Counted from the stretch's first letter, positions 1-64,000 are shown. The stretch: 64,000 nt of DNA from an uncultured Caulobacterales bacterium (GCA_903858685.1 CAIOJR010000166.1:1-64000); one strand, 5' to 3'. Notes: a model not told the origin generated them from the letters alone. Numbers and translations are program-made.

Positions 1-182
1 GGCGGGAGTGACCCGCTGATTCAGGCGCATTTGACCCAACTTGAGACGCACAAGGTTCCAGAGCCTTTGCGATGCAAAAGCCCTGCCGATCTGCGTCTGA
101 AGGATGTCGCCAGATTGAGGATGATCCGCCTCTGGCCGGGCCGCCTCGCGTTCGGGCGCTACTCGCCCCGGCGAAGGATCGA
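1..182. other. No gene recognised at left edge
   Basis: This stretch lies between the window edge and the 3' end of the tRNA-Leu gene. The plus-strand frame open across it continues straight through the tRNA, so it is not a credible gene. The minus strand has short open frames with no recognisable product. It could be the tail of a gene outside the window. I see no repeat or terminator in it. Confidence 0.4.
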
Positions 183-267
183 TGGTGCGGTCGAGAAGAC
201 TCGAACTTCCACGGGTTGCCCCACAGCGACCTCAACGCTGCGCGTCTACCAATTCCGCCACGACCGC
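183..267 (-). tRNA. tRNA-Leu (anticodon GAG)
   Basis: Read on the minus strand this folds as a class II tRNA. The acceptor stem GCGGTCG pairs with CGACCGC, followed by the discriminator A, and CCA is encoded in the DNA (reverse complement at 183-185). The D-arm carries GGTAGACGC typical of tRNA-Leu. The anticodon stem AGCG/CGCT closes the loop TTGAGGT, giving anticodon GAG, which reads CUC and CUU. A long variable arm precedes a T-arm with GTTCGAGTC. Length is 85 nt including CCA. No other tRNA was recognised in the window. Confidence 0.95.
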
Positions 268-331
268 TCGCATCGGAGCGCGTGGGTAGCAAAGCTCGCA
301 GCGCTTGTGAAGAGCGCTTACGCTTTTATTC

Positions 332-586
332 TCAGCGAATGCCGCCCGCCATGAAATCATAGACATCGGCAGGGCCTGTCACACAGATGGCGATCCGGTC
401 CTCGTTGATCTGGATTTCACCGCGCGCCACCGGATGATTGTTGGCCAGGATCCAGACCTCTTCGTTTTCGCCGGCGTCCAGAGGGATCACAGCGCCCCGC
501 CCCATGCGCAACAATTGCTGCATGGGCAGCACGCTACGCCCCAGAAGTACGGAAATCTCGACATTGACGGCGTTGACCTGGCTCAC
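332..586 (-). CDS. Small FliN-like (SpoA domain) flagellar switch protein
   Basis: An 84-residue protein that is almost entirely one SpoA (surface presentation of antigens) domain, as in FliN/FliM/YscQ C-ring proteins. Seen: the FliN-like run VNVEISVLLGRSVLPMQQLL followed by VIPLD, then VARGEI and a hydrophobic end. SpoA domains build the flagellar C-ring that switches rotation and engages the export ATPase. I chose the GTG start at 584-586 because GGGAAG lies about 9 nt upstream and the domain begins right after it; the longer frame to 664 runs into lipB's leader. It is divergent from lipB. It could be the main fliN or an accessory copy, since no fliM, fliG or fliF is nearby. Confidence 0.75.
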   Translation of the reverse strand: MSQVNAVNVEISVLLGRSVLPMQQLLRMGRGAVIPLDAGENEEVWILANNHPVARGEIQINEDRIAICVTGPADVYDFMAGGIR

Positions 587-664
587 TGCGTATAACTTCC
601 CTTGGACAAATCGCGGCAGGCAGGGTTTGAGTCGCGCCCTCTGCAGACTTACATTGGCGGGCAC

Positions 665-1390
665 ATGCTTGACCCATTGTTAACCCCCGAACAGGTTCCA
701 CCATTTCATCGCGTGGACCGCCGCCCTGTAGCGTGGGCGCGGTCGAGCGGCTATGTCGACTACCCACAGGCTGTTGCGGCGATGGAGGCGCGGGCGGCCG
801 CGATCGCGAATGGAGACGCACAGGAACTGATCTGGCTGCTGGAGCACCCCCCCATCTACACTGCAGGCGTCTCCGCAAAGAGCGACGATCTGATCCAGCC
901 GGACCGGTTCCCCGTCTATCCGTCAGGTCGCGGCGGACAGTTCACCTATCACGGCCCTGGGCAGCGCGTCGCCTATGTGATGCTGGACCTGCGAGAGCGC
1001 GGCCGCGACGTCCACGGCTTTGTTACGGCTCTGGAGCGTTGGATCATCGGCGCGCTGGACGTGTTCGCGATAAGGGGGGAGATCCGCAAGGACAGGGTCG
1101 GCGTGTGGGTGGAGCGCAAGGCGCCCGGCGCGCCCGCTCGCGAGGACAAGATCGCGGCCATAGGCGTCAAGCTCCGCCGATGGGTCTCCTTCCACGGCGT
1201 GAGCCTGAATGTGGAGCCGGACCTTGGCCATTTTACCGGCATTGTCCCCTGCGGCATAAGGCAGCACGGCGTGACAAGCCTGGTGGACCTTGGCCATACC
1301 GTCACCCTGGATGACGCAGACCAAGCCTTGAAAACCAGTTTTCAGACCGTGTTCGGTCCGGTCGCCGACTCAGCGCCCCCGATTTCCTAA
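665..1390 (+). CDS. lipB: Lipoyl(octanoyl) transferase LipB
   Basis: LipB moves the octanoyl group from acyl carrier protein to a lysine of lipoyl domains (pyruvate and 2-oxoglutarate dehydrogenases, GcvH), the first step of de novo lipoylation in the cytoplasm. The 241-residue protein shows HPPIYTAG (residues 61-68), the [12 protein letters not shown] motif (89-100), the active-site lysine in KIAAIG (Lys162) and the active-site cysteine in VPCG (Cys196), as in Escherichia coli Lys135/Cys169. I chose ATG 665, where similarity to the family begins; a longer reading from 602 adds 21 unmatched residues. Its stop interlocks with that of the convergent DUF805 gene (CTAA at 1387-1390). Confidence 0.93.
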
Positions 1391-1794
1391 GCCGTTGCTG
1401 TGGCCTTCTGCGGATTGGCGCCGAAACGATTGGCCCCCTCCTCACCCGGCATCAGGCCAAGCTCCACCACCGACCAGACAATCACCAGCAGAAACAGCGA
1501 ACGCAGGCCCGAGGGTTGCGGCCAGACCATGCCAAAGGCCAAGAGGACCAGCGCGGCCCACCAGCCCGACCGCCCACGATCATGCAGCCGCTTCGACAGG
1601 ACGCAGGCCGAGCTGAACAGAAGGCCCGCATAGAAGAACAGCGCCGTGAGATTTTGCACGATCTGGGGCGCGGCGTTCTCGAACAACAACAGCGCGCCGA
1701 TGATCACCGCCATGGCCACCAGAAAGGGCAGCCGGGGCATGCGCCCGCTGGATGAGAAAAAGAGTAGCCCCCAGTCAAACGGTCCGCCGTTCAT
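1387..1794 (-). CDS. DUF805 family inner-membrane protein
   Basis: A 135-residue protein with about four hydrophobic segments and the DUF805 hallmarks: an N-terminal FxxSGR-like stretch ([12 protein letters not shown]), then [12 protein letters not shown] in the middle, then a C-terminal [12 protein letters not shown]805 proteins (for example E. coli YhaH/YhaI) are small membrane proteins of unknown function, so no role is assigned. Its stop overlaps the lipB stop tail to tail. It starts at ATG 1794 with a GAGG/AGGA-like sequence upstream. The 189 bases from 1795 to 1983, between it and the pccA stop, hold no gene I can support. Confidence 0.85.
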
Positions 1795-1983
1795 AAATCC
1801 TGCGCCTCATGATTCCCGACGCCGACGCGCAGGGGTGCAAACGAGAGTTTGTCCGGGAAGACGGAAATCCGGCTTTCCCCATACAACCGACGGCCATCCC
1901 GCCAGAGAGACTCTGGCCGGTTCCATTCGAACCTGACAGATTCTAGGCCCTGACGCGCCGAAGGAAAAGCGGTGTGTGGAAAA

Positions 1984-3975
<1,992 letters not shown>

Positions 3976-4127
3976 GGGCGCGTCTTCCCCCTTAAACCTC
4001 TTCAGCAGGCTGGCGCGCACTGAAGCCGGATTGCGAGTTAGACGCGCCAATCGCGCTTGGCAATCATGACGTTACGGCTTGCCTGCCAAAGTCGCGCAAT
4101 CCGCCGCCCGGGATTTGCACACCGTCG

Positions 4128-5993
4128 CTAAAGGTCGGCGTTCACATCCACCCAGGATGCGCCGGTCTGGGTGATGAAGCAGGGCCGTCCGGCAACGGTC
4201 AGCAAAGCCGCCGTCGCATCGACCTGAGCGGATGTCGGCGAGTGGTATGAGGCGCCAAGGGCGGTCAAACTCGCCGTTGTCACCCCGTCCGTGACGGTGA
4301 ACGCGCCGCTCATTGTCACGGTCGGCGTCGTGCGCATCGTCACCGGATGGGGGCCGCCCAACCTGTAAACCGTCCCTGCCCCGGCTGTGACCCCTGTCCA
4401 GTTCGGCGGCGTTGCGCGATAATAGTAACGCTGGCACATCGAAAGCTCCAGCGAGGCGGGCCGCACCTCGAAAGGCGTGGCGACGAGCCCCGGCTCCAGC
4501 TGGATCGCGGCAAGACCGCGTGTCGCGCTCGCGATCGCTCCGAACTGGAACTCGATACCTATGCCCCCCGTTGCAGACGCCGTCAGGGTCGGCGTCACCG
4601 TGAAGCGGTTCCACCCTGCGGTCAGCGCCGCAAGGGTGAAAGTGTGGGTCTGGGTGCGGGTCGCGACCTGGTCCGGCGTGGCGAACGCATAAAGGTTCAA
4701 GGTGACGGACGCCGCAGCCGATGCATAGATATAGCCGGACAGCGTGACCGGCAGGCCCGCCAGGTCGGCGATCATCGCGCTTTCCACCGAATGGGTGATC
4801 GTCATCCCCTGGTTCGCCGGTCCGCCCGTCATCTGGAGGCTGTTGGGCGCGCCGCTCGGCAGGCCCGACGTCGCCGGCTTGACCGTGCAGACCCCGCCGG
4901 AGGTCAGAGCGGCCCACCGATCCGCCGTGAATTGGCTTGTTGCGCCAGACACGGAGAAGCTGGATCCCCTTTGCCAGATGCGAAACCCGCCATTCACAAT
5001 CCGATTGCGAAATCCCGTCGCCGTGGTTGGCGCAACGGCGGCGCCCTGCGGAAAGCTGACCTGACCCGTAGTGCGGTCAATGATCACGGCCTGGGTCCAG
5101 TTCGCGCCGTCCGGCGACACATTGATGTGAAACTGGTCGTCCGCCGTCAGCCCCATCTCTGCCCGACCGCTGAAATTGTCCTGGAACAGGATGGAAGCCG
5201 TATTGGCGCTGGCCGCCTTGCTGACATAGACGCGCATGTCGCCCGTGCCGCCCGGCGTGGAGACCGGTGTCGCTGCAAGCAGGGCCGAATTGGCGCCGAC
5301 GTTCAGAAGATTGGTCGCGCCTTGCGGGAAACTGACCTGCCCGGACGTACGGTCTATGATCAGAGCCTGTTTCCAGTTGGCGCCGTCCGCAGAGACATTG
5401 ATGTGGAACTGATCATCCACCGTCAGGCCCACCTCCGCCCGAGCGCTGAAATTGTCCTGAAACAGCACCGAGGCCGTATTGGCGGCGCTGGCCTTGCTCA
5501 CATAGATGCGGACATCGCCTGTTCCGCCATATTGCGGCGTCGTCGCCGAAAACAGCGATCCATTGGCGTTGACCGTCAAGGGATTTGACGCACTCGCCGT
5601 GGCCCCGACGCCCAGCAGCGGAATGTTCTGATAGCTGACCGGCGGGGCGATACTGGTCCACCCCGTGGCGGAATTGACCACCACAATCGCTTCATCAACC
5701 AGATAGACCATCATTCCCAGGGGCGCAGGCAGCACGCTCCAGCCGCCCGCCTCGTAACGCATCAGGGTTCCAGCGGCGCGTCCCGCCCAGTCCGCGCCCG
5801 TCGCACCTGCGGGAAGCATCCAGATCTGGCCGTCGCCCGGCACGGCAGGTTCGGCCGCGACCTTGCGGCTCTGGACCGTGGTCTGGACCAGACCATCCAG
5901 CACGGCCATGGCCTGATTGAGCGTGACATATTTCTGCGCCTGGCTGGCCGCCAGATAGGGCAAGGACAGGCGGGGCGTGGCGGTGTTGGACAT
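4128..5993 (-). CDS. Phage/GTA-type spike or tail fibre protein (DUF2793)
   Basis: A 621-residue protein. Residues 1-115 match the DUF2793 pattern (ASQAQKYVTLNQAMAVLD, then DGQIWMLPAGATGADWAG), found in phage and gene-transfer-agent adsorption proteins. Residues about 145-317 are two tandem copies of an 80-85 residue unit with a period of 91 residues. The rest resembles receptor-binding tail modules: NGGFRIWQRG, TADRW, QLEPGLVATPFEVRP and MCQRYYY, which in phage proteins end in carbohydrate-binding domains. No capsid, portal, terminase or lysis gene is nearby, so it is a stand-alone spike: a dispersed GTA gene, a prophage remnant, or a secreted glycan-binding protein. No signal peptide is visible. 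It lies 152 nt from pccA, on the same strand. Confidence 0.75.
   Translation of the reverse strand: MSNTATPRLSLPYLAASQAQKYVTLNQAMAVLDGLVQTTVQSRKVAAEPAVPGDGQIWMLPAGATGADWAGRAAGTLMRYEAGGWSVLPAPLGMMVYLVDEAIVVVNSATGWTSIAPPVSYQNIPLLGVGATASASNPLTVNANGSLFSATTPQYGGTGDVRIYVSKASAANTASVLFQDNFSARAEVGLTVDDQFHINVSADGANWKQALIIDRTSGQVSFPQGATNLLNVGANSALLAATPVSTPGGTGDMRVYVSKAASANTASILFQDNFSGRAEMGLTADDQFHINVSPDGANWTQAVIIDRTTGQVSFPQGAAVAPTTATGFRNRIVNGGFRIWQRGSSFSVSGATSQFTADRWAALTSGGVCTVKPATSGLPSGAPNSLQMTGGPANQGMTITHSVESAMIADLAGLPVTLSGYIYASAAASVTLNLYAFATPDQVATRTQTHTFTLAALTAGWNRFTVTPTLTASATGGIGIEFQFGAIASATRGLAAIQLEPGLVATPFEVRPASLELSMCQRYYYRATPPNWTGVTAGAGTVYRLGGPHPVTMRTTPTVTMSGAFTVTDGVTTASLTALGASYHSPTSAQVDATAALLTVAGRPCFITQTGASWVDVNADL
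5043..5288 (-). repeat. Internal tandem repeat, copy 2, in DUF2793 protein
   Basis: Codes residues 236-317: NSALLAATP, GGTGDMRVYVSKA, ILFQDNFSGRAEMGLT, DDQFHINVS, IIDRTTGQVSFPQGA. It lines up with copy 1 without gaps over the core. The changes are mostly conservative, which suggests duplication followed by drift. Confidence 0.85.
5316..5561 (-). repeat. Internal tandem repeat, copy 1, in DUF2793 protein
   Basis: Codes residues 145-226. It runs from GSLFSATTP through GGTGDVRIYVSKA, VLFQDNFSARAEVGLT, DDQFHINVS and IIDRTSGQVSFPQGA. The second copy follows 273 nt later with about nine in ten residues alike. Confidence 0.85.
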
Positions 5994-6077
5994 GGGGCGC
6001 GGGCCTCTGCAGCGGATGAACTCGTCCGCTCAAGAATGCGCGCGCCCTGCTGGCCGGGGATAAGTTTGCCTCGTCGC

Positions 6078-7085
6078 CTATTGCGCCGCCAGCGCGATGC
6101 GCGGCTTGCGGGTCAGCGCCACCTTGGCCGCCAGTTCCTCCTGCGCCTCTTCATATTCCTTGCGCAGTCGGGCGATCATCTCCGCCACCGGCGGCGCCGA
6201 GGTCACCGCGCCGATGCCCTGCCCGCAGCCCCAGATGTCGCGCCAGGCCTTGGCGTCCTGATTGCCGCCCGAACCGAAATTCATCTTCGACGGATCGCTT
6301 TCCGGCAGATGGTCAGGATCAAGCCCGGCCTTGACGATGGACGGCCGCAGATAGTTGCCATGCACGCCGGTGAAGAGGTTCGAATAGACGATGTCATCGG
6401 CGGAGCTTTCGACGATCATGTCCTTGTAACCCTGCGCTGCATTCGCCTCCTGGGTGGCGATGAAGGCGGAGCCGATATAGGCTAGATCAGCGCCCATGGC
6501 CTGGGCCGCCAGGATGGAGCGACCACAGGCGATCGAGCCGGACAAGGCGACCGGACCGTCAAACCACTGGCGGATTTCCTGGATGAGCGCAAAGGGCGAC
6601 AGGGTGCCGGCGTGCCCGCCCGCGCCCGCGGCTACGGGGATAAGTCCATCGGCGCCCTTTTCCACCGCCTTGTGCGCGAAGCTGTTGGTGATCACGTCAT
6701 GCAGCACCACGCCGCCATAGCTGTGGATGGCCTCATTGACCTCTACCCGCGCGCCGAGCGAGGTGATGATGACCGGCGCCTTGTGCTTGACGCAAAGCTC
6801 CAGATCCTGCTCCAGCCGGTTATTGGTCCGGTGCACGATCTGGTTGACGGCGAAGGGCGCCGACAGCTCGTCCGGATGATCACGATCCCAGGCAGCCAGC
6901 TCTTCAGTGATCTGGTGGAGCCACTCGTCCAGCAGAGAGATGGGGCGCGCGTTCAATGAGGGGAAGGAACCGCAGACGCCCGCCTTGCACTGGGCGATGA
7001 CCAGATCCGGCGTGGAGATGATGAACAGCGGCGAGCCGATCACGGGCAGGCGAAGGCGATCACGAAGGACGGGCGGCAGAGCCAT
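6078..7085 (-). CDS. Nitronate monooxygenase family flavoprotein (NPD)
   Basis: A 335-residue FMN-dependent TIM-barrel enzyme of the 2-nitropropane dioxygenase / nitronate monooxygenase family, which oxidises alkyl nitronates in the cytoplasm. Seen: the N-terminal RLPVIGSPLFIIS strand, the active-site histidine in PVAAGAGGHAG, and the FMN phosphate-binding segment VALSGSIACGRSILAAQAMGADLAYIGS. The start at 7085 has AGGGAGA 5 nt upstream. It is divergent from mutA across a 180-nt gap. The real substrate is unknown; many proteins of this family act on other compounds. A second family member lies at 25484-26443. Confidence 0.8.
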   Translation of the reverse strand: MALPPVLRDRLRLPVIGSPLFIISTPDLVIAQCKAGVCGSFPSLNARPISLLDEWLHQITEELAAWDRDHPDELSAPFAVNQIVHRTNNRLEQDLELCVKHKAPVIITSLGARVEVNEAIHSYGGVVLHDVITNSFAHKAVEKGADGLIPVAAGAGGHAGTLSPFALIQEIRQWFDGPVALSGSIACGRSILAAQAMGADLAYIGSAFIATQEANAAQGYKDMIVESSADDIVYSNLFTGVHGNYLRPSIVKAGLDPDHLPESDPSKMNFGSGGNQDAKAWRDIWGCGQGIGAVTSAPPVAEMIARLRKEYEEAQEELAAKVALTRKPRIALAAQ

Positions 7086-7265
7086 ATTGTCTCCCTGGAC
7101 ACTTGGTTGGTTATGTTGACGCGGTTAAAGCCCGCCAAATCGAGCTTAACAATGCTCAGATATAGACTTTTGGGCAATGCTGACCAAGGGTCAGATGCTT
7201 GACGCCCGGCGCCAACCGGGGGCAAGTCCGGCGCAATTGGGTTCAATTCAGATCGAGAGGCCCTG

Positions 7266-9091
7266 GTGACACTGGCGGCGACCCCTCTGGCCGGAGATTT
7301 CCCGGCCCCGACGCGTGATGCATGGCTGGCGCTGGTGGAAACGGTGTTGAAGGGACAGCCCTTCGACAAGCGACTGGTGAAACTGTCCGCGGACGGCGTC
7401 GCCGTGCAGCCCCTCTACACGGCTGAAAACTCAAGCCCCCCGGCGGGCCCCCTGACAGCGCCGCGCGATCCCGAACGTCCCTGGGACCTGCGCAGCCAGA
7501 TCGCTCATCCCGACCCCGCCACCGCCAACCAGCAGGGGCTGCACGAACTGGAAAACGGCGCGGCCTCTCTTCTGGTCCGCCTCGACCCGACCGGCCAGAC
7601 TGGCGTGGCGGCGACGGACAGTCTGATCTGGCCAGGGTTCTGGACGGCGTCCTGCTCGACCTGGCGCCTGTTGCGCTTGACGCGGGTTATCTCGGTCCGC
7701 AAGCCGCAGACTGGCTGGGAGAGCTAGGCAAGATGGCGCCCCATGCGCCGCTCGCCTTCCACATGGACCCGCTGAGCGCACTGGCCCAGTCCGGCGCAAG
7801 TCCGGGTCCGGTGGAGAGCCATATCATTCTGGCGGCCCAGACCGGCGCGCGCTGGGCGGTCCCCTATGCTCGGGCCAGCCTGTTCCTGGCGTCCGGTCGC
7901 GTCGTGCACGAGGCCGGCGGATCAGAAGGTCAGGAGCTTGGCTTCGCTCTGGCCACCGCCTTGACCTACGCCAAGGCGCTGGTGCGCGCCGGCCTGCCTC
8001 TGGCCGACGCCTTTGGCCGGATCGTGCTGGGCCTGAGCACGGACGAGACCTATTTCTACAGTCTGGCCAAGGTCCGCGCCGCGCGAATCCTGTGGTCGCG
8101 GATGACGGGCGCCTGCGGCGTGACCGTCGAAGCCCGGATCGAGGCCCGCTCTTCGGCGCGAATGCTGTCGCAGCTTGATCCCTGGGTGAACCTGCTGCGC
8201 CTGACCGCCGCAGGCTTCGCGGCCGGCGTGGGCGGCGCCGATGTCGTCACCCTGGCGCCCTTCACCGAGCCTCTGGGCCGCTCCACCGTCTTCGCCCGCC
8301 GTCAGGCGCGCAACACCCAGCTTGTCCTGATGGAAGAGGCGCAGCTGGGTCGCGTGGCCGATCCCGCCGCAGGGGCCTGGTATCTGGAGACCCTGACCGA
8401 CCAGATGGCCCGCTCCGCCTGGGCGGTCTTCCAGAAGATCGAAACTGCGGGCGGCCTGATCGCGGCCCTGTCGGCGGGCGGATTGCAGTCCGAGGTCCTG
8501 TCGGTCCGTCAAAAGCGCGCCGCCGACATCGCCACGCGAAAGGCCGGCCTGATCGGCGTGACGGAGTTCCCGATCCTGACCGACGCCAGGGTCGAACTGG
8601 ACGAGGTTGATCCCTCCGCCTTCGCCAAACCCTCTCCCCGCGTCCAGATGCCGGGGCCGGACGGCCACTGTTCGCCCCTGCCCGCCTGGCGCGCCGCCGA
8701 AGCCTTCGAGGCCCTGCGCGCACGGGCCGTGGCTCTGGGCGGGCCACAAGCCATATTGGCCACGCTCGGGCCGGTGAAGGATCACGCCGCCCGCCTGGGC
8801 TTCTCCACCAACGCCCTGGCCGCCGCCGGGATCGCCGCGACGTCGCGCGCCGCGACCGACATCACCCTGGCGGAGCATCCTCTGGTGGTCATCTGCGGCG
8901 CGGACGAGGCCTATCTGACCGAGGGCGAATCCGCCGCTCGCGCGCTCAAGGCCGCTGGCGCGCGCCGGGTGGTCATAGCCGGCCGGCCATCCAATTCCGA
9001 AGCCCTGAGCGCCGCAGGCGTCGACAGCTTCATCTTTGCGGGCTGCGATCTGCAGGCTGCCCTGGCTTCTGCACTGGAGGTGTTCGCATGA
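7266..9091 (+). pseudogene. mutA: Methylmalonyl-CoA mutase small subunit MutA, frameshifted
   Basis: Together the two frames give about 609 residues of the small, catalytically inactive subunit of heterodimeric methylmalonyl-CoA mutase, which is needed for assembly with MutB. The first frame starts at GTG 7266 (GAGAGG 5 nt upstream) and reads family-like sequence to about 7620, then turns unrelated and stops at 7727. In the next frame the sequence continues correctly from DLARVLDGVLLDLAPVALDA (from 7625). One missing base near 7619-7624 restores a single frame. No promoter or RBS suggests two separate proteins. The C-terminal part has a B12-like fold without the DxHxxG cobalamin ligand, as expected of this subunit. 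A sequencing error, a real mutation or recoding all remain possible. Confidence 0.8.
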
Positions 9092-9467
9092 CCCAGACCT
9101 TCACCACCAAGACCTGGGCGCAGGTCAAGCCCTTCACCGGACGCGTCGCCAGTCAGGACGACGTGACGGCGGAACAGGCGGTCTACGCCCTGTCCGACAC
9201 CTTCAACGGCCAGGCCATCGAGGGCGAGTTCCCCCAACCGGTCATCTGGTATGATGATGACGAGGAATATGGCGCGCTGGTCATCCAGGCCGAGGCGCAC
9301 GACACCGAAGAGGGCGAGACCCTCGAAGTTCTGGGCCTGCTCCTGCCCAATGGCGACACGGTGGTCGCCTTTGCCGATGATGTGGACGAGGTGGACGCCA
9401 CGGATCCCTTCTGGGTCGCGCTGGTCGAGGCCTATGACGACTATGACGACGAAGACGGAGACATGCA

Positions 9468-9471
<4 letters not shown>
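9088..9471 (+). CDS. Small acidic protein between mutA and mutB, unknown
   Basis: A 127-residue, strongly acidic protein I do not recognise. Its start overlaps the mutA stop (ATGA at 9088-9091) and its stop overlaps the mutB start (GTGA at 9468-9471), so all three are very probably translationally coupled. The N-terminal half has Trp, Phe and Pro in a regular pattern ([31 protein letters not shown]); the C-terminal half is compact, then ends in a tail of mostly Asp, Glu and Tyr. No signal peptide, membrane segment or cysteine is visible. Its place inside the mutase operon suggests a role with the mutase, such as assembly or regulation, but that is inference. Confidence 0.75.
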
Positions 9472-11630
<2,159 letters not shown>

Positions 11631-11640
11631 AAGGACACCG

Positions 11641-11675
11641 CCCGCACCTTTCGGCTAGATGGCCGCAGGTGCGGG
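11641..11675. terminator. Stem-loop after mutB, possible terminator
   Basis: CCCGCACCT (11641-11649) pairs with AGGTGCGGG (11667-11675), a perfect 9-bp stem, with a smaller GGC/GCC hairpin inside the loop. It sits between convergent genes mutB and the 11701 gene. There is no T-run on either side, so intrinsic termination is uncertain. Confidence 0.45.
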
Positions 11676-11700
11676 TCTGTGACCGGCGAAAGCGCGAGGA

Positions 11701-12156
11701 TCAGGCGGGCGTCTTCTTCGCGCGCGGCTTGCGCGGCGTGACCGGCTTTTCTGCGGCCCGTTCAGCGACCGGCGCGGGTTCCACGGCCGCCTTTATAACC
11801 GGCTGGATCTCAGCGGGCGCGGCGTCGACTGTGTCTGTCGCAACCGGGTCCGGCGTTTCAACAGGCAGATCGGCGACGGCTTCAAGCGCCGATATCTCAT
11901 CCTTGGCCAGCGCCGTTGTGTCTTCCACGACGCTCATCTCGGCCCCAATCAGCTTGGCCGCCCGTGTCGACGGCCTGGCGCCCATCGTGGCGGCGACCGC
12001 CTCGTTCACCGCAGTCTGACGCGCCAGACTGGCCAGCCACCAATAGGCCATGCCGGTCGTCGCGGCGGCGAAAAAGGTCGGCCAGAGCGGTGAGACCAGT
12101 CCCACGGACAGATTCATGACCCGTGTAGGGTCGACAGACTTCTGATCAATCCACAT
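11701..12156 (-). CDS. Hypothetical single-pass protein with Ala/Pro-rich basic tail
   Basis: A 151-residue protein I do not recognise. The first 50 residues (MWIDQKSVDPTRVMNLSVG onward) include a hydrophobic stretch (LVSPLWPTFFAAATTGMAYW) that could be a membrane or amphipathic segment, followed by an alpha-helical region. The second half is rich in Ala, Pro, Glu and Val and ends in a basic Pro-Arg-Lys-rich tail (PRKPRAKKTPA). Phasin-like or nucleoid-associated proteins often have such tails, but no family can be claimed. I chose ATG 12156, which has GAGG about 5 nt upstream; the frame is open to 12228 without a better RBS. Confidence 0.6.
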   Translation of the reverse strand: MWIDQKSVDPTRVMNLSVGLVSPLWPTFFAAATTGMAYWWLASLARQTAVNEAVAATMGARPSTRAAKLIGAEMSVVEDTTALAKDEISALEAVADLPVETPDPVATDTVDAAPAEIQPVIKAAVEPAPVAERAAEKPVTPRKPRAKKTPA

Positions 12157-12282
12157 GTGCGCCTCATTGTTTGTCGCAAGAAGGAATGACGACGAAATAT
12201 TGTGCGACGCAACATAACACAGCGCCAATCCTCTCGCATCTGCGAAATCGCAAATTCACGCCATGGCTCTACGCGGCTCAAA

Positions 12283-13128
12283 TCAGGCCCTGAAAGAGGT
12301 CACCCGGGCCAGGGCGCCCGCCTCCCCCAGATGGGTCGCCACCCAGTCGCAGACGGCCTGAGCCTGAGGCGCCACGCCGGTCTCCCCCAGCAGGATGAGG
12401 GCCGTTCCGTTCATTTTCATCGGATTGATCAGGGGCCGCAGCCGCGCCTGCGCCACCAGCCCGCGCCCCTCGGCGAAGGGCTCCAGTCGACGCAAAAGAC
12501 TGTCAAAGGTCTCCAGATCCTTGATCGGCGCCCAGATGGCGACGACGGGCCGGGGCCGCCTCTGCAAAAGCTGGCGCGCGGTCTCCACCAGACGGTCATA
12601 ATCGTCGCCCCGCTCGAACGGCGGATCGATCAGGACCAGCAGTCGCCGCGCCGGATCCATCCTCAAACCCTGCACCGTCTCATAGCCGTCGCTCTGGCTG
12701 GCGGTCCCGTCCGGGCCGTCCGTCCGGCGCAGCTTGCGCAGGGTCTCGCTCAGGGTGCGCGCATCGTCGGGGCGCAATTCGCAACCCAGATAACGGTCAT
12801 TGCACCCCAGAGCGCCCATGCAAAGGGCGGGCGAGCCGGGATAGAGCCGGATGGGGCCGCCTTTGTTCAGCGCGCTCGTCTGGGCGATCAGGGGCGCAAA
12901 GGCGGCTGGCGTTTCGGCGTTCGCCATCAGCCGCAATATGCCTGCCGCCGCCTCGCCCGACCGTGTCGCCTCCTCGCCCAGAAGATCATAGACCCCCGCC
13001 CCCGCATGGGTGTCCACCACGCTGACCGGCTGGCCCTGCGCCTTCAGTTCCGCAATCAGGGCCAATAGCAGGGCGTGCTTGATCAGGTCGGCGAAATTGC
13101 CGGCATGATAGTGGTGGCGGTAGTTCAT
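12283..13128 (-). CDS. rlmJ: 23S rRNA (adenine2030-N6)-methyltransferase RlmJ
   Basis: Methylates N6 of A2030 in 23S rRNA with S-adenosylmethionine. The 281-residue protein begins with the family signature MNYRHHYHAGNFADLIKHA, continues with a SAM-binding loop VVDTHAGAGVYD, and carries the catalytic DPPFE motif (IDPPFERGDDYD). The C-terminal MNGTALILL region is also typical. Length matches E. coli RlmJ (280). It is divergent from the aldo/keto reductase at 13210 and shares the 80-nt gap with it. Confidence 0.93.
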   Translation of the reverse strand: MNYRHHYHAGNFADLIKHALLLALIAELKAQGQPVSVVDTHAGAGVYDLLGEEATRSGEAAAGILRLMANAETPAAFAPLIAQTSALNKGGPIRLYPGSPALCMGALGCNDRYLGCELRPDDARTLSETLRKLRRTDGPDGTASQSDGYETVQGLRMDPARRLLVLIDPPFERGDDYDRLVETARQLLQRRPRPVVAIWAPIKDLETFDSLLRRLEPFAEGRGLVAQARLRPLINPMKMNGTALILLGETGVAPQAQAVCDWVATHLGEAGALARVTSFRA

Positions 13129-13209
13129 CGGTCGATTTCCATCAACGCCCTTGCGAAAGCCGGGCGCGCGCTAGATCTAAGGCGCGCACCGCAACATAGG
13201 GAGATGTTC

Positions 13210-14250
13210 ATGCGCTATCGCCAGCTTGGCCGTACAGGCCTTTTTGTATCCGAGATGTGTCTGGGCGCCATGACCTTTGGCGGCGCCGGTCGCTGGCTGG
13301 CCATCGGCCAGCAGGATCAGCAGACCGCCGAGGACCTGATCCAGACCAGCCTGGACCACGGAGTCAATTTCATCGACACCGCCGATGTCTATTCCGACGG
13401 CATGTCGGAGAAGATCCTGGGGCAGGGCCTGAAGAACCTCGGCGTCAAGCGCTCGGACGTGGTGATCGCCACCAAGGTCTATGGCCAGATGGGAACGGGT
13501 CCCAACGATATGGGCGCCAGTCGCGGCCACATCATGGACGGCGTGCAGCGCAGTCTGGAGCGGCTGCAACTGGACCATATCGACCTCTATCAGATCCACG
13601 CCAATGACAGCGTGACCCCGGTCGAGGAAACGGTCCGCGCCCTGGACGACCTGGTAAGGCAGGGTCTGGTGCGCTATGTCGGCGTGTCCAACTGGCAGGC
13701 ATGGAAGATCATGAAGGCGCTGGGCTATGCGGAGCACCGGAACCTGGCCCGGTTCGAAACCCTGCAAGCCTATTATACCATTGCCGGACGCGACCTGGAG
13801 CGCGAGATTGCGCCACTGCTGCAGGATCAGAAGATGGGCCTGATGGTCTGGTCGCCACTGGCGGGCGGATTATTGTCGGGCAAGTTCGGTCCCGGCTCCA
13901 ACGGTCCCGAAGGCGCGCGCCGTGTCTCCTTCGACTTCCCGCCGGTCAATCGCGACAGGGCCTGGGCCTGCGTGGCCGCCATGCGCGAGGTCGCCGCCGC
14001 CCATGACACGTCGGTCGCCCGCGTCGCACTCGCCTGGCTTCTGGCCAAGCCGTGGGTCACAACCGTGATCATCGGCGCCAAGACCCGGGAGCAGCTCGAA
14101 GACAATCTGGCCGCCGCAGAGCTGACACTCACCGATGCGGAACTGGCGAGCCTGGACGCCGTCAGCGCGCTGGCCCCGGAATATCCGGGCTGGATGCTGG
14201 GCGTGCAGGGCGCCGCCCGCCTTCCGCAACCCTTCAAGAAGAAGCCGTGA
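13210..14250 (+). CDS. Aldo/keto reductase
   Basis: A 346-residue cytoplasmic NADPH-dependent oxidoreductase with a TIM barrel. The catalytic tetrad is visible: Asp56 and Tyr61 in FIDTADVYSDG, Lys89 in VIATKV, and His130 in DLYQIHAND. The C-terminal cofactor-binding part reads TVIIGAKTREQLEDNL. It most resembles the YajO/YakC-type general aldehyde and ketone reductases; the substrate cannot be named. I chose ATG 13210, six bases after AGGGAG; ATG 13204 is in frame but sits on the RBS. Its stop is 7 nt from the stop of convergent dnaE2. Confidence 0.88.
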   Translation: MRYRQLGRTGLFVSEMCLGAMTFGGAGRWLAIGQQDQQTAEDLIQTSLDHGVNFIDTADVYSDGMSEKILGQGLKNLGVKRSDVVIATKVYGQMGTGPNDMGASRGHIMDGVQRSLERLQLDHIDLYQIHANDSVTPVEETVRALDDLVRQGLVRYVGVSNWQAWKIMKALGYAEHRNLARFETLQAYYTIAGRDLEREIAPLLQDQKMGLMVWSPLAGGLLSGKFGPGSNGPEGARRVSFDFPPVNRDRAWACVAAMREVAAAHDTSVARVALAWLLAKPWVTTVIIGAKTREQLEDNLAAAELTLTDAELASLDAVSALAPEYPGWMLGVQGAARLPQPFKKKP

Positions 14251-14257
14251 TCGCGCC

Positions 14258-17200
14258 TCAATGAAAGTCCCGCGATTTCGGGATGACCCGCACATTGCGA
14301 GGGTGGCCGGCGCGCATCGGCGCAGAAACGCCGCGCTTGACCTCGTCTGACGGCGCCAGAAGATCCAGCTGAACGGGTTCGCTCAGCTGGATCAGCTCTG
14401 GGCTGTGGTCGCTCAGCCGATAACATTGCAGGTGCACGATCCCCTCGGGCGAGCGCTGGATGCGCCCCTCCGCCCCCATCAGGCGCGCTGTCATGATCAC
14501 CTTGCGATAGCGGGCGAACACCTCGGGCATGACGACCAGATTGGCCACGCCCGTCTCATCCTCCAGCGTGATGAAGCACACCTTGCCGCCGCCCGGCCTC
14601 TGGCGCACCAGCACCACGCCCGCCGTCGCCGCCCGGTCCCGGTCGCGCATGTCCTTCAGCCTGGCGCAGGTCGCCACCCCGCGTCGCGCAAATTCCTGTC
14701 GCAGAAAGCTCATCGGATGGGCCTTCAGGGACAGATGCGTGGTCTGATAATCCGCCACCACATGCTCCGAGGCCGCCATGACCGGCAGGTCCGGCAGAGC
14801 CTCCTCGTCCGGCAGATGGTCCAGCAGGGGCGCCGCAGCCCCGCCGCCCTCCAGTCCCTTGATCTTCCAGAGCGCCTCGCGTCGGTCCAGCCCCACACCG
14901 CGCAGGGCGTCGGCGTCGGCCAGCCGCAGCATCTGGGCCGGCGTCAGACCCGCCGCCCTCACGAAGCGGTCAAAGCGCGAAAACCGCCCCCCGGCCCGCT
15001 CACGGCCCGCGACCAGACGTTCAGACCAGGCTTGAGAAAAGCCGTCTATCTGTCGAAAACCCAAGCGTAAAATCGGGCCGTTTTCACCCGTCTCCAGCGT
15101 GCAGTCATGCCGACTCGCCTCCACATCGACCGCGCGCACCGCCACGCCGTGCTCGCGCGCATCGCGCACGATCTGGGCGGGCGCATAGAAGCCCATGGGC
15201 TGGGCGTTCAGGAGCGCGCAGGCGAACGCCGCCGGATGATGGCGCTTCAGCCAGGAGGAAACATAGACCAGCTTGGCGAAGCTGGCCGCATGGCTCTCCG
15301 GAAAGCCGTAGGAGCCGAAGCCCTCGATCTGCTTGAAACAGCGCTCGGCGAAATCGCGTTCATAGCCCCGCCCGGTCATGCCCTCGACCAGGGCTGTGCG
15401 ATAGCGCTCGATTGTGCCGGCGTTGCGGAAAGTGGCCATGGCGCGGCGCAGGCCATCGGCCTGGGCGGGCGTGAAGCCCGCCGCCGTAATGGCGATCTGC
15501 ATGGCCTGTTCCTGAAACAGCGGCACGCCCATGGTGCGACCCAGAACATTCTTCAGCTCATCCGGATCCCCCCCCTTGGGACCGGGCAGTTCCGCCCTTT
15601 CGATCCCCTGCCGGCGACGCAGATAGGGATGAACCATGTCGCCCTGAATGGGGCCGGGCCGCACAATGGCCACCTCGATCACCAGATCATAGAAGATGCG
15701 CGGCTTCAGACGCGGCAGCATGCTCATCTGCGCCCGGCTCTCCACCTGGAACACGCCCACCGTGTCGGCCTCGCAAAGCATGTCATAGACGGCGGGATCG
15801 TCGCGGGGGACATCGGCCAGATCAGCTATGCCCAGAAGTGCGAAGGCCTTGCGGATGCAGGTCAGCATGCCCAGGGCCAGCACATCCACCTTCATCAGGC
15901 CCAGAGCCTCGATATCGTCCTTGTCCCACTCGATGAAGGTGCGCTCGGCCATGGCGGCGTTGACCACGGGAACCGTCTCGTCGAGCCGCCCCTGGGTCAG
16001 CACAAAGCCGCCCACATGCTGCGACAGATGGCGCGGAAAGCCGATCAGTTGACCGGCCATGGCGATGGCCTGGGCGATGATCGGGTTGCGCGGATCGAGC
16101 CCGGACTGGCGGATATGCTCTTCCGGCGGCGCCTCGCCCCACGAGCCCCAGACCATCCCGGCGAGAGCGCCCGTCACATCTTCCGACAGGCCGAACACCT
16201 TGCCCACCTCGCGGATGGCGCTACGGGGGCGATAATGGATGACCGTGGCGCAGATGGCCGCGCGGTGGCGGCCATAGCGACCATAGATGTACTGGATCAC
16301 CTCCTCGCGCCGCTCATGTTCGAAATCCACGTCGATGTCGGGCGGCTCGTCCCGCTCGGTCGAGATGAACCGCGCGAACAGCAGATTGTGCTCCGCAGGG
16401 TCCACCGCCGTGATCCCCAGACAGAAACAGACCGCGCTATTGGCCGCCGATCCGCGTCCCTGACACAGAATGTCGCGACTTCGGGCGAACTGCACCACAT
16501 CGTTCACGGTCAGGAAGTAGCGGGCATAGTCCTTCAGGGCGATCAGCTCGAACTCCGACCTTAGGAGCGCACTGACTTTTTCAGGGATTCCATCGGGATA
16601 TCGCCATCTGGCGCCTTGCCATGACAGGGCTTCCAGATGGGCCTGAGGGGTCGCGCCCGCCGGAACCGGCTCATCGGGATATTCGTATTTCAGCTCATCC
16701 AGCTGAAAGCGGCACAGTTCGGCCAGACGCAGCGTCTCAGCTCGAGCGTCAGGATAGTCGCGAAACAGGGCGCTCATCTCGGCGGGCGACTTCAGGCGCC
16801 GCTCGGCATTGACCAACAGTCGCGGTCCCGCCTGAGCCAGGGTCACATGCTCGCGGATGCAGCTCATCACATCATGCAAGGCGCGCCGATGCGCATCATG
16901 ATAGACCACGTCATTGACCGCCAGCAGCGGCGCTCCCGCCTGTTGCGCCATGTCTGACAGCATTGACATGCGACGACCGTCCAGCGCGCCATAGCCCATC
17001 GAAGCCGCCAGCCAGACGCGCCCCGGCGCCAGATCGTGCAGTCTGTGCAACTGCGCGCCAAGCGCTGCGCCCGGCCGCTCCGGCGCCATCAGGGCCAGAA
17101 GCAGGCCGGGCGCATGCTCGGCCAGATCCGGCAGGGTCAGGCGGCACTCGCCCTTCAGCGCATCGTCGCGTGTCGCGCCTTTGGTGATCAGCCGCGACAG

Positions 17201-17467
17201 CCGCCCATAGGCGGCGCGATCGGGCGCATAGGCCAGCACGTCGGGAAAGCCGTCTTCAAAACAAAGCCGCGCCCCGATGATCAGCTTCACCCCGAACCGG
17301 CGCGCCGCCACATGGGCGCGCACCACGCCCGCCAGCGTATTGCGGTCGGTCACGGCGATGGCGGCCAGCCCCATGTCGCGCGCCGTCTCGATCAACTCAT
17401 CGGCTGTGGAGGCGCCGCGCAGAAAGGAATAGGCGCTGGCGACCGCCAGTTCGGCATAGGCGCTCAT
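14258..17467 (-). CDS. dnaE2: Error-prone DNA polymerase DnaE2 (ImuC)
   Basis: The polymerase of the ImuA-ImuB-DnaE2 mutasome, which copies past DNA damage and causes SOS mutagenesis. The 1069-residue C-family polymerase starts with a PHP domain (YAELAVASAYSFLRGAS), carries the catalytic PDIDVDFE motif near residue 375, then the fingers and helix-hairpin-helix regions, and ends with an OB-fold (TAGVVLVRQRPGGGKVCFI). It is shorter than replicative DnaE and lacks its C-terminal tau-binding region, as is usual for DnaE2. Its start overlaps the imuB stop (ATGA, 17464-17467), so it is the third gene of an operon controlled by the LexA box at 19861. Confidence 0.96.
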   Translation of the reverse strand: MSAYAELAVASAYSFLRGASTADELIETARDMGLAAIAVTDRNTLAGVVRAHVAARRFGVKLIIGARLCFEDGFPDVLAYAPDRAAYGRLSRLITKGATRDDALKGECRLTLPDLAEHAPGLLLALMAPERPGAALGAQLHRLHDLAPGRVWLAASMGYGALDGRRMSMLSDMAQQAGAPLLAVNDVVYHDAHRRALHDVMSCIREHVTLAQAGPRLLVNAERRLKSPAEMSALFRDYPDARAETLRLAELCRFQLDELKYEYPDEPVPAGATPQAHLEALSWQGARWRYPDGIPEKVSALLRSEFELIALKDYARYFLTVNDVVQFARSRDILCQGRGSAANSAVCFCLGITAVDPAEHNLLFARFISTERDEPPDIDVDFEHERREEVIQYIYGRYGRHRAAICATVIHYRPRSAIREVGKVFGLSEDVTGALAGMVWGSWGEAPPEEHIRQSGLDPRNPIIAQAIAMAGQLIGFPRHLSQHVGGFVLTQGRLDETVPVVNAAMAERTFIEWDKDDIEALGLMKVDVLALGMLTCIRKAFALLGIADLADVPRDDPAVYDMLCEADTVGVFQVESRAQMSMLPRLKPRIFYDLVIEVAIVRPGPIQGDMVHPYLRRRQGIERAELPGPKGGDPDELKNVLGRTMGVPLFQEQAMQIAITAAGFTPAQADGLRRAMATFRNAGTIERYRTALVEGMTGRGYERDFAERCFKQIEGFGSYGFPESHAASFAKLVYVSSWLKRHHPAAFACALLNAQPMGFYAPAQIVRDAREHGVAVRAVDVEASRHDCTLETGENGPILRLGFRQIDGFSQAWSERLVAGRERAGGRFSRFDRFVRAAGLTPAQMLRLADADALRGVGLDRREALWKIKGLEGGGAAAPLLDHLPDEEALPDLPVMAASEHVVADYQTTHLSLKAHPMSFLRQEFARRGVATCARLKDMRDRDRAATAGVVLVRQRPGGGKVCFITLEDETGVANLVVMPEVFARYRKVIMTARLMGAEGRIQRSPEGIVHLQCYRLSDHSPELIQLSEPVQLDLLAPSDEVKRGVSAPMRAGHPRNVRVIPKSRDFH

Positions 17468-19047
17468 GCGAACAAGCCCTGCAAAAACCAGCGCGGCGCT
17501 TCAGGTCCGCCATAAAGACCCTGGCGGAAGACCCAGTAACGACAGCCTTTTTCGTCCTCCAGCCGATAATAGTCGCGCGGCCCGGCTTCCATCTGTTCAA
17601 GCCCGCGCCACCATTCCGGCTCGATCCGCTCCGGCCCCTCGGCGCAGACGATGCGACGCGCCACACGCCGCCAGCGAAACCGCTCCGGCGGCCCCTCCGG
17701 CAACTCAGCCAGCACCTCGATCAGGTGAGGCGGGTGAAACATCCGCAGAGGCCGCAGGGGCGCGCCGTCATGGCTGGGCGGCGGCGGTGCGGCGGCGGCG
17801 CGCTTCAACGGGCGCTGATAGGGCTCGGCGGCCGCGCTTTCTTCGGGCAGGCGACGCTCGGGGTGGTCCACAAACCGGCGCACGGCGCCCTGGCCAAACC
17901 GCGCGGTCAGGCGGTCGGCCAGGGCCGCAAACTCCGCCTCGGCCGCCCCGTGCCGCGGCCCCGCCAGATCAGCCGTCTGCGGCGTCAGGGGCTGCAGGTC
18001 GCGCGCCACAAGCCGCGACTGATCAAAGCCGAAATCGGCTTCCAGCCCCTCATTCAGCCCGGCCAGACGTTCCCGGAACAGGGCCTGGATGCGCGCCGGA
18101 TCGCGCAAGGGTCGACTGGTCATCACCTCCAGCCGCCGGATCGCGCCATCCACCCGGAACAGCTCCAGCAGATAGCGCCGCGCCCCCTGCCCCGCGCCCT
18201 CCATCCGGGGCTCAAGATCACGCGCCAAGTCCATGATGACGCTCAATATATGGTCCTCGTGCGAGATCGGTTCGAGCAGACGGCGCGTCGCCTGCCAGGG
18301 CGCCTGCTCCATCTGCATCAAGAGCGGCGAGGCGCGACGCCCCAGGGCCTGATCCAGCCGGTCGAGAAAAACAGCTCCCAGCCGACGCGCCAGGGCCGCC
18401 CTTGGCATGGCCGACAACTGGGCGATCCGGCGCACGCCCAGACGGTGCAGCAGCTTCAGCGCCTCCGGCTCCAGCCGCAGCGCCGAGGGCGCCAGCGCCT
18501 CCAGCAGCTCCGCTCCCGCCCCGATGGGCGCCGCCCTGTCATGGGTCCAGGCCCTGGCCAGCGCCCAGGCCAGGCCCGGCGTGTCGGCTATGGCCATGCG
18601 CGCGGCATAGCCCGCCCCGCTCACACGACGCCGCAGATCGGCCATCAGTTGCTCCTCGCCCCCGAACAGATGGTCCGCGCCGGTGATGTCCAGCACCACC
18701 CCGTCGGGCGCATCCACCGACAGGGCGGGCGTATAGCGGCGACAGGCCTCGGCGATCTTCTCCAGGCGCGCCGCGTCGGCGGCGGCGTCAGCGCTCAGGG
18801 CGACCACGTCTGGCAGGCGCGCGCGCGCATCGGCCAGGCTGAGGCCCGGACAGAGCCCCTCGCGTTCCGCCACCGCCGTGACGGCGACAAGCCGCAGGGC
18901 GCCGGCCTGCTTGGTCGTCAGCACAAAGGCGTCCGGCAGGGGCGCCCCCTGCGCCTCACGCCACCGCCGCGTCCGGTCGGTGGAAAGCCGCTCCAGCCAC
19001 AGGTGCAGATAGCGCCTCGGGGGCGCGGAAGAGGCGTGTCTCACCAT
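17464..19047 (-). CDS. imuB: ImuB, inactive Y-family polymerase-like mutasome protein
   Basis: The 527-residue hub of the mutasome. In characterised systems ImuB lacks polymerase activity and links DnaE2 to the beta clamp and ImuA. Seen: the N-terminal RRYLHLWLERLSTDR typical of ImuB, a palm-like region with VVLDITGADHLFGGE, a finger/helix-hairpin-helix region (LKLLHRLGVRRIAQLSAM), a little-finger domain, and a C-terminal tail with YRLEDEKGCRYWVFRQGLY. The start at 19047 gives a 92-nt overlap with imuA. Even the shortest reading must begin before RRYLHLW, so at least about 60 nt of overlap is real. I see no textbook clamp-binding peptide, so that contact is not assigned. Confidence 0.92.
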   Translation of the reverse strand: MVRHASSAPPRRYLHLWLERLSTDRTRRWREAQGAPLPDAFVLTTKQAGALRLVAVTAVAEREGLCPGLSLADARARLPDVVALSADAAADAARLEKIAEACRRYTPALSVDAPDGVVLDITGADHLFGGEEQLMADLRRRVSGAGYAARMAIADTPGLAWALARAWTHDRAAPIGAGAELLEALAPSALRLEPEALKLLHRLGVRRIAQLSAMPRAALARRLGAVFLDRLDQALGRRASPLLMQMEQAPWQATRRLLEPISHEDHILSVIMDLARDLEPRMEGAGQGARRYLLELFRVDGAIRRLEVMTSRPLRDPARIQALFRERLAGLNEGLEADFGFDQSRLVARDLQPLTPQTADLAGPRHGAAEAEFAALADRLTARFGQGAVRRFVDHPERRLPEESAAAEPYQRPLKRAAAAPPPPSHDGAPLRPLRMFHPPHLIEVLAELPEGPPERFRWRRVARRIVCAEGPERIEPEWWRGLEQMEAGPRDYYRLEDEKGCRYWVFRQGLYGGPEAPRWFLQGLFA

Positions 19048-19846
19048 CCCACTCCACCGTCCATTGTCCCAGGGGCCAGCCCCCCTCAGCGCCCCGCCGG
19101 TTGCGGGTCAGGGCCAGATCGAGGGCAGGCCTGCCCAGACAGGGTCTTCGCAATCCCCGCCGCCGCGCGCGCGCAATCTCGGCCGAACTGGTCGCAGCCC
19201 CTACGGTCCAGCGGGTCATGGCCGCACTGGTTCCAGACTGTTGGCGCGTGACCAGAACCGCCATGACATCATGGAGTTGCGCCGACATATTGAAGCGTCG
19301 CGTCAGGGACAGATCGAGCCGCTCATCCGCCCAGATCTCAGCGGCCACCGCTGCTGCAGCCCCGCTGCGCAGGGCCTCGTCGACCACCCGCAAGGCCTCG
19401 GCCCCGTTGCGCACCCGCACCAGCGCCACACGGTCGGGCGACAGGCCCAGCGCCGCCAGACCGGGACCATAGAGGGCGCCGTTCTCGCCCTCAGGCCCGG
19501 CGGGCTGAACGATCAGTCCCCGCCCCTCCGGTCGCGCCGCCAGCACCCGCGCCATGATCATCAGCGAAAAGCCGACGGCCTGGGTCGGCGCCAGACGCGC
19601 CGCGCCGCCGTCCGCCTCCATCGACAGGGCCGCCGCCTCGTGTACGCCAAAGGGCAGGACCCCGCCCTGGAACCGCGCGTCAATCAGCGCATGGCCCAGC
19701 GCGACGCCGCGCGGACAAACCGCCCCGGCCGGCCCCGGTTCGACAACCAGTCCCTTTTCGATGGACAGGGCCTCGCCCCGCTCCATCTGCACGACCTTGC
19801 GTTTCAGCCTCTCCCAGTCCTGCGCCGCCGCGTCTGCGCTCAGCAT
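18956..19846 (-). CDS. imuA: ImuA, RecA/SulA-like mutasome protein
   Basis: The first gene of the mutasome operon, 296 residues. ImuA proteins are RecA-like without full RecA activity; in characterised systems they work with ImuB to recruit DnaE2 after DNA damage. Seen: GVALGHALIDARFQGGVLPFG, corresponding to the RecA-like N-terminal part, FSLMIMARVLAARPEGRGL, then YGPGLAALGLSPDRVALVR and a C-terminal TVGAATSSAEIARARRRG. ATG 19846 follows GAGAGTGG and lies 15 nt from the LexA box, so repressor binding would block transcription directly. The TATAAA upstream at about 19878-19883 overlaps the box region and could be the -10. Confidence 0.9.
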   Translation of the reverse strand: MLSADAAAQDWERLKRKVVQMERGEALSIEKGLVVEPGPAGAVCPRGVALGHALIDARFQGGVLPFGVHEAAALSMEADGGAARLAPTQAVGFSLMIMARVLAARPEGRGLIVQPAGPEGENGALYGPGLAALGLSPDRVALVRVRNGAEALRVVDEALRSGAAAAVAAEIWADERLDLSLTRRFNMSAQLHDVMAVLVTRQQSGTSAAMTRWTVGAATSSAEIARARRRGLRRPCLGRPALDLALTRNRRGAEGGWPLGQWTVEWDGETRLFRAPEALSAPVAGAAFHRPDAAVA

Positions 19847-19860
19847 GATCCACTCTCAAT

Positions 19861-19875
19861 GTTCTACTTTTGTTC
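19861..19875. promoter_or_regulatory. LexA (SOS) box of imuA-imuB-dnaE2
   Basis: GTTC-TACTTTT-GTTC, a perfect match to the alphaproteobacterial LexA consensus GTTC-N7-GTTC, ending 15 nt before the imuA start codon. It places all three genes under SOS control. Confidence 0.9.
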
Positions 19876-19972
19876 TTTTATAAGCCGCATTTCATCAAGG
19901 CGAGTCAAGAGGCTGCGACATCAGCAAAACCCGCATATCGACAGGACGCGCGACGCAGGCTAAGCCACCCCT

Positions 19973-20371
19973 ATGCGAGCCCGCGATCAGACACGATCTG
20001 CAAGCCTGCCCGCCACGGTCGTCTGGGCGTTCCGGGCCATGGCGGCGCTGGCGCTCGCCCTGTTCATTCTGGCGCCGCAAGGCTTCATGGTCTCAGCCTC
20101 GCCTGCGGGCGGCGCTCAGCTTGTCGTCTGTTCCGGTCATGGCGACATGGCCGTGAAGGCCCAGCATGGCAAGGCCGACACCACCGCCAAGCAAACAGTC
20201 TGCGCCTTCGCCGGTCACGGCCTGGGCGACACTGCGGCCGCACCGACGCACCGGATCGCCAGCGCGAACATCACCCATCATGTCGCCCCGACAGCGCCGC
20301 TGAAGCGGCCGTCCGCCCTGGCGCTCGCCGCCCCGCCGCCGCCGTCTCAGGCGCCGCCCGCCTCCATCTGA
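19973..20371 (+). CDS. DUF2946-like small secreted protein
   Basis: A 132-residue protein with an N-terminal hydrophobic segment (VVWAFRAMAALALALFILAP) followed by QGFMVSAS, LVVCSGHG and TVCAFAGHG. The pattern of GFM, then C-x-G-x-G, then C-x-x-A resembles DUF2946 proteins, often found near copper and other metal transport genes. The end is Pro/Ala-rich. It stands 65 nt before the barrel protein at 20437, same strand, probably in one operon. The two cysteine/histidine clusters could bind metal, but that is inference. DUF2946 membership is by eye. Confidence 0.6.
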   Translation: MRARDQTRSASLPATVVWAFRAMAALALALFILAPQGFMVSASPAGGAQLVVCSGHGDMAVKAQHGKADTTAKQTVCAFAGHGLGDTAAAPTHRIASANITHHVAPTAPLKRPSALALAAPPPPSQAPPASI

Positions 20372-20436
20372 TCAAACCTCAAGCGAACGCGCAGCTTTGC
20401 GCGATTTCTTCTGTTTTATCTGATGGATAGCCCAAA

Positions 20437-21366
20437 ATGCTTAACAATCGCATTCTGCGCGCCGCCCTGATCGCGGCCAGCGCCCTCTCCCTTCTTCCCT
20501 CGCTTGCCCAGGCCTGCGCCTGCGGCTGCGGCGTCTTCAGCGTCGGGGCCGGAACCCTGATGGCCGACGACGCCAGGGGATCGGTCTTTGTCGAATACGA
20601 CTTCATGAACCAGAACAAGAACTGGAGCGGGACCAGCAGCGCCCTCGCCGCGGGCAATGCCGACAAGAAGATCCGGACCGACTTTTTCACCCTGGGCGGC
20701 CAGTACCGCCTGAACATGGACTGGAGCGTGTCAGCGGAGATCCCGGTCTGGAACCGCGCCTTCGCCACAGATGATGGGACGGGCGTCAGCACCTTCACCC
20801 ACTCGGCGCTGGGCGATGTGCGTCTGAAGGCCACCTGGACGGGCCTGTCAAAAGATATGGGCACAGGCCTGATCGTCGGCGTCAAGCTGCCGACCGGCGA
20901 CCACGCCTACGCCAATTTCGACCCCGACACCGAAATCTCCTCCGGTTCGACGGACCTGATCCTGGGCGCCTATCGTCAGGGGGCGCTGAACCGCGACAAT
21001 ACGGTCCGCTACTTTGTGCAGGCGCAACTGGAGCAGCCGGTCTCCTCGCTCAGCAGCTACAGGCCGGGACAGGAAATCGACGCCTCAATCGGCGCCTCCT
21101 GGGCGGGCTGGACGCTGGCGGGCGGGCAGATCACGGCGGCGCCCGTCATCCAGCTCATCGGCTCCATCCGCGCCCACGACAGCGGCGGGCAGGCCAATCC
21201 CGGCGATAGCGGCTATGAGCGCCTGGTCCTGTCGCCCGGCGTGGAGTTCCAGGCCGGCGACTGGCGCCTGTTCGCCGACATCGGCGCGCCCGTCTATCAG
21301 CGGGTCAATGGCCAGCAACTCACCGCCCCCCTGCTGTTCAAGACCATGATAACGCGCAGATTCTAA
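20437..21366 (+). CDS. Outer-membrane beta-barrel protein with CxCGCG N-terminus
   Basis: A 309-residue exported protein. The signal peptide (MLNNRILRAALIAASALSLL, cut after AQA) leaves a mature start ACACGCGVF with three closely spaced cysteines. The rest alternates in beta-strand fashion (EYDFMNQNKNW, LGGQYRLNMDWSVSAEIPV, GTGLIVGVKLPTG, DLILGAYRQG) and ends in Phe (ITRRF), a barrel insertion signal. It resembles the MetA-pathway-of-phenol-degradation/transporter group of barrels with no assigned substrate. The Cys cluster and the DUF2946-like neighbour hint at metal handling. The lack of a lipobox (QACAC is not L-x-G/A-C) argues against a lipoprotein. Confidence 0.7.
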   Translation: MLNNRILRAALIAASALSLLPSLAQACACGCGVFSVGAGTLMADDARGSVFVEYDFMNQNKNWSGTSSALAAGNADKKIRTDFFTLGGQYRLNMDWSVSAEIPVWNRAFATDDGTGVSTFTHSALGDVRLKATWTGLSKDMGTGLIVGVKLPTGDHAYANFDPDTEISSGSTDLILGAYRQGALNRDNTVRYFVQAQLEQPVSSLSSYRPGQEIDASIGASWAGWTLAGGQITAAPVIQLIGSIRAHDSGGQANPGDSGYERLVLSPGVEFQAGDWRLFADIGAPVYQRVNGQQLTAPLLFKTMITRRF

Positions 21367-21434
21367 ACTTCAGGTCCCTTCATGGCGGCGCCGTCCTTGA
21401 GGCGACGCCGCCGCCCATACACGGGTGCGCGCCC

Positions 21435-23345
21435 TTACCGGATAATGAAATCGTCCGGATTGGGCCTGAGGGTGGCGTTCCAGTAGTCGATCAGGGGAAA
21501 TGGCCAGTTCTGGCTGACGCGGCCCGTGGCGTTCTTGTACCAGCTGCTGACCTGCTTTGCGCCCCAGGCCATCTGGGCGTTGCCGGCGTCCACCTTCTCG
21601 TTGAAGGCGGAATTGACATCGGTGCGGACCTCCAGACTGTGCCGCTTTTCCCGCGCCAGCAGCTCCAGACAGCCCATCAGATAGCGCACGCTGCACTCTG
21701 AAAAGAAGATGATGCTGCCATTGACCACGATGTTCGTATTCGGGCCGTAGAGGATGAACAGGTTGGGAAAACCCGGAACGGTCATGCCCAGATAGGCGCG
21801 CGCATCGCCTTTCCAGACATCGTCATGCAGCGCCTTGCCCTCGCGCCCCACCACCTTGAAGGTGCGCAGGAAATTGCTGGCCTGGAAGCCTGTGCCATAG
21901 ATCAACACCTCGGCCCTGTGCAGGCCTGCGTCGCGCGTCACCACGCCGTCCTCGACAATTTCGACAATCGGGTCGGTGACCAGGTCGACATTGGGCCGCT
22001 TGAGCGCGGATATCCAGACGCCATTGTCGCGAACCGAGCGCTTGCCGCCCATCGGATAGGTCGGCACGACCTTGTCCAGAAGGTCCGGCCGGTCCTGGCA
22101 CTGCTTGGCGATTTCGGCCGCCAGCAGTTCGCGCAGCATGTGGTTCACCTCGCCCACGGCGGTCGGCGGCCCGGCCCAGTCGGGATCGGCGCGCACCCCG
22201 TCATAGATGCCGTCCGTCATGGTCCAGAACATCCAGAACCGATACCAGCGGTCATAGAAGGGCATGTTGTGCAAAAGCCACTTCTGCCCGTCCGGCACCT
22301 TGTCATGATAGTCCGGCGTGGGAGCCAGCCAGGGCGGCGTGCGCTGGAACACATCAAGGTGCGCCGTCCTTGATGCGATTTCCGGCACGAACTGAAAGGC
22401 GCTGGCGCCGGTGCCGATCACGGCCACCCGCTTGCCGGTCAGGTCCACGCCACGGTCCCACCGCGCCGAGTGGAAGGCCGGCCCCTTGAAGGCGCCCACC
22501 CCCTTGATGTCCGGCATGCTGGGCTGGTTCAGCTGCCCCACGGCGGAGACCAGGGCGGTGAAGCGTTCTTCATGGAGGCGGCCATCCCTGTCCTTCAGCG
22601 TGGCGACCCATTGCTGGGTCTGATCGTCCCACCGCGCCTCCTCCAGCTTGGTCTGATAGCGTATCCGGCCGCGCAGGCCGTATCTGTCGGCCACATTGCG
22701 GAAATAGGCGTTGAGCGCATTGCGATCCGAATAATGACTGGGCCAGTCATGGTTGGGCGCAAAGCTGTAGGCGTAGAGATGGCTGGGATTGTCCACCCGG
22801 CACCCCGGATAGACGTTCTCGTGCCAGGTGCCGCCCACATCGGGGTTCATGTCGATGATCTCATAGGCCACGCCCGCCTGATCCAGCCGGATCGCGGTCA
22901 GAAGGCCCGACATCCCCGCCCCCACCACCAGCACCTTGATGGCGGCGGCCTGGGCGCCCAGCTCTGGCGCGCGCCAGTCCGGCTTCTTGTGGTCGGCGCC
23001 GTCCAGCGCCAGCTCTTCCATCATCAAGGGCAGGTAGCGACGAGGGATTTCGGCGCCGGAGATGAAATCCATCATCTTCAGGATCGTCGGCTCGTCAGGC
23101 GCAGGGGCCAGGGGCGCGCCGTGGCGATGAGCCTGGATCGCCGCCTTCACGCGCGAACGCAGGCTGTCCACAAGGTCTGCGGGCAAGCCGCCCTGCCCGT
23201 CGCCAAACATCTCGTACAGCGGTCGCGGACCGTCCAGATCGCTGACGTCGCCGGTCAGATGGATCAGGGCCATCATCAGCGAGGGAACATGCCCCTCGGC
23301 CAGCGCCTGATCCAGATCAGCATGAAGATCGGAGTCCAGAGCCAT
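21435..23345 (-). CDS. Flavin-containing Baeyer-Villiger-type monooxygenase
   Basis: A 636-residue FAD/NADPH monooxygenase likely to insert oxygen into ketones. Seen: the FAD Rossmann motif VVGAGMSGL (GAGMSG at 142-147), GGTWHENVYPGCRVDNPSHLY, the Baeyer-Villiger fingerprint in the form FKGPAFHSARWD, the NADPH motif VAVIGTGASAFQ, and the FMO-like ATG-type segment LIYGTGFQASNFL. The N-terminal 130 residues are an extension found in a subset of these enzymes. I start at ATG 23345 (AAGGGA about 9 nt upstream); the longer frame to 23633 covers the divergent promoter region. It is divergent from the acyl-CoA ligase at 23497. The substrate is unknown. Confidence 0.85.
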   Translation of the reverse strand: MALDSDLHADLDQALAEGHVPSLMMALIHLTGDVSDLDGPRPLYEMFGDGQGGLPADLVDSLRSRVKAAIQAHRHGAPLAPAPDEPTILKMMDFISGAEIPRRYLPLMMEELALDGADHKKPDWRAPELGAQAAAIKVLVVGAGMSGLLTAIRLDQAGVAYEIIDMNPDVGGTWHENVYPGCRVDNPSHLYAYSFAPNHDWPSHYSDRNALNAYFRNVADRYGLRGRIRYQTKLEEARWDDQTQQWVATLKDRDGRLHEERFTALVSAVGQLNQPSMPDIKGVGAFKGPAFHSARWDRGVDLTGKRVAVIGTGASAFQFVPEIASRTAHLDVFQRTPPWLAPTPDYHDKVPDGQKWLLHNMPFYDRWYRFWMFWTMTDGIYDGVRADPDWAGPPTAVGEVNHMLRELLAAEIAKQCQDRPDLLDKVVPTYPMGGKRSVRDNGVWISALKRPNVDLVTDPIVEIVEDGVVTRDAGLHRAEVLIYGTGFQASNFLRTFKVVGREGKALHDDVWKGDARAYLGMTVPGFPNLFILYGPNTNIVVNGSIIFFSECSVRYLMGCLELLAREKRHSLEVRTDVNSAFNEKVDAGNAQMAWGAKQVSSWYKNATGRVSQNWPFPLIDYWNATLRPNPDDFIIR

Positions 23346-23496
23346 GTGCGCATCGTCCCTTGTTGTTCCGCCAGCGGTGTTTGACCGTCGATTTTGTGCA
23401 GAAGACGTCCCATGGCCCTCTGGCTGGCTTGTGGCCTCGGGCGGACAGGGATTAGCCTCCATCCAACAAGGATAAACCAGAAAATTGGAGGAATAT

Positions 23497-25365
23497 ATGG
23501 CGCCGGATGATGCAAATGCGACGGCTTCGACCCTGGGGGTCGACCTCCCCCCGCCCTTCAAGCCTCTGGCCCAGAAGGCGCCCGATGTTGCGGTGACGCA
23601 TCGCAAGGACGGCGCCATCCTGATCACCTCCAACCACCCGCCAGGGCCAGGCCCGCGCTCTATCGCGCATCTTCTGGCTGAGAAGGCCGCAGAACACTCG
23701 GAACGGCCTTATTTGCGTCAGCGCCTGCCGCAGCACGGTCCCTGGCGCGAAGTCACCTATGGCCAGGCCCACGCCGCCGCCCGCAGCATCGCCCAGTGGC
23801 TGCTGAATCTGGGGCTTGGCCCGCAGGACGCCGTCATGGTTCTGTCGGGCAACGCCATCAATCATGCCCTCTTGATGCTGGGCTGCTACAGCGCAGGCGT
23901 GCCGATCGCCCCGATCAGCCCTGCCTACAGCCTGATCTCCACAGACCATTCAAAGCTCAAGCACTGTTTCGCCACGGTCGGGCCCCGCGTGGTCTACGCC
24001 GAACAGGGCGCGCCCTTCGCCCGCGCCTTCGAGACCTTGCGCGCCATGAACCCTGACATCGTGTTTGTGACCGGCGACGGCGAGGGCGGCTTGAAGCTGG
24101 AGGCGCTGACCGCGACCCGGGCCACATCCGATGTCGACGCGGCCATGGACCGGCTGAGTCACGCCAGCGTCGCCAAATATCTGTTCACCTCCGGCTCGAC
24201 CGGCCTGCCCAAGGGCGTGCCCCAGACCCATGGCATGATGGCGGGCGTGATCTCCGGACAGGAGGGGCTGCGCACGGAGGCCCCGGACGGGCGCGTGGCG
24301 CAGGTGCTGGAATGGATGCCCTGGAGCCACATTTCAGCGGGAAACATCAGCTTCAACGGCGTTCTCTGGTCCGGCTCGATCCTGCATCTGGACGAGGGCA
24401 AGCCCATACCCGGCCAGTTCGAGACCACGATCAAGAACCTGTACGAGGTCTCGCCCCGCGTCTTTGGCTCGGCGCCGATCGCCTTTTCCATGCTGGCCGA
24501 GGCGATGGAGCGCGATCCGGTCCTGCGCAAGGCGTTCTTCGCCAATCTGGAGTTTATGGGCTATGGCGGCGCCACCCTGTCGAGCGACCTCTATGACCGG
24601 ATGCAGGCCCTGGCCATCGCCGAGACCGGGCGTCGCATCCCCTTTACCACCATGTATGGCGCGACCGAGACCCAGGGCGTGACCGTGGTCCACTGGGCCT
24701 CGGAGCGGGTCGGGCTGATCGGCCTGCCCCTGCCCGGAACCACGCTGAAGCTCGTGCCCAACGGCGCCAAATACGAGGTGCGGGTCAAGGGGCCGACGGT
24801 GGCCAGCGGCTATCACGGCGATCCGCAGAAGACGGCTGACGCCTTTGACGAGGAGGGCTTCTACAAGCTGGGCGACGCGGTGCGCTTCCTTGATCCCGCC
24901 GCGCCCGAAGCCGGGCTCGTCTGTGACGGCCGGGTGACGGAAGATTTCAAGCTGGACAGCGGCACCTGGGTCTCGGTCGGCGCGCTTCGGCCTGATCTGG
25001 TGGCCGCGTTCAGCCCCTATGTCGCCGATGCGGTCATCACAGGGCAGGACAAGCCCTTTGCGGGCGCGCTGGTCTGGCCCTCGCCGGTCGGGCTGCAGGC
25101 ACTGGCGGCGGCGCCGGGCGAGGCTTCGCCGCTTGAAAAGCTGGCGGCGGTGATCAAATCGCGCCTGCAGGCGTTCAACGCCGCAGCCGGCGGATCGTCC
25201 CGCCGGGTCGGCCGTGTGACCATCCTGACCGAACCGCCCTCCATCGATGCGGGCGAGATCACCGACAAGGGCTATGTGAACCAGCGCGCCACGCTGGACA
25301 GGCGCAGGGCGTTGGTCGATGCGCTCTACGCCAATCCTGCCGGTGATGGCGTGATCGAGGCCTGA
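23497..25365 (+). CDS. Feruloyl-CoA-synthase-like acyl-CoA ligase
   Basis: A 622-residue AMP-forming ligase that would activate a carboxylic acid to its CoA thioester with ATP. Motifs: YLFTSGSTGLPKGVP (phosphate loop), MYGATETQG, and the C-terminal hinge in the form GRVTEDFKLDSGTWVSVGAL. That last block, and the N-terminal run APDVAVTHRKDGAILITS, are characteristic of the feruloyl-CoA synthase branch. Hydroxycinnamates are therefore possible substrates, though no enoyl-CoA hydratase/lyase lies beside it. ATG 23497 follows GGAGG by 6 nt. It is probably co-transcribed with the NPD-like gene at 25484. Confidence 0.83.
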   Translation: MAPDDANATASTLGVDLPPPFKPLAQKAPDVAVTHRKDGAILITSNHPPGPGPRSIAHLLAEKAAEHSERPYLRQRLPQHGPWREVTYGQAHAAARSIAQWLLNLGLGPQDAVMVLSGNAINHALLMLGCYSAGVPIAPISPAYSLISTDHSKLKHCFATVGPRVVYAEQGAPFARAFETLRAMNPDIVFVTGDGEGGLKLEALTATRATSDVDAAMDRLSHASVAKYLFTSGSTGLPKGVPQTHGMMAGVISGQEGLRTEAPDGRVAQVLEWMPWSHISAGNISFNGVLWSGSILHLDEGKPIPGQFETTIKNLYEVSPRVFGSAPIAFSMLAEAMERDPVLRKAFFANLEFMGYGGATLSSDLYDRMQALAIAETGRRIPFTTMYGATETQGVTVVHWASERVGLIGLPLPGTTLKLVPNGAKYEVRVKGPTVASGYHGDPQKTADAFDEEGFYKLGDAVRFLDPAAPEAGLVCDGRVTEDFKLDSGTWVSVGALRPDLVAAFSPYVADAVITGQDKPFAGALVWPSPVGLQALAAAPGEASPLEKLAAVIKSRLQAFNAAAGGSSRRVGRVTILTEPPSIDAGEITDKGYVNQRATLDRRRALVDALYANPAGDGVIEA

Positions 25366-25483
25366 GGCGGGTTTGGGATGGACGCGCGGCGGATCACTGA
25401 TCATTGTTAAGACAAGTCGCCGCGCGGACCGGTCAACGGACCTGATCAGGACAGGCGACGCTTTCAGCCGGACGAGGAAACAC

Positions 25484-26443
25484 ATGGCCATCCGCAATCG
25501 CATCACAGAGCTTCTCGGCGTCGAATATCCGATCATCCAGGCGCCCATGGGCTGGATCGCCCGCGCCCAACTGGCCTCGGCCGTATGCGAGGCGGGCGGA
25601 CTGGGCATTATCGAAACCTCGTCCGGCGACCTGGAGGGCGTGCGCGAGGAGGTGCGCAAGATGCGGACCCTGACCTCAAGACCCTTTGGCGTAAATATCG
25701 CCCAGGCCTTTGTCCGCGACCCCGACATTGTCAGTTTCGTGGTGGACCAGGGCGTGAAGTTCGTCACCACTTCGGCTGGCGATCCAAGGCGTTACTGCGA
25801 ACAGCTGAAGGCCGCCGGCCTGACAGTGTTTCACGTCGTGCCCTCGCTCGACGCGGCGCTGAAGGCGGTGGCGGCGGGTGTCGACGGACTGGTAGTGGAA
25901 GGCGGCGAAGGCGGCGGCTTCAAGAACCCGCGCGAGGTCTCCACCATGGTGCTCCTGCCGCTGATCTGTTCGCAGATCGACCTGCCGGTGGTGGCGGCGG
26001 GCGGGATTACGGACGGCCGTTCCATGGCCGCAGCCTTTGCCCTGGGCGCCGAGGCGGTGCAGATGGGGACGCGCATGGTGTCCGCAGCGGAATCCCCGGT
26101 TCACCAGAACTGGAAGGACGCCATCATTGCGGCGCGCGAAACCGACACGGTGTTCCTGAACCGCTTTGGCCCCGGCCCTGCTCTGCGCGCCCTGCGCACC
26201 GACAAGACCAACGGCTTCGACAAGGCGCCGCCCGCCAATATCATGGCCGAGATGGCCCGCATCCGGGACCTCTATTTCGGCGGCGATCTGGAAAGCTCCA
26301 TCGCCCTGACCGGTCAGGTGGCCGGACGCATCACCGAGGTGAAGCCCGTCGCCCAGATTCTCGCCGAGACCGTGGCGGAGTTCGAACAGGTGACCGCCGC
26401 CCTCGGTCGCCAATATGGCGCGACGGCCAGGGCTGCGGAATAG
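25484..26443 (+). CDS. NPD/FabK-like FMN oxidoreductase
   Basis: A 319-residue FMN TIM-barrel protein of the nitronate monooxygenase / enoyl-ACP reductase II family. Seen: VEYPIIQAPMGWIARAQLAS, AGGLGIIETSSGDLEGVREEV, VVEGGEGGGFKNPREVSTM, and the FMN phosphate site VVAAGGITDGRSMAAAFALG. The usual GGH catalytic histidine after VVEGGEG is replaced by Gly-Phe, so nitronate oxidation by the standard route is doubtful. It follows the ligase with GAGGAAA before ATG 25484; the frame open to 25373 lacks family similarity. The context suggests a CoA-thioester or ketone substrate in the same catabolic pathway. Confidence 0.78.
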   Translation: MAIRNRITELLGVEYPIIQAPMGWIARAQLASAVCEAGGLGIIETSSGDLEGVREEVRKMRTLTSRPFGVNIAQAFVRDPDIVSFVVDQGVKFVTTSAGDPRRYCEQLKAAGLTVFHVVPSLDAALKAVAAGVDGLVVEGGEGGGFKNPREVSTMVLLPLICSQIDLPVVAAGGITDGRSMAAAFALGAEAVQMGTRMVSAAESPVHQNWKDAIIAARETDTVFLNRFGPGPALRALRTDKTNGFDKAPPANIMAEMARIRDLYFGGDLESSIALTGQVAGRITEVKPVAQILAETVAEFEQVTAALGRQYGATARAAE

Positions 26444-26459
26444 CGTCCAACAGCGGTCC

Positions 26460-26482
26460 GGCGCAGACGACCCGTCTGCGCC
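26460..26482. terminator. Perfect hairpin between convergent genes
   Basis: GGCGCAGACG (26460-26469) and CGTCTGCGCC (26473-26482) form a perfect 10-bp stem with a 3-nt loop. It sits in the 52-nt gap between the stops of the NPD-like gene (+) and the SDR (-). There is no T-run, so it may act as an RNA-stabilising hairpin or a weak bidirectional terminator. Confidence 0.5.
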
Positions 26483-26495
26483 GAAGCCGCAGCGC

Positions 26496-27293
26496 CTATC
26501 GCGTGGTCAGACCGCCGTCGATCACCAGTTCCAGACCGGTGACATAGCGCGACGCGTCCGACGCCAGATAGAGCACGCCGTCGGCGATGTCCTGCGGCGC
26601 GCCCGGCTTGCCCATGGGCGTGATCATGGCCGAGAGCGTGTCCAGATCAGGCCGGTTGGCGCCGGGCGGACCGATGGCGGCGATGCCGGTCGTCTCGACG
26701 ATCGATTCCCAGATCGGGGTGTCGATGATGCCCGGATGGACCGAATTGACCCGCACCCCGTCGCCCGCCGCTGCGCATTCCAGTGCGATGGACTTCGAAA
26801 ACAGGCGAACCGCCCCCTTGGACGCGCAATAGGCGCTCATGCCCGCAGAGCCCTTCAGCCCAGCAACCGAGGACATGTTGATGATAGATCCGCCGCCGCT
26901 GGCCCGCATCAGGGGCAGGCAGTGCTTCACCCCCAGAAACACGCCCTCCACATTGATGGATTGCTGACGACGCCAGCTCTCCAATGTCATTTCCGTAACC
27001 AGTCCGCCAAGACCGATCCCCGCATTGTTGACGAAGATGTCGAGCCGGCCCTGCTGGTCGCGGACCGTCGCCACGACGCCCACCCACTCATCCTCGCTGG
27101 TCACATCGTGATGCAGATAGCTGGCTGAACCGCCGTTCGCCTTGATCCCCGCCACAACCGCGCAGCCTGCCGCATCCTGTATGTCGGTCAGGACCACATG
27201 CGCTCCGGCCCTGGCCAGGGTTTCGGCGCAGGCCCGGCCTATGCCGCTGGCGGCGCCCGTCACAAGGGCTGTCTTGCCTGCAAGATCCGTCAT
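26496..27293 (-). CDS. Short-chain dehydrogenase/reductase
   Basis: A 265-residue classical SDR using NAD(P). Seen: the cofactor motif TGAASGIG near the N-terminus, an acidic residue ending strand 2 (VVLTDIQD) that favours NAD over NADP, NNAG, the Ser of IINMSSVAG, the catalytic YCASK, and PGIIDTPI. ATG 27293 has GGGGAG 6-7 nt upstream; the open frame to 27347 is not family-like. The substrate is unknown, but the neighbourhood suggests an alcohol/ketone step in the same pathway as the monooxygenase and ligase. Confidence 0.87.
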   Translation of the reverse strand: MTDLAGKTALVTGAASGIGRACAETLARAGAHVVLTDIQDAAGCAVVAGIKANGGSASYLHHDVTSEDEWVGVVATVRDQQGRLDIFVNNAGIGLGGLVTEMTLESWRRQQSINVEGVFLGVKHCLPLMRASGGGSIINMSSVAGLKGSAGMSAYCASKGAVRLFSKSIALECAAAGDGVRVNSVHPGIIDTPIWESIVETTGIAAIGPPGANRPDLDTLSAMITPMGKPGAPQDIADGVLYLASDASRYVTGLELVIDGGLTTR

Positions 27294-27401
27294 GAATCGT
27301 CTCCCCGTCATTCTGTTTTGCAATTGGTTGTATCGCCACGTTCCCATGCCGCCCGCTGTCGTTCAACATGGTCGTGACGGATTCGCCGTCGGAGTCGCAG
27401 A

Positions 27402-29006
27402 ATGTCGCAACCCCTGATCGATCAGGCGCTGGGCGCGCTCAGCCTTGGCAAGGTCGAGGAGGCTGAGGCACTGGCCAGACGCGCAGTGGACGCCGCCCCG
27501 GATCGGGCGGAGACATGGCGGGCGCTGGGACTGATCCATCAGACCTGCCGACGCTATCATGACGCCTTCGACGCATTCGAACGCGCCCTGGGGCTCAGCC
27601 CCGAAGATGACGGCGTGGCGGCCGCCCTGTCGGCCCTGGCCAGCCGGGTGGGCATGAAGGACGCGGCGCTGGCGCTGGCCATGCATGTGGCTCAGCGTCG
27701 TCCGGGCGACGTGCTGGCCACGGTGGCGCTGGGCGATGCGCTGCTGGCGCTCGACCATGTGTCTCAGGCCTGCGATCTGGCCGAGACGGCGCTGTCGCGC
27801 GCGCCGGACGAACCAGAGCTGATCTGGTATAGCGGCCGCGCCGCCCGGGCGGCGGGCGAACTGGACATCGCCATATCCCTGTTCGAAAAGGTGCTGGTGC
27901 GCCGCCCGAACCATCCGCGCCTGCTCTATGATCTGGCCTGGACGCTGGCCGACGCCGGGCGCCTGGACGAGGCCGTGGCCGCCTGCGACCTGGCGCTGGA
28001 CAACGACCCTGACCCCGACGCCCGCGCCACTACAAGCTTTCTGCGCGCCACGGTTCTGCTGGCCAGGGGCGATCTGAAGGCAGGCTGGCCAGCCTATGCC
28101 TCACGCAATGATCCCGATCTGCACGGAGCCACGCGCTTCACCACCGACCTGCCGCGATGGGACGGAAAAAGCGCGCTGTCCGGCGTGTCAATTCTGGTGG
28201 CGGCGGAGCAGGGTCTGGGCGACGAGCTTCTGTTTCTGGGGCTGATGCCGGACCTTTTGGAGCGCGTCGGCCCCAATGGCCTTGTCACCCTTTCGGTCGA
28301 TGCGCGTCTGGACACGCTGGCCCAGCGCAGCTGGCCCTCGATCCGCCTGGCGGGGCGCCTGACGGAGGAGATCAACGGCCAGCGCCAGCGCAGCTTCACC
28401 GATACGGGCGAGGCGAAGCTCTGGACCCCGCTGGGCGACCTTTTGCCCCTGCTGCGCGCCGATATCGAAGCCTTTGACCAGAAGCCCGGCTATCTGAAGG
28501 CCGACCCGGACCGCGTCGCCCACTGGCGCCGGTGGCTGTCGAAACTGCCCCGTGGGCGCAAGGTCGGACTGGCCTGGCGCAGCGGCAGGATGGTGGCCGG
28601 ACGCAGCCGCAACTTCGCAGCCCTTGACGAGTGGCGTCCCATCCTGACCTTGCCCGGCTCGGTCTTTGTGAACCTGCAATATGGCGATACGGGACCGGAG
28701 CGGTCAGCGCTGGAACAGTCTTTCGGCGCGCGCATCCACCAGCCGCCAGGGCTTGACCTCTATAATGATCTGGACGGTCTGGCCGCCCTGTCGAGCGCGC
28801 TGGATCTGGTGATCGGCTTCTCCAACGCCAGCATCAATATAGCCGGCGCCGTCGGCGCGCCCCTGTGGCTTCTGACCCCGCCCGCGCCCTGGACGGCCCT
28901 GGGCGCGCCCAGATATCCCTGGTATCCTCAGGCAAAGCGTTTCACCGCGCCCGGCTATGCCGACTGGAAGCCTGTGATGATGGCGGCGGCGACAGCGCTG
29001 AGCTGA
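27402..29006 (+). CDS. TPR-repeat glycosyltransferase-like protein (FlmG-type?)
   Basis: A 534-residue protein in two parts. Residues 1-210 are tetratricopeptide repeats (LGKVEEAEALARRAVDAAPD, RYHDAFDAFERALGLSPED, GELDIAISLFEKVLVRRPN, AGRLDEAVAACDLALDNDPD). Residues about 230-530 resemble a GT-B glycosyltransferase of the GT9/GT41 kind: EQGLGDELLFLGL, GLAWRSGRMVAGRSRNFA, DLYNDLDGLAALSSALDLVI, GAVGAPLWLLTP. Caulobacter FlmG, the flagellin glycosyltransferase, has this layout, and the host is flagellated, so it is a plausible assignment. Other TPR-GT proteins share it, so I give no symbol. It begins at ATG 27402 after GGAG, divergent from the SDR. Confidence 0.7.
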   Translation: MSQPLIDQALGALSLGKVEEAEALARRAVDAAPDRAETWRALGLIHQTCRRYHDAFDAFERALGLSPEDDGVAAALSALASRVGMKDAALALAMHVAQRRPGDVLATVALGDALLALDHVSQACDLAETALSRAPDEPELIWYSGRAARAAGELDIAISLFEKVLVRRPNHPRLLYDLAWTLADAGRLDEAVAACDLALDNDPDPDARATTSFLRATVLLARGDLKAGWPAYASRNDPDLHGATRFTTDLPRWDGKSALSGVSILVAAEQGLGDELLFLGLMPDLLERVGPNGLVTLSVDARLDTLAQRSWPSIRLAGRLTEEINGQRQRSFTDTGEAKLWTPLGDLLPLLRADIEAFDQKPGYLKADPDRVAHWRRWLSKLPRGRKVGLAWRSGRMVAGRSRNFAALDEWRPILTLPGSVFVNLQYGDTGPERSALEQSFGARIHQPPGLDLYNDLDGLAALSSALDLVIGFSNASINIAGAVGAPLWLLTPPAPWTALGAPRYPWYPQAKRFTAPGYADWKPVMMAAATALS

Positions 29007-29012
29007 GGCCCC

Positions 29013-30029
29013 TCACCCCTCCAGAGCCTGACGCACAAAGCCCTGAAAGGCCGCGACCGCGCCCTCATGGCGCAGCGACAGACGACCGACATCATAGACG
29101 CCCGCATCCAGATTGGCCTGCACCGCCTGGACGATCTCGACATCTTCCGACGTCACCGCATCAGACAGGACGAGCGTTTCCGGCGACACCTCAACCCCCT
29201 CGGGCATCAGATAGATATAGTCCAGCCGCGTGCGGCCCGGACCGATCGGACCCATCCGCTCCATCATCAGGCCCAGGCCATAGATGTTGAACCCGGTATT
29301 GGGCCAGAGCCACGCCCATAGGCCCTCATAGACCGGGTTTTCCTGTCTCAACGGGGCCTCGTGGATCGCCACAAGTCCATCCATCGTCACACTGTAGCGA
29401 GAGGCGTCGATCTCTGCGTCGAGCGACGGGTGGATGGAGGGCACGTGATAGCCCTCCAGATAGTTCTCCACATAGGTCTTCCAGTTGCAGTCCATCGGGT
29501 GGTGGCGCACCAGCCGAACTTCAAGCCGACCCCAGTCGCGCCCCTCAAGGCGGCGGTCCAGCGGCGCGACCCAGTCGACGAAGGGCGCGACCTCGGGGCT
29601 GATCGCCACAAAGATCAGCCCGCGCCAGTGCGCCGTCTGAACAGGAATCAGGCCATAGTCGCGCGGATCGAAATCCGTCGACGGGCCAAAGTCGCGCGCC
29701 GCCCTAAGGCGTCCGTCCAGCGTATAGGCCCAGCCGTGATAGCGACAGACCAGCAGTCCGTCGCATCGGCCCTGCTCCGAGTCGGTCAGCGGACCCGCGC
29801 GGTGCCGGCACACATTGTGAAAGCCGCGCAGGACGCCGTCCTGGCCCCGCACGACCAGCAGGGGATAGCCCGCAATCGTCTCGGCCCGCCACTGGCCCGG
29901 CTCGCGAACCGCGCTCTCATGGCCGAACAGTTGCCAGCTTCTGGCGAAGATGGCGTTACGCTCCTTGGCCCACTGATCCGGGTCGTTGCGATAGAGGGCG
30001 GCTGGCAAGGTCATTGGCGCAGATGTCAT
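29013..30029 (-). CDS. Rieske non-haem iron oxygenase, alpha subunit
   Basis: A 338-residue ring-hydroxylating or demethylating oxygenase. The Rieske centre is C74-x-H76 (NVCRHRAG) and C95-x2-H98 (CRYHGWAY). The catalytic domain holds the mononuclear iron ligands His195 and His200 (NYLEGYHVPSIHP), with an Asp further on. It resembles the CntA/GbcA/choline-monooxygenase-like group as much as aromatic dioxygenases, so the substrate is open. No reductase or ferredoxin gene is adjacent. Its start overlaps the permease stop (ATGA, 30026-30029), so the two are co-translated, which suggests the permease imports its substrate. Confidence 0.85.
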   Translation of the reverse strand: MTSAPMTLPAALYRNDPDQWAKERNAIFARSWQLFGHESAVREPGQWRAETIAGYPLLVVRGQDGVLRGFHNVCRHRAGPLTDSEQGRCDGLLVCRYHGWAYTLDGRLRAARDFGPSTDFDPRDYGLIPVQTAHWRGLIFVAISPEVAPFVDWVAPLDRRLEGRDWGRLEVRLVRHHPMDCNWKTYVENYLEGYHVPSIHPSLDAEIDASRYSVTMDGLVAIHEAPLRQENPVYEGLWAWLWPNTGFNIYGLGLMMERMGPIGPGRTRLDYIYLMPEGVEVSPETLVLSDAVTSEDVEIVQAVQANLDAGVYDVGRLSLRHEGAVAAFQGFVRQALEG

Positions 30030-31423
30030 CTCAATTGGCCTCCAGCCGCCCCGGCGCTGCGACGGGACAGCCCATAGACGGCGCAACCTGACAGCAAAAG
30101 GACAGACGAGGCGAACACCAATTTGAACGCCTCGCCCAACTGGTTCGCCGCATCCGGGCTTGGCGTCAGCGTGCAGGCCACCGCCGTCGCCGTAGCGACC
30201 ATGCCGACGCCGCCTATGGCCAGGGCGCCGCGCCGGCCGCCCGGACTGCGCCAGCCCTCCGCGCCCACAGGTCTGGCCTGAACCGCCAGAAAGACAGCGA
30301 ACAGGAACAGAAACGGCAGGGTGTAGGACAGGACGCTCATCGCCACCAGAAAATCATAGGCGCCCTTGAGCGTATCGCCCGCGCGGGACAGATAGATGAA
30401 CAGGGCCACGATCGCCATCTGGGTCAGGATCGAGGTTGTGGGCGCGCCGGTCCTTGGATCACGTCGCCCGAAGGCCCTGGGCAGATAGGCGTCCAGTCCC
30501 GCCGCAAACGGCAATCGGGCCGCCACCCCAAACCAGGCGCTATAGGAGCCCAGGGTCCCCAGAAAGGCGGCGATCAGGACGATTGGCGCCAGCCAGCCCA
30601 GTCCCAGCTGTCCCAGGCCCAGAATGATGGCGTCGGGCAGGCCTGCCAGCCGTGTCGCCGCACCCGGCGACAAAATGGCCAGCATCCCCGCCGTTCCCAT
30701 CACATAGCCGATGATCTGGAACACGGCGACCAGAGCCAGCACGGCCAGTATGGTCTTCATCCCGCCCACGACATCGTTGCGCAGAAAGGCCAGAGCTTCG
30801 CTGCCGCCGACGCCGAACACCATGGTCGCCCACAGGATCGCGCTGCTGGCGTCCGGCTTGAGCAGATAGCTGGCGTGGACGAAGTCGGTCGCAGAACCTC
30901 TGGTCGCCGCCACCACCGCCCCCGCCACAATCAACACCGCCAGCAATAGCAGGTTGGAAAAGCCGCCAATATTGGACAGCCATTTGCCGCTGCCCAGCCC
31001 CAGAAGGTGCAGGCCGCCGACCGCCGTCGACAGGGCCAGAGCCACGATGATGAACAGGGTCGGCTGGTCCAGCATCGGCTTGGCCGCCGGCCCGATGATC
31101 GAGGCGGCCAGCTGCAGCATGAACACCAGCATGGCCGAGAAGAAGGGCAGATTGCAGGTCCAGTAGAGCCAGCCGCACAAAAACCCCCAGAAGGGTCCAA
31201 ACACCTCCCGCGTCCAGGCATAGACCCCGCCCTCGCCCGTGAACCGGGTCGTCAACTCGCCGGTGGCCACGATCAGGGGCAGGGAAAAACACACCACCGA
31301 CACCGCCCAGAAAGGCAGGGAGGCGGGCCCCGACGCCGCGGCGACAGATATCCAGCGGATCGAAAGCGCCATGGACGCCGCATAGAAAAAGAGGTCGGAG
31401 AATTTCAGCGTCCTGGTTCCCAT
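30026..31423 (-). CDS. APC-family amino acid/amine permease
   Basis: A 465-residue inner-membrane transporter with about twelve hydrophobic helices. It starts with the APC pattern LKFSDLFFYAAS; the consensus motif GEGGVYAWTREVFGPFWGF follows around residue 75, then WLYWTCNLPFF. ATG 31423 is preceded by GGGAGG; the open frame continues to 31516 without family similarity. The coupling with the Rieske oxygenase points to uptake of an amino acid, amine or betaine-like substrate that the oxygenase then attacks (inference). The 186-nt gap to the divergent gene at 31610 should hold promoters for both. Confidence 0.83.
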   Translation of the reverse strand: MGTRTLKFSDLFFYAASMALSIRWISVAAASGPASLPFWAVSVVCFSLPLIVATGELTTRFTGEGGVYAWTREVFGPFWGFLCGWLYWTCNLPFFSAMLVFMLQLAASIIGPAAKPMLDQPTLFIIVALALSTAVGGLHLLGLGSGKWLSNIGGFSNLLLLAVLIVAGAVVAATRGSATDFVHASYLLKPDASSAILWATMVFGVGGSEALAFLRNDVVGGMKTILAVLALVAVFQIIGYVMGTAGMLAILSPGAATRLAGLPDAIILGLGQLGLGWLAPIVLIAAFLGTLGSYSAWFGVAARLPFAAGLDAYLPRAFGRRDPRTGAPTTSILTQMAIVALFIYLSRAGDTLKGAYDFLVAMSVLSYTLPFLFLFAVFLAVQARPVGAEGWRSPGGRRGALAIGGVGMVATATAVACTLTPSPDAANQLGEAFKLVFASSVLLLSGCAVYGLSRRSAGAAGGQLR

Positions 31424-31609
31424 TGCGCTGAACGCCTCCCATGGCCTGATCTGCGAAAAGTTTCGGCGGCGCGTCTTTCGCAGCGCGCTTCCCATGGGCC
31501 CATTGATCTTCGCCAAGCAGGCGCGGTCAAGCCAGCCCTTGCTCTTCGACGCCGAATTCGCGAGGGACAGGGGCGCGCGCCGTCGCCTGGCTCAGAGAAT
31601 CCCCATCCC

Positions 31610-33148
31610 GTGACCTCGAACCTTCGCAATCTGATCAGGGCGAGCCTGCGTATCGCAGCCGGAGCGGCGATGTTGCTGGCGGTGGTGGCGGTGAATGGGC
31701 GCCCGGTCGTGTTCGCCGACACCAATATCTATTACTGGATGGGCCAGTTGGAGATGCGTCCGGTGCGCTACGCCCTGGCGCCCCTGATCGGCGGTCCGAC
31801 CTCGCAGGCCAGCGACCCGGACGCCGCTGACGAATCGCCAGCCGAGATGCAGATGCGCCGGACTGAAATGGCCGCTCGCTCGCCCTGGTTCGGGCTGTTG
31901 CTGTATGGCGTGGAGTCCTTGGGCGGGCTTTGGCTGCTGGCCGGACTTCAGGCCGCAGCGGCCAGCTTCGCCATCCACGCCCTGTGGCGGGCCGCAGCGC
32001 CCAAGGCGGGCGCGTGGACGTGGCTGGGCCTGATGGCGGGCCTGAGCGTGACCTCCACCCTGCCCTTCTTCGCCGGCTTCGCCATGCCCGATCTGTGGGC
32101 GGGCGCAGGGCTTTGCGCCCTGGCCGTGCTGGCCCTCTATCCGGATCGCCTGAGACCCGCGACCCGCGCCGGCCTGTTCCTGCTGGTCTTCGCCGCCATG
32201 GCCTTTCACAAGACCAATGGCGCCGTCGCGGCTGGCGCCCTGTGCGCCCTGGCGATCCTGAACCTGGCCATGCGCCGCCCCTTGAAACGCTTGGCCCTGG
32301 CGGCCCTGATGCTGCTGGGCGCCATGGTCGTGTCCGTGCTGCTCGACGCCGCCTATGCGGGAGCGATCCGCTCGGCGACCGGAGAAACATTGCGCGCCCC
32401 CCCCTTTCTGGCGGCGCGCCTTCTGGCCGACGGTCCGGGCCGGACCTATCTGAGAGCCGCTTGCGCCCGTGGAGAGCCATGGGAGCTGTGCCGCTATGCG
32501 CAGCGTCCCCTCGATGATTCTCAGGACATCCTGTGGTCCGGCGATCCGAAGAAGGGCGTGTTCGGGGTGGCGACCGCCGCCCAGCGCATCCGCATCGACG
32601 AGCAGCAGACCCGTTTCGTCCTCAGCGTCGTGCGCGCCTACCCCCTGCAGGCGGCTGAAGCGGCGCTGCGCAATGGCGTGACGGAGCTTGGACTGGTCTA
32701 TCTGGACGACCCGGTGCGAGATCCGCATTTCTACCTGACAGACCCGGACTGGCGCGACACCTTCATCGCCGACATGGTTCACCGAATGAGCGATTGCGGC
32801 GACCATGAGACCGGTTGCAAGCCGCGTTTCGACCGTGCGCAGTCCATGGTCTGGCACAGCGCCTTCTTCGCAATGGCCGCCCTGTTCAGTCTGATGCGTC
32901 TCTGCGCCCGCGATATCCGCACCGCGCTCGCCCGCCGCGACGAACAGACGACGCGGCTCGTGCTGCTGGCCGGGTTTATGATCTGTGCGACCGTGATCAA
33001 CGCCGCCGTGACCGGCGCACTGTCGGGCACATTTGCGCGGTATCAGGCCCGCATTTCGTGGCTCATCCCCATGCTGGCGCTCATCATGAGCGCGGTGTTT
33101 GGCGCGAGGCAGGCGAAAAGGTTTGGCCGCACGGGCGCAGACGTCTAA
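31610..33148 (+). CDS. Multi-pass membrane protein, GT-C-like, paralogue 1
   Basis: A 512-residue integral membrane protein of a family I cannot name, paralogous to 34985-36529. Blocks shared with the paralogue: NGRPVVFADTNIYY (from residue 29), AARSPWFGLLLYG, STLPFFAGFAMPD (from 149), PPFLAARLLADGPGR, LCRYAQRPLD, DPVRDPHFY, and SGTFARYQARISWLIP near the C-terminus. Two cysteine pairs are conserved at identical spacing (C-x8-C before RY; C-x6-C in SDCGDHETGCKPRF), suggesting periplasmic disulfides. An acidic residue in the first loop and about ten helices recall GT-C polyprenyl-linked sugar transferases, but no established motif proves it. GTG 31610 is inferred from the first helix; the RBS is weak. 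Confidence 0.7.
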   Translation: MTSNLRNLIRASLRIAAGAAMLLAVVAVNGRPVVFADTNIYYWMGQLEMRPVRYALAPLIGGPTSQASDPDAADESPAEMQMRRTEMAARSPWFGLLLYGVESLGGLWLLAGLQAAAASFAIHALWRAAAPKAGAWTWLGLMAGLSVTSTLPFFAGFAMPDLWAGAGLCALAVLALYPDRLRPATRAGLFLLVFAAMAFHKTNGAVAAGALCALAILNLAMRRPLKRLALAALMLLGAMVVSVLLDAAYAGAIRSATGETLRAPPFLAARLLADGPGRTYLRAACARGEPWELCRYAQRPLDDSQDILWSGDPKKGVFGVATAAQRIRIDEQQTRFVLSVVRAYPLQAAEAALRNGVTELGLVYLDDPVRDPHFYLTDPDWRDTFIADMVHRMSDCGDHETGCKPRFDRAQSMVWHSAFFAMAALFSLMRLCARDIRTALARRDEQTTRLVLLAGFMICATVINAAVTGALSGTFARYQARISWLIPMLALIMSAVFGARQAKRFGRTGADV

Positions 33149-33174
33149 GCAAGCCGTCCGCGCAAGGAATGCCC

Positions 33175-33639
33175 ATGTCGATTGAAGACCTTATGGAGCT
33201 GGTGATTTCTCACCTGCCCAAACCGCTGCAAAGACTGGCGCGCCTGATTGATCCCGCCTTTATCCGGTTCGGCTTTGTCGGCGGCACGGGATTTATCGTG
33301 GACTGGATCGGTCTCAGCCTTCTGGTCCGGTTTGCACACTGGACGCCCTATAACGCCCGCTACCTGTCCTTTACCGTGGCCGTCGCCGCCACCTGGCTGT
33401 TGAACCGGACATGGACCTTCAAGCGCGCAAGCTCCAAGCCGACCCTGAAAGAGGTCGGCAGCTATGTCGCGGTGCAGCTGACCGGCGGCGTGGCCAATAT
33501 CGGCGCCTATGCCCTGGCCCTGCATTTTGCGCCCGGGCTCAAGACCCTGCTGGTCGTGCCGCTCATCATCGGTTCCGCCATCGGCCTTTGCCTGACCTTC
33601 GCCGGATCGAAATATTGGGCCTTCAAGCGCGTCGCCTAG
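33175..33639 (+). CDS. GtrA-family membrane protein (lipid-linked sugar flippase)
   Basis: A 154-residue protein with four membrane helices and the GtrA pattern: FIRFGFVGGTGFIVDWIGL, RYLSFTVAVAATWLLNRTWTF, QLTGGVANIGAYAL, and GSAIGLCLTFAGSKYWAF. GtrA proteins are thought to flip undecaprenyl-phosphate-linked sugars across the inner membrane for periplasmic transferases. ATG 33175 has AAGGA 6 nt upstream; the in-frame ATG at 33169 overlaps the RBS. It lies 26 nt after paralogue 1 and 121 nt before the GT2, all on the plus strand, which supports a shared pathway. Confidence 0.88.
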   Translation: MSIEDLMELVISHLPKPLQRLARLIDPAFIRFGFVGGTGFIVDWIGLSLLVRFAHWTPYNARYLSFTVAVAATWLLNRTWTFKRASSKPTLKEVGSYVAVQLTGGVANIGAYALALHFAPGLKTLLVVPLIIGSAIGLCLTFAGSKYWAFKRVA

Positions 33640-33760
33640 TCCCAGACTTACAAATATTTCAGTTAGGCAATTCGCCGCTGACACCCATAACGAAATTGTG
33701 ATAGTGCGCTGCAACAGATTGCACCGCCCGCCATCCGCCCCTCATTCACGGATTTTCAAC

Positions 33761-34969
33761 ATGGCCGTTGTCGCCCTGAAGCCGCATGAAGTCACCAGCA
33801 CGCTGCACGTCATCGAGCCGACGAGCCTGGAACTCACCATCCTGATGCCCTGCCTGAACGAGGCGGAAACCATCGAGATCGTGGTGAACAAGGCCATGAC
33901 CTGGCTGAAGGCGTCCGGCCTGTCTGGCGAGGTGCTGATCGCCGACAATGGCAGCCGCGACGGCTCGCAGGCCATGGCCGAGGCGCTGGGCGCCCGCGTG
34001 GTGGCCGTGCCGGAAAAGGGTTATGGCGCAGCCCTGATGGGCGGCATCCGCGCCGCCCGCGGCAAGTATGTCATCATGGGCGATGCTGACGACAGCTACG
34101 ACTTCTCCAAGCTCGACGCCTTTGTGGAGCGCCTGCAGGACGGCGCCGATCTGGTCATGGGCAACCGCTTCAAGGGCGGGATCGAAAAAGGCGCCATGCC
34201 TCCGCTGCATTACTGGCTGGGCAATCCCGTCCTGTCCTTCCTCGGCCGCCTGCTCTATTCCATTCCTGTGGGCGACTTCCACTGCGGACTGCGCGGCTTC
34301 GACCGCGACGCCATCCTGGCCCTGGGCCTGAAGAGCCCGGGCATGGAGTTCGCCAGCGAAATGGTGGTGAAGGCTTCTCTGGCCAAGCTGCCCATGGCCG
34401 AAGTGCCCACCACGCTGAAGCCCGACGGCCGCAGCCGGGCGCCGCACCTGAAGACCTGGCGCGATGGCTGGCGCCACCTGAAGTTCCTGCTGCTGCACAG
34501 CCCGAAATGGATGTTCATCTATCCGGGTCTGGCCCTGATGGCGGCGGGTCTGTTCGGCTCCATCCTGCTGGCGCCCGGCGCCGTGGCGATCACGCCGACC
34601 GTCGAACTCGACATCCATTCGCTGGTCGTGGCCTGCTTCGCCGTGCTGATCGGCACGCAGCTTGTCATGTTCGGCGCCCTCGCCCGTCGCTACGCCATGC
34701 TCGAAGGCGTTCTGCCCAATCCGTCCAGCTTCAAGAAGATCCTGCTGGGCATGGAGCTGGAGCCGATCCTGCGCGTTGCGGGCGTCATCTTCGCCGCGGG
34801 CGCCATTGGCGCTGTCTGGGCAGTGTCGACCTGGGCCGCCAACGGCTTTGGCCCGATTGTCTACAACAACGTGATGCGCGGCCTCGTGATCTCGTTGACG
34901 GCGATCACCGTTGCAGTGCAGATCGGGGCTGCAGGCGTTCTGGCCTCCATGCTGAACATCCGTCGCTGA
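33761..34969 (+). CDS. GtrB/DPM1-like glycosyltransferase family 2
   Basis: A 402-residue enzyme that would transfer a sugar from a nucleotide donor to a polyprenyl phosphate at the inner face of the membrane. The GT-A domain shows ILMPCLNEAETIEIVV (from residue 27), DNGSRDGSQAM, the metal-binding DADDSYDF (from 108) and GLRGFDRDA. The C-terminal 130 residues carry four hydrophobic helices, as in GtrB. ATG 33761 begins MAVVALKPHEV; the frame from 33698 is not conserved. The 121-nt leader has lower GC than its surroundings and could hold an internal promoter. The donor sugar is unknown. Confidence 0.86.
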   Translation: MAVVALKPHEVTSTLHVIEPTSLELTILMPCLNEAETIEIVVNKAMTWLKASGLSGEVLIADNGSRDGSQAMAEALGARVVAVPEKGYGAALMGGIRAARGKYVIMGDADDSYDFSKLDAFVERLQDGADLVMGNRFKGGIEKGAMPPLHYWLGNPVLSFLGRLLYSIPVGDFHCGLRGFDRDAILALGLKSPGMEFASEMVVKASLAKLPMAEVPTTLKPDGRSRAPHLKTWRDGWRHLKFLLLHSPKWMFIYPGLALMAAGLFGSILLAPGAVAITPTVELDIHSLVVACFAVLIGTQLVMFGALARRYAMLEGVLPNPSSFKKILLGMELEPILRVAGVIFAAGAIGAVWAVSTWAANGFGPIVYNNVMRGLVISLTAITVAVQIGAAGVLASMLNIRR

Positions 34970-34984
34970 CGAGGTCATCCATTC

Positions 34985-36529
34985 ATGCACAGGCTTCTGA
35001 GGCGATCTTGGGTACAGGTCGTAATTGGAACCCTGTTGCTGATGGCGGTCATTCTGGTGAACGGCCGCCCTTCGGTCTTCACCGATACTGACGACTATTA
35101 CGCACAGGGGCGCGGCGCCGCTCACGCGGTCAAGCCGCTGGTTCAGCCGCTCGTCCACGCCCTCTTTCATCCCAAGAGCGCGCCGGACGACGACCGGACC
35201 TATCTGCAGGCGGAGGCCGACGAGGACCACACCTCCATGGCCGCCCGCTCGCCCTATTACGGCGTGTTCCTCTATGCGAGCTACAAGGCGGGCAGCCTGT
35301 GGATGCTGGCCCTGATCCAGTCGGCGATCGCCGCCTGGACCGTCTACACCGTCATTCTGGGCGTTGTCCGAGACCTGAAGGTCTGGACCTATCCGGCCAT
35401 CATGCTGGGGCTGAGCCTCTTGTCCACGCTGCCCTTCTTCACCGGCTTCGCCATGCCTGACGTGTTCGCCTCATTGGGCGCGCTGGCGACCATCGGACTG
35501 GCGGTCGGCTGGACGCGCTATGGCTGGCTTCAGCGCGTCGGTCTGTTCGGCGTGATCACCATGTCCTTGTGGTTCCACACGTCGCATGTCCTGCTCGAAC
35601 TGATCCTGGTCGTGTCGCTCTGCGCCGTGCTCTGGTGGTTCCATGCGGACACCAAGCGCATGGCCTTGACGGCCGGCGTCCTGATCGCCGTTGTAGCGTC
35701 CGCCTTCGCCTCGGACCGCGCCTATCATGACCTGGTGAAGTTCCGCACAGGCGAGGACCTGCACCGACCGCCATTCCTGATGGCGCGCGTTCTGGCGGAC
35801 GGACCGGGCAGGCTCTATCTGCGCGACGCCTGCGCCAAGGCCACGCCCTATGTTCTGTGCCGCTACAAGCGCAACCCGCTGGACAATTCCGACGAGATCC
35901 TGTGGGCCGACGACCCGGCGCGCGGAATATTCAACGCCTCCAAGATCCCTGTGCGCATCGCATTGGAACGTGAGGAAAAGGCGTTCGTCATCGGGACCTT
36001 GACCCATTATCCGGTGTCGCAGCTCGCAGCCTCCCTGTCGAACTGGTGGGAACAGCTCAGCCTGATCGACCTGGCCGAGCCCCTGCGCGATCCGACCTAT
36101 TATTTCGCCAATATCTATTGGAAGGACACCAGCCTGCCGGGCCTGATCCCGGGAGGACTGAAATGTGTGAAAACGCCGAAACTGTGCCGCCCCAACCTGA
36201 ACATGGATGCGCTGGAATGGGTGCACGGCCTGACCATTCTGGCGTCCAGCCTCTTCCTTTTGTGGCGCTTTACGCGCCGCGACCTGATCGAGGCGCTGGC
36301 CGGACGCGAAGCGCTCAGCGTCGGTTCACGGCAATCCATCGTGGCCATGGCGGCGCTGGTGGTGGTGGCGGTGATCATGAATGCGGGCGTGACCGGCATA
36401 TTGTCCGGCCCCTTCTCCCGCTATCACGCACGTATGGTCTGGCTGATCCCGGCATTGGCGTTTACGGTTCTGGCGAGTCACGGGCTGGGCTTCAACATCT
36501 TCAAAAAGACGGACGATCCGACGCCATAG
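34985..36529 (+). CDS. Multi-pass membrane protein, GT-C-like, paralogue 2
   Basis: A 514-residue integral membrane protein 15 nt after the GT2, clearly homologous to 31610-33148 along its whole length. Shared blocks: NGRPSVFTDTDDYY (from residue 26), AARSPYYGVFLY, STLPFFTGFAMPD (from 147), PPFLMARVLADGPGR, LCRYKRNPLD, EPLRDPTYY and SGPFSRYHARMVWLIP. The C-x8-C and C-x6-C cysteine pairs are kept (ACAKATPYVLCRY; KCVKTPKLCRP). A GAGG lies 9 nt before ATG 34985. By gene order (GtrA, GtrB-like GT2, this protein) it occupies the place of the specific transferase in gtr serotype-conversion operons. That role is inferred, since the sequence matches no Gtr transferase I know. Confidence 0.72.
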   Translation: MHRLLRRSWVQVVIGTLLLMAVILVNGRPSVFTDTDDYYAQGRGAAHAVKPLVQPLVHALFHPKSAPDDDRTYLQAEADEDHTSMAARSPYYGVFLYASYKAGSLWMLALIQSAIAAWTVYTVILGVVRDLKVWTYPAIMLGLSLLSTLPFFTGFAMPDVFASLGALATIGLAVGWTRYGWLQRVGLFGVITMSLWFHTSHVLLELILVVSLCAVLWWFHADTKRMALTAGVLIAVVASAFASDRAYHDLVKFRTGEDLHRPPFLMARVLADGPGRLYLRDACAKATPYVLCRYKRNPLDNSDEILWADDPARGIFNASKIPVRIALEREEKAFVIGTLTHYPVSQLAASLSNWWEQLSLIDLAEPLRDPTYYFANIYWKDTSLPGLIPGGLKCVKTPKLCRPNLNMDALEWVHGLTILASSLFLLWRFTRRDLIEALAGREALSVGSRQSIVAMAALVVVAVIMNAGVTGILSGPFSRYHARMVWLIPALAFTVLASHGLGFNIFKKTDDPTP

Positions 36530-36605
36530 AGGCGGACGGATAAACTCACACGATTGCAAGACGCGTTACATCAAAACGTAGTTCAGGGACGATAAGTCGG
36601 GCGGC

Positions 36606-39600
36606 ATGCCAGGATACGTGTTTCACGACCCAAGCGGCCGCCGGGCCCGTAATGTCCGCCTGCTCAGCGGGGTTGCGGTGGCGTTGGTCTTCGCCATTTT
36701 CGCCGCCTTCGCCGCCAGTCTGGCCTTTGCGCCCCATGTGCCCGAAGTGCGCTTTCGCGACCCGCACACGCTCAAGGCGCTGAACGTCAAGATCCCGCAC
36801 GGCCCCACGCCCTGGACCCGCCTGCCCCGCCCGCCCAAATCGCGCGGCTCAGGCCAGCGCCCCCTGTCGGTCGGCTTCTATGTCAGCTGGGACGAGCAGT
36901 CGGCCCAGGCCCTGCACGACCACATGGCAGAGCTGGACGTGATCGCGCCGCAATGGATTCTGGTCGATACGCCAGACGGGCAGGTCAATGTCACCGCCGA
37001 CCCGCGCGCCGACGACATGCTGCGGCGCGCCAAGAAGCGCCCCGCCGTCATGCCCGTGGTTCACAACGCCAGCGATGGAACCTGGAACTCAAAGCCCATT
37101 GAGCAGCTGTTGCGCAATCCCAAGGCGCGCGCCGCCCTGATCCACAACCTGATCACTCTGGCTGAGCAGCGCGGCTATTCGGGCTATGTGTTCGACTTCG
37201 AGAACCTGTCGCCCGAGGCGCTGGCCCTCTACCCGGCCTTTATCTCCGACGTGAATACCGCCTTTAACCCCAGCGGTCGTGAAATCTGGGTGACCGTGCC
37301 CGTGGACGATACGGACTGGCCGCTCAAGGCGCTGCAAAACGCCTCCGACGCCATCATGCCCATGATGTATGACGAGCACTGGCAATCCGCCACGCCGGGG
37401 CCGGCCGCCTCCCAGGCCTGGTTCCAGGCCAAGCTGTCGGAATATCTGCGCGGCCTTGATCCCAACAAGATCATCCTGGCCCTGGGCTCATACGGATATG
37501 ACTGGACCAGGGGCGCAAATCTGGCCCAGGCCATCACCTTCCACGAGGCGATGCAGGCGGCCCATGACGCCTCGGTGCCGGTCACCTTCGACCGCACCGC
37601 GCTCAATCCCATGTTCCGTTACGCCGATGACAAGGGCAAGGCTCACGAGGTCTGGTTCCTCGACGCCGCCACCATGTACAACCAGATCCATGTCGCCGAC
37701 GCCTGGCGTCTGCGCGGATACGCGGTCTGGCGCATGGGCTCCGAGGATCCCGGCGTCTGGTCCCTGCTGGGTCGCAGCTACGACACGGCCAACATCAACA
37801 ACCTGCCCGAAATGCCCGCAAGTCAGGACATTGACTTCAATGGCTTCGGAGAGGTGATGAATGTGTCCGAAAAACCGGCGCCGGGGCGTCGTCGACTGAC
37901 GCTGGACAAGCCGACCGGCCTGGTCACCAACGAGATTGTCGATATCTATCCCTCCGCCTGGGTGGTGCAGCGTCTGGGGCAGAGCCCCGGCAAGGTCGCC
38001 CTGACATTTGACGACGGACCGGACCCGCGCTGGACCTCGAAAATTCTCGACATTCTGAAGGAGAAGCAGGTCAAGGCCACCTTCTTCGTCATCGGGCGAA
38101 ACATGGAGGACTATCCCGAACTGGTCGCGCGCGAGGTGAGCGAGGGCCACATTGTCGGTAGCCACAGCTTCACCCATCCCAATATAGCCGAAGAGCCGCC
38201 CAGCGCCGTACCGCTGGAGTTCAATCTGACGCAGCGACTGTTTCAGGTCGTCACGGGCAAGACCCTGCGCTTTTTCCGCCCGCCCTATCTGGGCGACGCC
38301 TCGCCCTCGACGGCGGCGGAACTGGCGCCGCTGCTGATCGCTGAAAAGCTCGGCTATGTGACGGTGGGCCTGAGGATCGACCCGGACGACTGGAACCGGC
38401 CCGACGCCGATCTGATCGTCAGCCGCACCCTGGCGCGACTTCAGGACGACAATCCGGAGACGGGTGGACAGGTAGTTCTGCTGCACGATTCCGGCGGCAA
38501 TCGCAGCCGCACCATCGCCGCCCTGCCCAAGCTGATCGACGCGCTGCGCGCTCATGGCTATCAGATCGTCACGGTCGCGGACCTGATCGGCATGCCTGCG
38601 GCCCAGGCCATGCCGCCCGCCACCCGCGACCCCTTCCAGTTGACGCTTGATCGCACCGTGTTCAGCACCGTGCGCGGCTTTGACAAGTTCATCGCGGCGC
38701 TGTTCCTTTCAGCCATTCTGATCGGCCTTGCGCGCCTGATCTTCCTGGCCGTGCTGGCGCTCTATCACCGCGCTGTCATCGACCGGCGCACGCCGGAGGA
38801 GATCCCGCCCGGGACGGGTCCCTTCGTCACCGTGCTGATCCCCTGTTATAATGAAGAGGCGGTGATCGTCTCCTCGATCCGCCAGGTTCTGGACTCCCAC
38901 TGGACCAACATGGAAGTCCTCGTCATAGACGACGGCTCCAAGGACAACACCTCAGCCGAGGTTCAGAAGGCCTATAGCGATCATCCCATGGTGCGGTTGC
39001 TGCGGTTCGAGAACGGCGGCAAGGCCATGGCGCTCAATCGCGGTCTGGCCCTGGCCAAGGGCGATATTGTCGTGGCGCTCGACGCTGACACCCTGTTCGC
39101 CAAGTCGACGATCGGACGGCTGGCCCGCTGGTTCCGCGACCCGCGCGTGGGGGCCGTGGCGGGCAACGCCCTGGTCGGCAATCAGGTCAACACGGTCACG
39201 CGCTGGCAGGCGCTGGAATATGTCTCCGCCCAGAATCTGGAGCGTCGCGCCCTGGCGGCGCTGGGGACGGTGACCGTTGTGCCCGGCGCGGTCGGCGCCT
39301 GGCGGCGTCAGACCCTGGAAGCCCTTGGCGGCTTTCCCCATGACACGCTGGCGGAGGATCAGGACCTGACGCTCGCCGCCCAGTCGGCCGGCTGGGTGGT
39401 CGAGTTCGACCCCGAGGCTGTGGCCTTTACCGAGGCGCCCGAAACGGTGGCGGGACTTCTGAAACAGCGCTTCCGCTGGTCGTTCGGCACGCTGCAATGC
39501 GTATGGAAACACCGCAAGGACCTGTTCAATCCCAGGCGCCCCGCTCTGGGCTTTCTGGCCCTGCCGCAGATCTGGCTGTTCCAGATCTTCCTGACCACCG

Positions 39601-39989
39601 CGGCGCCTCTGGTCGATCTGGCGGCCATATTCAGTCTGATTTCTGCGGGCTTTGACCGCCTGTCGCATCCGGGCGAGTGGAACAGCGAGGGTCTGACCCG
39701 CGCGCTGCTCTACTGGGCGGCCTTTGTGCTGGTCGATCTGGCGGCGGCCTCCATCGGCATGGCGCTGGAGCGCCGCGCGCCCTGGAGCAGCCTGGCCTGG
39801 CTTCCGGCGCAACGATTCGGCTATCGGCAACTGATGTATTATGTGGTGGTCAAGGCCGTGGTCAGCGCGATCCATGGGCGCCGGGTCGAGTGGGGCTCGC
39901 TCCAGCGCACCGCCAGCGCCGTGGTGGACACCCGCGGCGACAGCGCCGGCGCCGACAAGGCGCAAGCCAAACCGGGCGCCCCTGCGTAA
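36606..39989 (+). CDS. Trimodular GH18-like/CE4 deacetylase/GT2 synthase
   Basis: A 1127-residue membrane enzyme with three catalytic modules. An N-terminal anchor helix lies at about residues 20-40. A GH18-like domain spans about 85-420, with GYVFDFENL (Glu199 as the likely acid) and MPMMYDEHW. A CE4 (NodB) deacetylase domain spans about 460-690, with TFDDGPDP (Asp469/Asp470), HSFTHPN (His520, His524) and FRPPY. After a helix near 700-720 comes a processive GT2 with VTVLIPCYNEE (from 738), DDGS (775-778), DADT (826-829), EDQD (917-920) and QRFRW (954-958), then about four helices. The layout suggests synthesis of a beta-linked amino-sugar polymer and its deacetylation and trimming outside. 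The start at 36606 has only a weak RBS. It follows the GT-C-like gene by 76 nt. Confidence 0.85.
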   Translation: MPGYVFHDPSGRRARNVRLLSGVAVALVFAIFAAFAASLAFAPHVPEVRFRDPHTLKALNVKIPHGPTPWTRLPRPPKSRGSGQRPLSVGFYVSWDEQSAQALHDHMAELDVIAPQWILVDTPDGQVNVTADPRADDMLRRAKKRPAVMPVVHNASDGTWNSKPIEQLLRNPKARAALIHNLITLAEQRGYSGYVFDFENLSPEALALYPAFISDVNTAFNPSGREIWVTVPVDDTDWPLKALQNASDAIMPMMYDEHWQSATPGPAASQAWFQAKLSEYLRGLDPNKIILALGSYGYDWTRGANLAQAITFHEAMQAAHDASVPVTFDRTALNPMFRYADDKGKAHEVWFLDAATMYNQIHVADAWRLRGYAVWRMGSEDPGVWSLLGRSYDTANINNLPEMPASQDIDFNGFGEVMNVSEKPAPGRRRLTLDKPTGLVTNEIVDIYPSAWVVQRLGQSPGKVALTFDDGPDPRWTSKILDILKEKQVKATFFVIGRNMEDYPELVAREVSEGHIVGSHSFTHPNIAEEPPSAVPLEFNLTQRLFQVVTGKTLRFFRPPYLGDASPSTAAELAPLLIAEKLGYVTVGLRIDPDDWNRPDADLIVSRTLARLQDDNPETGGQVVLLHDSGGNRSRTIAALPKLIDALRAHGYQIVTVADLIGMPAAQAMPPATRDPFQLTLDRTVFSTVRGFDKFIAALFLSAILIGLARLIFLAVLALYHRAVIDRRTPEEIPPGTGPFVTVLIPCYNEEAVIVSSIRQVLDSHWTNMEVLVIDDGSKDNTSAEVQKAYSDHPMVRLLRFENGGKAMALNRGLALAKGDIVVALDADTLFAKSTIGRLARWFRDPRVGAVAGNALVGNQVNTVTRWQALEYVSAQNLERRALAALGTVTVVPGAVGAWRRQTLEALGGFPHDTLAEDQDLTLAAQSAGWVVEFDPEAVAFTEAPETVAGLLKQRFRWSFGTLQCVWKHRKDLFNPRRPALGFLALPQIWLFQIFLTTAAPLVDLAAIFSLISAGFDRLSHPGEWNSEGLTRALLYWAAFVLVDLAAASIGMALERRAPWSSLAWLPAQRFGYRQLMYYVVVKAVVSAIHGRRVEWGSLQRTASAVVDTRGDSAGADKAQAKPGAPA

Positions 39990-40118
39990 CGCCTCGACAG
40001 GGGCCGTGGAGCGTGTAGCATTCGCCCTGATCTGAACCTGAGGGGGCGTCCAGCGGGTTCAGCGACATTGCTTGACGCACCGGCGCCAATGACCGGTGCG
40101 CATGGGAAGGAAAACGAC

Positions 40119-42260
40119 GTGGGCAAACCGATGAGCCGGGCTGGTAAACTTCTTTGTGCGGTCGCTGCTGTGGCCCTGGCGGGGACGGTCGTCACCCTGT
40201 CAGGTTGCGGTCAGGGCAAGGGCGCCGCTCAGGTCGATCAGGCCAGACTGCTGGCCGCCGACAAGGAGCCGGGCAACTGGATGAGCCATGGCCGCACCTG
40301 GTCCGAGCAGCGTTTCTCGCCGCTCGACAAGGTCAATGCCAGCAATGTGGGCAATCTGGGCCTGGCCTGGAGCTTCCAGCTCTCCACCAACCGCGGCGTG
40401 GAGGTGACGCCCGTCGTCGTCGACGGGACCATGTATGTCACCTCGTCCTGGAGCGTGGTCTACGCCCTGAACGCCAAGACCGGCGCGCTTCTGTGGAAAT
40501 ATGACCCGCAGGTCCCGCGTGAGACCGGCAAGTTCGCCTGTTGCGACGTGGTCAATCGCGGCGTCGCCGTCTGGAAGGGCAAGGTCTATGTCGCCGCCCT
40601 GGACGGCCGTCTGATCGCGCTGGACGCCAAGTCCGGCCAACCGGCCTGGAGCGTCAACACCACCGACCCCAAGCTGCCCTACACCATCACCGGCGCCCCG
40701 CGCGTCTTCAAGGACAAGGTGGTGATCGGCAATGGCGGCTCTGAATATGGCGTGCGCGGCTATGTCACCGCCTATGACGCCGCAGACGGCAAGCAACTCT
40801 GGCGCTTCTATACAACGCCGGGCGACCCGTCCAAGCCGCAGGAGTCGAAGGCCCTGGAGATGGCCGTCAAGACCTGGCAGGGCGACTGGTTCAAGCAGGG
40901 CGGCGGCGGCGGATCACCGTGGGACTCCATGTCCTACGACCCCGATCTGAACATGCTCTATTTCGGCACCGGAAACGGCGCCCCCTGGGACCAGACCTCG
41001 CGCTCCAAGGGTCAGGGGGACAATCTGTTCCTGTCCTCGATCGTGGCGGTGGACGCCGATACGGGCGAATACAGGTGGCACTATCAGACTACGCCGGGCG
41101 ACACCTGGGACTTCGACTCCACCCAGACCGTCACCCTGGCGGACCTGACCATCGACGGCCAGCCGCGCAAGGTGCTGATGCAGGCCGCCAAGAACGGCTT
41201 TTTCTATGTGATCGACCGGACCAACGGAAAGCTGCTCAGCGCCCATAATTACGTGACCACCAGCTGGGCCAGCAGCGTCGATCCGGCGACAGGCCGTCCC
41301 ATCGAACAGGGCGACCCGCGTTACAAGAAGGGGCCGGCCATCGTCATGCCGTCCAGCTTCGGCGGACATAACTGGCATCCCCAGTCCTTCAGCCCCAAGA
41401 CGGGTCTGGTCTATCTTCCGGCGCAGGACGTGCCGGGCGTCTATGGCACGGACGACAAGTACGCCTACAAGAACGGCGAGTGGAACACGGCCAACGACAC
41501 CAGGCTGAACAGTCTGCCGGACGACAAGAAGGCCCGCGCGGCCATGAAGAACTCCATGCGCGGCATGCTCGTGGCGTGGGATCCGGTCGCTGGCAAGGAA
41601 GCCTGGCGCGCCGAGCACAAGGGCCCCTGGAACGGCGGCACCATGGCCACAGCCGGTGGTCTTGTCTTCCAGGGCACGCTGGACGGCAAGTTCAACGCCT
41701 ATGACGCGTCCAACGGCAAGCCGCTCTGGACGACCGACGCCTATGCCGCCGTCCTGGCTGGGCCCATGACCTATGAGGTCGACGGCGAACAGTATGTGGC
41801 CGTGGGCGCAGGCTTCGGATCCGTCTTCTATCTGGTGGCGGGCTTTGCGCTCGACCATCCGGGCAACCCGGAAAATGGCCGCATTCTGGTCTACAAGCTG
41901 GGCGGAACGGCCACCCTGCCCAAGCCCGACATGACCAAGATCGCCGTGCCCAAGCCGCCAGCCGACGCCGCCTCGGCCCAGATCGTGGCGACCGGTCATG
42001 CGACCTACAACAAGTATTGCCTGGTCTGCCATGGCTATAACGCCATTGGCGGCGGCGTGATCCCGGACCTGCGCTATTCCAGCCTGATCGGCGACGATAC
42101 GGGCTTCAAGGGCGTGGTGCTGCGCGGGGACCGCAAGTCCAATGGCATGGTCAGTTTCGCCAGCACCCTGTCGGCGACCGACGCGGACGCCATCCGCGCC
42201 TATCTGATCCATGAGGCCAACGGCGCCTATGCCGCGGAACAGGCTCCGGCAGCCAAATAG
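40119..42260 (+). CDS. PQQ-dependent quinohaemoprotein alcohol dehydrogenase, lipoprotein
   Basis: A 713-residue periplasmic dehydrogenase that oxidises alcohols with PQQ and passes electrons to its own haem c. An N-terminal lipoprotein signal ends in LSGC. An eight-bladed propeller follows with WMSHGRTWSEQRFSPLDKVN, the vicinal disulfide cysteines in KFACCDV, tryptophan-docking repeats, and PGDTWDFDSTQT holding the catalytic Asp of WDF. The C-terminal cytochrome domain has CLVCH and a later Met ligand. The Asp two places after the catalytic one (D-F-D) is the arrangement linked to lanthanide use in XoxF and PedH. GTG 40119 has AAGGA at good spacing; ATG 40131 is an alternative. A clear terminator follows. 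Confidence 0.88.
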   Translation: MGKPMSRAGKLLCAVAAVALAGTVVTLSGCGQGKGAAQVDQARLLAADKEPGNWMSHGRTWSEQRFSPLDKVNASNVGNLGLAWSFQLSTNRGVEVTPVVVDGTMYVTSSWSVVYALNAKTGALLWKYDPQVPRETGKFACCDVVNRGVAVWKGKVYVAALDGRLIALDAKSGQPAWSVNTTDPKLPYTITGAPRVFKDKVVIGNGGSEYGVRGYVTAYDAADGKQLWRFYTTPGDPSKPQESKALEMAVKTWQGDWFKQGGGGGSPWDSMSYDPDLNMLYFGTGNGAPWDQTSRSKGQGDNLFLSSIVAVDADTGEYRWHYQTTPGDTWDFDSTQTVTLADLTIDGQPRKVLMQAAKNGFFYVIDRTNGKLLSAHNYVTTSWASSVDPATGRPIEQGDPRYKKGPAIVMPSSFGGHNWHPQSFSPKTGLVYLPAQDVPGVYGTDDKYAYKNGEWNTANDTRLNSLPDDKKARAAMKNSMRGMLVAWDPVAGKEAWRAEHKGPWNGGTMATAGGLVFQGTLDGKFNAYDASNGKPLWTTDAYAAVLAGPMTYEVDGEQYVAVGAGFGSVFYLVAGFALDHPGNPENGRILVYKLGGTATLPKPDMTKIAVPKPPADAASAQIVATGHATYNKYCLVCHGYNAIGGGVIPDLRYSSLIGDDTGFKGVVLRGDRKSNGMVSFASTLSATDADAIRAYLIHEANGAYAAEQAPAAK

Positions 42261-42297
42261 GCTCCGGCGACCCGGGACTCAACCCTCTGACGGACAG

Positions 42298-42332
42298 GGC
42301 CCCCTCTCTTCACCGGGAGGGGGCCTTTTTCC
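42298..42332 (+). terminator. Rho-independent terminator after PQQ dehydrogenase
   Basis: GGCCCCCTC (42298-42306) and GAGGGGGCC (42317-42325) form a perfect 9-bp stem with a 10-nt loop, followed by TTTTT. The T-run is on the plus side only, so it ends the dehydrogenase transcript rather than that of the convergent TRIC gene. Confidence 0.9.
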
Positions 42333-42338
42333 TGGCGT

Positions 42339-42974
42339 CTATCTCTCGTCCGGATCGGCGTCGCCAAAGCCCGGCAGAGACCAGCCCAGAGCCAGCCCGC
42401 CGCCGCGCAGACCAAAGGTGATCAGGGCGCCGATCAGGCCCGCCATATATTCTTCGGCCCCGATCAGGGTCAGGCCGACAAAGACGCTGGCCCCCAGGGC
42501 GGCGGCGGAGACATAGATCTCCCGGCTGAGCAGGATCGACGGCCGCCCCGCCAGAACGTCGCGCACAATCCCGCCGAATGAGCAGGTCAGCACCCCCATC
42601 ACCACGCTGACCAGCGGCGGCGCGCCATATTCGGCTGCCTTGGCCGTGCCGATCACGGCATATGCGGCCAGGCCCAGAGCGTCCAGCCAGAGCAGCACAG
42701 GCACGTTCCAGCGTCTGGCGCCCAGCGCCCAGACCAGTCCCGCGACGGCGATGCACACGGCCACATAGCGCGGATCATGCACCCAGAAGACTGGCGCGCC
42801 GAGCAGAAGGTCGCGCAGCGTCCCGCCGCCAACGCCGGTCACGGCGGCGAAAAAGGCGAAGGTGACAATGGTCTGCCCCCGCCGCGCCGCCGCCAGGGCG
42901 CCCGTGGCGGCAAACACAGCGACGCCGGCATAGTCGAGCAGCGCCAGAACCGACGCACTGGGCGCAATTGTCAT
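42339..42974 (-). CDS. TRIC/UPF0126-family cation channel
   Basis: A 211-residue inner-membrane protein made of two copies of a three-helix unit, the layout of bacterial trimeric intracellular cation (TRIC) channels. Seen: the first-repeat motif TGVGGGTLRDLLLG and the second-repeat motif CSFGGIVRDVLAGRPS, each with the Gly-Gly-x-x-Arg-Asp pattern that kinks the pore helix. Family members conduct K+ or Na+; the physiological role in bacteria is unclear. It starts one base past the gloA stop, so the two are very likely co-transcribed. Confidence 0.88.
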   Translation of the reverse strand: MTIAPSASVLALLDYAGVAVFAATGALAAARRGQTIVTFAFFAAVTGVGGGTLRDLLLGAPVFWVHDPRYVAVCIAVAGLVWALGARRWNVPVLLWLDALGLAAYAVIGTAKAAEYGAPPLVSVVMGVLTCSFGGIVRDVLAGRPSILLSREIYVSAAALGASVFVGLTLIGAEEYMAGLIGALITFGLRGGGLALGWSLPGFGDADPDER

Positions 42975-43415
42975 CTACCAGACGCCCTCATTGACCATGT
43001 CTTTCCAGGGCGCGGCGGGCGCCAGGGCTGCGCCCTTCTGCAACAGTTCGACCGAAATCCCGTCCGGAGAACGGACAAAAGCCATATGACCGTCGCGCGG
43101 CGGACGATTGATCGTGACGCCAATGGCCGACAGCCTTTCGCAGGCGGCGTAGATATCGTCGACCTCATAGGCCAGATGGCCGAAATTGCGGCCGCCGTCA
43201 TAGGCCTGTTCATCCCAGTTATAGGTCAGCTCCACCAGCGGCGCCTGATCGGCCCGGGCCCGCTCCAGGTCCTCCGGCGCGGCCAGAAACACAAGGGTGA
43301 ACCGCCCGCCAGCATTCTCGTAACGCTTCACCTCCACCAGACCCAACCCGTCGCAATAGAAGCGCTTGGCCGCGTCAATATCGGTCACGCGGACCATGGT
43401 ATGCAGATACTTCAT
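42975..43415 (-). CDS. gloA: Lactoylglutathione lyase (glyoxalase I)
   Basis: Turns the glutathione hemithioacetal of methylglyoxal into S-lactoylglutathione. The 146 residues hold the two-repeat vicinal-oxygen-chelate fold with all four metal ligands visible: His5 (KYLHTMVRV), Glu62 (LVELTYNW), His80 (NFGHLAYEV) and Glu123 (SVELLQKG). The short form lacking the eukaryotic insertion is typical of Ni/Co-type bacterial enzymes. It is followed directly by the TRIC gene. Confidence 0.92.
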   Translation of the reverse strand: MKYLHTMVRVTDIDAAKRFYCDGLGLVEVKRYENAGGRFTLVFLAAPEDLERARADQAPLVELTYNWDEQAYDGGRNFGHLAYEVDDIYAACERLSAIGVTINRPPRDGHMAFVRSPDGISVELLQKGAALAPAAPWKDMVNEGVW

Positions 43416-43441
43416 CGAAAAGACTCCAGTGACATCAGAAA

Positions 43442-45280
43442 TCAGGCTTCGCGGGTCTGCTTGCGCCAGAGCGAGGCATATTCCCCGTCTCTCGCCAGCA
43501 GGTCATCATGTCGGCCCTGTTCGACCACGCGGCCGGAACGGATCACCAGGATGAGATCGGCGTCGGCGACGGTGGACAGGCGGTGGGCCACAACCACCAT
43601 GGTGCGCCCTGCTCGCGCGCGCCTCAAGGTCTGCTGGATGGCGGCTTCGGTGCGGCTGTCCAGGGCGCTGGTTGCCTCATCGAGGATCAACACCCGCGGA
43701 TCGGCCAGAAGCGCGCGGGCGAGCCCCACCCTCTGACGCTCCCCGCCTGACAGTTTCAGGCCGCGCTCGCCGACCTTAGTGGCCAGCCCCTCCGGCAGGG
43801 CGCGAATGAAGGGGCCCAGCTCGGCCGCCTCCGCCGCCGCCCAGATCTCATCCTCGCCAGCCTCAGGACGGGCAAACGCGATATTGGCGCCAAGACTGTC
43901 ATTGAACAGGGCCACATCCTGCGGCACCAGCGATACTGCCCGGCGAAGGTCCTTCAGCCGAACCTTGCGCAGATCCACCCCGTCCAGCGTGACCGCGCCT
44001 TCCTGGGGGTCGATCAGCCGCAGGGCCAGGCGCACCAGGGTCGTCTTGCCTGCGCCGGAAGGGCCGACAAAGGCAACTGTCTGGCCGGGCTGCACCTCGA
44101 AGCTGATATCAGACAGCCCCTCGACCCGCGCGCCATGGCGAAAGCTGACATGATCAAAGGCCAGCCGTCCGCCGCGCCCCGCATCGGCGGGCGGCAGCCC
44201 CACGGCGTCCGGCGCATCGGCGATGTCCAGCTTCTGCTGGGTCAGGTCCAGCATGGCCTCCATATCGATCATGGACTGCCGGATTTCACGATAAGCGAAG
44301 CCCAGTATGTTCAGCGGCTGATAGAGCGAGATCAGGATCAGGATCGAGGCCGTCACATCGCCCGGCCCCATGCGCCCGCTGGCCGCCTCCATGCCGGCAA
44401 GGATCGCCATGACGGCCAACCCAAGGCTCATGATAGCGCCCTGGACCATGTTCAACAGCGCCAGAGACACATTGGCCTCGTTCGACGCCGCGCCATAGAC
44501 TTCCAGCGCCCGCTCATAGCCCGCGCTGGCCCGGCCTTCCGCGCCAAAGGCCTTGACGGTTTCATAGTTCAACAGCGCATCCACCGCCCGGCCCGACGCC
44601 TCGGAATCGGCCTCGTTCAATCGTCTGCGGTGCGAAATGCGCCAGTCAGAGATTGCAAAGGTGAACACGCCATAGATGAAGACCGTGACCACCGCCGTCG
44701 CGGCAAAGCGCCAGTCATAGGCCTTGGCCAGAACGCCCGCTGCGAAGATCAGCTCAAGCGCCGTTGGCGCCAGGTTGAACACCAGCACCCGCAGCAGGAA
44801 ATCCACCGCCCGCGCGCCGCGATCCACGGTGCGAGACAGGGCGCCGGTGCGCTTGGTCTGGTGGAAATCGATAGACAGGCGCAGGGCATGCTCAAACGCC
44901 TCTGCACCCGCCCGGCGCTGGGCCGCGATCGCCACCTTGCCAAAGACGATGTCTCGCAATTGCGGCGCAGCGGCGGACAGGAAACGGATCACCGACCAGC
45001 CGATCGCCAAGGCCGCGAAACTCCAGCCCAGCTGCACTGCTGCATGGGCGTGGCGCGTCAGGCTGTTGACGGCCCGGCCCAACAGAAGGGGCGCCATGAC
45101 GCCGGTCAGCTTGCCCGCGACCGTCAGCACCAGAGCGACCGTCAACCGCAAGCCCAGTTGCGGCGCGTGCGAGCGCAGCACCAGCCGCGCCAGATCCATC
45201 ATGGCGCGCGAAAAGACCAGACGCGGCCGGGCGTCTGGCGTTTCTCCCTTGGGCATGTTGCGTCTCATGGACCCGCTCAT
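43442..45280 (-). CDS. Atm1/HMT-like ABC exporter (fused permease-ATPase)
   Basis: A 612-residue half transporter, working as a homodimer. The N-terminal six-helix ABC membrane domain contains RDIVFGKVAIAAQRRAGAEAFEHAL, DFHQTKRTGALSRTVDRG and NYETVKAFGAEGRA, which are typical of the Atm1/ABCB7 branch. The nucleotide-binding domain has Walker A GPSGAGKTT, signature LSGGERQRV, Walker B RVLILDEATSALD and the H-loop VAHRLST. Known Atm1-type proteins of alphaproteobacteria export glutathione-linked metals or sulfur compounds. Its start overlaps the stop of the lipoprotein gene (ATGA, 45277-45280). Confidence 0.9.
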   Translation of the reverse strand: MSGSMRRNMPKGETPDARPRLVFSRAMMDLARLVLRSHAPQLGLRLTVALVLTVAGKLTGVMAPLLLGRAVNSLTRHAHAAVQLGWSFAALAIGWSVIRFLSAAAPQLRDIVFGKVAIAAQRRAGAEAFEHALRLSIDFHQTKRTGALSRTVDRGARAVDFLLRVLVFNLAPTALELIFAAGVLAKAYDWRFAATAVVTVFIYGVFTFAISDWRISHRRRLNEADSEASGRAVDALLNYETVKAFGAEGRASAGYERALEVYGAASNEANVSLALLNMVQGAIMSLGLAVMAILAGMEAASGRMGPGDVTASILILISLYQPLNILGFAYREIRQSMIDMEAMLDLTQQKLDIADAPDAVGLPPADAGRGGRLAFDHVSFRHGARVEGLSDISFEVQPGQTVAFVGPSGAGKTTLVRLALRLIDPQEGAVTLDGVDLRKVRLKDLRRAVSLVPQDVALFNDSLGANIAFARPEAGEDEIWAAAEAAELGPFIRALPEGLATKVGERGLKLSGGERQRVGLARALLADPRVLILDEATSALDSRTEAAIQQTLRRARAGRTMVVVAHRLSTVADADLILVIRSGRVVEQGRHDDLLARDGEYASLWRKQTREA

Positions 45281-46143
45281 CCGGCGCTTCCCGTCAGGGC
45301 GCGCTGCGCGGAATCAAATATCAGGGTCGATTGCTGGCCGCCGCCGGGCGTTCGCCAGTCCAGGCGCCAGGCGCCGTCTTCCCGCGTCGCACGATAGACT
45401 CCATTGAGGGGAGCTGACGCCTTGACCAAAAGCTGAAGATCCGCAGCGCCTTCGGGGGTCTGCACCTGCACCCGGTGAGCGCCAAGCGTCAGGGGACGAT
45501 TGACCGCCGGCGTGGCGAAGCGGCCCATGGCGTCGGCCTTGCCAGACCCCGCCGCCTCATCATCCACAAACAGGCGAACCGTTGAACCGGGCTTGGCCAT
45601 GCCAGAGGCCACCGCCCCGCCGCCGCCGTCAAAATCCAGCCCCACAATGACGGGGCGGGCGACAGGATTGGCCACCGCGAGTGCGCCATAACCGGCCCGC
45701 GCCACAACGCCAGCCAGGGCGCCGGCCGGCAGCAGGATCACCGCGCCCTCCGCATGGACATCGCGCCCCGCCCGTTCCGCCGTCAGGGCCAGCATACGCG
45801 GCTCGCGCGATACAGGTATGGTGAAGCTCCAAGCCCCGTCCGGACCCGATGTCATGCCCCAGGACTGTCCTTCCGGAGACGACAGACGCACAATCGAATC
45901 CGGGGCCGCGCGCCCGGTCAGTGTGACCATGGCGTCAGAGGTGTGAACAGCCGTCTGGACCGTCGGCGCGACCACATAGTCTGACGCCTGGGGATCGCCC
46001 GACGCCTCGCTCGCCACCTGATTGTCGCTTCCCCGGCTCTGGCCGCAGCCGCAGAGGGGCAGGATCAGGACAGCAACCGACAGGGCAAGCTCAGCAATGC
46101 GGCGGGGCTGCGCCGCTTTCTGGCATCGGACGGTCGTCATCAT
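45277..46143 (-). CDS. Lipoprotein with Ig-like repeats, unknown role
   Basis: A 288-residue protein with a type II signal (LSVAVLILPLCGC) and a mature part starting at a Cys, then a Ser/Asp/Ala-rich linker. Two Ig-like beta domains follow: residues about 65-115 (VTLTGRAAPDSIVRLSSPEG, GAWSFTIPVS) and about 175-245 (ASGMAKPGSTVRLFVDDEA, PLTLGAHRVQVQTPEG). The pattern of glycine-containing strands is like bacterial Ig or BON-neighbour domains of the cell wall. It is translationally coupled to the Atm1-like exporter. No enzyme motif is visible. It may sit in the periplasm as a structural or transport partner, but that is a guess. Confidence 0.68.
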   Translation of the reverse strand: MMTTVRCQKAAQPRRIAELALSVAVLILPLCGCGQSRGSDNQVASEASGDPQASDYVVAPTVQTAVHTSDAMVTLTGRAAPDSIVRLSSPEGQSWGMTSGPDGAWSFTIPVSREPRMLALTAERAGRDVHAEGAVILLPAGALAGVVARAGYGALAVANPVARPVIVGLDFDGGGGAVASGMAKPGSTVRLFVDDEAAGSGKADAMGRFATPAVNRPLTLGAHRVQVQTPEGAADLQLLVKASAPLNGVYRATREDGAWRLDWRTPGGGQQSTLIFDSAQRALTGSAG

Positions 46144-46286
46144 AGGATTGAGCGGTCCCTGTCATGTTCGGCGCGCAAAAAATCAGGTGCGCTGCATATG
46201 TGGTAAATCATCTTCAATCGAAAGGATGCAAGCTAAGGCCCACGATTTGAAGATCGCCAACGCGCTCCGACCGCAGAAAGCTTGAG

Positions 46287-46919
46287 ATGGATAGCCAGAC
46301 CGCCTCCGACCAGACCACCGCGCCCCAGACCTCAAGCCTGTCGGTATGCCTGTTCTGTGGATCGTCAAATACGACCGACCCCGCCTATCTGGAGGGGGCG
46401 GCGCAATTTGGCCAGATCCTTGCGGCCGAAGGCGTGCGTCTGGTCTATGGCGGCGGCGGCGTGGGCCTGATGGGCAAGGCGGCGCGCGGCGCCCATGACG
46501 CCGGCGGCAAGGTCTACGGCATTATCCCCGAGTTTCTGCGCACCCGGGAAGTCATATATGACGAGGTGGAGACCCGCGTCGTGGCGAACATGCATGAACG
46601 CAAGCGCCTGATGTATGAGGCCTCTGACGCCTTTGCCGTCTTTCCGGGCGGAATCGGCACCTTGGAAGAGGTGGTGGAGCTCATCTCCTGGCGCCGCCTC
46701 GATCTGCACCGCAAGCCGATCATCTTTGCGGACCTGAACGGCTTCTGGCAGCCCTTCTTTGATCTGATCGACCACACCATCGCCCACAAGGTCACGCCCG
46801 ATTGGGTGCCGTCGACCTGGGCTTCGGTCGGCGCGGTGGACGAGGTCCTGCCCGCCATCCGGCGTTTGCTGGCCCAGGCGCCCGGCAATGGACCGGACTC
46901 GGTGCTGTCTCGCGCCTGA
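46287..46919 (+). CDS. LOG-family nucleoside monophosphate phosphoribohydrolase
   Basis: A 210-residue Rossmann-like enzyme of the LOG (Lonely Guy) family. Family members split AMP or cytokinin-riboside monophosphates into base plus ribose 5-phosphate. Seen: VCLFCGSSN, VYGGGGVGLMG (54-63), the MHERKRLM helix (102-109) and the PGGIGTLEE nucleotide/catalytic motif (120-128). The first 18 residues are a Ser/Thr/Gln-rich extension without clear function. There is only a weak GAG before ATG 46287. It ends before a bidirectional hairpin shared with dksA. Confidence 0.9.
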   Translation: MDSQTASDQTTAPQTSSLSVCLFCGSSNTTDPAYLEGAAQFGQILAAEGVRLVYGGGGVGLMGKAARGAHDAGGKVYGIIPEFLRTREVIYDEVETRVVANMHERKRLMYEASDAFAVFPGGIGTLEEVVELISWRRLDLHRKPIIFADLNGFWQPFFDLIDHTIAHKVTPDWVPSTWASVGAVDEVLPAIRRLLAQAPGNGPDSVLSRA

Positions 46920-46924
46920 GCCAT

Positions 46925-46956
46925 AAAAAAACGGCGGGCCCAAAGGCTCGCCGTTT
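46925..46956. terminator. Bidirectional terminator between LOG gene and dksA
   Basis: AAACGGCGGGCC (46929-46940) pairs with GGCTCGCCGTTT (46945-46956), 12 bp with one G-T pair and a 4-nt loop. On the minus strand it runs into seven T's (the A-run 46925-46931), making a strong terminator for dksA. The plus side has only TTTCTCT. Confidence 0.85.
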
Positions 46957-46983
46957 CTCTATGTCAGTGAAGCGGCCTTGCGC

Positions 46984-47391
46984 TCAGTCGTCCCGGTGGA
47001 CGCGCTCGCGACGCTCATGCCGCTCCTGGGCCTCCAGGCTCAGTGTGGCGATGGGTCGCGCATCCAGACGCGCCAGACCAATCGGCTCGCCGGTCTCTTC
47101 GCAATAGCCATAGGACTGGTCTTCTATTCTGCGGATGGCGGATTCGATCTTGGAAATCAGCTTTCTCTGCCGATCCCGCGTGCGAAGTTCCAACGCACGG
47201 TCCGTCTCAGAAGAAGCACGGTCCGCCAGATCCGGGTGGTTTTCCGTTTCAGTCTGAAGGTGGCTCACTGTCTCGCGGGATTCCCGAAGGATATCCTCTT
47301 TCCAGTTCAACAGCTTGTTTTTGAAGTATTCAAGCTGACGGTCGTTCATAAACGGCTCGTCTTCATGGGGCCTGTAATCATCAGTGGACAT
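46984..47391 (-). CDS. dksA: RNA polymerase-binding transcription factor DksA
   Basis: Binds the RNA polymerase secondary channel and, with ppGpp, resets transcription during starvation. The 135 residues form a coiled coil (LEYFKNKLLNWKEDILRESR) with the acidic tip DLADRAS, a second helix (LELRTRDRQRKLISKIESAI) and a degenerate zinc-finger region YGYCEETGEPIGLARLDARP with only one cysteine (Cys97) instead of four, which is common in alphaproteobacteria. ATG 47391 fits the family start; an upstream frame to 47433 is unlikely. It follows fliX on the same strand by about 150 nt, a neighbour order also known in Caulobacter. Confidence 0.93.
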   Translation of the reverse strand: MSTDDYRPHEDEPFMNDRQLEYFKNKLLNWKEDILRESRETVSHLQTETENHPDLADRASSETDRALELRTRDRQRKLISKIESAIRRIEDQSYGYCEETGEPIGLARLDARPIATLSLEAQERHERRERVHRDD

Positions 47392-47542
47392 GGTGGCCCC
47401 GACTACACTTTTTACTGCCGCGGTCGTCTGCATTCGACAGTCTCACGCTATGGAAACGCGCCCCCTACAAGCGCGCGGCTGCTTATACCATCTAATTTTG
47501 AGTGATCAACGCGGCGATAGCGTCACACGAAATTGTCACCGA

Positions 47543-47980
47543 TCAAATCGCACGCTGGGACATTTCCTGCTTGGCCAGCTCCACAGCGGCGCGGGTCTCG
47601 ATTTCGTTCAGAACCTGCTCCAGCTGCGGATCGGCCGTATCGCCGCGCGCTTCCTGCACCGCGCCCGCCAGATCGCTCAGCGCGCTGACGGCGCCGGCGC
47701 CATTGTCCAGAATGGCCAGCTTGATCCTGTCTAACTGGTCCAGGATCTTGCTGGCGCGACGCACGGCGCGCTTGCGACGCTCCAGGGGACCTGTAGCCTC
47801 CTGCATGGCCAGAAGCGCATCCAGCCCGGCGATGGGCGCAGCGTCCGCCGTCCGCGCCGCCGGGGCTGTCGCGCCCGGAGCGCGCGCATCGGCGACCGAA
47901 AAGCCTTCGCCGGAGGCTCGCGCCCGCCCGCCTGCAGCAGGCGCGACGCCGCCACTGGATGATGGTCCATTCACCTTCAT
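47543..47980 (-). CDS. fliX: Flagellar assembly regulator FliX
   Basis: A 145-residue regulator restricted to Caulobacterales and relatives. In Caulobacter, FliX couples completion of early flagellar structures to FlbD, which then activates or represses sigma-54 flagellar promoters. Seen: the start MKVNGPSSSGGV, a disordered Ala/Gly-rich stretch, then the conserved GLDALLAMQE, PLERRKRAVRRASKILDQLD, and the C-terminal DPQLEQVLNEIETRAAVELA, the strongest signature. ATG 47980 was chosen because MKVNG is the family start. It is divergent from flgI; the shared 217-nt region holds a sigma-54 site and several GTTAAC words. Confidence 0.9.
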   Translation of the reverse strand: MKVNGPSSSGGVAPAAGGRARASGEGFSVADARAPGATAPAARTADAAPIAGLDALLAMQEATGPLERRKRAVRRASKILDQLDRIKLAILDNGAGAVSALSDLAGAVQEARGDTADPQLEQVLNEIETRAAVELAKQEMSQRAI

Positions 47981-48119
47981 GCTGAAGCTATCCCTTGCAT
48001 GGGGCAAGAATTGCGCCCGGAGGCTTGCACATTTGTTAACAGAGGGAAAAACTTGCCGAGCGGAAGGTTTCGTTAACCTTTAAGGCTGTTGTTTTTACTA
48101 CATTTTTCTTTTTTTGAAC

Positions 48120-48135
48120 TGGCATGAAAGTCGCA
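48120..48135 (+). promoter_or_regulatory. Sigma-54 promoter of flgI
   Basis: TGGCATGAAAGTCGCA has the invariant GG (48121-48122) and GC (48133-48134) exactly 10 nt apart, as in the -24/-12 consensus TGGCAC-N5-TTGCA. It lies 62 nt before the flgI start. Sigma-54 control of flgI with FlbD/FliX input is known in Caulobacter. A CGGCAAG/CTTGCCG word at 48052-48060, about 65 nt upstream, could be the FlbD (ftr) site, but I am not sure of that consensus. Confidence 0.78.
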
Positions 48136-48197
48136 AGCCAGCTGACACACGCCACGCTCCTCAAAGGACGCGGCCAGTAAACTGAGGCTTTCGGATC

Positions 48198-49304
48198 ATG
48201 GCAAAACTCTGGCTGAGTCTGTCGCTTGCGCTGATGGTGGCCCTTGGCCTGACTGGCGCCGCGAACGCGCGCTCCAGAATCAAGGACATTGTCAGCTTTG
48301 AAGGCGTGCGCTCCAACGAACTGGTGGGCTATGGACTGGTGATGGGCCTGAACGGCACGGGCGACAGCCTGCGCAACGTGCCCATGACCAAGCAGAGCCT
48401 GGCCTCGATGATGGAGCGGATGGGCGTCAACACCCGCGACGCCAATATCGACACCAAGAACATAGCCGCCGTCATGGTCACGGCCAAGCTGCCGGCCTTC
48501 GCCGCGACCGGCTCCAAGATTGATGTGAACGTCTCCTCCATGGGCGACGCCAAGAGCCTGCTTGGCGGCACGCTGCTGGTCACCTCTCTCATGGGCGCCG
48601 ACGGCGAGGTCTATGCGGTCGCCCAGGGCACGGTGGAGACCGGTTCGGTCTCGGCGTCCGGCGCCTCAGGCACCTCCTTCACCCGCGGCGTGCCCACCGC
48701 CGGTCGCATCGCCAGCGGCGCCGAGGTGGAGCGTGAAGTGGGCTTCAAGCTCGGCAGCATGGAAAAGATGCGCCTTTCCCTGCGCAATCCGGACTTCACC
48801 ACCGCGCGGCGCATCGCTGAAGAGATCAACCGCAACTATCCGGGCGTCGCCGCCGCCGACAATCCGACCATTGTCACCGTCACCCTGCCCGCCTCGGGCA
48901 ATCTGGTCAGCTTCATCACCTCCATCGAACAGCTGGAGGTCGAACCCGACAGCCCGGCCAAGGTGGTGATCAACGAGGTCGACGGCGTGGTCGTGGTCAC
49001 GGGCGAGGTCCGGGTCTCCAAGGTGGCGATCGATCAGGGCAATCTGTCGATCAGCGTTTCAGAAAAGCCTCAGGTCAGCCAGCCCGGCGCCTTCAGCCAG
49101 GGACAGACCACGGTGACGCCCAACTCCGCCGTCAAGGTCGATGAGGAAAAGGGCAAACGCTTCATGATCATGCAGGCGGGCGTCTCGCTTGAAAGCCTGG
49201 TCAAGGGTCTGAACGCACTGGGCGTCACGCCGCGCGACATGATCTCCATCCTGCAAAGCATCAAGGCGGCGGGCGCGCTGCAAGCCGATATCGAGGTGCT
49301 GTAA
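48198..49304 (+). CDS. flgI: Flagellar P-ring protein FlgI
   Basis: Builds the P-ring bushing around the flagellar rod in the periplasm. The 368 residues start with a Sec signal peptide ([21 protein letters not shown]), followed by [20 protein letters not shown] and [10 protein letters not shown], then the family run [21 protein letters not shown] and the C-terminal [20 protein letters not shown]. Length and motifs are normal. GAGG lies 9 nt before ATG 48198. Its stop overlaps the cheL start (TAATG), the first step of an operon flgI-cheL-flbY under the sigma-54 promoter at 48120. Confidence 0.96.
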
Positions 49305-49750
49305 TGTCCGACCCGACCCTGACGCCGGATATCAGCCTGTCCATCCCTGCCGGCCTGAGCGCTGTTCGCACGGGCCCGGACGCCACGCGCTCAAGGATCG
49401 CCAGTACGGCCAAGCAGTTCGAGGCCACATTCCTGTCCTCCATGCTTGGCTCCATGTTCCAGGGCCTGTCGACGGAAGGCATGTTTGGCGGCGGCGCCGG
49501 CGAGCAGGCCTTCCGCTCCTTCCTCACCGACGCCATGTCCAAGCAGATGGTCAATCATGGCGGCGTGGGTCTAGCCCCCGCCATTCAGAAGGAAATGCTG
49601 CGGTTACAGGGCCTGAGCGACACGCCTCAAACCGGCGCGGCCCGATCGGCCGGCCCTGTTCCTTCCACTAATAAATCAACCATTTCAAAAACTTACGGGT
49701 CAGGCGCGAGCGAAAAAGCAGCGCGCGCGGCCTATGCAGGAGCGCATTGA
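49304..49750 (+). CDS. cheL: Rod-binding protein CheL (FlgJ N-terminal domain)
   Basis: A 148-residue protein corresponding to the rod-binding N-terminal domain of FlgJ without the muramidase domain. It would cap and help assemble the periplasmic rod. Seen: [51 protein letters not shown] and [17 protein letters not shown]. After residue 105 there is a Ser/Thr/Ala-rich tail. In Caulobacter the same gene (cheL) lies between flgI and flbY, exactly as here. The wall-cutting function must come from another protein. Confidence 0.9.
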
Positions 49751-50190
49751 TGAGTATCTCAGCCCATAACGCCGAAGACCGGATCGACCAGATCATCATC
49801 CTGACAGAGCGCCTGACGGATATGATCGCCGCTGAAACCCGCGCCTTCGAGGCCAACCGCCCGCAAGACGTGGCCGCCACGGTCGGCGAAACCGCCAAGC
49901 TCGCCAATATCTATCGCATGGAATCGGCGCGCCTGAAGCAGGACCCGGCCCTGCTGCACAAGGCGGATCTGAAACAGCGCGTCGCGCTGGTGAGGGCGAC
50001 GGAAGCCTTCGACGCCGTCCTGGCGCGCCACGGTCGGGTGCTGGAATCCGCCAAAAGCATTACAGAAGGTCTGGTTCAGGCCATCGCCAAGGAAGTCGCC
50101 TCGACCCGGGTCAAGGCGGCAGGCTACACAGATCTGGGCCGCGCCACGCCCGTCAATGGCACCGCCATCACATTGAACAAGCGCGCCTGA
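49750..50190 (+). CDS. flbY: Flagellar protein FlbY
   Basis: A 146-residue, mainly helical protein with the FlgN-like export-chaperone look: EDRIDQIIILTERLTDMIAAETRAFE, then AKLANIYRMESARLKQDPALL and LVQAIAKEVASTRVKAAGYT. The gene order flgI-cheL-flbY and the sequence match Caulobacter FlbY, a flagellar protein of uncertain mechanism. ATG 49750 shares one base with the cheL stop (TGATG), so it is coupled. An in-frame TTG just before is less likely. Confidence 0.85.
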   Translation: MSISAHNAEDRIDQIIILTERLTDMIAAETRAFEANRPQDVAATVGETAKLANIYRMESARLKQDPALLHKADLKQRVALVRATEAFDAVLARHGRVLESAKSITEGLVQAIAKEVASTRVKAAGYTDLGRATPVNGTAITLNKRA

Positions 50191-50260
50191 CGCGATCGCC
50201 GCGGGGGTGGCTCGCGCCCTCCCGCGGTCATTCCCGGGCCCGGCGCAGGCCCGGCTTGCG

Positions 50261-50360
50261 GATAATCCGATCTGACTGGATCGGATCTTGGTCATAAACC
50301 TCTATAATCAGATCAATTTCTGCGACGGACCGGTATCGGCGCCGTCGGAAACAGCTCTAG
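50261..50360 (-). repeat. CTAGAGC-type palindromic intergenic repeat, copy a
   Basis: Read on the minus strand it starts CTAGAGCTGTTTCCGACGG, continues with a CGTCG word, then TTATGACCAAGATCCGATCC and ends in AGATCGGATTA. It lines up over about 95 nt with copies b and d. The hairpin ATCCGATC/GATCGGAT is perfect. The first CTAG overlaps the parA stop codon TAG (50357-50359). It lies between flbY and parA. Confidence 0.85.
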
Positions 50361-51055
50361 GACACCATGAACAGGTCGCCGTCTTCCCGGCCCAGAACCG
50401 GTTGCGGGACCTGACTGGGCCACAGCTCGCCCGTCAGCCAGTCCCACATGCCGTCGATCTCGAAGGCGGCCAGGCTATCTGGATCATATTCGGTCACCGT
50501 CTTGCCGTAACGCACCGCATTCTGGAAGGCCGCCCGATACCGCAGACCAATGGGCGCCACAGGCAGGCCCAGTTCGATCAAGGTCTGATAGGTGTCCAAA
50601 ATCACCTTGGGTTCGTCACCGCCGCGCCGCGACGGCGCCTGATTGATGACGAACATCGCCTTCTTGTTCATCTTGGTGACCAGTTCCACCGTGCGCACGA
50701 TGGCGGTCAGGTCGAAATAGGCTGGCCGCACCACCACAAGGCAGGCATCAGCCCAACGTATGGCCTCGATACATTCCATGTCCGTGGAGGGGCGCGTGTC
50801 GATCACCATCAGATCGTAACCCTGACGGGACGCCGCCAGCCGATGGGTGAACAGGCCGCCGGTCGTGACAGAGGTGACTTCAGGGGTCTGGGTGTGCTTG
50901 CGTCGTTCCGCGTACCAGGCGCAGGCTGAGGCCTGTGGATCAATATCGGCCACAATTGTTTTGTAACCTGCAGCCTGGGCGGCGACCGCCATGTGCACAG
51001 CGACAGTGGTTTTGCCCGTCCCACCCTTTCGCGAAAGCACTGCTAAGGTCCGCAT
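50357..51055 (-). CDS. Orphan ParA/MinD-family ATPase
   Basis: A 232-residue P-loop ATPase with a deviant Walker A (LSRKGGTGKTT, residues 7-17), ADIDPQAS as switch I/A', and YDLMVIDTRPS for switch II/Walker B. ParA-like ATPases position DNA or protein cargo by dimer cycling. There is no ParB, parS-like cluster or minC/minE partner beside it, so it is probably a cargo-positioning ParA, such as those for chemotaxis arrays or polar structures, or a regulator. It is divergent from uvrA across a 305-nt gap. Its stop codon is provided by repeat copy a. Confidence 0.82.
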   Translation of the reverse strand: MRTLAVLSRKGGTGKTTVAVHMAVAAQAAGYKTIVADIDPQASACAWYAERRKHTQTPEVTSVTTGGLFTHRLAASRQGYDLMVIDTRPSTDMECIEAIRWADACLVVVRPAYFDLTAIVRTVELVTKMNKKAMFVINQAPSRRGGDEPKVILDTYQTLIELGLPVAPIGLRYRAAFQNAVRYGKTVTEYDPDSLAAFEIDGMWDWLTGELWPSQVPQPVLGREDGDLFMVS

Positions 51056-51230
51056 GTTAGTCCTCTAAAGGGCGACAGGCGCCGTAATTGCGGCACAAAG
51101 AAACGCCGCGGATGAATCAGGTCATCCGTTGCACAAGCCCCGTCGCCATTGACCGAGTCGTACAACGCGGTGTGTTACTGGACGAATCTCTTCGCCTAAT
51201 TGGGTTAACGATTTATGCCGACCGGTTAAG

Positions 51231-51245
51231 GTTCACCTATTGTTC
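51231..51245. promoter_or_regulatory. LexA (SOS) box of uvrA
   Basis: GTTC-ACCTATT-GTTC is a perfect GTTC-N7-GTTC box, 115 nt before the uvrA start. A third imperfect half (GTTG after another 7 nt, 51253-51256) extends it, so two overlapping boxes may exist. The 305 bases between parA and uvrA hold no supported gene; apart from this box I see no hairpin. Confidence 0.9.
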
Positions 51246-51360
51246 TGGTGCAGTTGGGGCGTTACCATCCCTACATCTGCGGTCTCACATTACACCACGC
51301 TGCCGTCTTTTGGCGACTCTACCCTCCGGCCCTTCCACACGATTTCGAGCTGGTCTGCGC

Positions 51361-54321
51361 ATGTCTGATCCTACGTCCTTCATCCGGGTGCGCGGCGCGC
51401 GCGAGCACAATCTCAAAGGCGTGGACGTCGATATACCGCGCGGACAGCTGGTCGTGCTGACGGGCCTGTCCGGATCGGGCAAAAGCTCGCTGGCTTTCGA
51501 CACCATCTATGCCGAGGGCCAGCGTCGCTATGTAGAGAGCCTGTCAGCCTATGCCCGGCAGTTTCTGGAACTGATGGGCAAGCCGGACGTCGATCTGATC
51601 GAAGGCCTGTCTCCGGCCATCTCCATCGAGCAGAAGACGACCTCCAAGAACCCTCGCTCCACCGTGGGCACGGTCACGGAGATCCACGACTATATGCGCC
51701 TTCTGTGGGCGCGGGTGGGCGTGCCCTATTCCCCCGCCACCGGCCTGCCGATCGAGAGCCAGACCATCAGTCAGATGGTCGACAAGATCACCGCCCTGCC
51801 CGACGGCGTTCGCCTGAACCTGCTGGCCCCCGTGGTGCGCGGCCGCAAGGGCGAATATCGCAAGGAAATGGCGGAGTGGCAGCGCGCGGGCTTTCAGCGC
51901 GTCAAGATCGACGGGACCCTCTATCTGATCGAGGAGGCGCCCGTCCTCGACAAGAAGTTCAAGCACGATATCGACATTGTGGTCGACCGGGTGGTGGTCA
52001 AGTCGGGCATCGACCAGCGTCTGGCCGACAGCCTGGAAACGGCGCTGCGTCTGGCCGATGGTCTGGCCACCGCCGAATATGCCGACCTTCAGCCGGGCGA
52101 GACCGAGCCTAGGGTGATCCTGTTTTCGGAAAAGTTCGCCTGTCCTGTGTCGGGCTTTACGATCACCGAGATCGAGCCCCGGCTCTTTTCCTTCAACAAC
52201 CCCTTCGGCGCCTGCCCGACCTGCGACGGGCTGGGCCAGAAACTGACCTTCGACCCGGACCTGATCGTTCCCGATGCGGACAAGAGCCTGCATCACGGCG
52301 CCGTCGCCCCCTGGGCGCGCGGCCCCTCCCCGCTCTATACCCAGACCCTGCAGGCCCTGGCGGCGCACTACGCCTTTTCCATGGACGCCCCCTGGCGCGA
52401 TCTGTCCGAGGCGGCGCGCAAGGTGGTGCTGCAGGGGACGGGCGCGGAAAAGGTCAAGTTCGTCTATGACGATCAGGCCCGCCGCTATGAGGTGGTCAAG
52501 CCTTTCGAGGGCGTCATGCCCAATCTGGAGCGACGCTGGCGCGAGACCGATTCGGCCTGGGTGCGCGAGGAACTGGGCCGCTACCAGTCCAACACGCCTT
52601 GCGAGGCCTGCGGCGGCCAGCGTCTCAACCCCGAGGCCCTGGCGGTCAAGGTCGGCGCCCACTCCATCGCACAGGTCTCGGCCCTGTCCATCAAGGATGC
52701 GCGCGGCTGGTTCGAAGCGCTGGAGCCCACCCTGTCGCCCAAGGATCTGGAAATCGCGCGGCGCATCCTGAAGGAGATCAATGACCGCCTGCGGTTTCTC
52801 AATGATGTGGGGCTGGACTATCTGAACCTGGCCCGCGCGTCGGGCACCCTGTCCGGGGGCGAAAGCCAGCGAATCCGGCTGGCCTCCCAGATCGGCTCCG
52901 GCCTGACGGGCGTGCTCTATGTGCTGGACGAGCCTTCCATCGGCCTTCACCAGCGCGACAACACCCGCTTGCTGGTCTCTCTGAAAGGCCTGCGCGACCT
53001 TGGCAATTCGGTCCTGGTGGTCGAGCACGATGAAGAAGCCATCATGACGGCGGACTATGTGATCGATATGGGCCCGGCGGCCGGAGTCCATGGCGGCGAG
53101 ATCGTCGCGCAAGGTTCGCCGCAGGACATCATGGACACCCCCGCCAGCGTCACAGGCCAGTACCTGACCGGCGCGCGCGAAATCCCGATCCCCGACATGC
53201 GCCGTCCGATCAACCGGAAGAAGATGCTGAAGGTCTCCGGCGCGCGGGGCAATAATCTGAAAAATGTCACGGGCGAGATCCCCGTCGGGGTCTTCACCTG
53301 CATCACCGGCGTCTCCGGCGGCGGCAAGTCCACCTTTACGCTGGAGACCCTCTACAAGGCCGCGGCGCGACGTCTGAACAACGCCTCCGACGCCCCCGCC
53401 GCTCATGACCGGATCGAAGGGCTGGAGCATTTCGACAAGGTCATCGACATCGACCAGAGCCCGATCGGCCGTACGCCGCGCTCAAATCCGGCCACCTATA
53501 CCGGCGCCTTCGGTCCTATCCGCGACTGGTTTGCGGGCCTGCCGGAATCCAAGGTGCGCGGCTACGGGCCGGGACGCTTCTCGTTCAACGTCAAGGGCGG
53601 TCGGTGCGAGGCCTGCCAGGGCGACGGCGTGATCAAGATCGAGATGCACTTCCTGCCGGATGTCTATGTCACCTGCGACATCTGCAAGGGCAAGCGCTAC
53701 AACCGCGAGACCCTGGAAATCCTTTTCCGGGGCAAGTCCATCGCCGACGTTCTGGACATGACGGTCGAAGAGGCGGCCGAATTCTTCAAGGCCGTGCCGC
53801 CCATCCGCGACAAGATGGCGACGCTGAAGCGCGTCGGTCTGAGCTATGTCAAGGTGGGCCAGCAGGCTACAACCCTGTCGGGCGGGGAAGCTCAGCGGGT
53901 CAAGCTGTCCAAGGAGTTGTCACGCCGCGCCACCGGCCGCACGCTCTACATCCTGGATGAACCCACCACGGGTCTACATTTTGAAGACACCAAGAAGCTT
54001 CTGGAGGTGCTCCACGAACTGGTCGATCACGGCAATACGGTCGTCGTGATCGAGCACAATCTCGACGTGGTCAAGACCGCCGACTGGCTGCTGGATTTTG
54101 GTCCCGAGGGCGGCGATGGCGGCGGTCTGATCGTGGCCAGCGGCACGCCGGAAACGGTGGCCGCCGATCAGGACAGCTGGACAGGACGCTATCTGGCGGA
54201 ATTGCTGGCGCGGCATGAGACGCGACGCCTCGCACGCGTGGCGCAGATCAGGGCCGGGTCCGGCTCAGCCACGAAAACGCCGGCAAAGGCCGGGGCGAGC
54301 CGCAAGCCCCAGACCGCCTGA
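51361..54321 (+). CDS. uvrA: Excinuclease ABC subunit UvrA
   Basis: Recognises bulky DNA lesions and loads UvrB in nucleotide excision repair. The 986-residue protein has two ABC ATPase modules (Walker [10 protein letters not shown] near residue 37 and [10 protein letters not shown] later; two LSGGE signatures; Walker B-type [10 protein letters not shown] and [10 protein letters not shown]). The zinc modules are present: CPVSGFTI with CPTC and CEACGG, and the later [14 protein letters not shown] with CDIC. Family similarity starts right at [20 protein letters not shown], so ATG 51361 is used rather than the frame opening at 51088. The RBS is poor. It is under SOS control from the LexA box at 51231. 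Confidence 0.96.
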
Positions 54322-54347
54322 CCTGGCGCCCTCGACGCGCCGACGCC

Positions 54348-54452
54348 GGGCGCATCATCCGACCAAGCAGACACCGGTGCGTCGCAGAAAATGCCCTCAT
54401 CATATGGGCTTATGAGCGAAATCCGATCCAACCAGATCGGATCAGGCGCTAG
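54348..54452 (+). repeat. CTAGAGC-type palindromic intergenic repeat, copy b
   Basis: It begins GGGCGCATCATCCGACCAAG, continues with GTGCGTCGCAGAAAATGCCC, then the hairpin AATCCGATCC/AGATCGGAT, and ends GCGCTAG. It lines up with copies a and d. The inverted arms (GGGCGCAT / ATGCCC, CCGAC / GTCGC) fit a palindromic element. Its CTAG contains the TAG stop of the membrane protein gene at 54449. Confidence 0.83.
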
Positions 54453-55339
54453 CCCCGCCCCTTCAGCGCGGCGTAGGCGGCCGGCGACGGGGCGGCCATG
54501 ATGATGCGCATCAGCGTGCCGAAAAAGGCCAGCATGGCCGTCGCCGCCACGCTCAGGGGTTGGAACAGGGTGGTGACCGACAGGCCCTTCTCCTTGGCCA
54601 GATCTGCGGCTGACACCCACTGAGACGCCGTCAGCGCGTGCATCAGCATCATGAAGACATTGCCCAGCAGATAGACGAACAGGGCCAGGATCGCCGCCAT
54701 TACATAGACGCCCAGCAGAACCCAGAACCGGCCCTGCGTCAGGCGCCACGCCGCACGCAGATCCGTCCCGCCCTCGGCAAAGACCTGAGGCACGAACAGC
54801 GACAAACGCACCGCAGCATAGATCAGGGCGCATAGGGCGGCGGCGGCGCCAAGGACGGCGAAGATCCCGGCCAGGGGTTGCAGTCCCGCTGCGTTCAGGG
54901 CCACGACCGGCGTGATCAGGGCGATGGCGGCGGTCATGTAATAGAGGATGAACAGGACATAGAGCAGAAGCATCGCGCCAATGACGCGCAGCTCATCGCG
55001 TCCCAGCGACAGGTAATAGAACCGCTTGTCCCCTGGCTTGAGCACGGCCCGGAAAAAGGCGCATTGCAGCACGCTCTGGAACACCAGCCCGACGGGCAGC
55101 AGGACCAGCATGGCGGGGGCCAGGGCGGACATCTTGCTCAGAACCTGTTGCGGGTCCGTCGCGGTGGTCGACGCCGCCATGAAGGCGTTGAGCGCCGGTC
55201 CCGCCATCACTGCCAGAATGGCGAAGCTGACCAGATTATAGACGAACTCGACCACCGACCAGACCAGCACCGGGACCCAGCGCTCCCGTGTCACGCGGAA
55301 GCCTTCCAGCGCTATATCGGTTGCAGAAAACTCAGACAT
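54449..55339 (-). CDS. Hypothetical multi-pass membrane protein, paralogue A
   Basis: A 296-residue inner-membrane protein with about six hydrophobic helices, of no family I can name. It starts MSEFSATDIALEGFRVTRERW, with a soluble N-terminal helix, and holds the conserved middle FRAVLKPGDKRFYYLSLGRDELR and a later RAAWRLTQGRFWVLLGVYV. The gene just upstream (55351-56330) has the same layout, so the two are a duplicated pair in one operon (11-nt gap). Multi-helix proteins with a D/E-rich cytoplasmic loop of this size are found in many alphaproteobacteria as unknowns. Its stop lies in a palindromic repeat. Confidence 0.68.
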   Translation of the reverse strand: MSEFSATDIALEGFRVTRERWVPVLVWSVVEFVYNLVSFAILAVMAGPALNAFMAASTTATDPQQVLSKMSALAPAMLVLLPVGLVFQSVLQCAFFRAVLKPGDKRFYYLSLGRDELRVIGAMLLLYVLFILYYMTAAIALITPVVALNAAGLQPLAGIFAVLGAAAALCALIYAAVRLSLFVPQVFAEGGTDLRAAWRLTQGRFWVLLGVYVMAAILALFVYLLGNVFMMLMHALTASQWVSAADLAKEKGLSVTTLFQPLSVAATAMLAFFGTLMRIIMAAPSPAAYAALKGRG

Positions 55340-55350
55340 GCAGGGGGTCC

Positions 55351-56330
55351 TTATGGGGCCGTTTCAGCATCAGGCGACGGGCCTGCGCCCTCGATGACGT
55401 GCAGTGGATTGCGCCGGTCCGACGGCGCCGTCAACTCTCGGTGACAGAAGGCGGCTACGGCGTACATGACGGTGTACTGGACAGTGCCGCCGATGCTGAG
55501 CGGTATGATCGCCACGACCACGGTCGGCGCCAGAGACCAGAAGACTGCGGGCGAGAAGCCGTGCGCAAACAGTCCCACGCCGCCACTCGCGAAAAAGGCG
55601 ATGGCGCCGACAATCACTGTCGCCACCCCGGACGCCATGGCGGCGATCATGCTCAGGATGGAGGCCAGAAAATAGGCCCCCAGCAAGGGCCAGAAAGACC
55701 CGCGCGTCAGGTCCCAGGACTCAAACAGTCTCAGCCGCCCCTCGGCAAAGGTCATGACGCTGGCCAGAGAGAACCGCACCGCCAGCACCACGGCGATGGC
55801 GACAATCACAAGACCGGCAATCAAGAACCACAGGATCCAGGCCCCGCTATGCGAAAAGTCTCTGGGCATGCCCGAGGCCGCCCAGCCAATCGCCAGGAGC
55901 AGGAAGACAGCCAGCATCACCAGCACGACCACAAAAACGGCCAGCAGCGACATCACCAGCCGCAACAGGATCTGGCGCCACTCATCCGGCCCGAACCTCA
56001 TGAAGAATCCCGCCTTGTCGTCGGGCCTGAGCACAGCGCGATAGACGGCGGCGGACAGGACGGACAGGAACACAAGGCCAAGGGGCGACAGACCCAGCTG
56101 AAACAGCCGCACCTTGTTCGCCAGCCCCACCACCAGGGCGGGGTTGGGCGCGACGCCCAGACTGGCGATGTCCGGGCTCCACACAATGCTCAGAAGCGCG
56201 CCCGCGGCGACATAGAAGAACAGATTGAAGGCCGCCACAACCCCAGCCCAGACCAGGATGGCGCGGGGTTGCGCTTGACGACCTGAAAGCCCTCCATGGC
56301 CGCATCGCCGGATGAAAACTTTGCCGCCAT
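55351..56330 (-). pseudogene. Hypothetical membrane protein, paralogue B, frameshifted
   Basis: Homologous to the gene at 54449. The true N-terminus lies in one frame (MAAKFSSGDAAMEGFQVVKR from 56330) and the rest in another, which starts RAILVWAGVVAAFNLFFYV and runs to 55351. Alignment with paralogue A (EGFRVTRERW, then VLVWSVVEFVYN) shows one missing C in a C-run (GGGG on the plus strand, 56265-56268). A base-call error at a homopolymer or a true null mutation would look alike. Other shared blocks: YRAVLRPDDKAGFFMRFGPDEWR and SWDLTRGSFWPLLGAYF. Together about 325 residues, six or more helices. Function unknown. Confidence 0.72.
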
Positions 56331-56498
56331 CTGTCGCCTCCCGCCCCGGCCGCCGTCGGCGGCGCGTTCCATCACAGTTTAATCCCGTTTCACGACGCCA
56401 GTTCAATCAAAACTTCAGGCTGTGCATTGGGCGCCAATCCGTCACAGGCCAGGCGAACACCCGGTTGATCCCGGCAAAAACCTGCCTATGGTCGCGCC

Positions 56499-57881
56499 AT
56501 GACAAAACAGCCCATCCATGTCGTCGGCGCGGGTCTCGCCGGTTCCGAAGCCGCCTGGCAGATTGCTCAGGCTGGCGTGCCTGTGATCCTGCACGAAATG
56601 CGCCCGCACCGCGCCACCCCGGTTCACCAGACATCTGGCTTTGCCGAGCTGGTCTGCTCCAATTCCTTCCGCTCAGACGACTGGGAATATAATGCGGTCG
56701 GCCTGTTGCACGCCGAGATGCGCCGTCTGGACAGCGCCATCCTGTGCGCCGCCGACCACCATCAGGTGCCGGCGGGCGGCGCCCTGGCTGTCGATCGCGA
56801 GGGCTATTCGCAAGCCGTGACCACGGCCCTGCGCACCCACCCCAATGTCACCCTGGTCAATGAAGAGCTGGACCGCTGGCCGCCGCAGGACTGGGACAAT
56901 GTGATCATCGCCACCGGCCCCCTGACCTCGCCCGCCCTGTCTGAAGCGATCCTTTCCCAGACGGGCCAGGACGCCCTTGCCTTTTTCGACGCCATCGCTC
57001 CCATCATCCATGCCGACAGCATCAATATGGACATAGCCTGGCGTCAGTCGCGCTATGACAAGGAAGGCCCCGGCGGCGATGCGGCGGCCTATATCAACTG
57101 CCCCATGGACCGCGACCAGTACGGCGCCTTCATCCAGGCCCTGATAGACGGTCCAAAGGCTGAGTTTCGCGACTGGGAAAAGGACACGCCCTATTTTGAC
57201 GGCTGCCTGCCGATCGAGGTCATGGCCGAGCGCGGTCCTGAGACCCTGCGTTACGGCCCCATGAAACCGGTCGGCCTGACCAATCCGCACAATCCCGCCG
57301 TCAAGGCCTACGCCATCGTTCAGCTTCGGCAGGACAATGCTCTGGGCACACTGTTCAACATGGTCGGATTTCAGACCAAGCTGAAGCACGGCGCCCAGAC
57401 CGAAGTGTTCCGCATGATTCCGGGGCTGGAAAACGCCCAGTTCGCGCGGCTGGGCGGGCTGCACCGCAACACCTTCATCCAGTCGCCCAAGCTGCTGGAC
57501 GCCCAGCTTCGGCTGACGTCCCAGCCCCGCATCCGCTTCGCCGGCCAGATCACCGGCGTTGAGGGCTATGTGGAAAGCGCCGCCATGGGGCTGATGGCGG
57601 GACGATTCGCCGCGGCTCAGTGGCTGGGCGCAGAGCTTTCCCCGCCGCCGCCGCACACCGCGCTCGGCGCCCTGATTGCGCACGTCACGGGCGGACATCT
57701 GGCCGACGACAAGGGCAGCTTCCAGCCGATGAACATCAATTACGGCCTTCTGCCCCCCATGGAAGGGCCGCGCCATGACGCCGACGGCAAGCGTCTGAAG
57801 CCGCCCGAACGGGGCCGCGCCAAGAAGCGCCTGATGAGCCAGCGCGCGCTTGAGGCTCTGGAAAGCTGGGTGTCCAGCTAG
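56499..57881 (+). CDS. trmFO: tRNA uracil-54 C5-methyltransferase TrmFO
   Basis: Makes the m5U54 (T) of the tRNA T-loop using methylenetetrahydrofolate and FADH2. The 460 residues have the FAD motif [17 protein letters not shown], then [30 protein letters not shown] (catalytic Cys of LVCSNS), and the C-terminal [12 protein letters not shown] and [11 protein letters not shown]. Length and motifs are normal. It stands alone between the frameshifted membrane gene and a palindromic repeat that supplies its TAG stop (57879-57881). Confidence 0.96.
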
Positions 57882-57982
57882 AGCCCAGTCCGAGCAGACG
57901 GCATCCGGCGCGAGCTCCATCAATTTGTTTTGATGCGCTTTTTTTCGACCAACGGCATCCACCTGGCCGGGACGCGCTCTAG
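57878..57982. repeat. CTAGAGC/GCTCTAG-bounded palindromic repeat, copy c
   Basis: A second subfamily. It opens CTAGAGC, closes GCTCTAG, and is a 105-nt imperfect palindrome with an internal hairpin CATCAA/TTGATG followed by GCGCTTTTTTT (57918-57944), which may terminate trmFO transcription. It resembles the CTAGAGCGCG-type palindromes widespread in Rhizobiales. Both flanking convergent genes (trmFO and 57979) take their TAG stop from its two CTAG ends. Confidence 0.83.
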
Positions 57983-58719
57983 ATCCGCCCCCGCAGCACC
58001 GCCAGGGTCAAGCGAACACGCCGCGCGATCGGTCCGGCGTTCGGGGTCAGGGCCAGGGCGGCGTGGGCGATGGCCGGAAACGCACCTGGACTGACCGGGG
58101 CGGCTGAGCGCGCCTCATCGACCAGCAGATCAAGCTTGTGGCCAAGATGCGCCGCCACATCCGTATCAGCCGCAGCATCCCAGGCCTGCGGCGTCCAGCC
58201 CGGTCTTGGCGACGTCGCAGCGCGCCGCAAAAGTTGTGAAAAGGCGATCACCCGCCCGGCGGGCCGAACCGCCTCGGCCGCGACCGCCGGATCAAGCCGC
58301 ATCGCCGCCGCCAGGGTCACGCCGGTCAGCCCGTCGAGATAGAGGTCCAGCGCCGGCTCATCGGCAAACCAGACCTCGTCCAGCTCGACATGGCGCGCCT
58401 CAATCGCCGCCAGAAGGGGCGCAATAGGCAGGGCGCCCGACCGGATGGCCGGAACCAGCGCCTCCAGCGCGGGATGGCTGCGCTGGGCCGCGCCGTCGCG
58501 GATCGCCTCAAGCCCTTCCCGCCACCAGGCGAAGCGGATCTCGCCCATCAGCGGGTTGGTCGCCTTGGCCGAGACCGCCGCCAGTTCGTTGTCCAGCCCA
58601 TAGAGAGCGACCAAATCGTCGCGCGCCGCCCCATCCGCGATGAAACGGCTTGACAGCCAGCGGTCGGCGTCCTGAGCCTTCAGGGTCTCTTCCAGAGCCC
58701 CGGCGCCCGTCCTGGCCAT
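57979..58719 (-). CDS. Squalene/phytoene synthase family protein (NDUFAF6-like)
   Basis: A 246-residue member of the squalene/phytoene synthase superfamily, shorter than true synthases (about 290-350). Seen: the helix DADRWLSSRFIADGAARDDLVALYGLDNEL, MGEIRFAWWREGLEAIRDG and a C-terminal acidic helix. The full pair of DxxxD metal-binding motifs of synthases is not intact. The mitochondrial complex I assembly factor NDUFAF6 belongs to this group. Here it is in the same secDF neighbourhood as an NDUFAF3-like gene, so a complex I assembly role is plausible (inference). ATG 58719 has GGAG about 10 nt upstream. Confidence 0.72.
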   Translation of the reverse strand: MARTGAGALEETLKAQDADRWLSSRFIADGAARDDLVALYGLDNELAAVSAKATNPLMGEIRFAWWREGLEAIRDGAAQRSHPALEALVPAIRSGALPIAPLLAAIEARHVELDEVWFADEPALDLYLDGLTGVTLAAAMRLDPAVAAEAVRPAGRVIAFSQLLRRAATSPRPGWTPQAWDAAADTDVAAHLGHKLDLLVDEARSAAPVSPGAFPAIAHAALALTPNAGPIARRVRLTLAVLRGRI

Positions 58720-58814
58720 GGCGTCAGACTCCTTCACGCCGGACAGGATTTCTCCGGCCCGGCGCGCATCAGGTTCGCAGGGAATCAGACCGGCCCAAAC
58801 CGGTCCGAAACGCC

Positions 58815-59420
58815 CTAGCCGAAGATGGTCTGGTTCATCGCCATGGCGGTCAGCATGGGGATGGAGAGCAGCGTATTGGTGCGAGAGAACAGCATGGCCA
58901 GACGCGCAGCCTTGGCCTTGGCGTCGGCGTCGGCCTCCACCAGACCCAGAGCGATCTTCTGGTTCGGCCAGATGAAGACCCAGACATTGACGAACATGAT
59001 CGTGGCCAGCCACATGCCGATGCCGATGAAGATGTGGCCCGGAACGGCGAAATGCTCCGTCGCGCCCAGGGTATAGGCTTCCAGCAGATAACCCCGATGA
59101 AAGGCCAGGGCGACGCCCAGCACCCAGGTGGCCAGCGCCGCCCAGCGGAACCAGAACAGGGCTTCGGGCGCGATGTACTTGGACACGCCCGGCTTCAGTT
59201 CAGCCGGAATGGACGGCATGACGCGTATCTGCACGAAATTGAAATAGTAGAGCAGGCCAATCCAAAGGATGCCCGCGAAGGTGTGGGCCCAGCGCAGGAC
59301 CGCCTGGAAATAGATATTGTCCAACGCGCCGTGATGATGCTGGTAACCCACCAGCATCAGGATCGCGAGCAGGACGCTCACAATAATGGTGTTGCGGAAA
59401 TTCGAGAGAAGTCCGGCCAT
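58815..59420 (-). CDS. PuuD-like (DUF989) membrane protein
   Basis: A 201-residue inner-membrane protein with four or five helices, matching the N-terminal membrane domain of urate hydroxylase PuuD (IYFQAVLRWAHTFAGILWIG, LLYYFNFVQI, VMPSIPAELKPGV, FWFRWAALATWVLGVALAF, GMWLATIMFVNVWVFIWPNQ). The C-terminal cytochrome c domain found in real PuuD is absent, so urate oxidation is not certain; the His residues of the helices could bind haem. It sits alone between two minus-strand genes. Confidence 0.7.
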   Translation of the reverse strand: MAGLLSNFRNTIIVSVLLAILMLVGYQHHHGALDNIYFQAVLRWAHTFAGILWIGLLYYFNFVQIRVMPSIPAELKPGVSKYIAPEALFWFRWAALATWVLGVALAFHRGYLLEAYTLGATEHFAVPGHIFIGIGMWLATIMFVNVWVFIWPNQKIALGLVEADADAKAKAARLAMLFSRTNTLLSIPMLTAMAMNQTIFG

Positions 59421-59551
59421 GGTCTGCCCGCCCTATAGTTTCGCCAGTGGCGCCGCCGATCGCGCGCCTTAACCATTAGCTATAAGGCGGATTGATCAGA
59501 GTTGCAGCCCGATTTTGCGCTGATTTTTGCGAAGGATCAAATTAGGCCCTC

Positions 59552-59905
59552 TCATACCGGCACGAGCGCCAGGGCGATGCGCCGCCCTTCCCGCGCCAGC
59601 ACATTATAGAGCCGCACAGCCTCGACCGTGGTCATCACCTCAAGGCCCAGGGCGTGGGCCTGCATATGGTCGCGGAGCGGACGCGGCGGCGGACGCATCT
59701 CCACGCCCAGCCCCAACAGGACAAACTCCACCATTGCGCGATCCGCCGCGACCACGTCGGCGAATGCCTCTGGCGTCAGGTCCCCGCTCCAGGCCAGCAC
59801 CTGATCGGCCAGAATCAGCACCGGACCCTCATAGCGCTTGTCGTCGATCCGAAAGCCGCCAGCGCCAAAGGCTGTGACGCCGGGAGGTTGGCGAAGCTCG
59901 CTCAC
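59552..59905 (-). CDS. Mth938/NDUFAF3-like (DUF498) protein
   Basis: A 117-residue soluble protein of the Mth938/DUF498 family. Seen: the run ITAFGAGGFRIDD-like (VTAFGAGGFRIDDKRYEGPV), LILADQVLAW, FVLLGLGVEMRPPPRPL, EVMTTVEAVRLYNVLAREGR. The eukaryotic member NDUFAF3 is a complex I assembly factor, and the family is known to neighbour secDF in alphaproteobacteria. GTG 59905 was chosen because it follows the secF stop by 7 nt, though it has no good RBS; the frame is open upstream into secF. Confidence 0.72.
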   Translation of the reverse strand: MSELRQPPGVTAFGAGGFRIDDKRYEGPVLILADQVLAWSGDLTPEAFADVVAADRAMVEFVLLGLGVEMRPPPRPLRDHMQAHALGLEVMTTVEAVRLYNVLAREGRRIALALVPV

Positions 59906-59912
59906 GACGGGA

Positions 59913-60911
59913 TCAGGCGGGCTTGCGCCCAGCCTTTGCATCCGCCGCCTTGCGCGCCATGGCCGCCTGAGCCGCAGGCCCGACCATGGCCGCATCATCC
60001 TCATCCCCGCTCTTCACCCCCCACAAAAGGATGATGGGCGAGGCCACATAGATCGACGAATAGGTGCCGACCGTGATGCCGAAGATCAGGGCGATGGCGA
60101 AGGTGCGCAGCGCCTCCCCGCCGAAGAAGGCCAGACCGCCCAGCGCCAGAAGCGCGGTGAGCCCCGTGATGATGGTGCGCGACAGGGTCTCGTTGATCGA
60201 CAGTTCTATCACGTCGCGCAATGGAGACTTGCGGAACTTGCGCAGATTTTCCCGCAGGCGGTCAAACACCACGACCGTGTCGTTCATCGAATAGCCGATA
60301 ATGGTCAGGATGGCCGCAATGGTGGTGAGCGTGAACTCCATCCTGAAGACGGCGAACAGGCCAAAGGTCAGGATCACGTCGTGAAACAGGGCCGCGACCG
60401 CGCCCAGCCCGAACTGCAGTTGATATCGGAACCAGATGAACAGCAGCATCAGGAAGATGGCGATGCCCAGGGCCATGATGCCCGACTTGAACAACTCGCC
60501 CGACACCTTGGGACCGACGACGGACGCATTGGCGAACCTGGCCGCAGGGCCCAGGGTCTGGGTCAGCTTTTGCGTGACCAGGGTGGCGGTGCCCGCCGGG
60601 TCCGCGCCCTTGGGCGTCTGGAACTTGATCTGGACGGCGCCGGCGGTCCCGATGGTCTGCACCTCCACATCGCCAAGCTTCATGCTGTTGAGGGTCGCGC
60701 GCACAAGGCTCGGGTCCACCACCCTGCCCGGGGTCGACACCTCCATGGCGGTGCCGCCCTTGAAATCGATGCCAAGGGTCAGGCCCTGTGTGAAGCACAG
60801 GACGAGCGAGCCGATCACGGCCAGAACCGATATGACGCCCATCAGGGCCGCCACACTGACAAAGTGCAGATTGGTCTTGTGCGGCAGAAGGCGGATCAGG
60901 GGCCAACGCAT
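59913..60911 (-). CDS. secF: Protein translocase subunit SecF
   Basis: Works with SecD in the proton-driven completion of Sec export and in membrane protein insertion. The 332 residues have six helices, the LGIDFKGGTAMEV motif near the N-terminus after the first helix, GKSF-like GYSMNDTVVVFDRLRENLRK, and NETLSRTIITGLTALLALGGLAFFGG. Its start is 24 nt after the secD stop on the same strand, with AGAGAG upstream. The family layout is complete. Confidence 0.95.
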   Translation of the reverse strand: MRWPLIRLLPHKTNLHFVSVAALMGVISVLAVIGSLVLCFTQGLTLGIDFKGGTAMEVSTPGRVVDPSLVRATLNSMKLGDVEVQTIGTAGAVQIKFQTPKGADPAGTATLVTQKLTQTLGPAARFANASVVGPKVSGELFKSGIMALGIAIFLMLLFIWFRYQLQFGLGAVAALFHDVILTFGLFAVFRMEFTLTTIAAILTIIGYSMNDTVVVFDRLRENLRKFRKSPLRDVIELSINETLSRTIITGLTALLALGGLAFFGGEALRTFAIALIFGITVGTYSSIYVASPIILLWGVKSGDEDDAAMVGPAAQAAMARKAADAKAGRKPA

Positions 60912-60935
60912 GGGCAGGCTCTCTTCTTTACGAGA

Positions 60936-62528
60936 CTAAAGGATCGGCAGGGTCTTCGGCTTGAAGGTCTTGAACCACCAGCCGATGAGGACCTGGGTCA
61001 CGACCACGGCCGTGAACACCGATGTGAAGACGCCGATGCCCAGCGTCCAGGCGAAGCCCTTCACCGTGCCCGACCCGAAGGAGAACATGATGAGCGCAGC
61101 GATCAGGGTGGTGACATTGGCGTCGAAGATGGTCACGAAAGCGCGCCGGAAGCCCGCATCGGCCGCCAGCAAAGGCGTACGCCCCGCCCGCGCCTCTTCA
61201 CGCATGCGCTCATAGGTCAGCACATTGGCGTCGACCGCCACGGCCAGAGTCAGGATCAGACCCGCAATGCCCGGCAGGGTCAGGGTCGCTTGGGTCAGCG
61301 ACATCAGGCCCACGATCAGGAAGCCGTTGACCACCAGGGCCGCCGCCGCAAACACCCCGAACAGCCCATAGGCCAGGATGATGAAGGTGAAGATGGCCAG
61401 AGCCCCGATCGCCAGAGAGCTTTCGCCCGCGCGGATGGAGTCAGCGCCCAGTTCGGCGCCGACAGTCCGTTGCTCCTCCACCTTCAGCGGCGCAGGCAAG
61501 GCGCCGGACCGCAGCAGGTTTGAGGTTTCCGTGGCGCTTTCCTGGGTGAAGCTTCCGGTGATTTCCCCGGAGCCGCCGGTGATCGGCCCCAGAATATTGG
61601 GGGCGGACAGGATGCGTCCATCCAGCACGATGGCGAAGCGCTTGCCCACATTGGCGGTGGTGATCTCGCCGAACCGGCGGGCGCCAAGGCCGTTGAAGCG
61701 CAGGGAAATGGCCGGACGTCCGTTCTGGTCAAAGGACGGCCGTGCATCGGTCAGCATGTCGCCCGACACGTCCACCCGCTTCTTCACCACCACGCCGCGA
61801 GGATCATAGGCCTCGTCTGACGGCAAGAGCACGCTGCCGGGCGGCACGCGACCGGCCAGGGCCTCTTCGATCGTCGTGCCGTCGTCCACCATCTGGAAGG
61901 TCAGCTTGGCCGTCTTGCCAATCACGGCCTTCAGCTTTTCCGGATCGCTCTCGCCTGGCGCCTCGACCACGATGCGGGTCAGGCCGCTGCGGGTGATGGA
62001 AGGCTCGCGCGTGCCCAGCTGGTCGATACGCTTGCGAATGATCTCGATGGACTGCTCCACCGCCTGGTTGGCGGCGGCGGCGTCAGACTGAGCGGGCATG
62101 GACAGGCTGACCGTCTGGTCTGCGCCCTGCAGCACCATCAGGTCCCGCCCGCCGGTTGCAGTGGGCGCAGACAGCTTGTTCAGCTCCGCATAGGCGCCCG
62201 CGACGTCTGCGGCATTGGTGATCCTCGCCACGACCGCGTCATGATTGATGGCCAGGCCCGAAAACGCGATCTGCTTCTGGCCCAGAACACGGCGAACATC
62301 CTCTGTCAGGTTGTTCAGCTTCTCCTGCTTCAGGGCGACCGTGTCGACTTCCAGCATCAGATAGGACCCGCCCTGCAGGTCCAGGCCCAGATTCAGACGC
62401 GCGGTCGGAACCCACGATGGCAGGCCGTCCGTCACCGCGCGCGGCAACAGGTTCGGCAGGGTGAAGACCACGCCGAACACGAAGGCGAAGACGACGAGTG
62501 CGACCTTCCAGGGCCTGAGCTGCAACAT
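60936..62528 (-). CDS. secD: Protein translocase subunit SecD
   Basis: Partner of SecF, with six helices and a large periplasmic domain. The 530 residues contain LNLGLDLQGGSYLMLEVD, a P1 head domain with RTVGAELGADSIRAGESSL, and the C-terminal LTLAVAVDANVLTYERMREE with the conserved Asp in the proton path. It is followed by secF (24 nt) and preceded by yajC (11 nt), which forms the classic yajC-secD-secF operon read on the minus strand. Confidence 0.96.
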   Translation of the reverse strand: MLQLRPWKVALVVFAFVFGVVFTLPNLLPRAVTDGLPSWVPTARLNLGLDLQGGSYLMLEVDTVALKQEKLNNLTEDVRRVLGQKQIAFSGLAINHDAVVARITNAADVAGAYAELNKLSAPTATGGRDLMVLQGADQTVSLSMPAQSDAAAANQAVEQSIEIIRKRIDQLGTREPSITRSGLTRIVVEAPGESDPEKLKAVIGKTAKLTFQMVDDGTTIEEALAGRVPPGSVLLPSDEAYDPRGVVVKKRVDVSGDMLTDARPSFDQNGRPAISLRFNGLGARRFGEITTANVGKRFAIVLDGRILSAPNILGPITGGSGEITGSFTQESATETSNLLRSGALPAPLKVEEQRTVGAELGADSIRAGESSLAIGALAIFTFIILAYGLFGVFAAAALVVNGFLIVGLMSLTQATLTLPGIAGLILTLAVAVDANVLTYERMREEARAGRTPLLAADAGFRRAFVTIFDANVTTLIAALIMFSFGSGTVKGFAWTLGIGVFTSVFTAVVVTQVLIGWWFKTFKPKTLPIL

Positions 62529-62539
62529 GGGTGTGGTTC

Positions 62540-62899
62540 TTAGCCCTTGGTGTCGTTGGCCACGGTCTCGGTGCGCGCACGCACTTCGGAAACCATGGAC
62601 TTCACGACCTTGATGGTGACATTCGGCGCGATTTCCACCTGCAGCTCGGCATCGTCAACCCTTGCGACCTTGCCGATCACGCCGGAGTTCAGCACCACCG
62701 TGTCGCCGCGCTTCAGACCGCCGACCATGGCCTGGTGATCCTTCACCCGCTTCTGCTGCGGACGCAGGATCAGGAAGTAGAACAGCACGACCATGCCGAC
62801 CATCATGATGATGGGGCTTTGCAGAAGGTCTCCCATACCCCCTGCTGGCGCGCCAGCGGGGGCGCCGGGGGTCTGGGCCTGAGCGGTAGTCGCGAACAT
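62540..62899 (-). CDS. yajC: Preprotein translocase subunit YajC
   Basis: A 119-residue membrane protein of the SecDF-YajC complex. A short N-terminal part rich in Pro/Gly/Ala is followed by one membrane helix (IIMMVGMVVLFYFLILRPQQ), ending in the RPQQKRVKDHQAMVGGLKRGD family signature and a small soluble domain (VVLNSGVIGKVARVDD). It is the first gene of the operon with secD and secF. The extra N-terminal part (residues 1-25) may be a signal or a leader. Confidence 0.95.
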   Translation of the reverse strand: MFATTAQAQTPGAPAGAPAGGMGDLLQSPIIMMVGMVVLFYFLILRPQQKRVKDHQAMVGGLKRGDTVVLNSGVIGKVARVDDAELQVEIAPNVTIKVVKSMVSEVRARTETVANDTKG

Positions 62900-63014
62900 G
62901 GAAGCTCCAGCGAAAGTCAGTGATGGCCCGTCAAGGCGACGGTGCGGAAGGCGCGGAAGCTATGCGTTGCAGTCGCCTTTTGCAATGCGTGCGAAGAGAA
63001 GCTAGTGGGAGTGT

Positions 63015-63854
63015 GTGACCGAGAACCCATTATTCCCCGTTTTAAGCCGCATCGCGGACGCGCTCGACCGCCTGGCCCCTGCTGCGCCGCCCGTCTGGAA
63101 CCTGGACGCGGCGCGTCTGTTTCGCTGCGACCCCGCCAGCTTCGCCCTGACGGCGGCGCCGGACTATCCGTTGCCGGTGGACATGCTCAAGGGCGTGGAC
63201 CGGCAAAAGCGCATCTTCAGCGCCAATCTGGAGCGCTTCGCCAAGGGCCTGCCGTCCAATCCGGCCCTTTTGTGGGGCGTGCGCGGCGGCGGCAAGAGTT
63301 CGCTGGTCAAGGCGGCCTTCATGGCGGCCTGCAAAACTCACCGCGACCTTCGCCTGATCGAGGTGGAGTCCGACCATGTGGAGATCCTGCCGCGTCTGTT
63401 CGAGCGGCTGCGCACCCATGGCGAACGCGTGGTCGTGTTCTGCGACGATCTGTCCTTCGAGGAGGGCGCAGGCGCGGCGAAAGCGCTGAAATCGGCGCTG
63501 GAAGGCGGGGTCGCGGGGCCTCCGCCCAACGTGCTTTTTGTCGCCACCTCGAACCGGCGACACCTCATGCCGCGCGACCATCCCTCAGACGACCGGATCG
63601 CAGCGGCGGAGGACGCCGAAGAGACTGTCTCCGTCTCCGACCGATTCGGCCTGTGGATCAGCTTCACCCCGATGGATCAGCCGACCTATCTGACCTGTAT
63701 CAGCGCCTATGCGCAGGCCTGCGACTTAGTGGAGGAGGATCTTCATTTCCGCGCCCTGCAATGGTCGATCCAGCGCGGCGGACGCTCTGGCCGCGTGGCC
63801 ATGCAATTCATCCGCGATCTCGCGGGCGAACTGGGCCACCCCATTCCGTTCTAG
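63015..63854 (+). CDS. DUF815 AAA+ ATPase
   Basis: A 279-residue P-loop ATPase of the DUF815 family. Seen: Walker A GVRGGGKSS (88-96), Walker B VVVFCDDLSFEE (about 139-150), the sensor 1 FVATSNRRHL, a long SDRFGLWISF region and the C-terminal sensor 2 (IQRGGRSGRVAMQFIRDLAG). The family is AAA+-like and of unknown function. The start is GTG 63015 with GGGAG 5 nt upstream. It is divergent from yajC across 115 nt. Confidence 0.88.
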   Translation: MTENPLFPVLSRIADALDRLAPAAPPVWNLDAARLFRCDPASFALTAAPDYPLPVDMLKGVDRQKRIFSANLERFAKGLPSNPALLWGVRGGGKSSLVKAAFMAACKTHRDLRLIEVESDHVEILPRLFERLRTHGERVVVFCDDLSFEEGAGAAKALKSALEGGVAGPPPNVLFVATSNRRHLMPRDHPSDDRIAAAEDAEETVSVSDRFGLWISFTPMDQPTYLTCISAYAQACDLVEEDLHFRALQWSIQRGGRSGRVAMQFIRDLAGELGHPIPF

Positions 63855-63894
63855 GCGGTGACATCCACAGCTTGGCCGCTCATTCCGGCCCGGG

Positions 63895-64000
63895 CTCTTG
63901 AGTATTTTCCGACGAAGTGGACACCGGGTCGTCGTAGAAAATGCTCTAATTATATGGGGTTATGAACAAAATCCGATCCAATCAGATCGGATTTTGCTTT
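63895..64000 (+). repeat. CTAGAGC-type palindromic intergenic repeat, copy d
   Basis: GCTCTTGAGTATTTTCCGAC, then GGACACCGGGTCGTCGTAG with AAAATGCTCTAA, then the hairpin AATCCGATCC/AGATCGGATT. The pattern GAG-x-ATTTTC-x-CGACGA / TCGTCG-x-AGAAAATGCTC is a long inverted repeat. It lines up with copies a and b and runs off the window edge. It resembles the GAGCATTTTCCGACGAAGTG palindrome widespread in Rhizobiales. Confidence 0.83.

Follow-up and report, generated by a model that had tools for sequence, protein, structure and literature searches.

What does a membrane protein make that carries a glycoside hydrolase, a deacetylase and a processive glycosyltransferase domain on one chain, and to which known system does it belong? 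This question is raised by the open reading frame at 36606-39989 (+) of the window, the 64,000-nucleotide stretch of DNA from an uncultured Caulobacterales bacterium that was analysed. The frame is intact, with ATG at 36606, the stop at 39989 and no internal stop, and encodes 1127 amino acids. Its GC3 of 0.83 is like that of the neighbouring genes, and the composition is of coding type. Pfam matches were obtained for GH18 (aa 89-378, E 1e-13), CE4 (aa 461-563, 6e-33) and GT2 (aa 741-961, 1e-33). The reading frame, these matches and orthologues identify a trimodular GH18-CE4-GT2 membrane protein; all features of the window given below lie on the same strand.

For the GH18 domain (aa 86-392, 36861-37781) the motif YVFDFE with D197 and E199 as well as Y255/D256 were found, so that D-x-E and the tyrosine are both present in a TIM barrel. 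The CE4 (NodB-homology) deacetylase domain (aa 459-661, 37980-38588) contains TFDDGP (D469/D470), HSFTH (H520/H524), D595-W596 and H627, covering the metal and catalytic motifs DD, HxxxH, DxxDW and LxH. In the GT2 domain (aa 738-968, 38817-39509) D776, D826xD828, E917-D918 and QRFRW (954-958) were detected. These are the D, DxD, ED and QxxRW motifs of processive GT2 enzymes, and they are accompanied by transmembrane (TM) helices. Reading frame, Pfam and motifs confirmed that, as described in the initial annotation, one chain carries three active sites, all of them intact; order of domains and catalytic residues are those of the trimodular family. In 49 trimodular proteins all checked CE4 and GT2 residues are invariant, except W596 (48/49). 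The GH18 residues are less fixed, with D197 in 48, E199 in 45 and Y255 in 43 of the 49 proteins.

An AlphaFold2 model was built with 49 natural relatives (mean pLDDT 89, pTM 0.69). It consists of a TM1 helix (12-40), GH18 (~86-392), a beta domain (~402-458), CE4 (459-661), a long helix (676-728), GT2 (741-968) and C-terminal helices at 979-1020, 1028-1054 and 1060-1090. By hydrophobicity and the model, the last region (aa 979-1090, 39540-39875) comprises interface and TM helices. TM segments were located at ~23-41 (TM1) and, between CE4 and GT2, at ~699-717 within the long helix (TM2, 38631-38789), which runs from the periplasm to the cytosol according to hydrophobicity and model. Residues 1-22 are inside, judged by hydrophobicity and charge. 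With a first crossing ahead of GH18 and a second between CE4 and GT2, the two enzymatic halves are predicted on opposite sides of the membrane. This agrees with the former proposal of GH18 and CE4 facing GT2 across the membrane; the contrary arrangement, CE4 and GT2 on the same side, was not found in the prediction. In Foldseek searches the GH18 domain matched SleL, YdhD and bacterial class V chitinases, the CE4 domain matched B. cereus Bc1960 (PgdA), and the matches of GT2 were PcManGT, hyaluronan synthase and BcsA.

Two elements had been overlooked in the earlier reading. One is an N-terminal motif of MatA type (F6, D8, R13), discussed below. The other is a conserved all-beta domain of about 55 residues at the GH18/CE4 junction (aa ~402-458, 37809-37979), which is modelled with confidence (strands 409-458, pLDDT ~90) and is without a Pfam family.

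The gene was present and intact in 5/5 genomes of the same genus with 80-81% identity, one copy being truncated by a contig end; the nearest named record in this uncultured Caulobacterales genus is CAISEP010000014.1. Among 40 relatives, 11 further genomes of the order carry it with 40-62% identity. In the GTDB genome collection at least 586 confirmed relatives were found. Among the best 80 of these at least 586, trimodular proteins belong to Pseudomonadota, Acidobacteriota, Gemmatimonadota, Verrucomicrobiota, Cyanobacteriota, Thermodesulfobacteriota and Dormibacterota, and CE4-GT2 proteins without GH18 to Actinomycetota. The occurrence is patchy (6/299 sampled Pseudomonadota genomes, 8/199 genomes of the Streptomyces phylum). 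Similar trimodular proteins had already been said to exist in databases; with hundreds of relatives from numerous phyla, the GH18-CE4-GT2 architecture is established and widespread, not unusual. Presumably, the NCBI CDD entries GH18_trifunctional (cd06549) and CE4_GT2-like (cd10962) stand for this architecture, which their family would share with the 1127-aa protein. To our knowledge, these entries give no function and mention neither MatA nor the N-terminal motif. No functional study of a GH18-CE4-GT2 protein was found in the literature searched. One trimodular record titled Arthrobacter sp. TPD3018 (L049, QDFQ01000004.1) is nested inside Sphingomonas and is probably mislabelled or contaminated.

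The CE4-GT2 half was compared with MatAB of Streptomyces (SCO2963/SCO2962; PMC4391728, PMC5972031). MatB was described with an extracellular CE4, a TM helix and an intracellular GT2 (PMC5972031). Loss of matA or matB in S. lividans abolishes the staining of poly-N-acetylglucosamine (PNAG), and the polymer is sensitive to dispersin B (PMC5972031). In a tree of the CE4-GT2 region all 36 proteins without GH18 group in a single clade (SH-aLRT 100), and the trimodular proteins of Dormibacterota adjoin it (support 93). CE4-GT2 proteins from loci with the synteny ftsX-smpB-matA-matB, where an S41-like peptidase gene accompanies ftsX and smpB as it does around SCO2962, fall inside this clade. Judged by tree and domain order (CE4-TM-GT2), the CE4-GT2 half is homologous to MatB. 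Rooting on three outside GT2s, among them E. coli PgaC, was rejected, as long branches meet and the root is unreliable; hence, neither the fused nor the split state is called the older one. An amino-sugar polymer as product, formerly suggested, is likely in view of this homology, since MatB is required together with MatA for PNAG (PMC5972031). The contrast to systems with separate proteins had been drawn too strongly, because MatB already combines both enzymes, deacetylase and synthase, in a single chain. MatAB differs from the trimodular protein in being two proteins of a monoderm host without GH18. Furthermore, MatB has its own N-terminal TM segment and MatA a long low-complexity tail.

A counterpart of MatA was identified in the N-terminus, here called the N-module (aa 4-41, 36615-36728), with the motif VFHDPSGRR followed by TM1. 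It was recognised by residue conservation and profile searches. F6 and R13 are conserved in 49/49 and D8 in 48/49 trimodular proteins, which puts them on a par with the active sites of CE4 and GT2 and above E199 and Y255 of GH18. Residues 1-20 have pLDDT values of 77-92 compared to 47-65 for the linker after them, so the motif is predicted to be ordered and not a loose tail. A profile was derived from 53 trimodular N-termini alone and run against 4913 six-frame segments of at least 60 aa (912,878 residues) from 35 bimodular actinobacterial and 2 Dormibacterota loci. The top 30 matches (E 5e-10 to 0.03) were all the reading frame directly upstream of CE4-GT2; the 31st was noise (0.17). The strict expression [VIL]F.D.[ST]G.[RK] matched at 56 sites among 1.64 million residues; a TM segment followed at 55 of them, and no locus had more than one match. 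Proteins of 130 aa near nuoA in Streptomyces resemble MatA, but are matA paralogues and not true MatA. For this reason the motif was verified at the ftsX locus, where MatA of the true mat locus carries PVFVDESGRRSRTFRRIG and a TM segment. Across 14 MatA-type proteins VFVDxxGRR is the only invariant block and the remainder is of low complexity. The MatA motif PVFVDxSGRR with TM segment equals the N-module. By these comparisons the N-module and the conserved part of MatA are homologous; against this, the common stretch covers only about 40 residues, chiefly motif and TM.

Genome-wide searches with the profile gave one strong match in each of nine trimodular genomes, the trimodular gene itself (E 4e-13 to 3e-19). 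Matches at E <= 1e-3 in the remaining eight genomes adjoin CE4-GT2 with four exceptions: an orphan MatA-like gene (L187, 4519-5319), a matA without matB (L190, 4407-4934; matB seems to be deleted), a match at a contig end (L189) and a partial match missing the motif start (G340:C1). The first two are MatA-like genes of the Streptomyces phylum without adjacent CE4-GT2. Among 31 genomes without detected synthase the profile matched nothing below 6e-4 and nothing over the motif start. Most trimodular proteins have the N-module fused, whereas Actinomycetota and Dormibacterota have it as a separate protein. Two Dormibacterota loci encode a separate MatA-like protein followed by GH18-CE4-GT2 (L081, 7276-7872; L146, around 875), an arrangement that is intermediate between the split and fused forms. 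In Arthrobacter sp. SPG23 (L105, 7197-9911) the MatA motif and CE4-GT2 share one open frame, possibly by an independent MatA-MatB fusion or by a sequencing frameshift.

The new element is the MatA-type N-module, which makes the protein a Mat synthase in fused form and with a GH18 domain: the MatB-homologous CE4-TM-GT2 part and the motif with TM segment, as fused N-terminus, are present, and one gene with GH18 takes the place of two translationally coupled genes without it. The N-module ties the trimodular architecture to MatAB, the one tested system of that shape (PNAG, hyphal aggregation), and with it to the synthesis of biofilm polymers. For MatA, reported without known domains, this gives a defined motif in which three residues can be mutated. 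The product of the trimodular proteins and the role of MatA are two questions that can now be tested.

Compared with these parts, GH18 seems dispensable, because the MatB clade lacks it and 4/49 trimodular proteins have it in a catalytically dead form. In the latter the catalytic Glu is replaced by Q (L068, L071), P (L075) or S (L076) with CE4 and GT2 intact, and their GH18 domains are probable pseudo-enzymes. GH18 activity is accordingly not essential to the family. From the alignments GH18 appears to be optional, which sets it apart from N-module, CE4 and GT2 as the core. The rule of GH18 in diderms and none in monoderms (cf. PgaB and IcaB) fits all 36 actinobacterial proteins in the tree; it was dropped, as Dormibacterota and an actinobacterial metagenome-assembled genome (G479, L137) match over the GH18 region.

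Among the known systems for PNAG, PgaABCD and IcaADBC likewise comprise a GT2 synthase, a deacetylase and a small accessory TM partner, with a hydrolase in Gram-negatives, but the activities are on separate proteins. The hydrolase of PgaB belongs to GH153 (PMC5933820), that of the trimodular protein to GH18. With NCBIfam models the GT2 domain matched PgaC/IcaA best, although with 198 bits far under the equivalog cut-off of 422, and NodC with 108 bits, also under cut-off. The PgaA porin and PgaB (CE4 and GH153) characteristic of PgaABCD gave no match over cut-off in the source genome (G000) or in the 40 relatives. The designation as a self-contained system was too far-reaching: no PgaA- or PgaB-family protein over cut-off accounts for the exit of a polymer across the outer membrane in this genome, which also counts against the reading given below. 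Gram-negative pgaB clades with glycosyltransferase fusions, without pgaA or pgaD, were reported (PMC7112194). They resemble the trimodular protein in the fusion of deacetylase and transferase and in the lack of a detected porin partner, but have an N-terminal transferase and no hydrolase domain, compared to the order GH18-CE4-GT2 (PMC7112194).

On the whole, the protein is reasonably likely to be a fused synthase-deacetylase-hydrolase of MatA-MatB type with a periplasmic GH18, making partly deacetylated poly-GlcNAc with the N-module as accessory to GT2. GT2 would polymerise GlcNAc from UDP-GlcNAc in the cytosol, and the chain would pass the inner membrane via TM2 and the C-terminal helices. 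During translocation CE4 would remove part of the acetyl groups in the periplasm. GH18 might then cut or trim chains that are still acetylated, setting the chain length or releasing the chain; the retaining mechanism of GH18 requires the N-acetyl group. The N-module (VFxDxSGRR and TM1), placed at the cytosolic face, may contact GT2 and support or regulate it as PgaD/IcaD do for PgaC/IcaA. The predicted order of residues 1-20 is indirect support for such a contact. PgaC depends on the small membrane protein PgaD (PMC8461298). This would be a likeness of role and not family membership: PgaD was ruled out as homologue, as no sequence similarity of the N-module to E. coli PgaD was found. In a wider form, for which we see about even chances, the 40 residues of VFxDxSGRR and TM, fused or as separate MatA, could be obligatory for activating or assembling the GlcNAc-polymer synthases of a large class that spans many phyla. 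As a subunit analogous to PgaD/IcaD it might also be a signal-binding site, and GH18 would be an optional periplasmic processing module. Such an analogue was not described in the literature searched.

The domains, the intact active sites, the predicted topology and the homologies to MatA and MatB come from the analysis itself, whereas donor sugar, linkage, step order, the role of GH18, the contact of N-module and GT2 and secretion out of the cell are inferred. As an alternative product, a beta-1,4 chitin- or chitosan-like polymer or oligosaccharide has to be considered, with GT2 like NodC or chitin synthase, CE4 as chitin deacetylase and GH18 as a chitinase setting the length. Beta-1,4 GlcNAc is the main substrate of GH18 enzymes and of the nearest CE4 relatives with solved structure, which, like the low PgaC/IcaA score, counts against poly-GlcNAc of the PNAG type. 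The solved CE4 structures nearest to this domain are PgdA and chitin deacetylases, GH18 has fold matches to SleL/YdhD and class V chitinases, and a weak Pfam match to Chitin_synth_2 was obtained. Moreover, the PNAG hydrolases known to us are GH20 and GH153 enzymes and not GH18. Nevertheless, a beta-1,4 product is rather unlikely: GT2 is closer to PgaC/IcaA than to NodC, and GH18 is missing in MatB and dead in the four trimodular proteins. MatB also has a CE4 of PgdA/NodB type, yet its product is dispersin-B sensitive (PMC5972031). Partly deacetylated poly-GlcNAc that is PNAG-like thus appears more probable than a chitin-like polymer. A role in the remodelling of the cell envelope (peptidoglycan) instead of extracellular polymer synthesis is very improbable. 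For matAB, a cell-wall role was weighed by the first discoverers (PMC4391728), matAB sits near ftsEX, and GH18 and CE4 resemble the spore-cortex and peptidoglycan enzymes SleL and PgdA; but homopolymer synthesis is indicated by the processive GT2 with QRFRW in the same protein, PNAG staining is lost in MatAB mutants (PMC5972031), and the patchy distribution in Pseudomonadota is unlike that of core wall genes.

The genes upstream suggest a further possibility, one system of Gtr-like genes and synthase adding a side sugar to the polymer. The region 31007-36529 resembles a Gtr-like glycan-decoration cassette. It encodes a membrane protein at 31007-33148 (true start inside the frame), a protein with the GtrA-type membrane domain PF04138 (33265-33624 in the frame 32815-33639, E 1.7e-20), a GtrB-like GT2 of the dolichol/polyprenyl-phosphate sugar synthase type (33764-34969; Pfam, NCBIfam) and a polytopic membrane protein of 514 aa (34985-36529), possibly a GT-C-type transferase. 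The first and last are paralogues (37% identical) without Pfam family. Same strand, a gap of 76 bp to the synthase gene and a genus-wide order are in favour of a common system, as is a homologue of the 514-aa protein gene that adjoins the synthase gene in G015 too, there divergently. A 529-aa membrane protein beside the gene in L040 was considered as another homologue, but is unrelated. The side-sugar system is nevertheless improbable, since the synthase gene stands alone amid unrelated neighbours in most other relatives. No conserved neighbour genes were found beyond the genus; the Gtr-like genes are kept only near it and may be unrelated to the synthase. Directly downstream, at 40128-42260, a PQQ-dependent alcohol dehydrogenase with C-terminal cytochrome c domain is encoded (TIGR03075, 661 bits, over cut-off), which is conserved in the genus.
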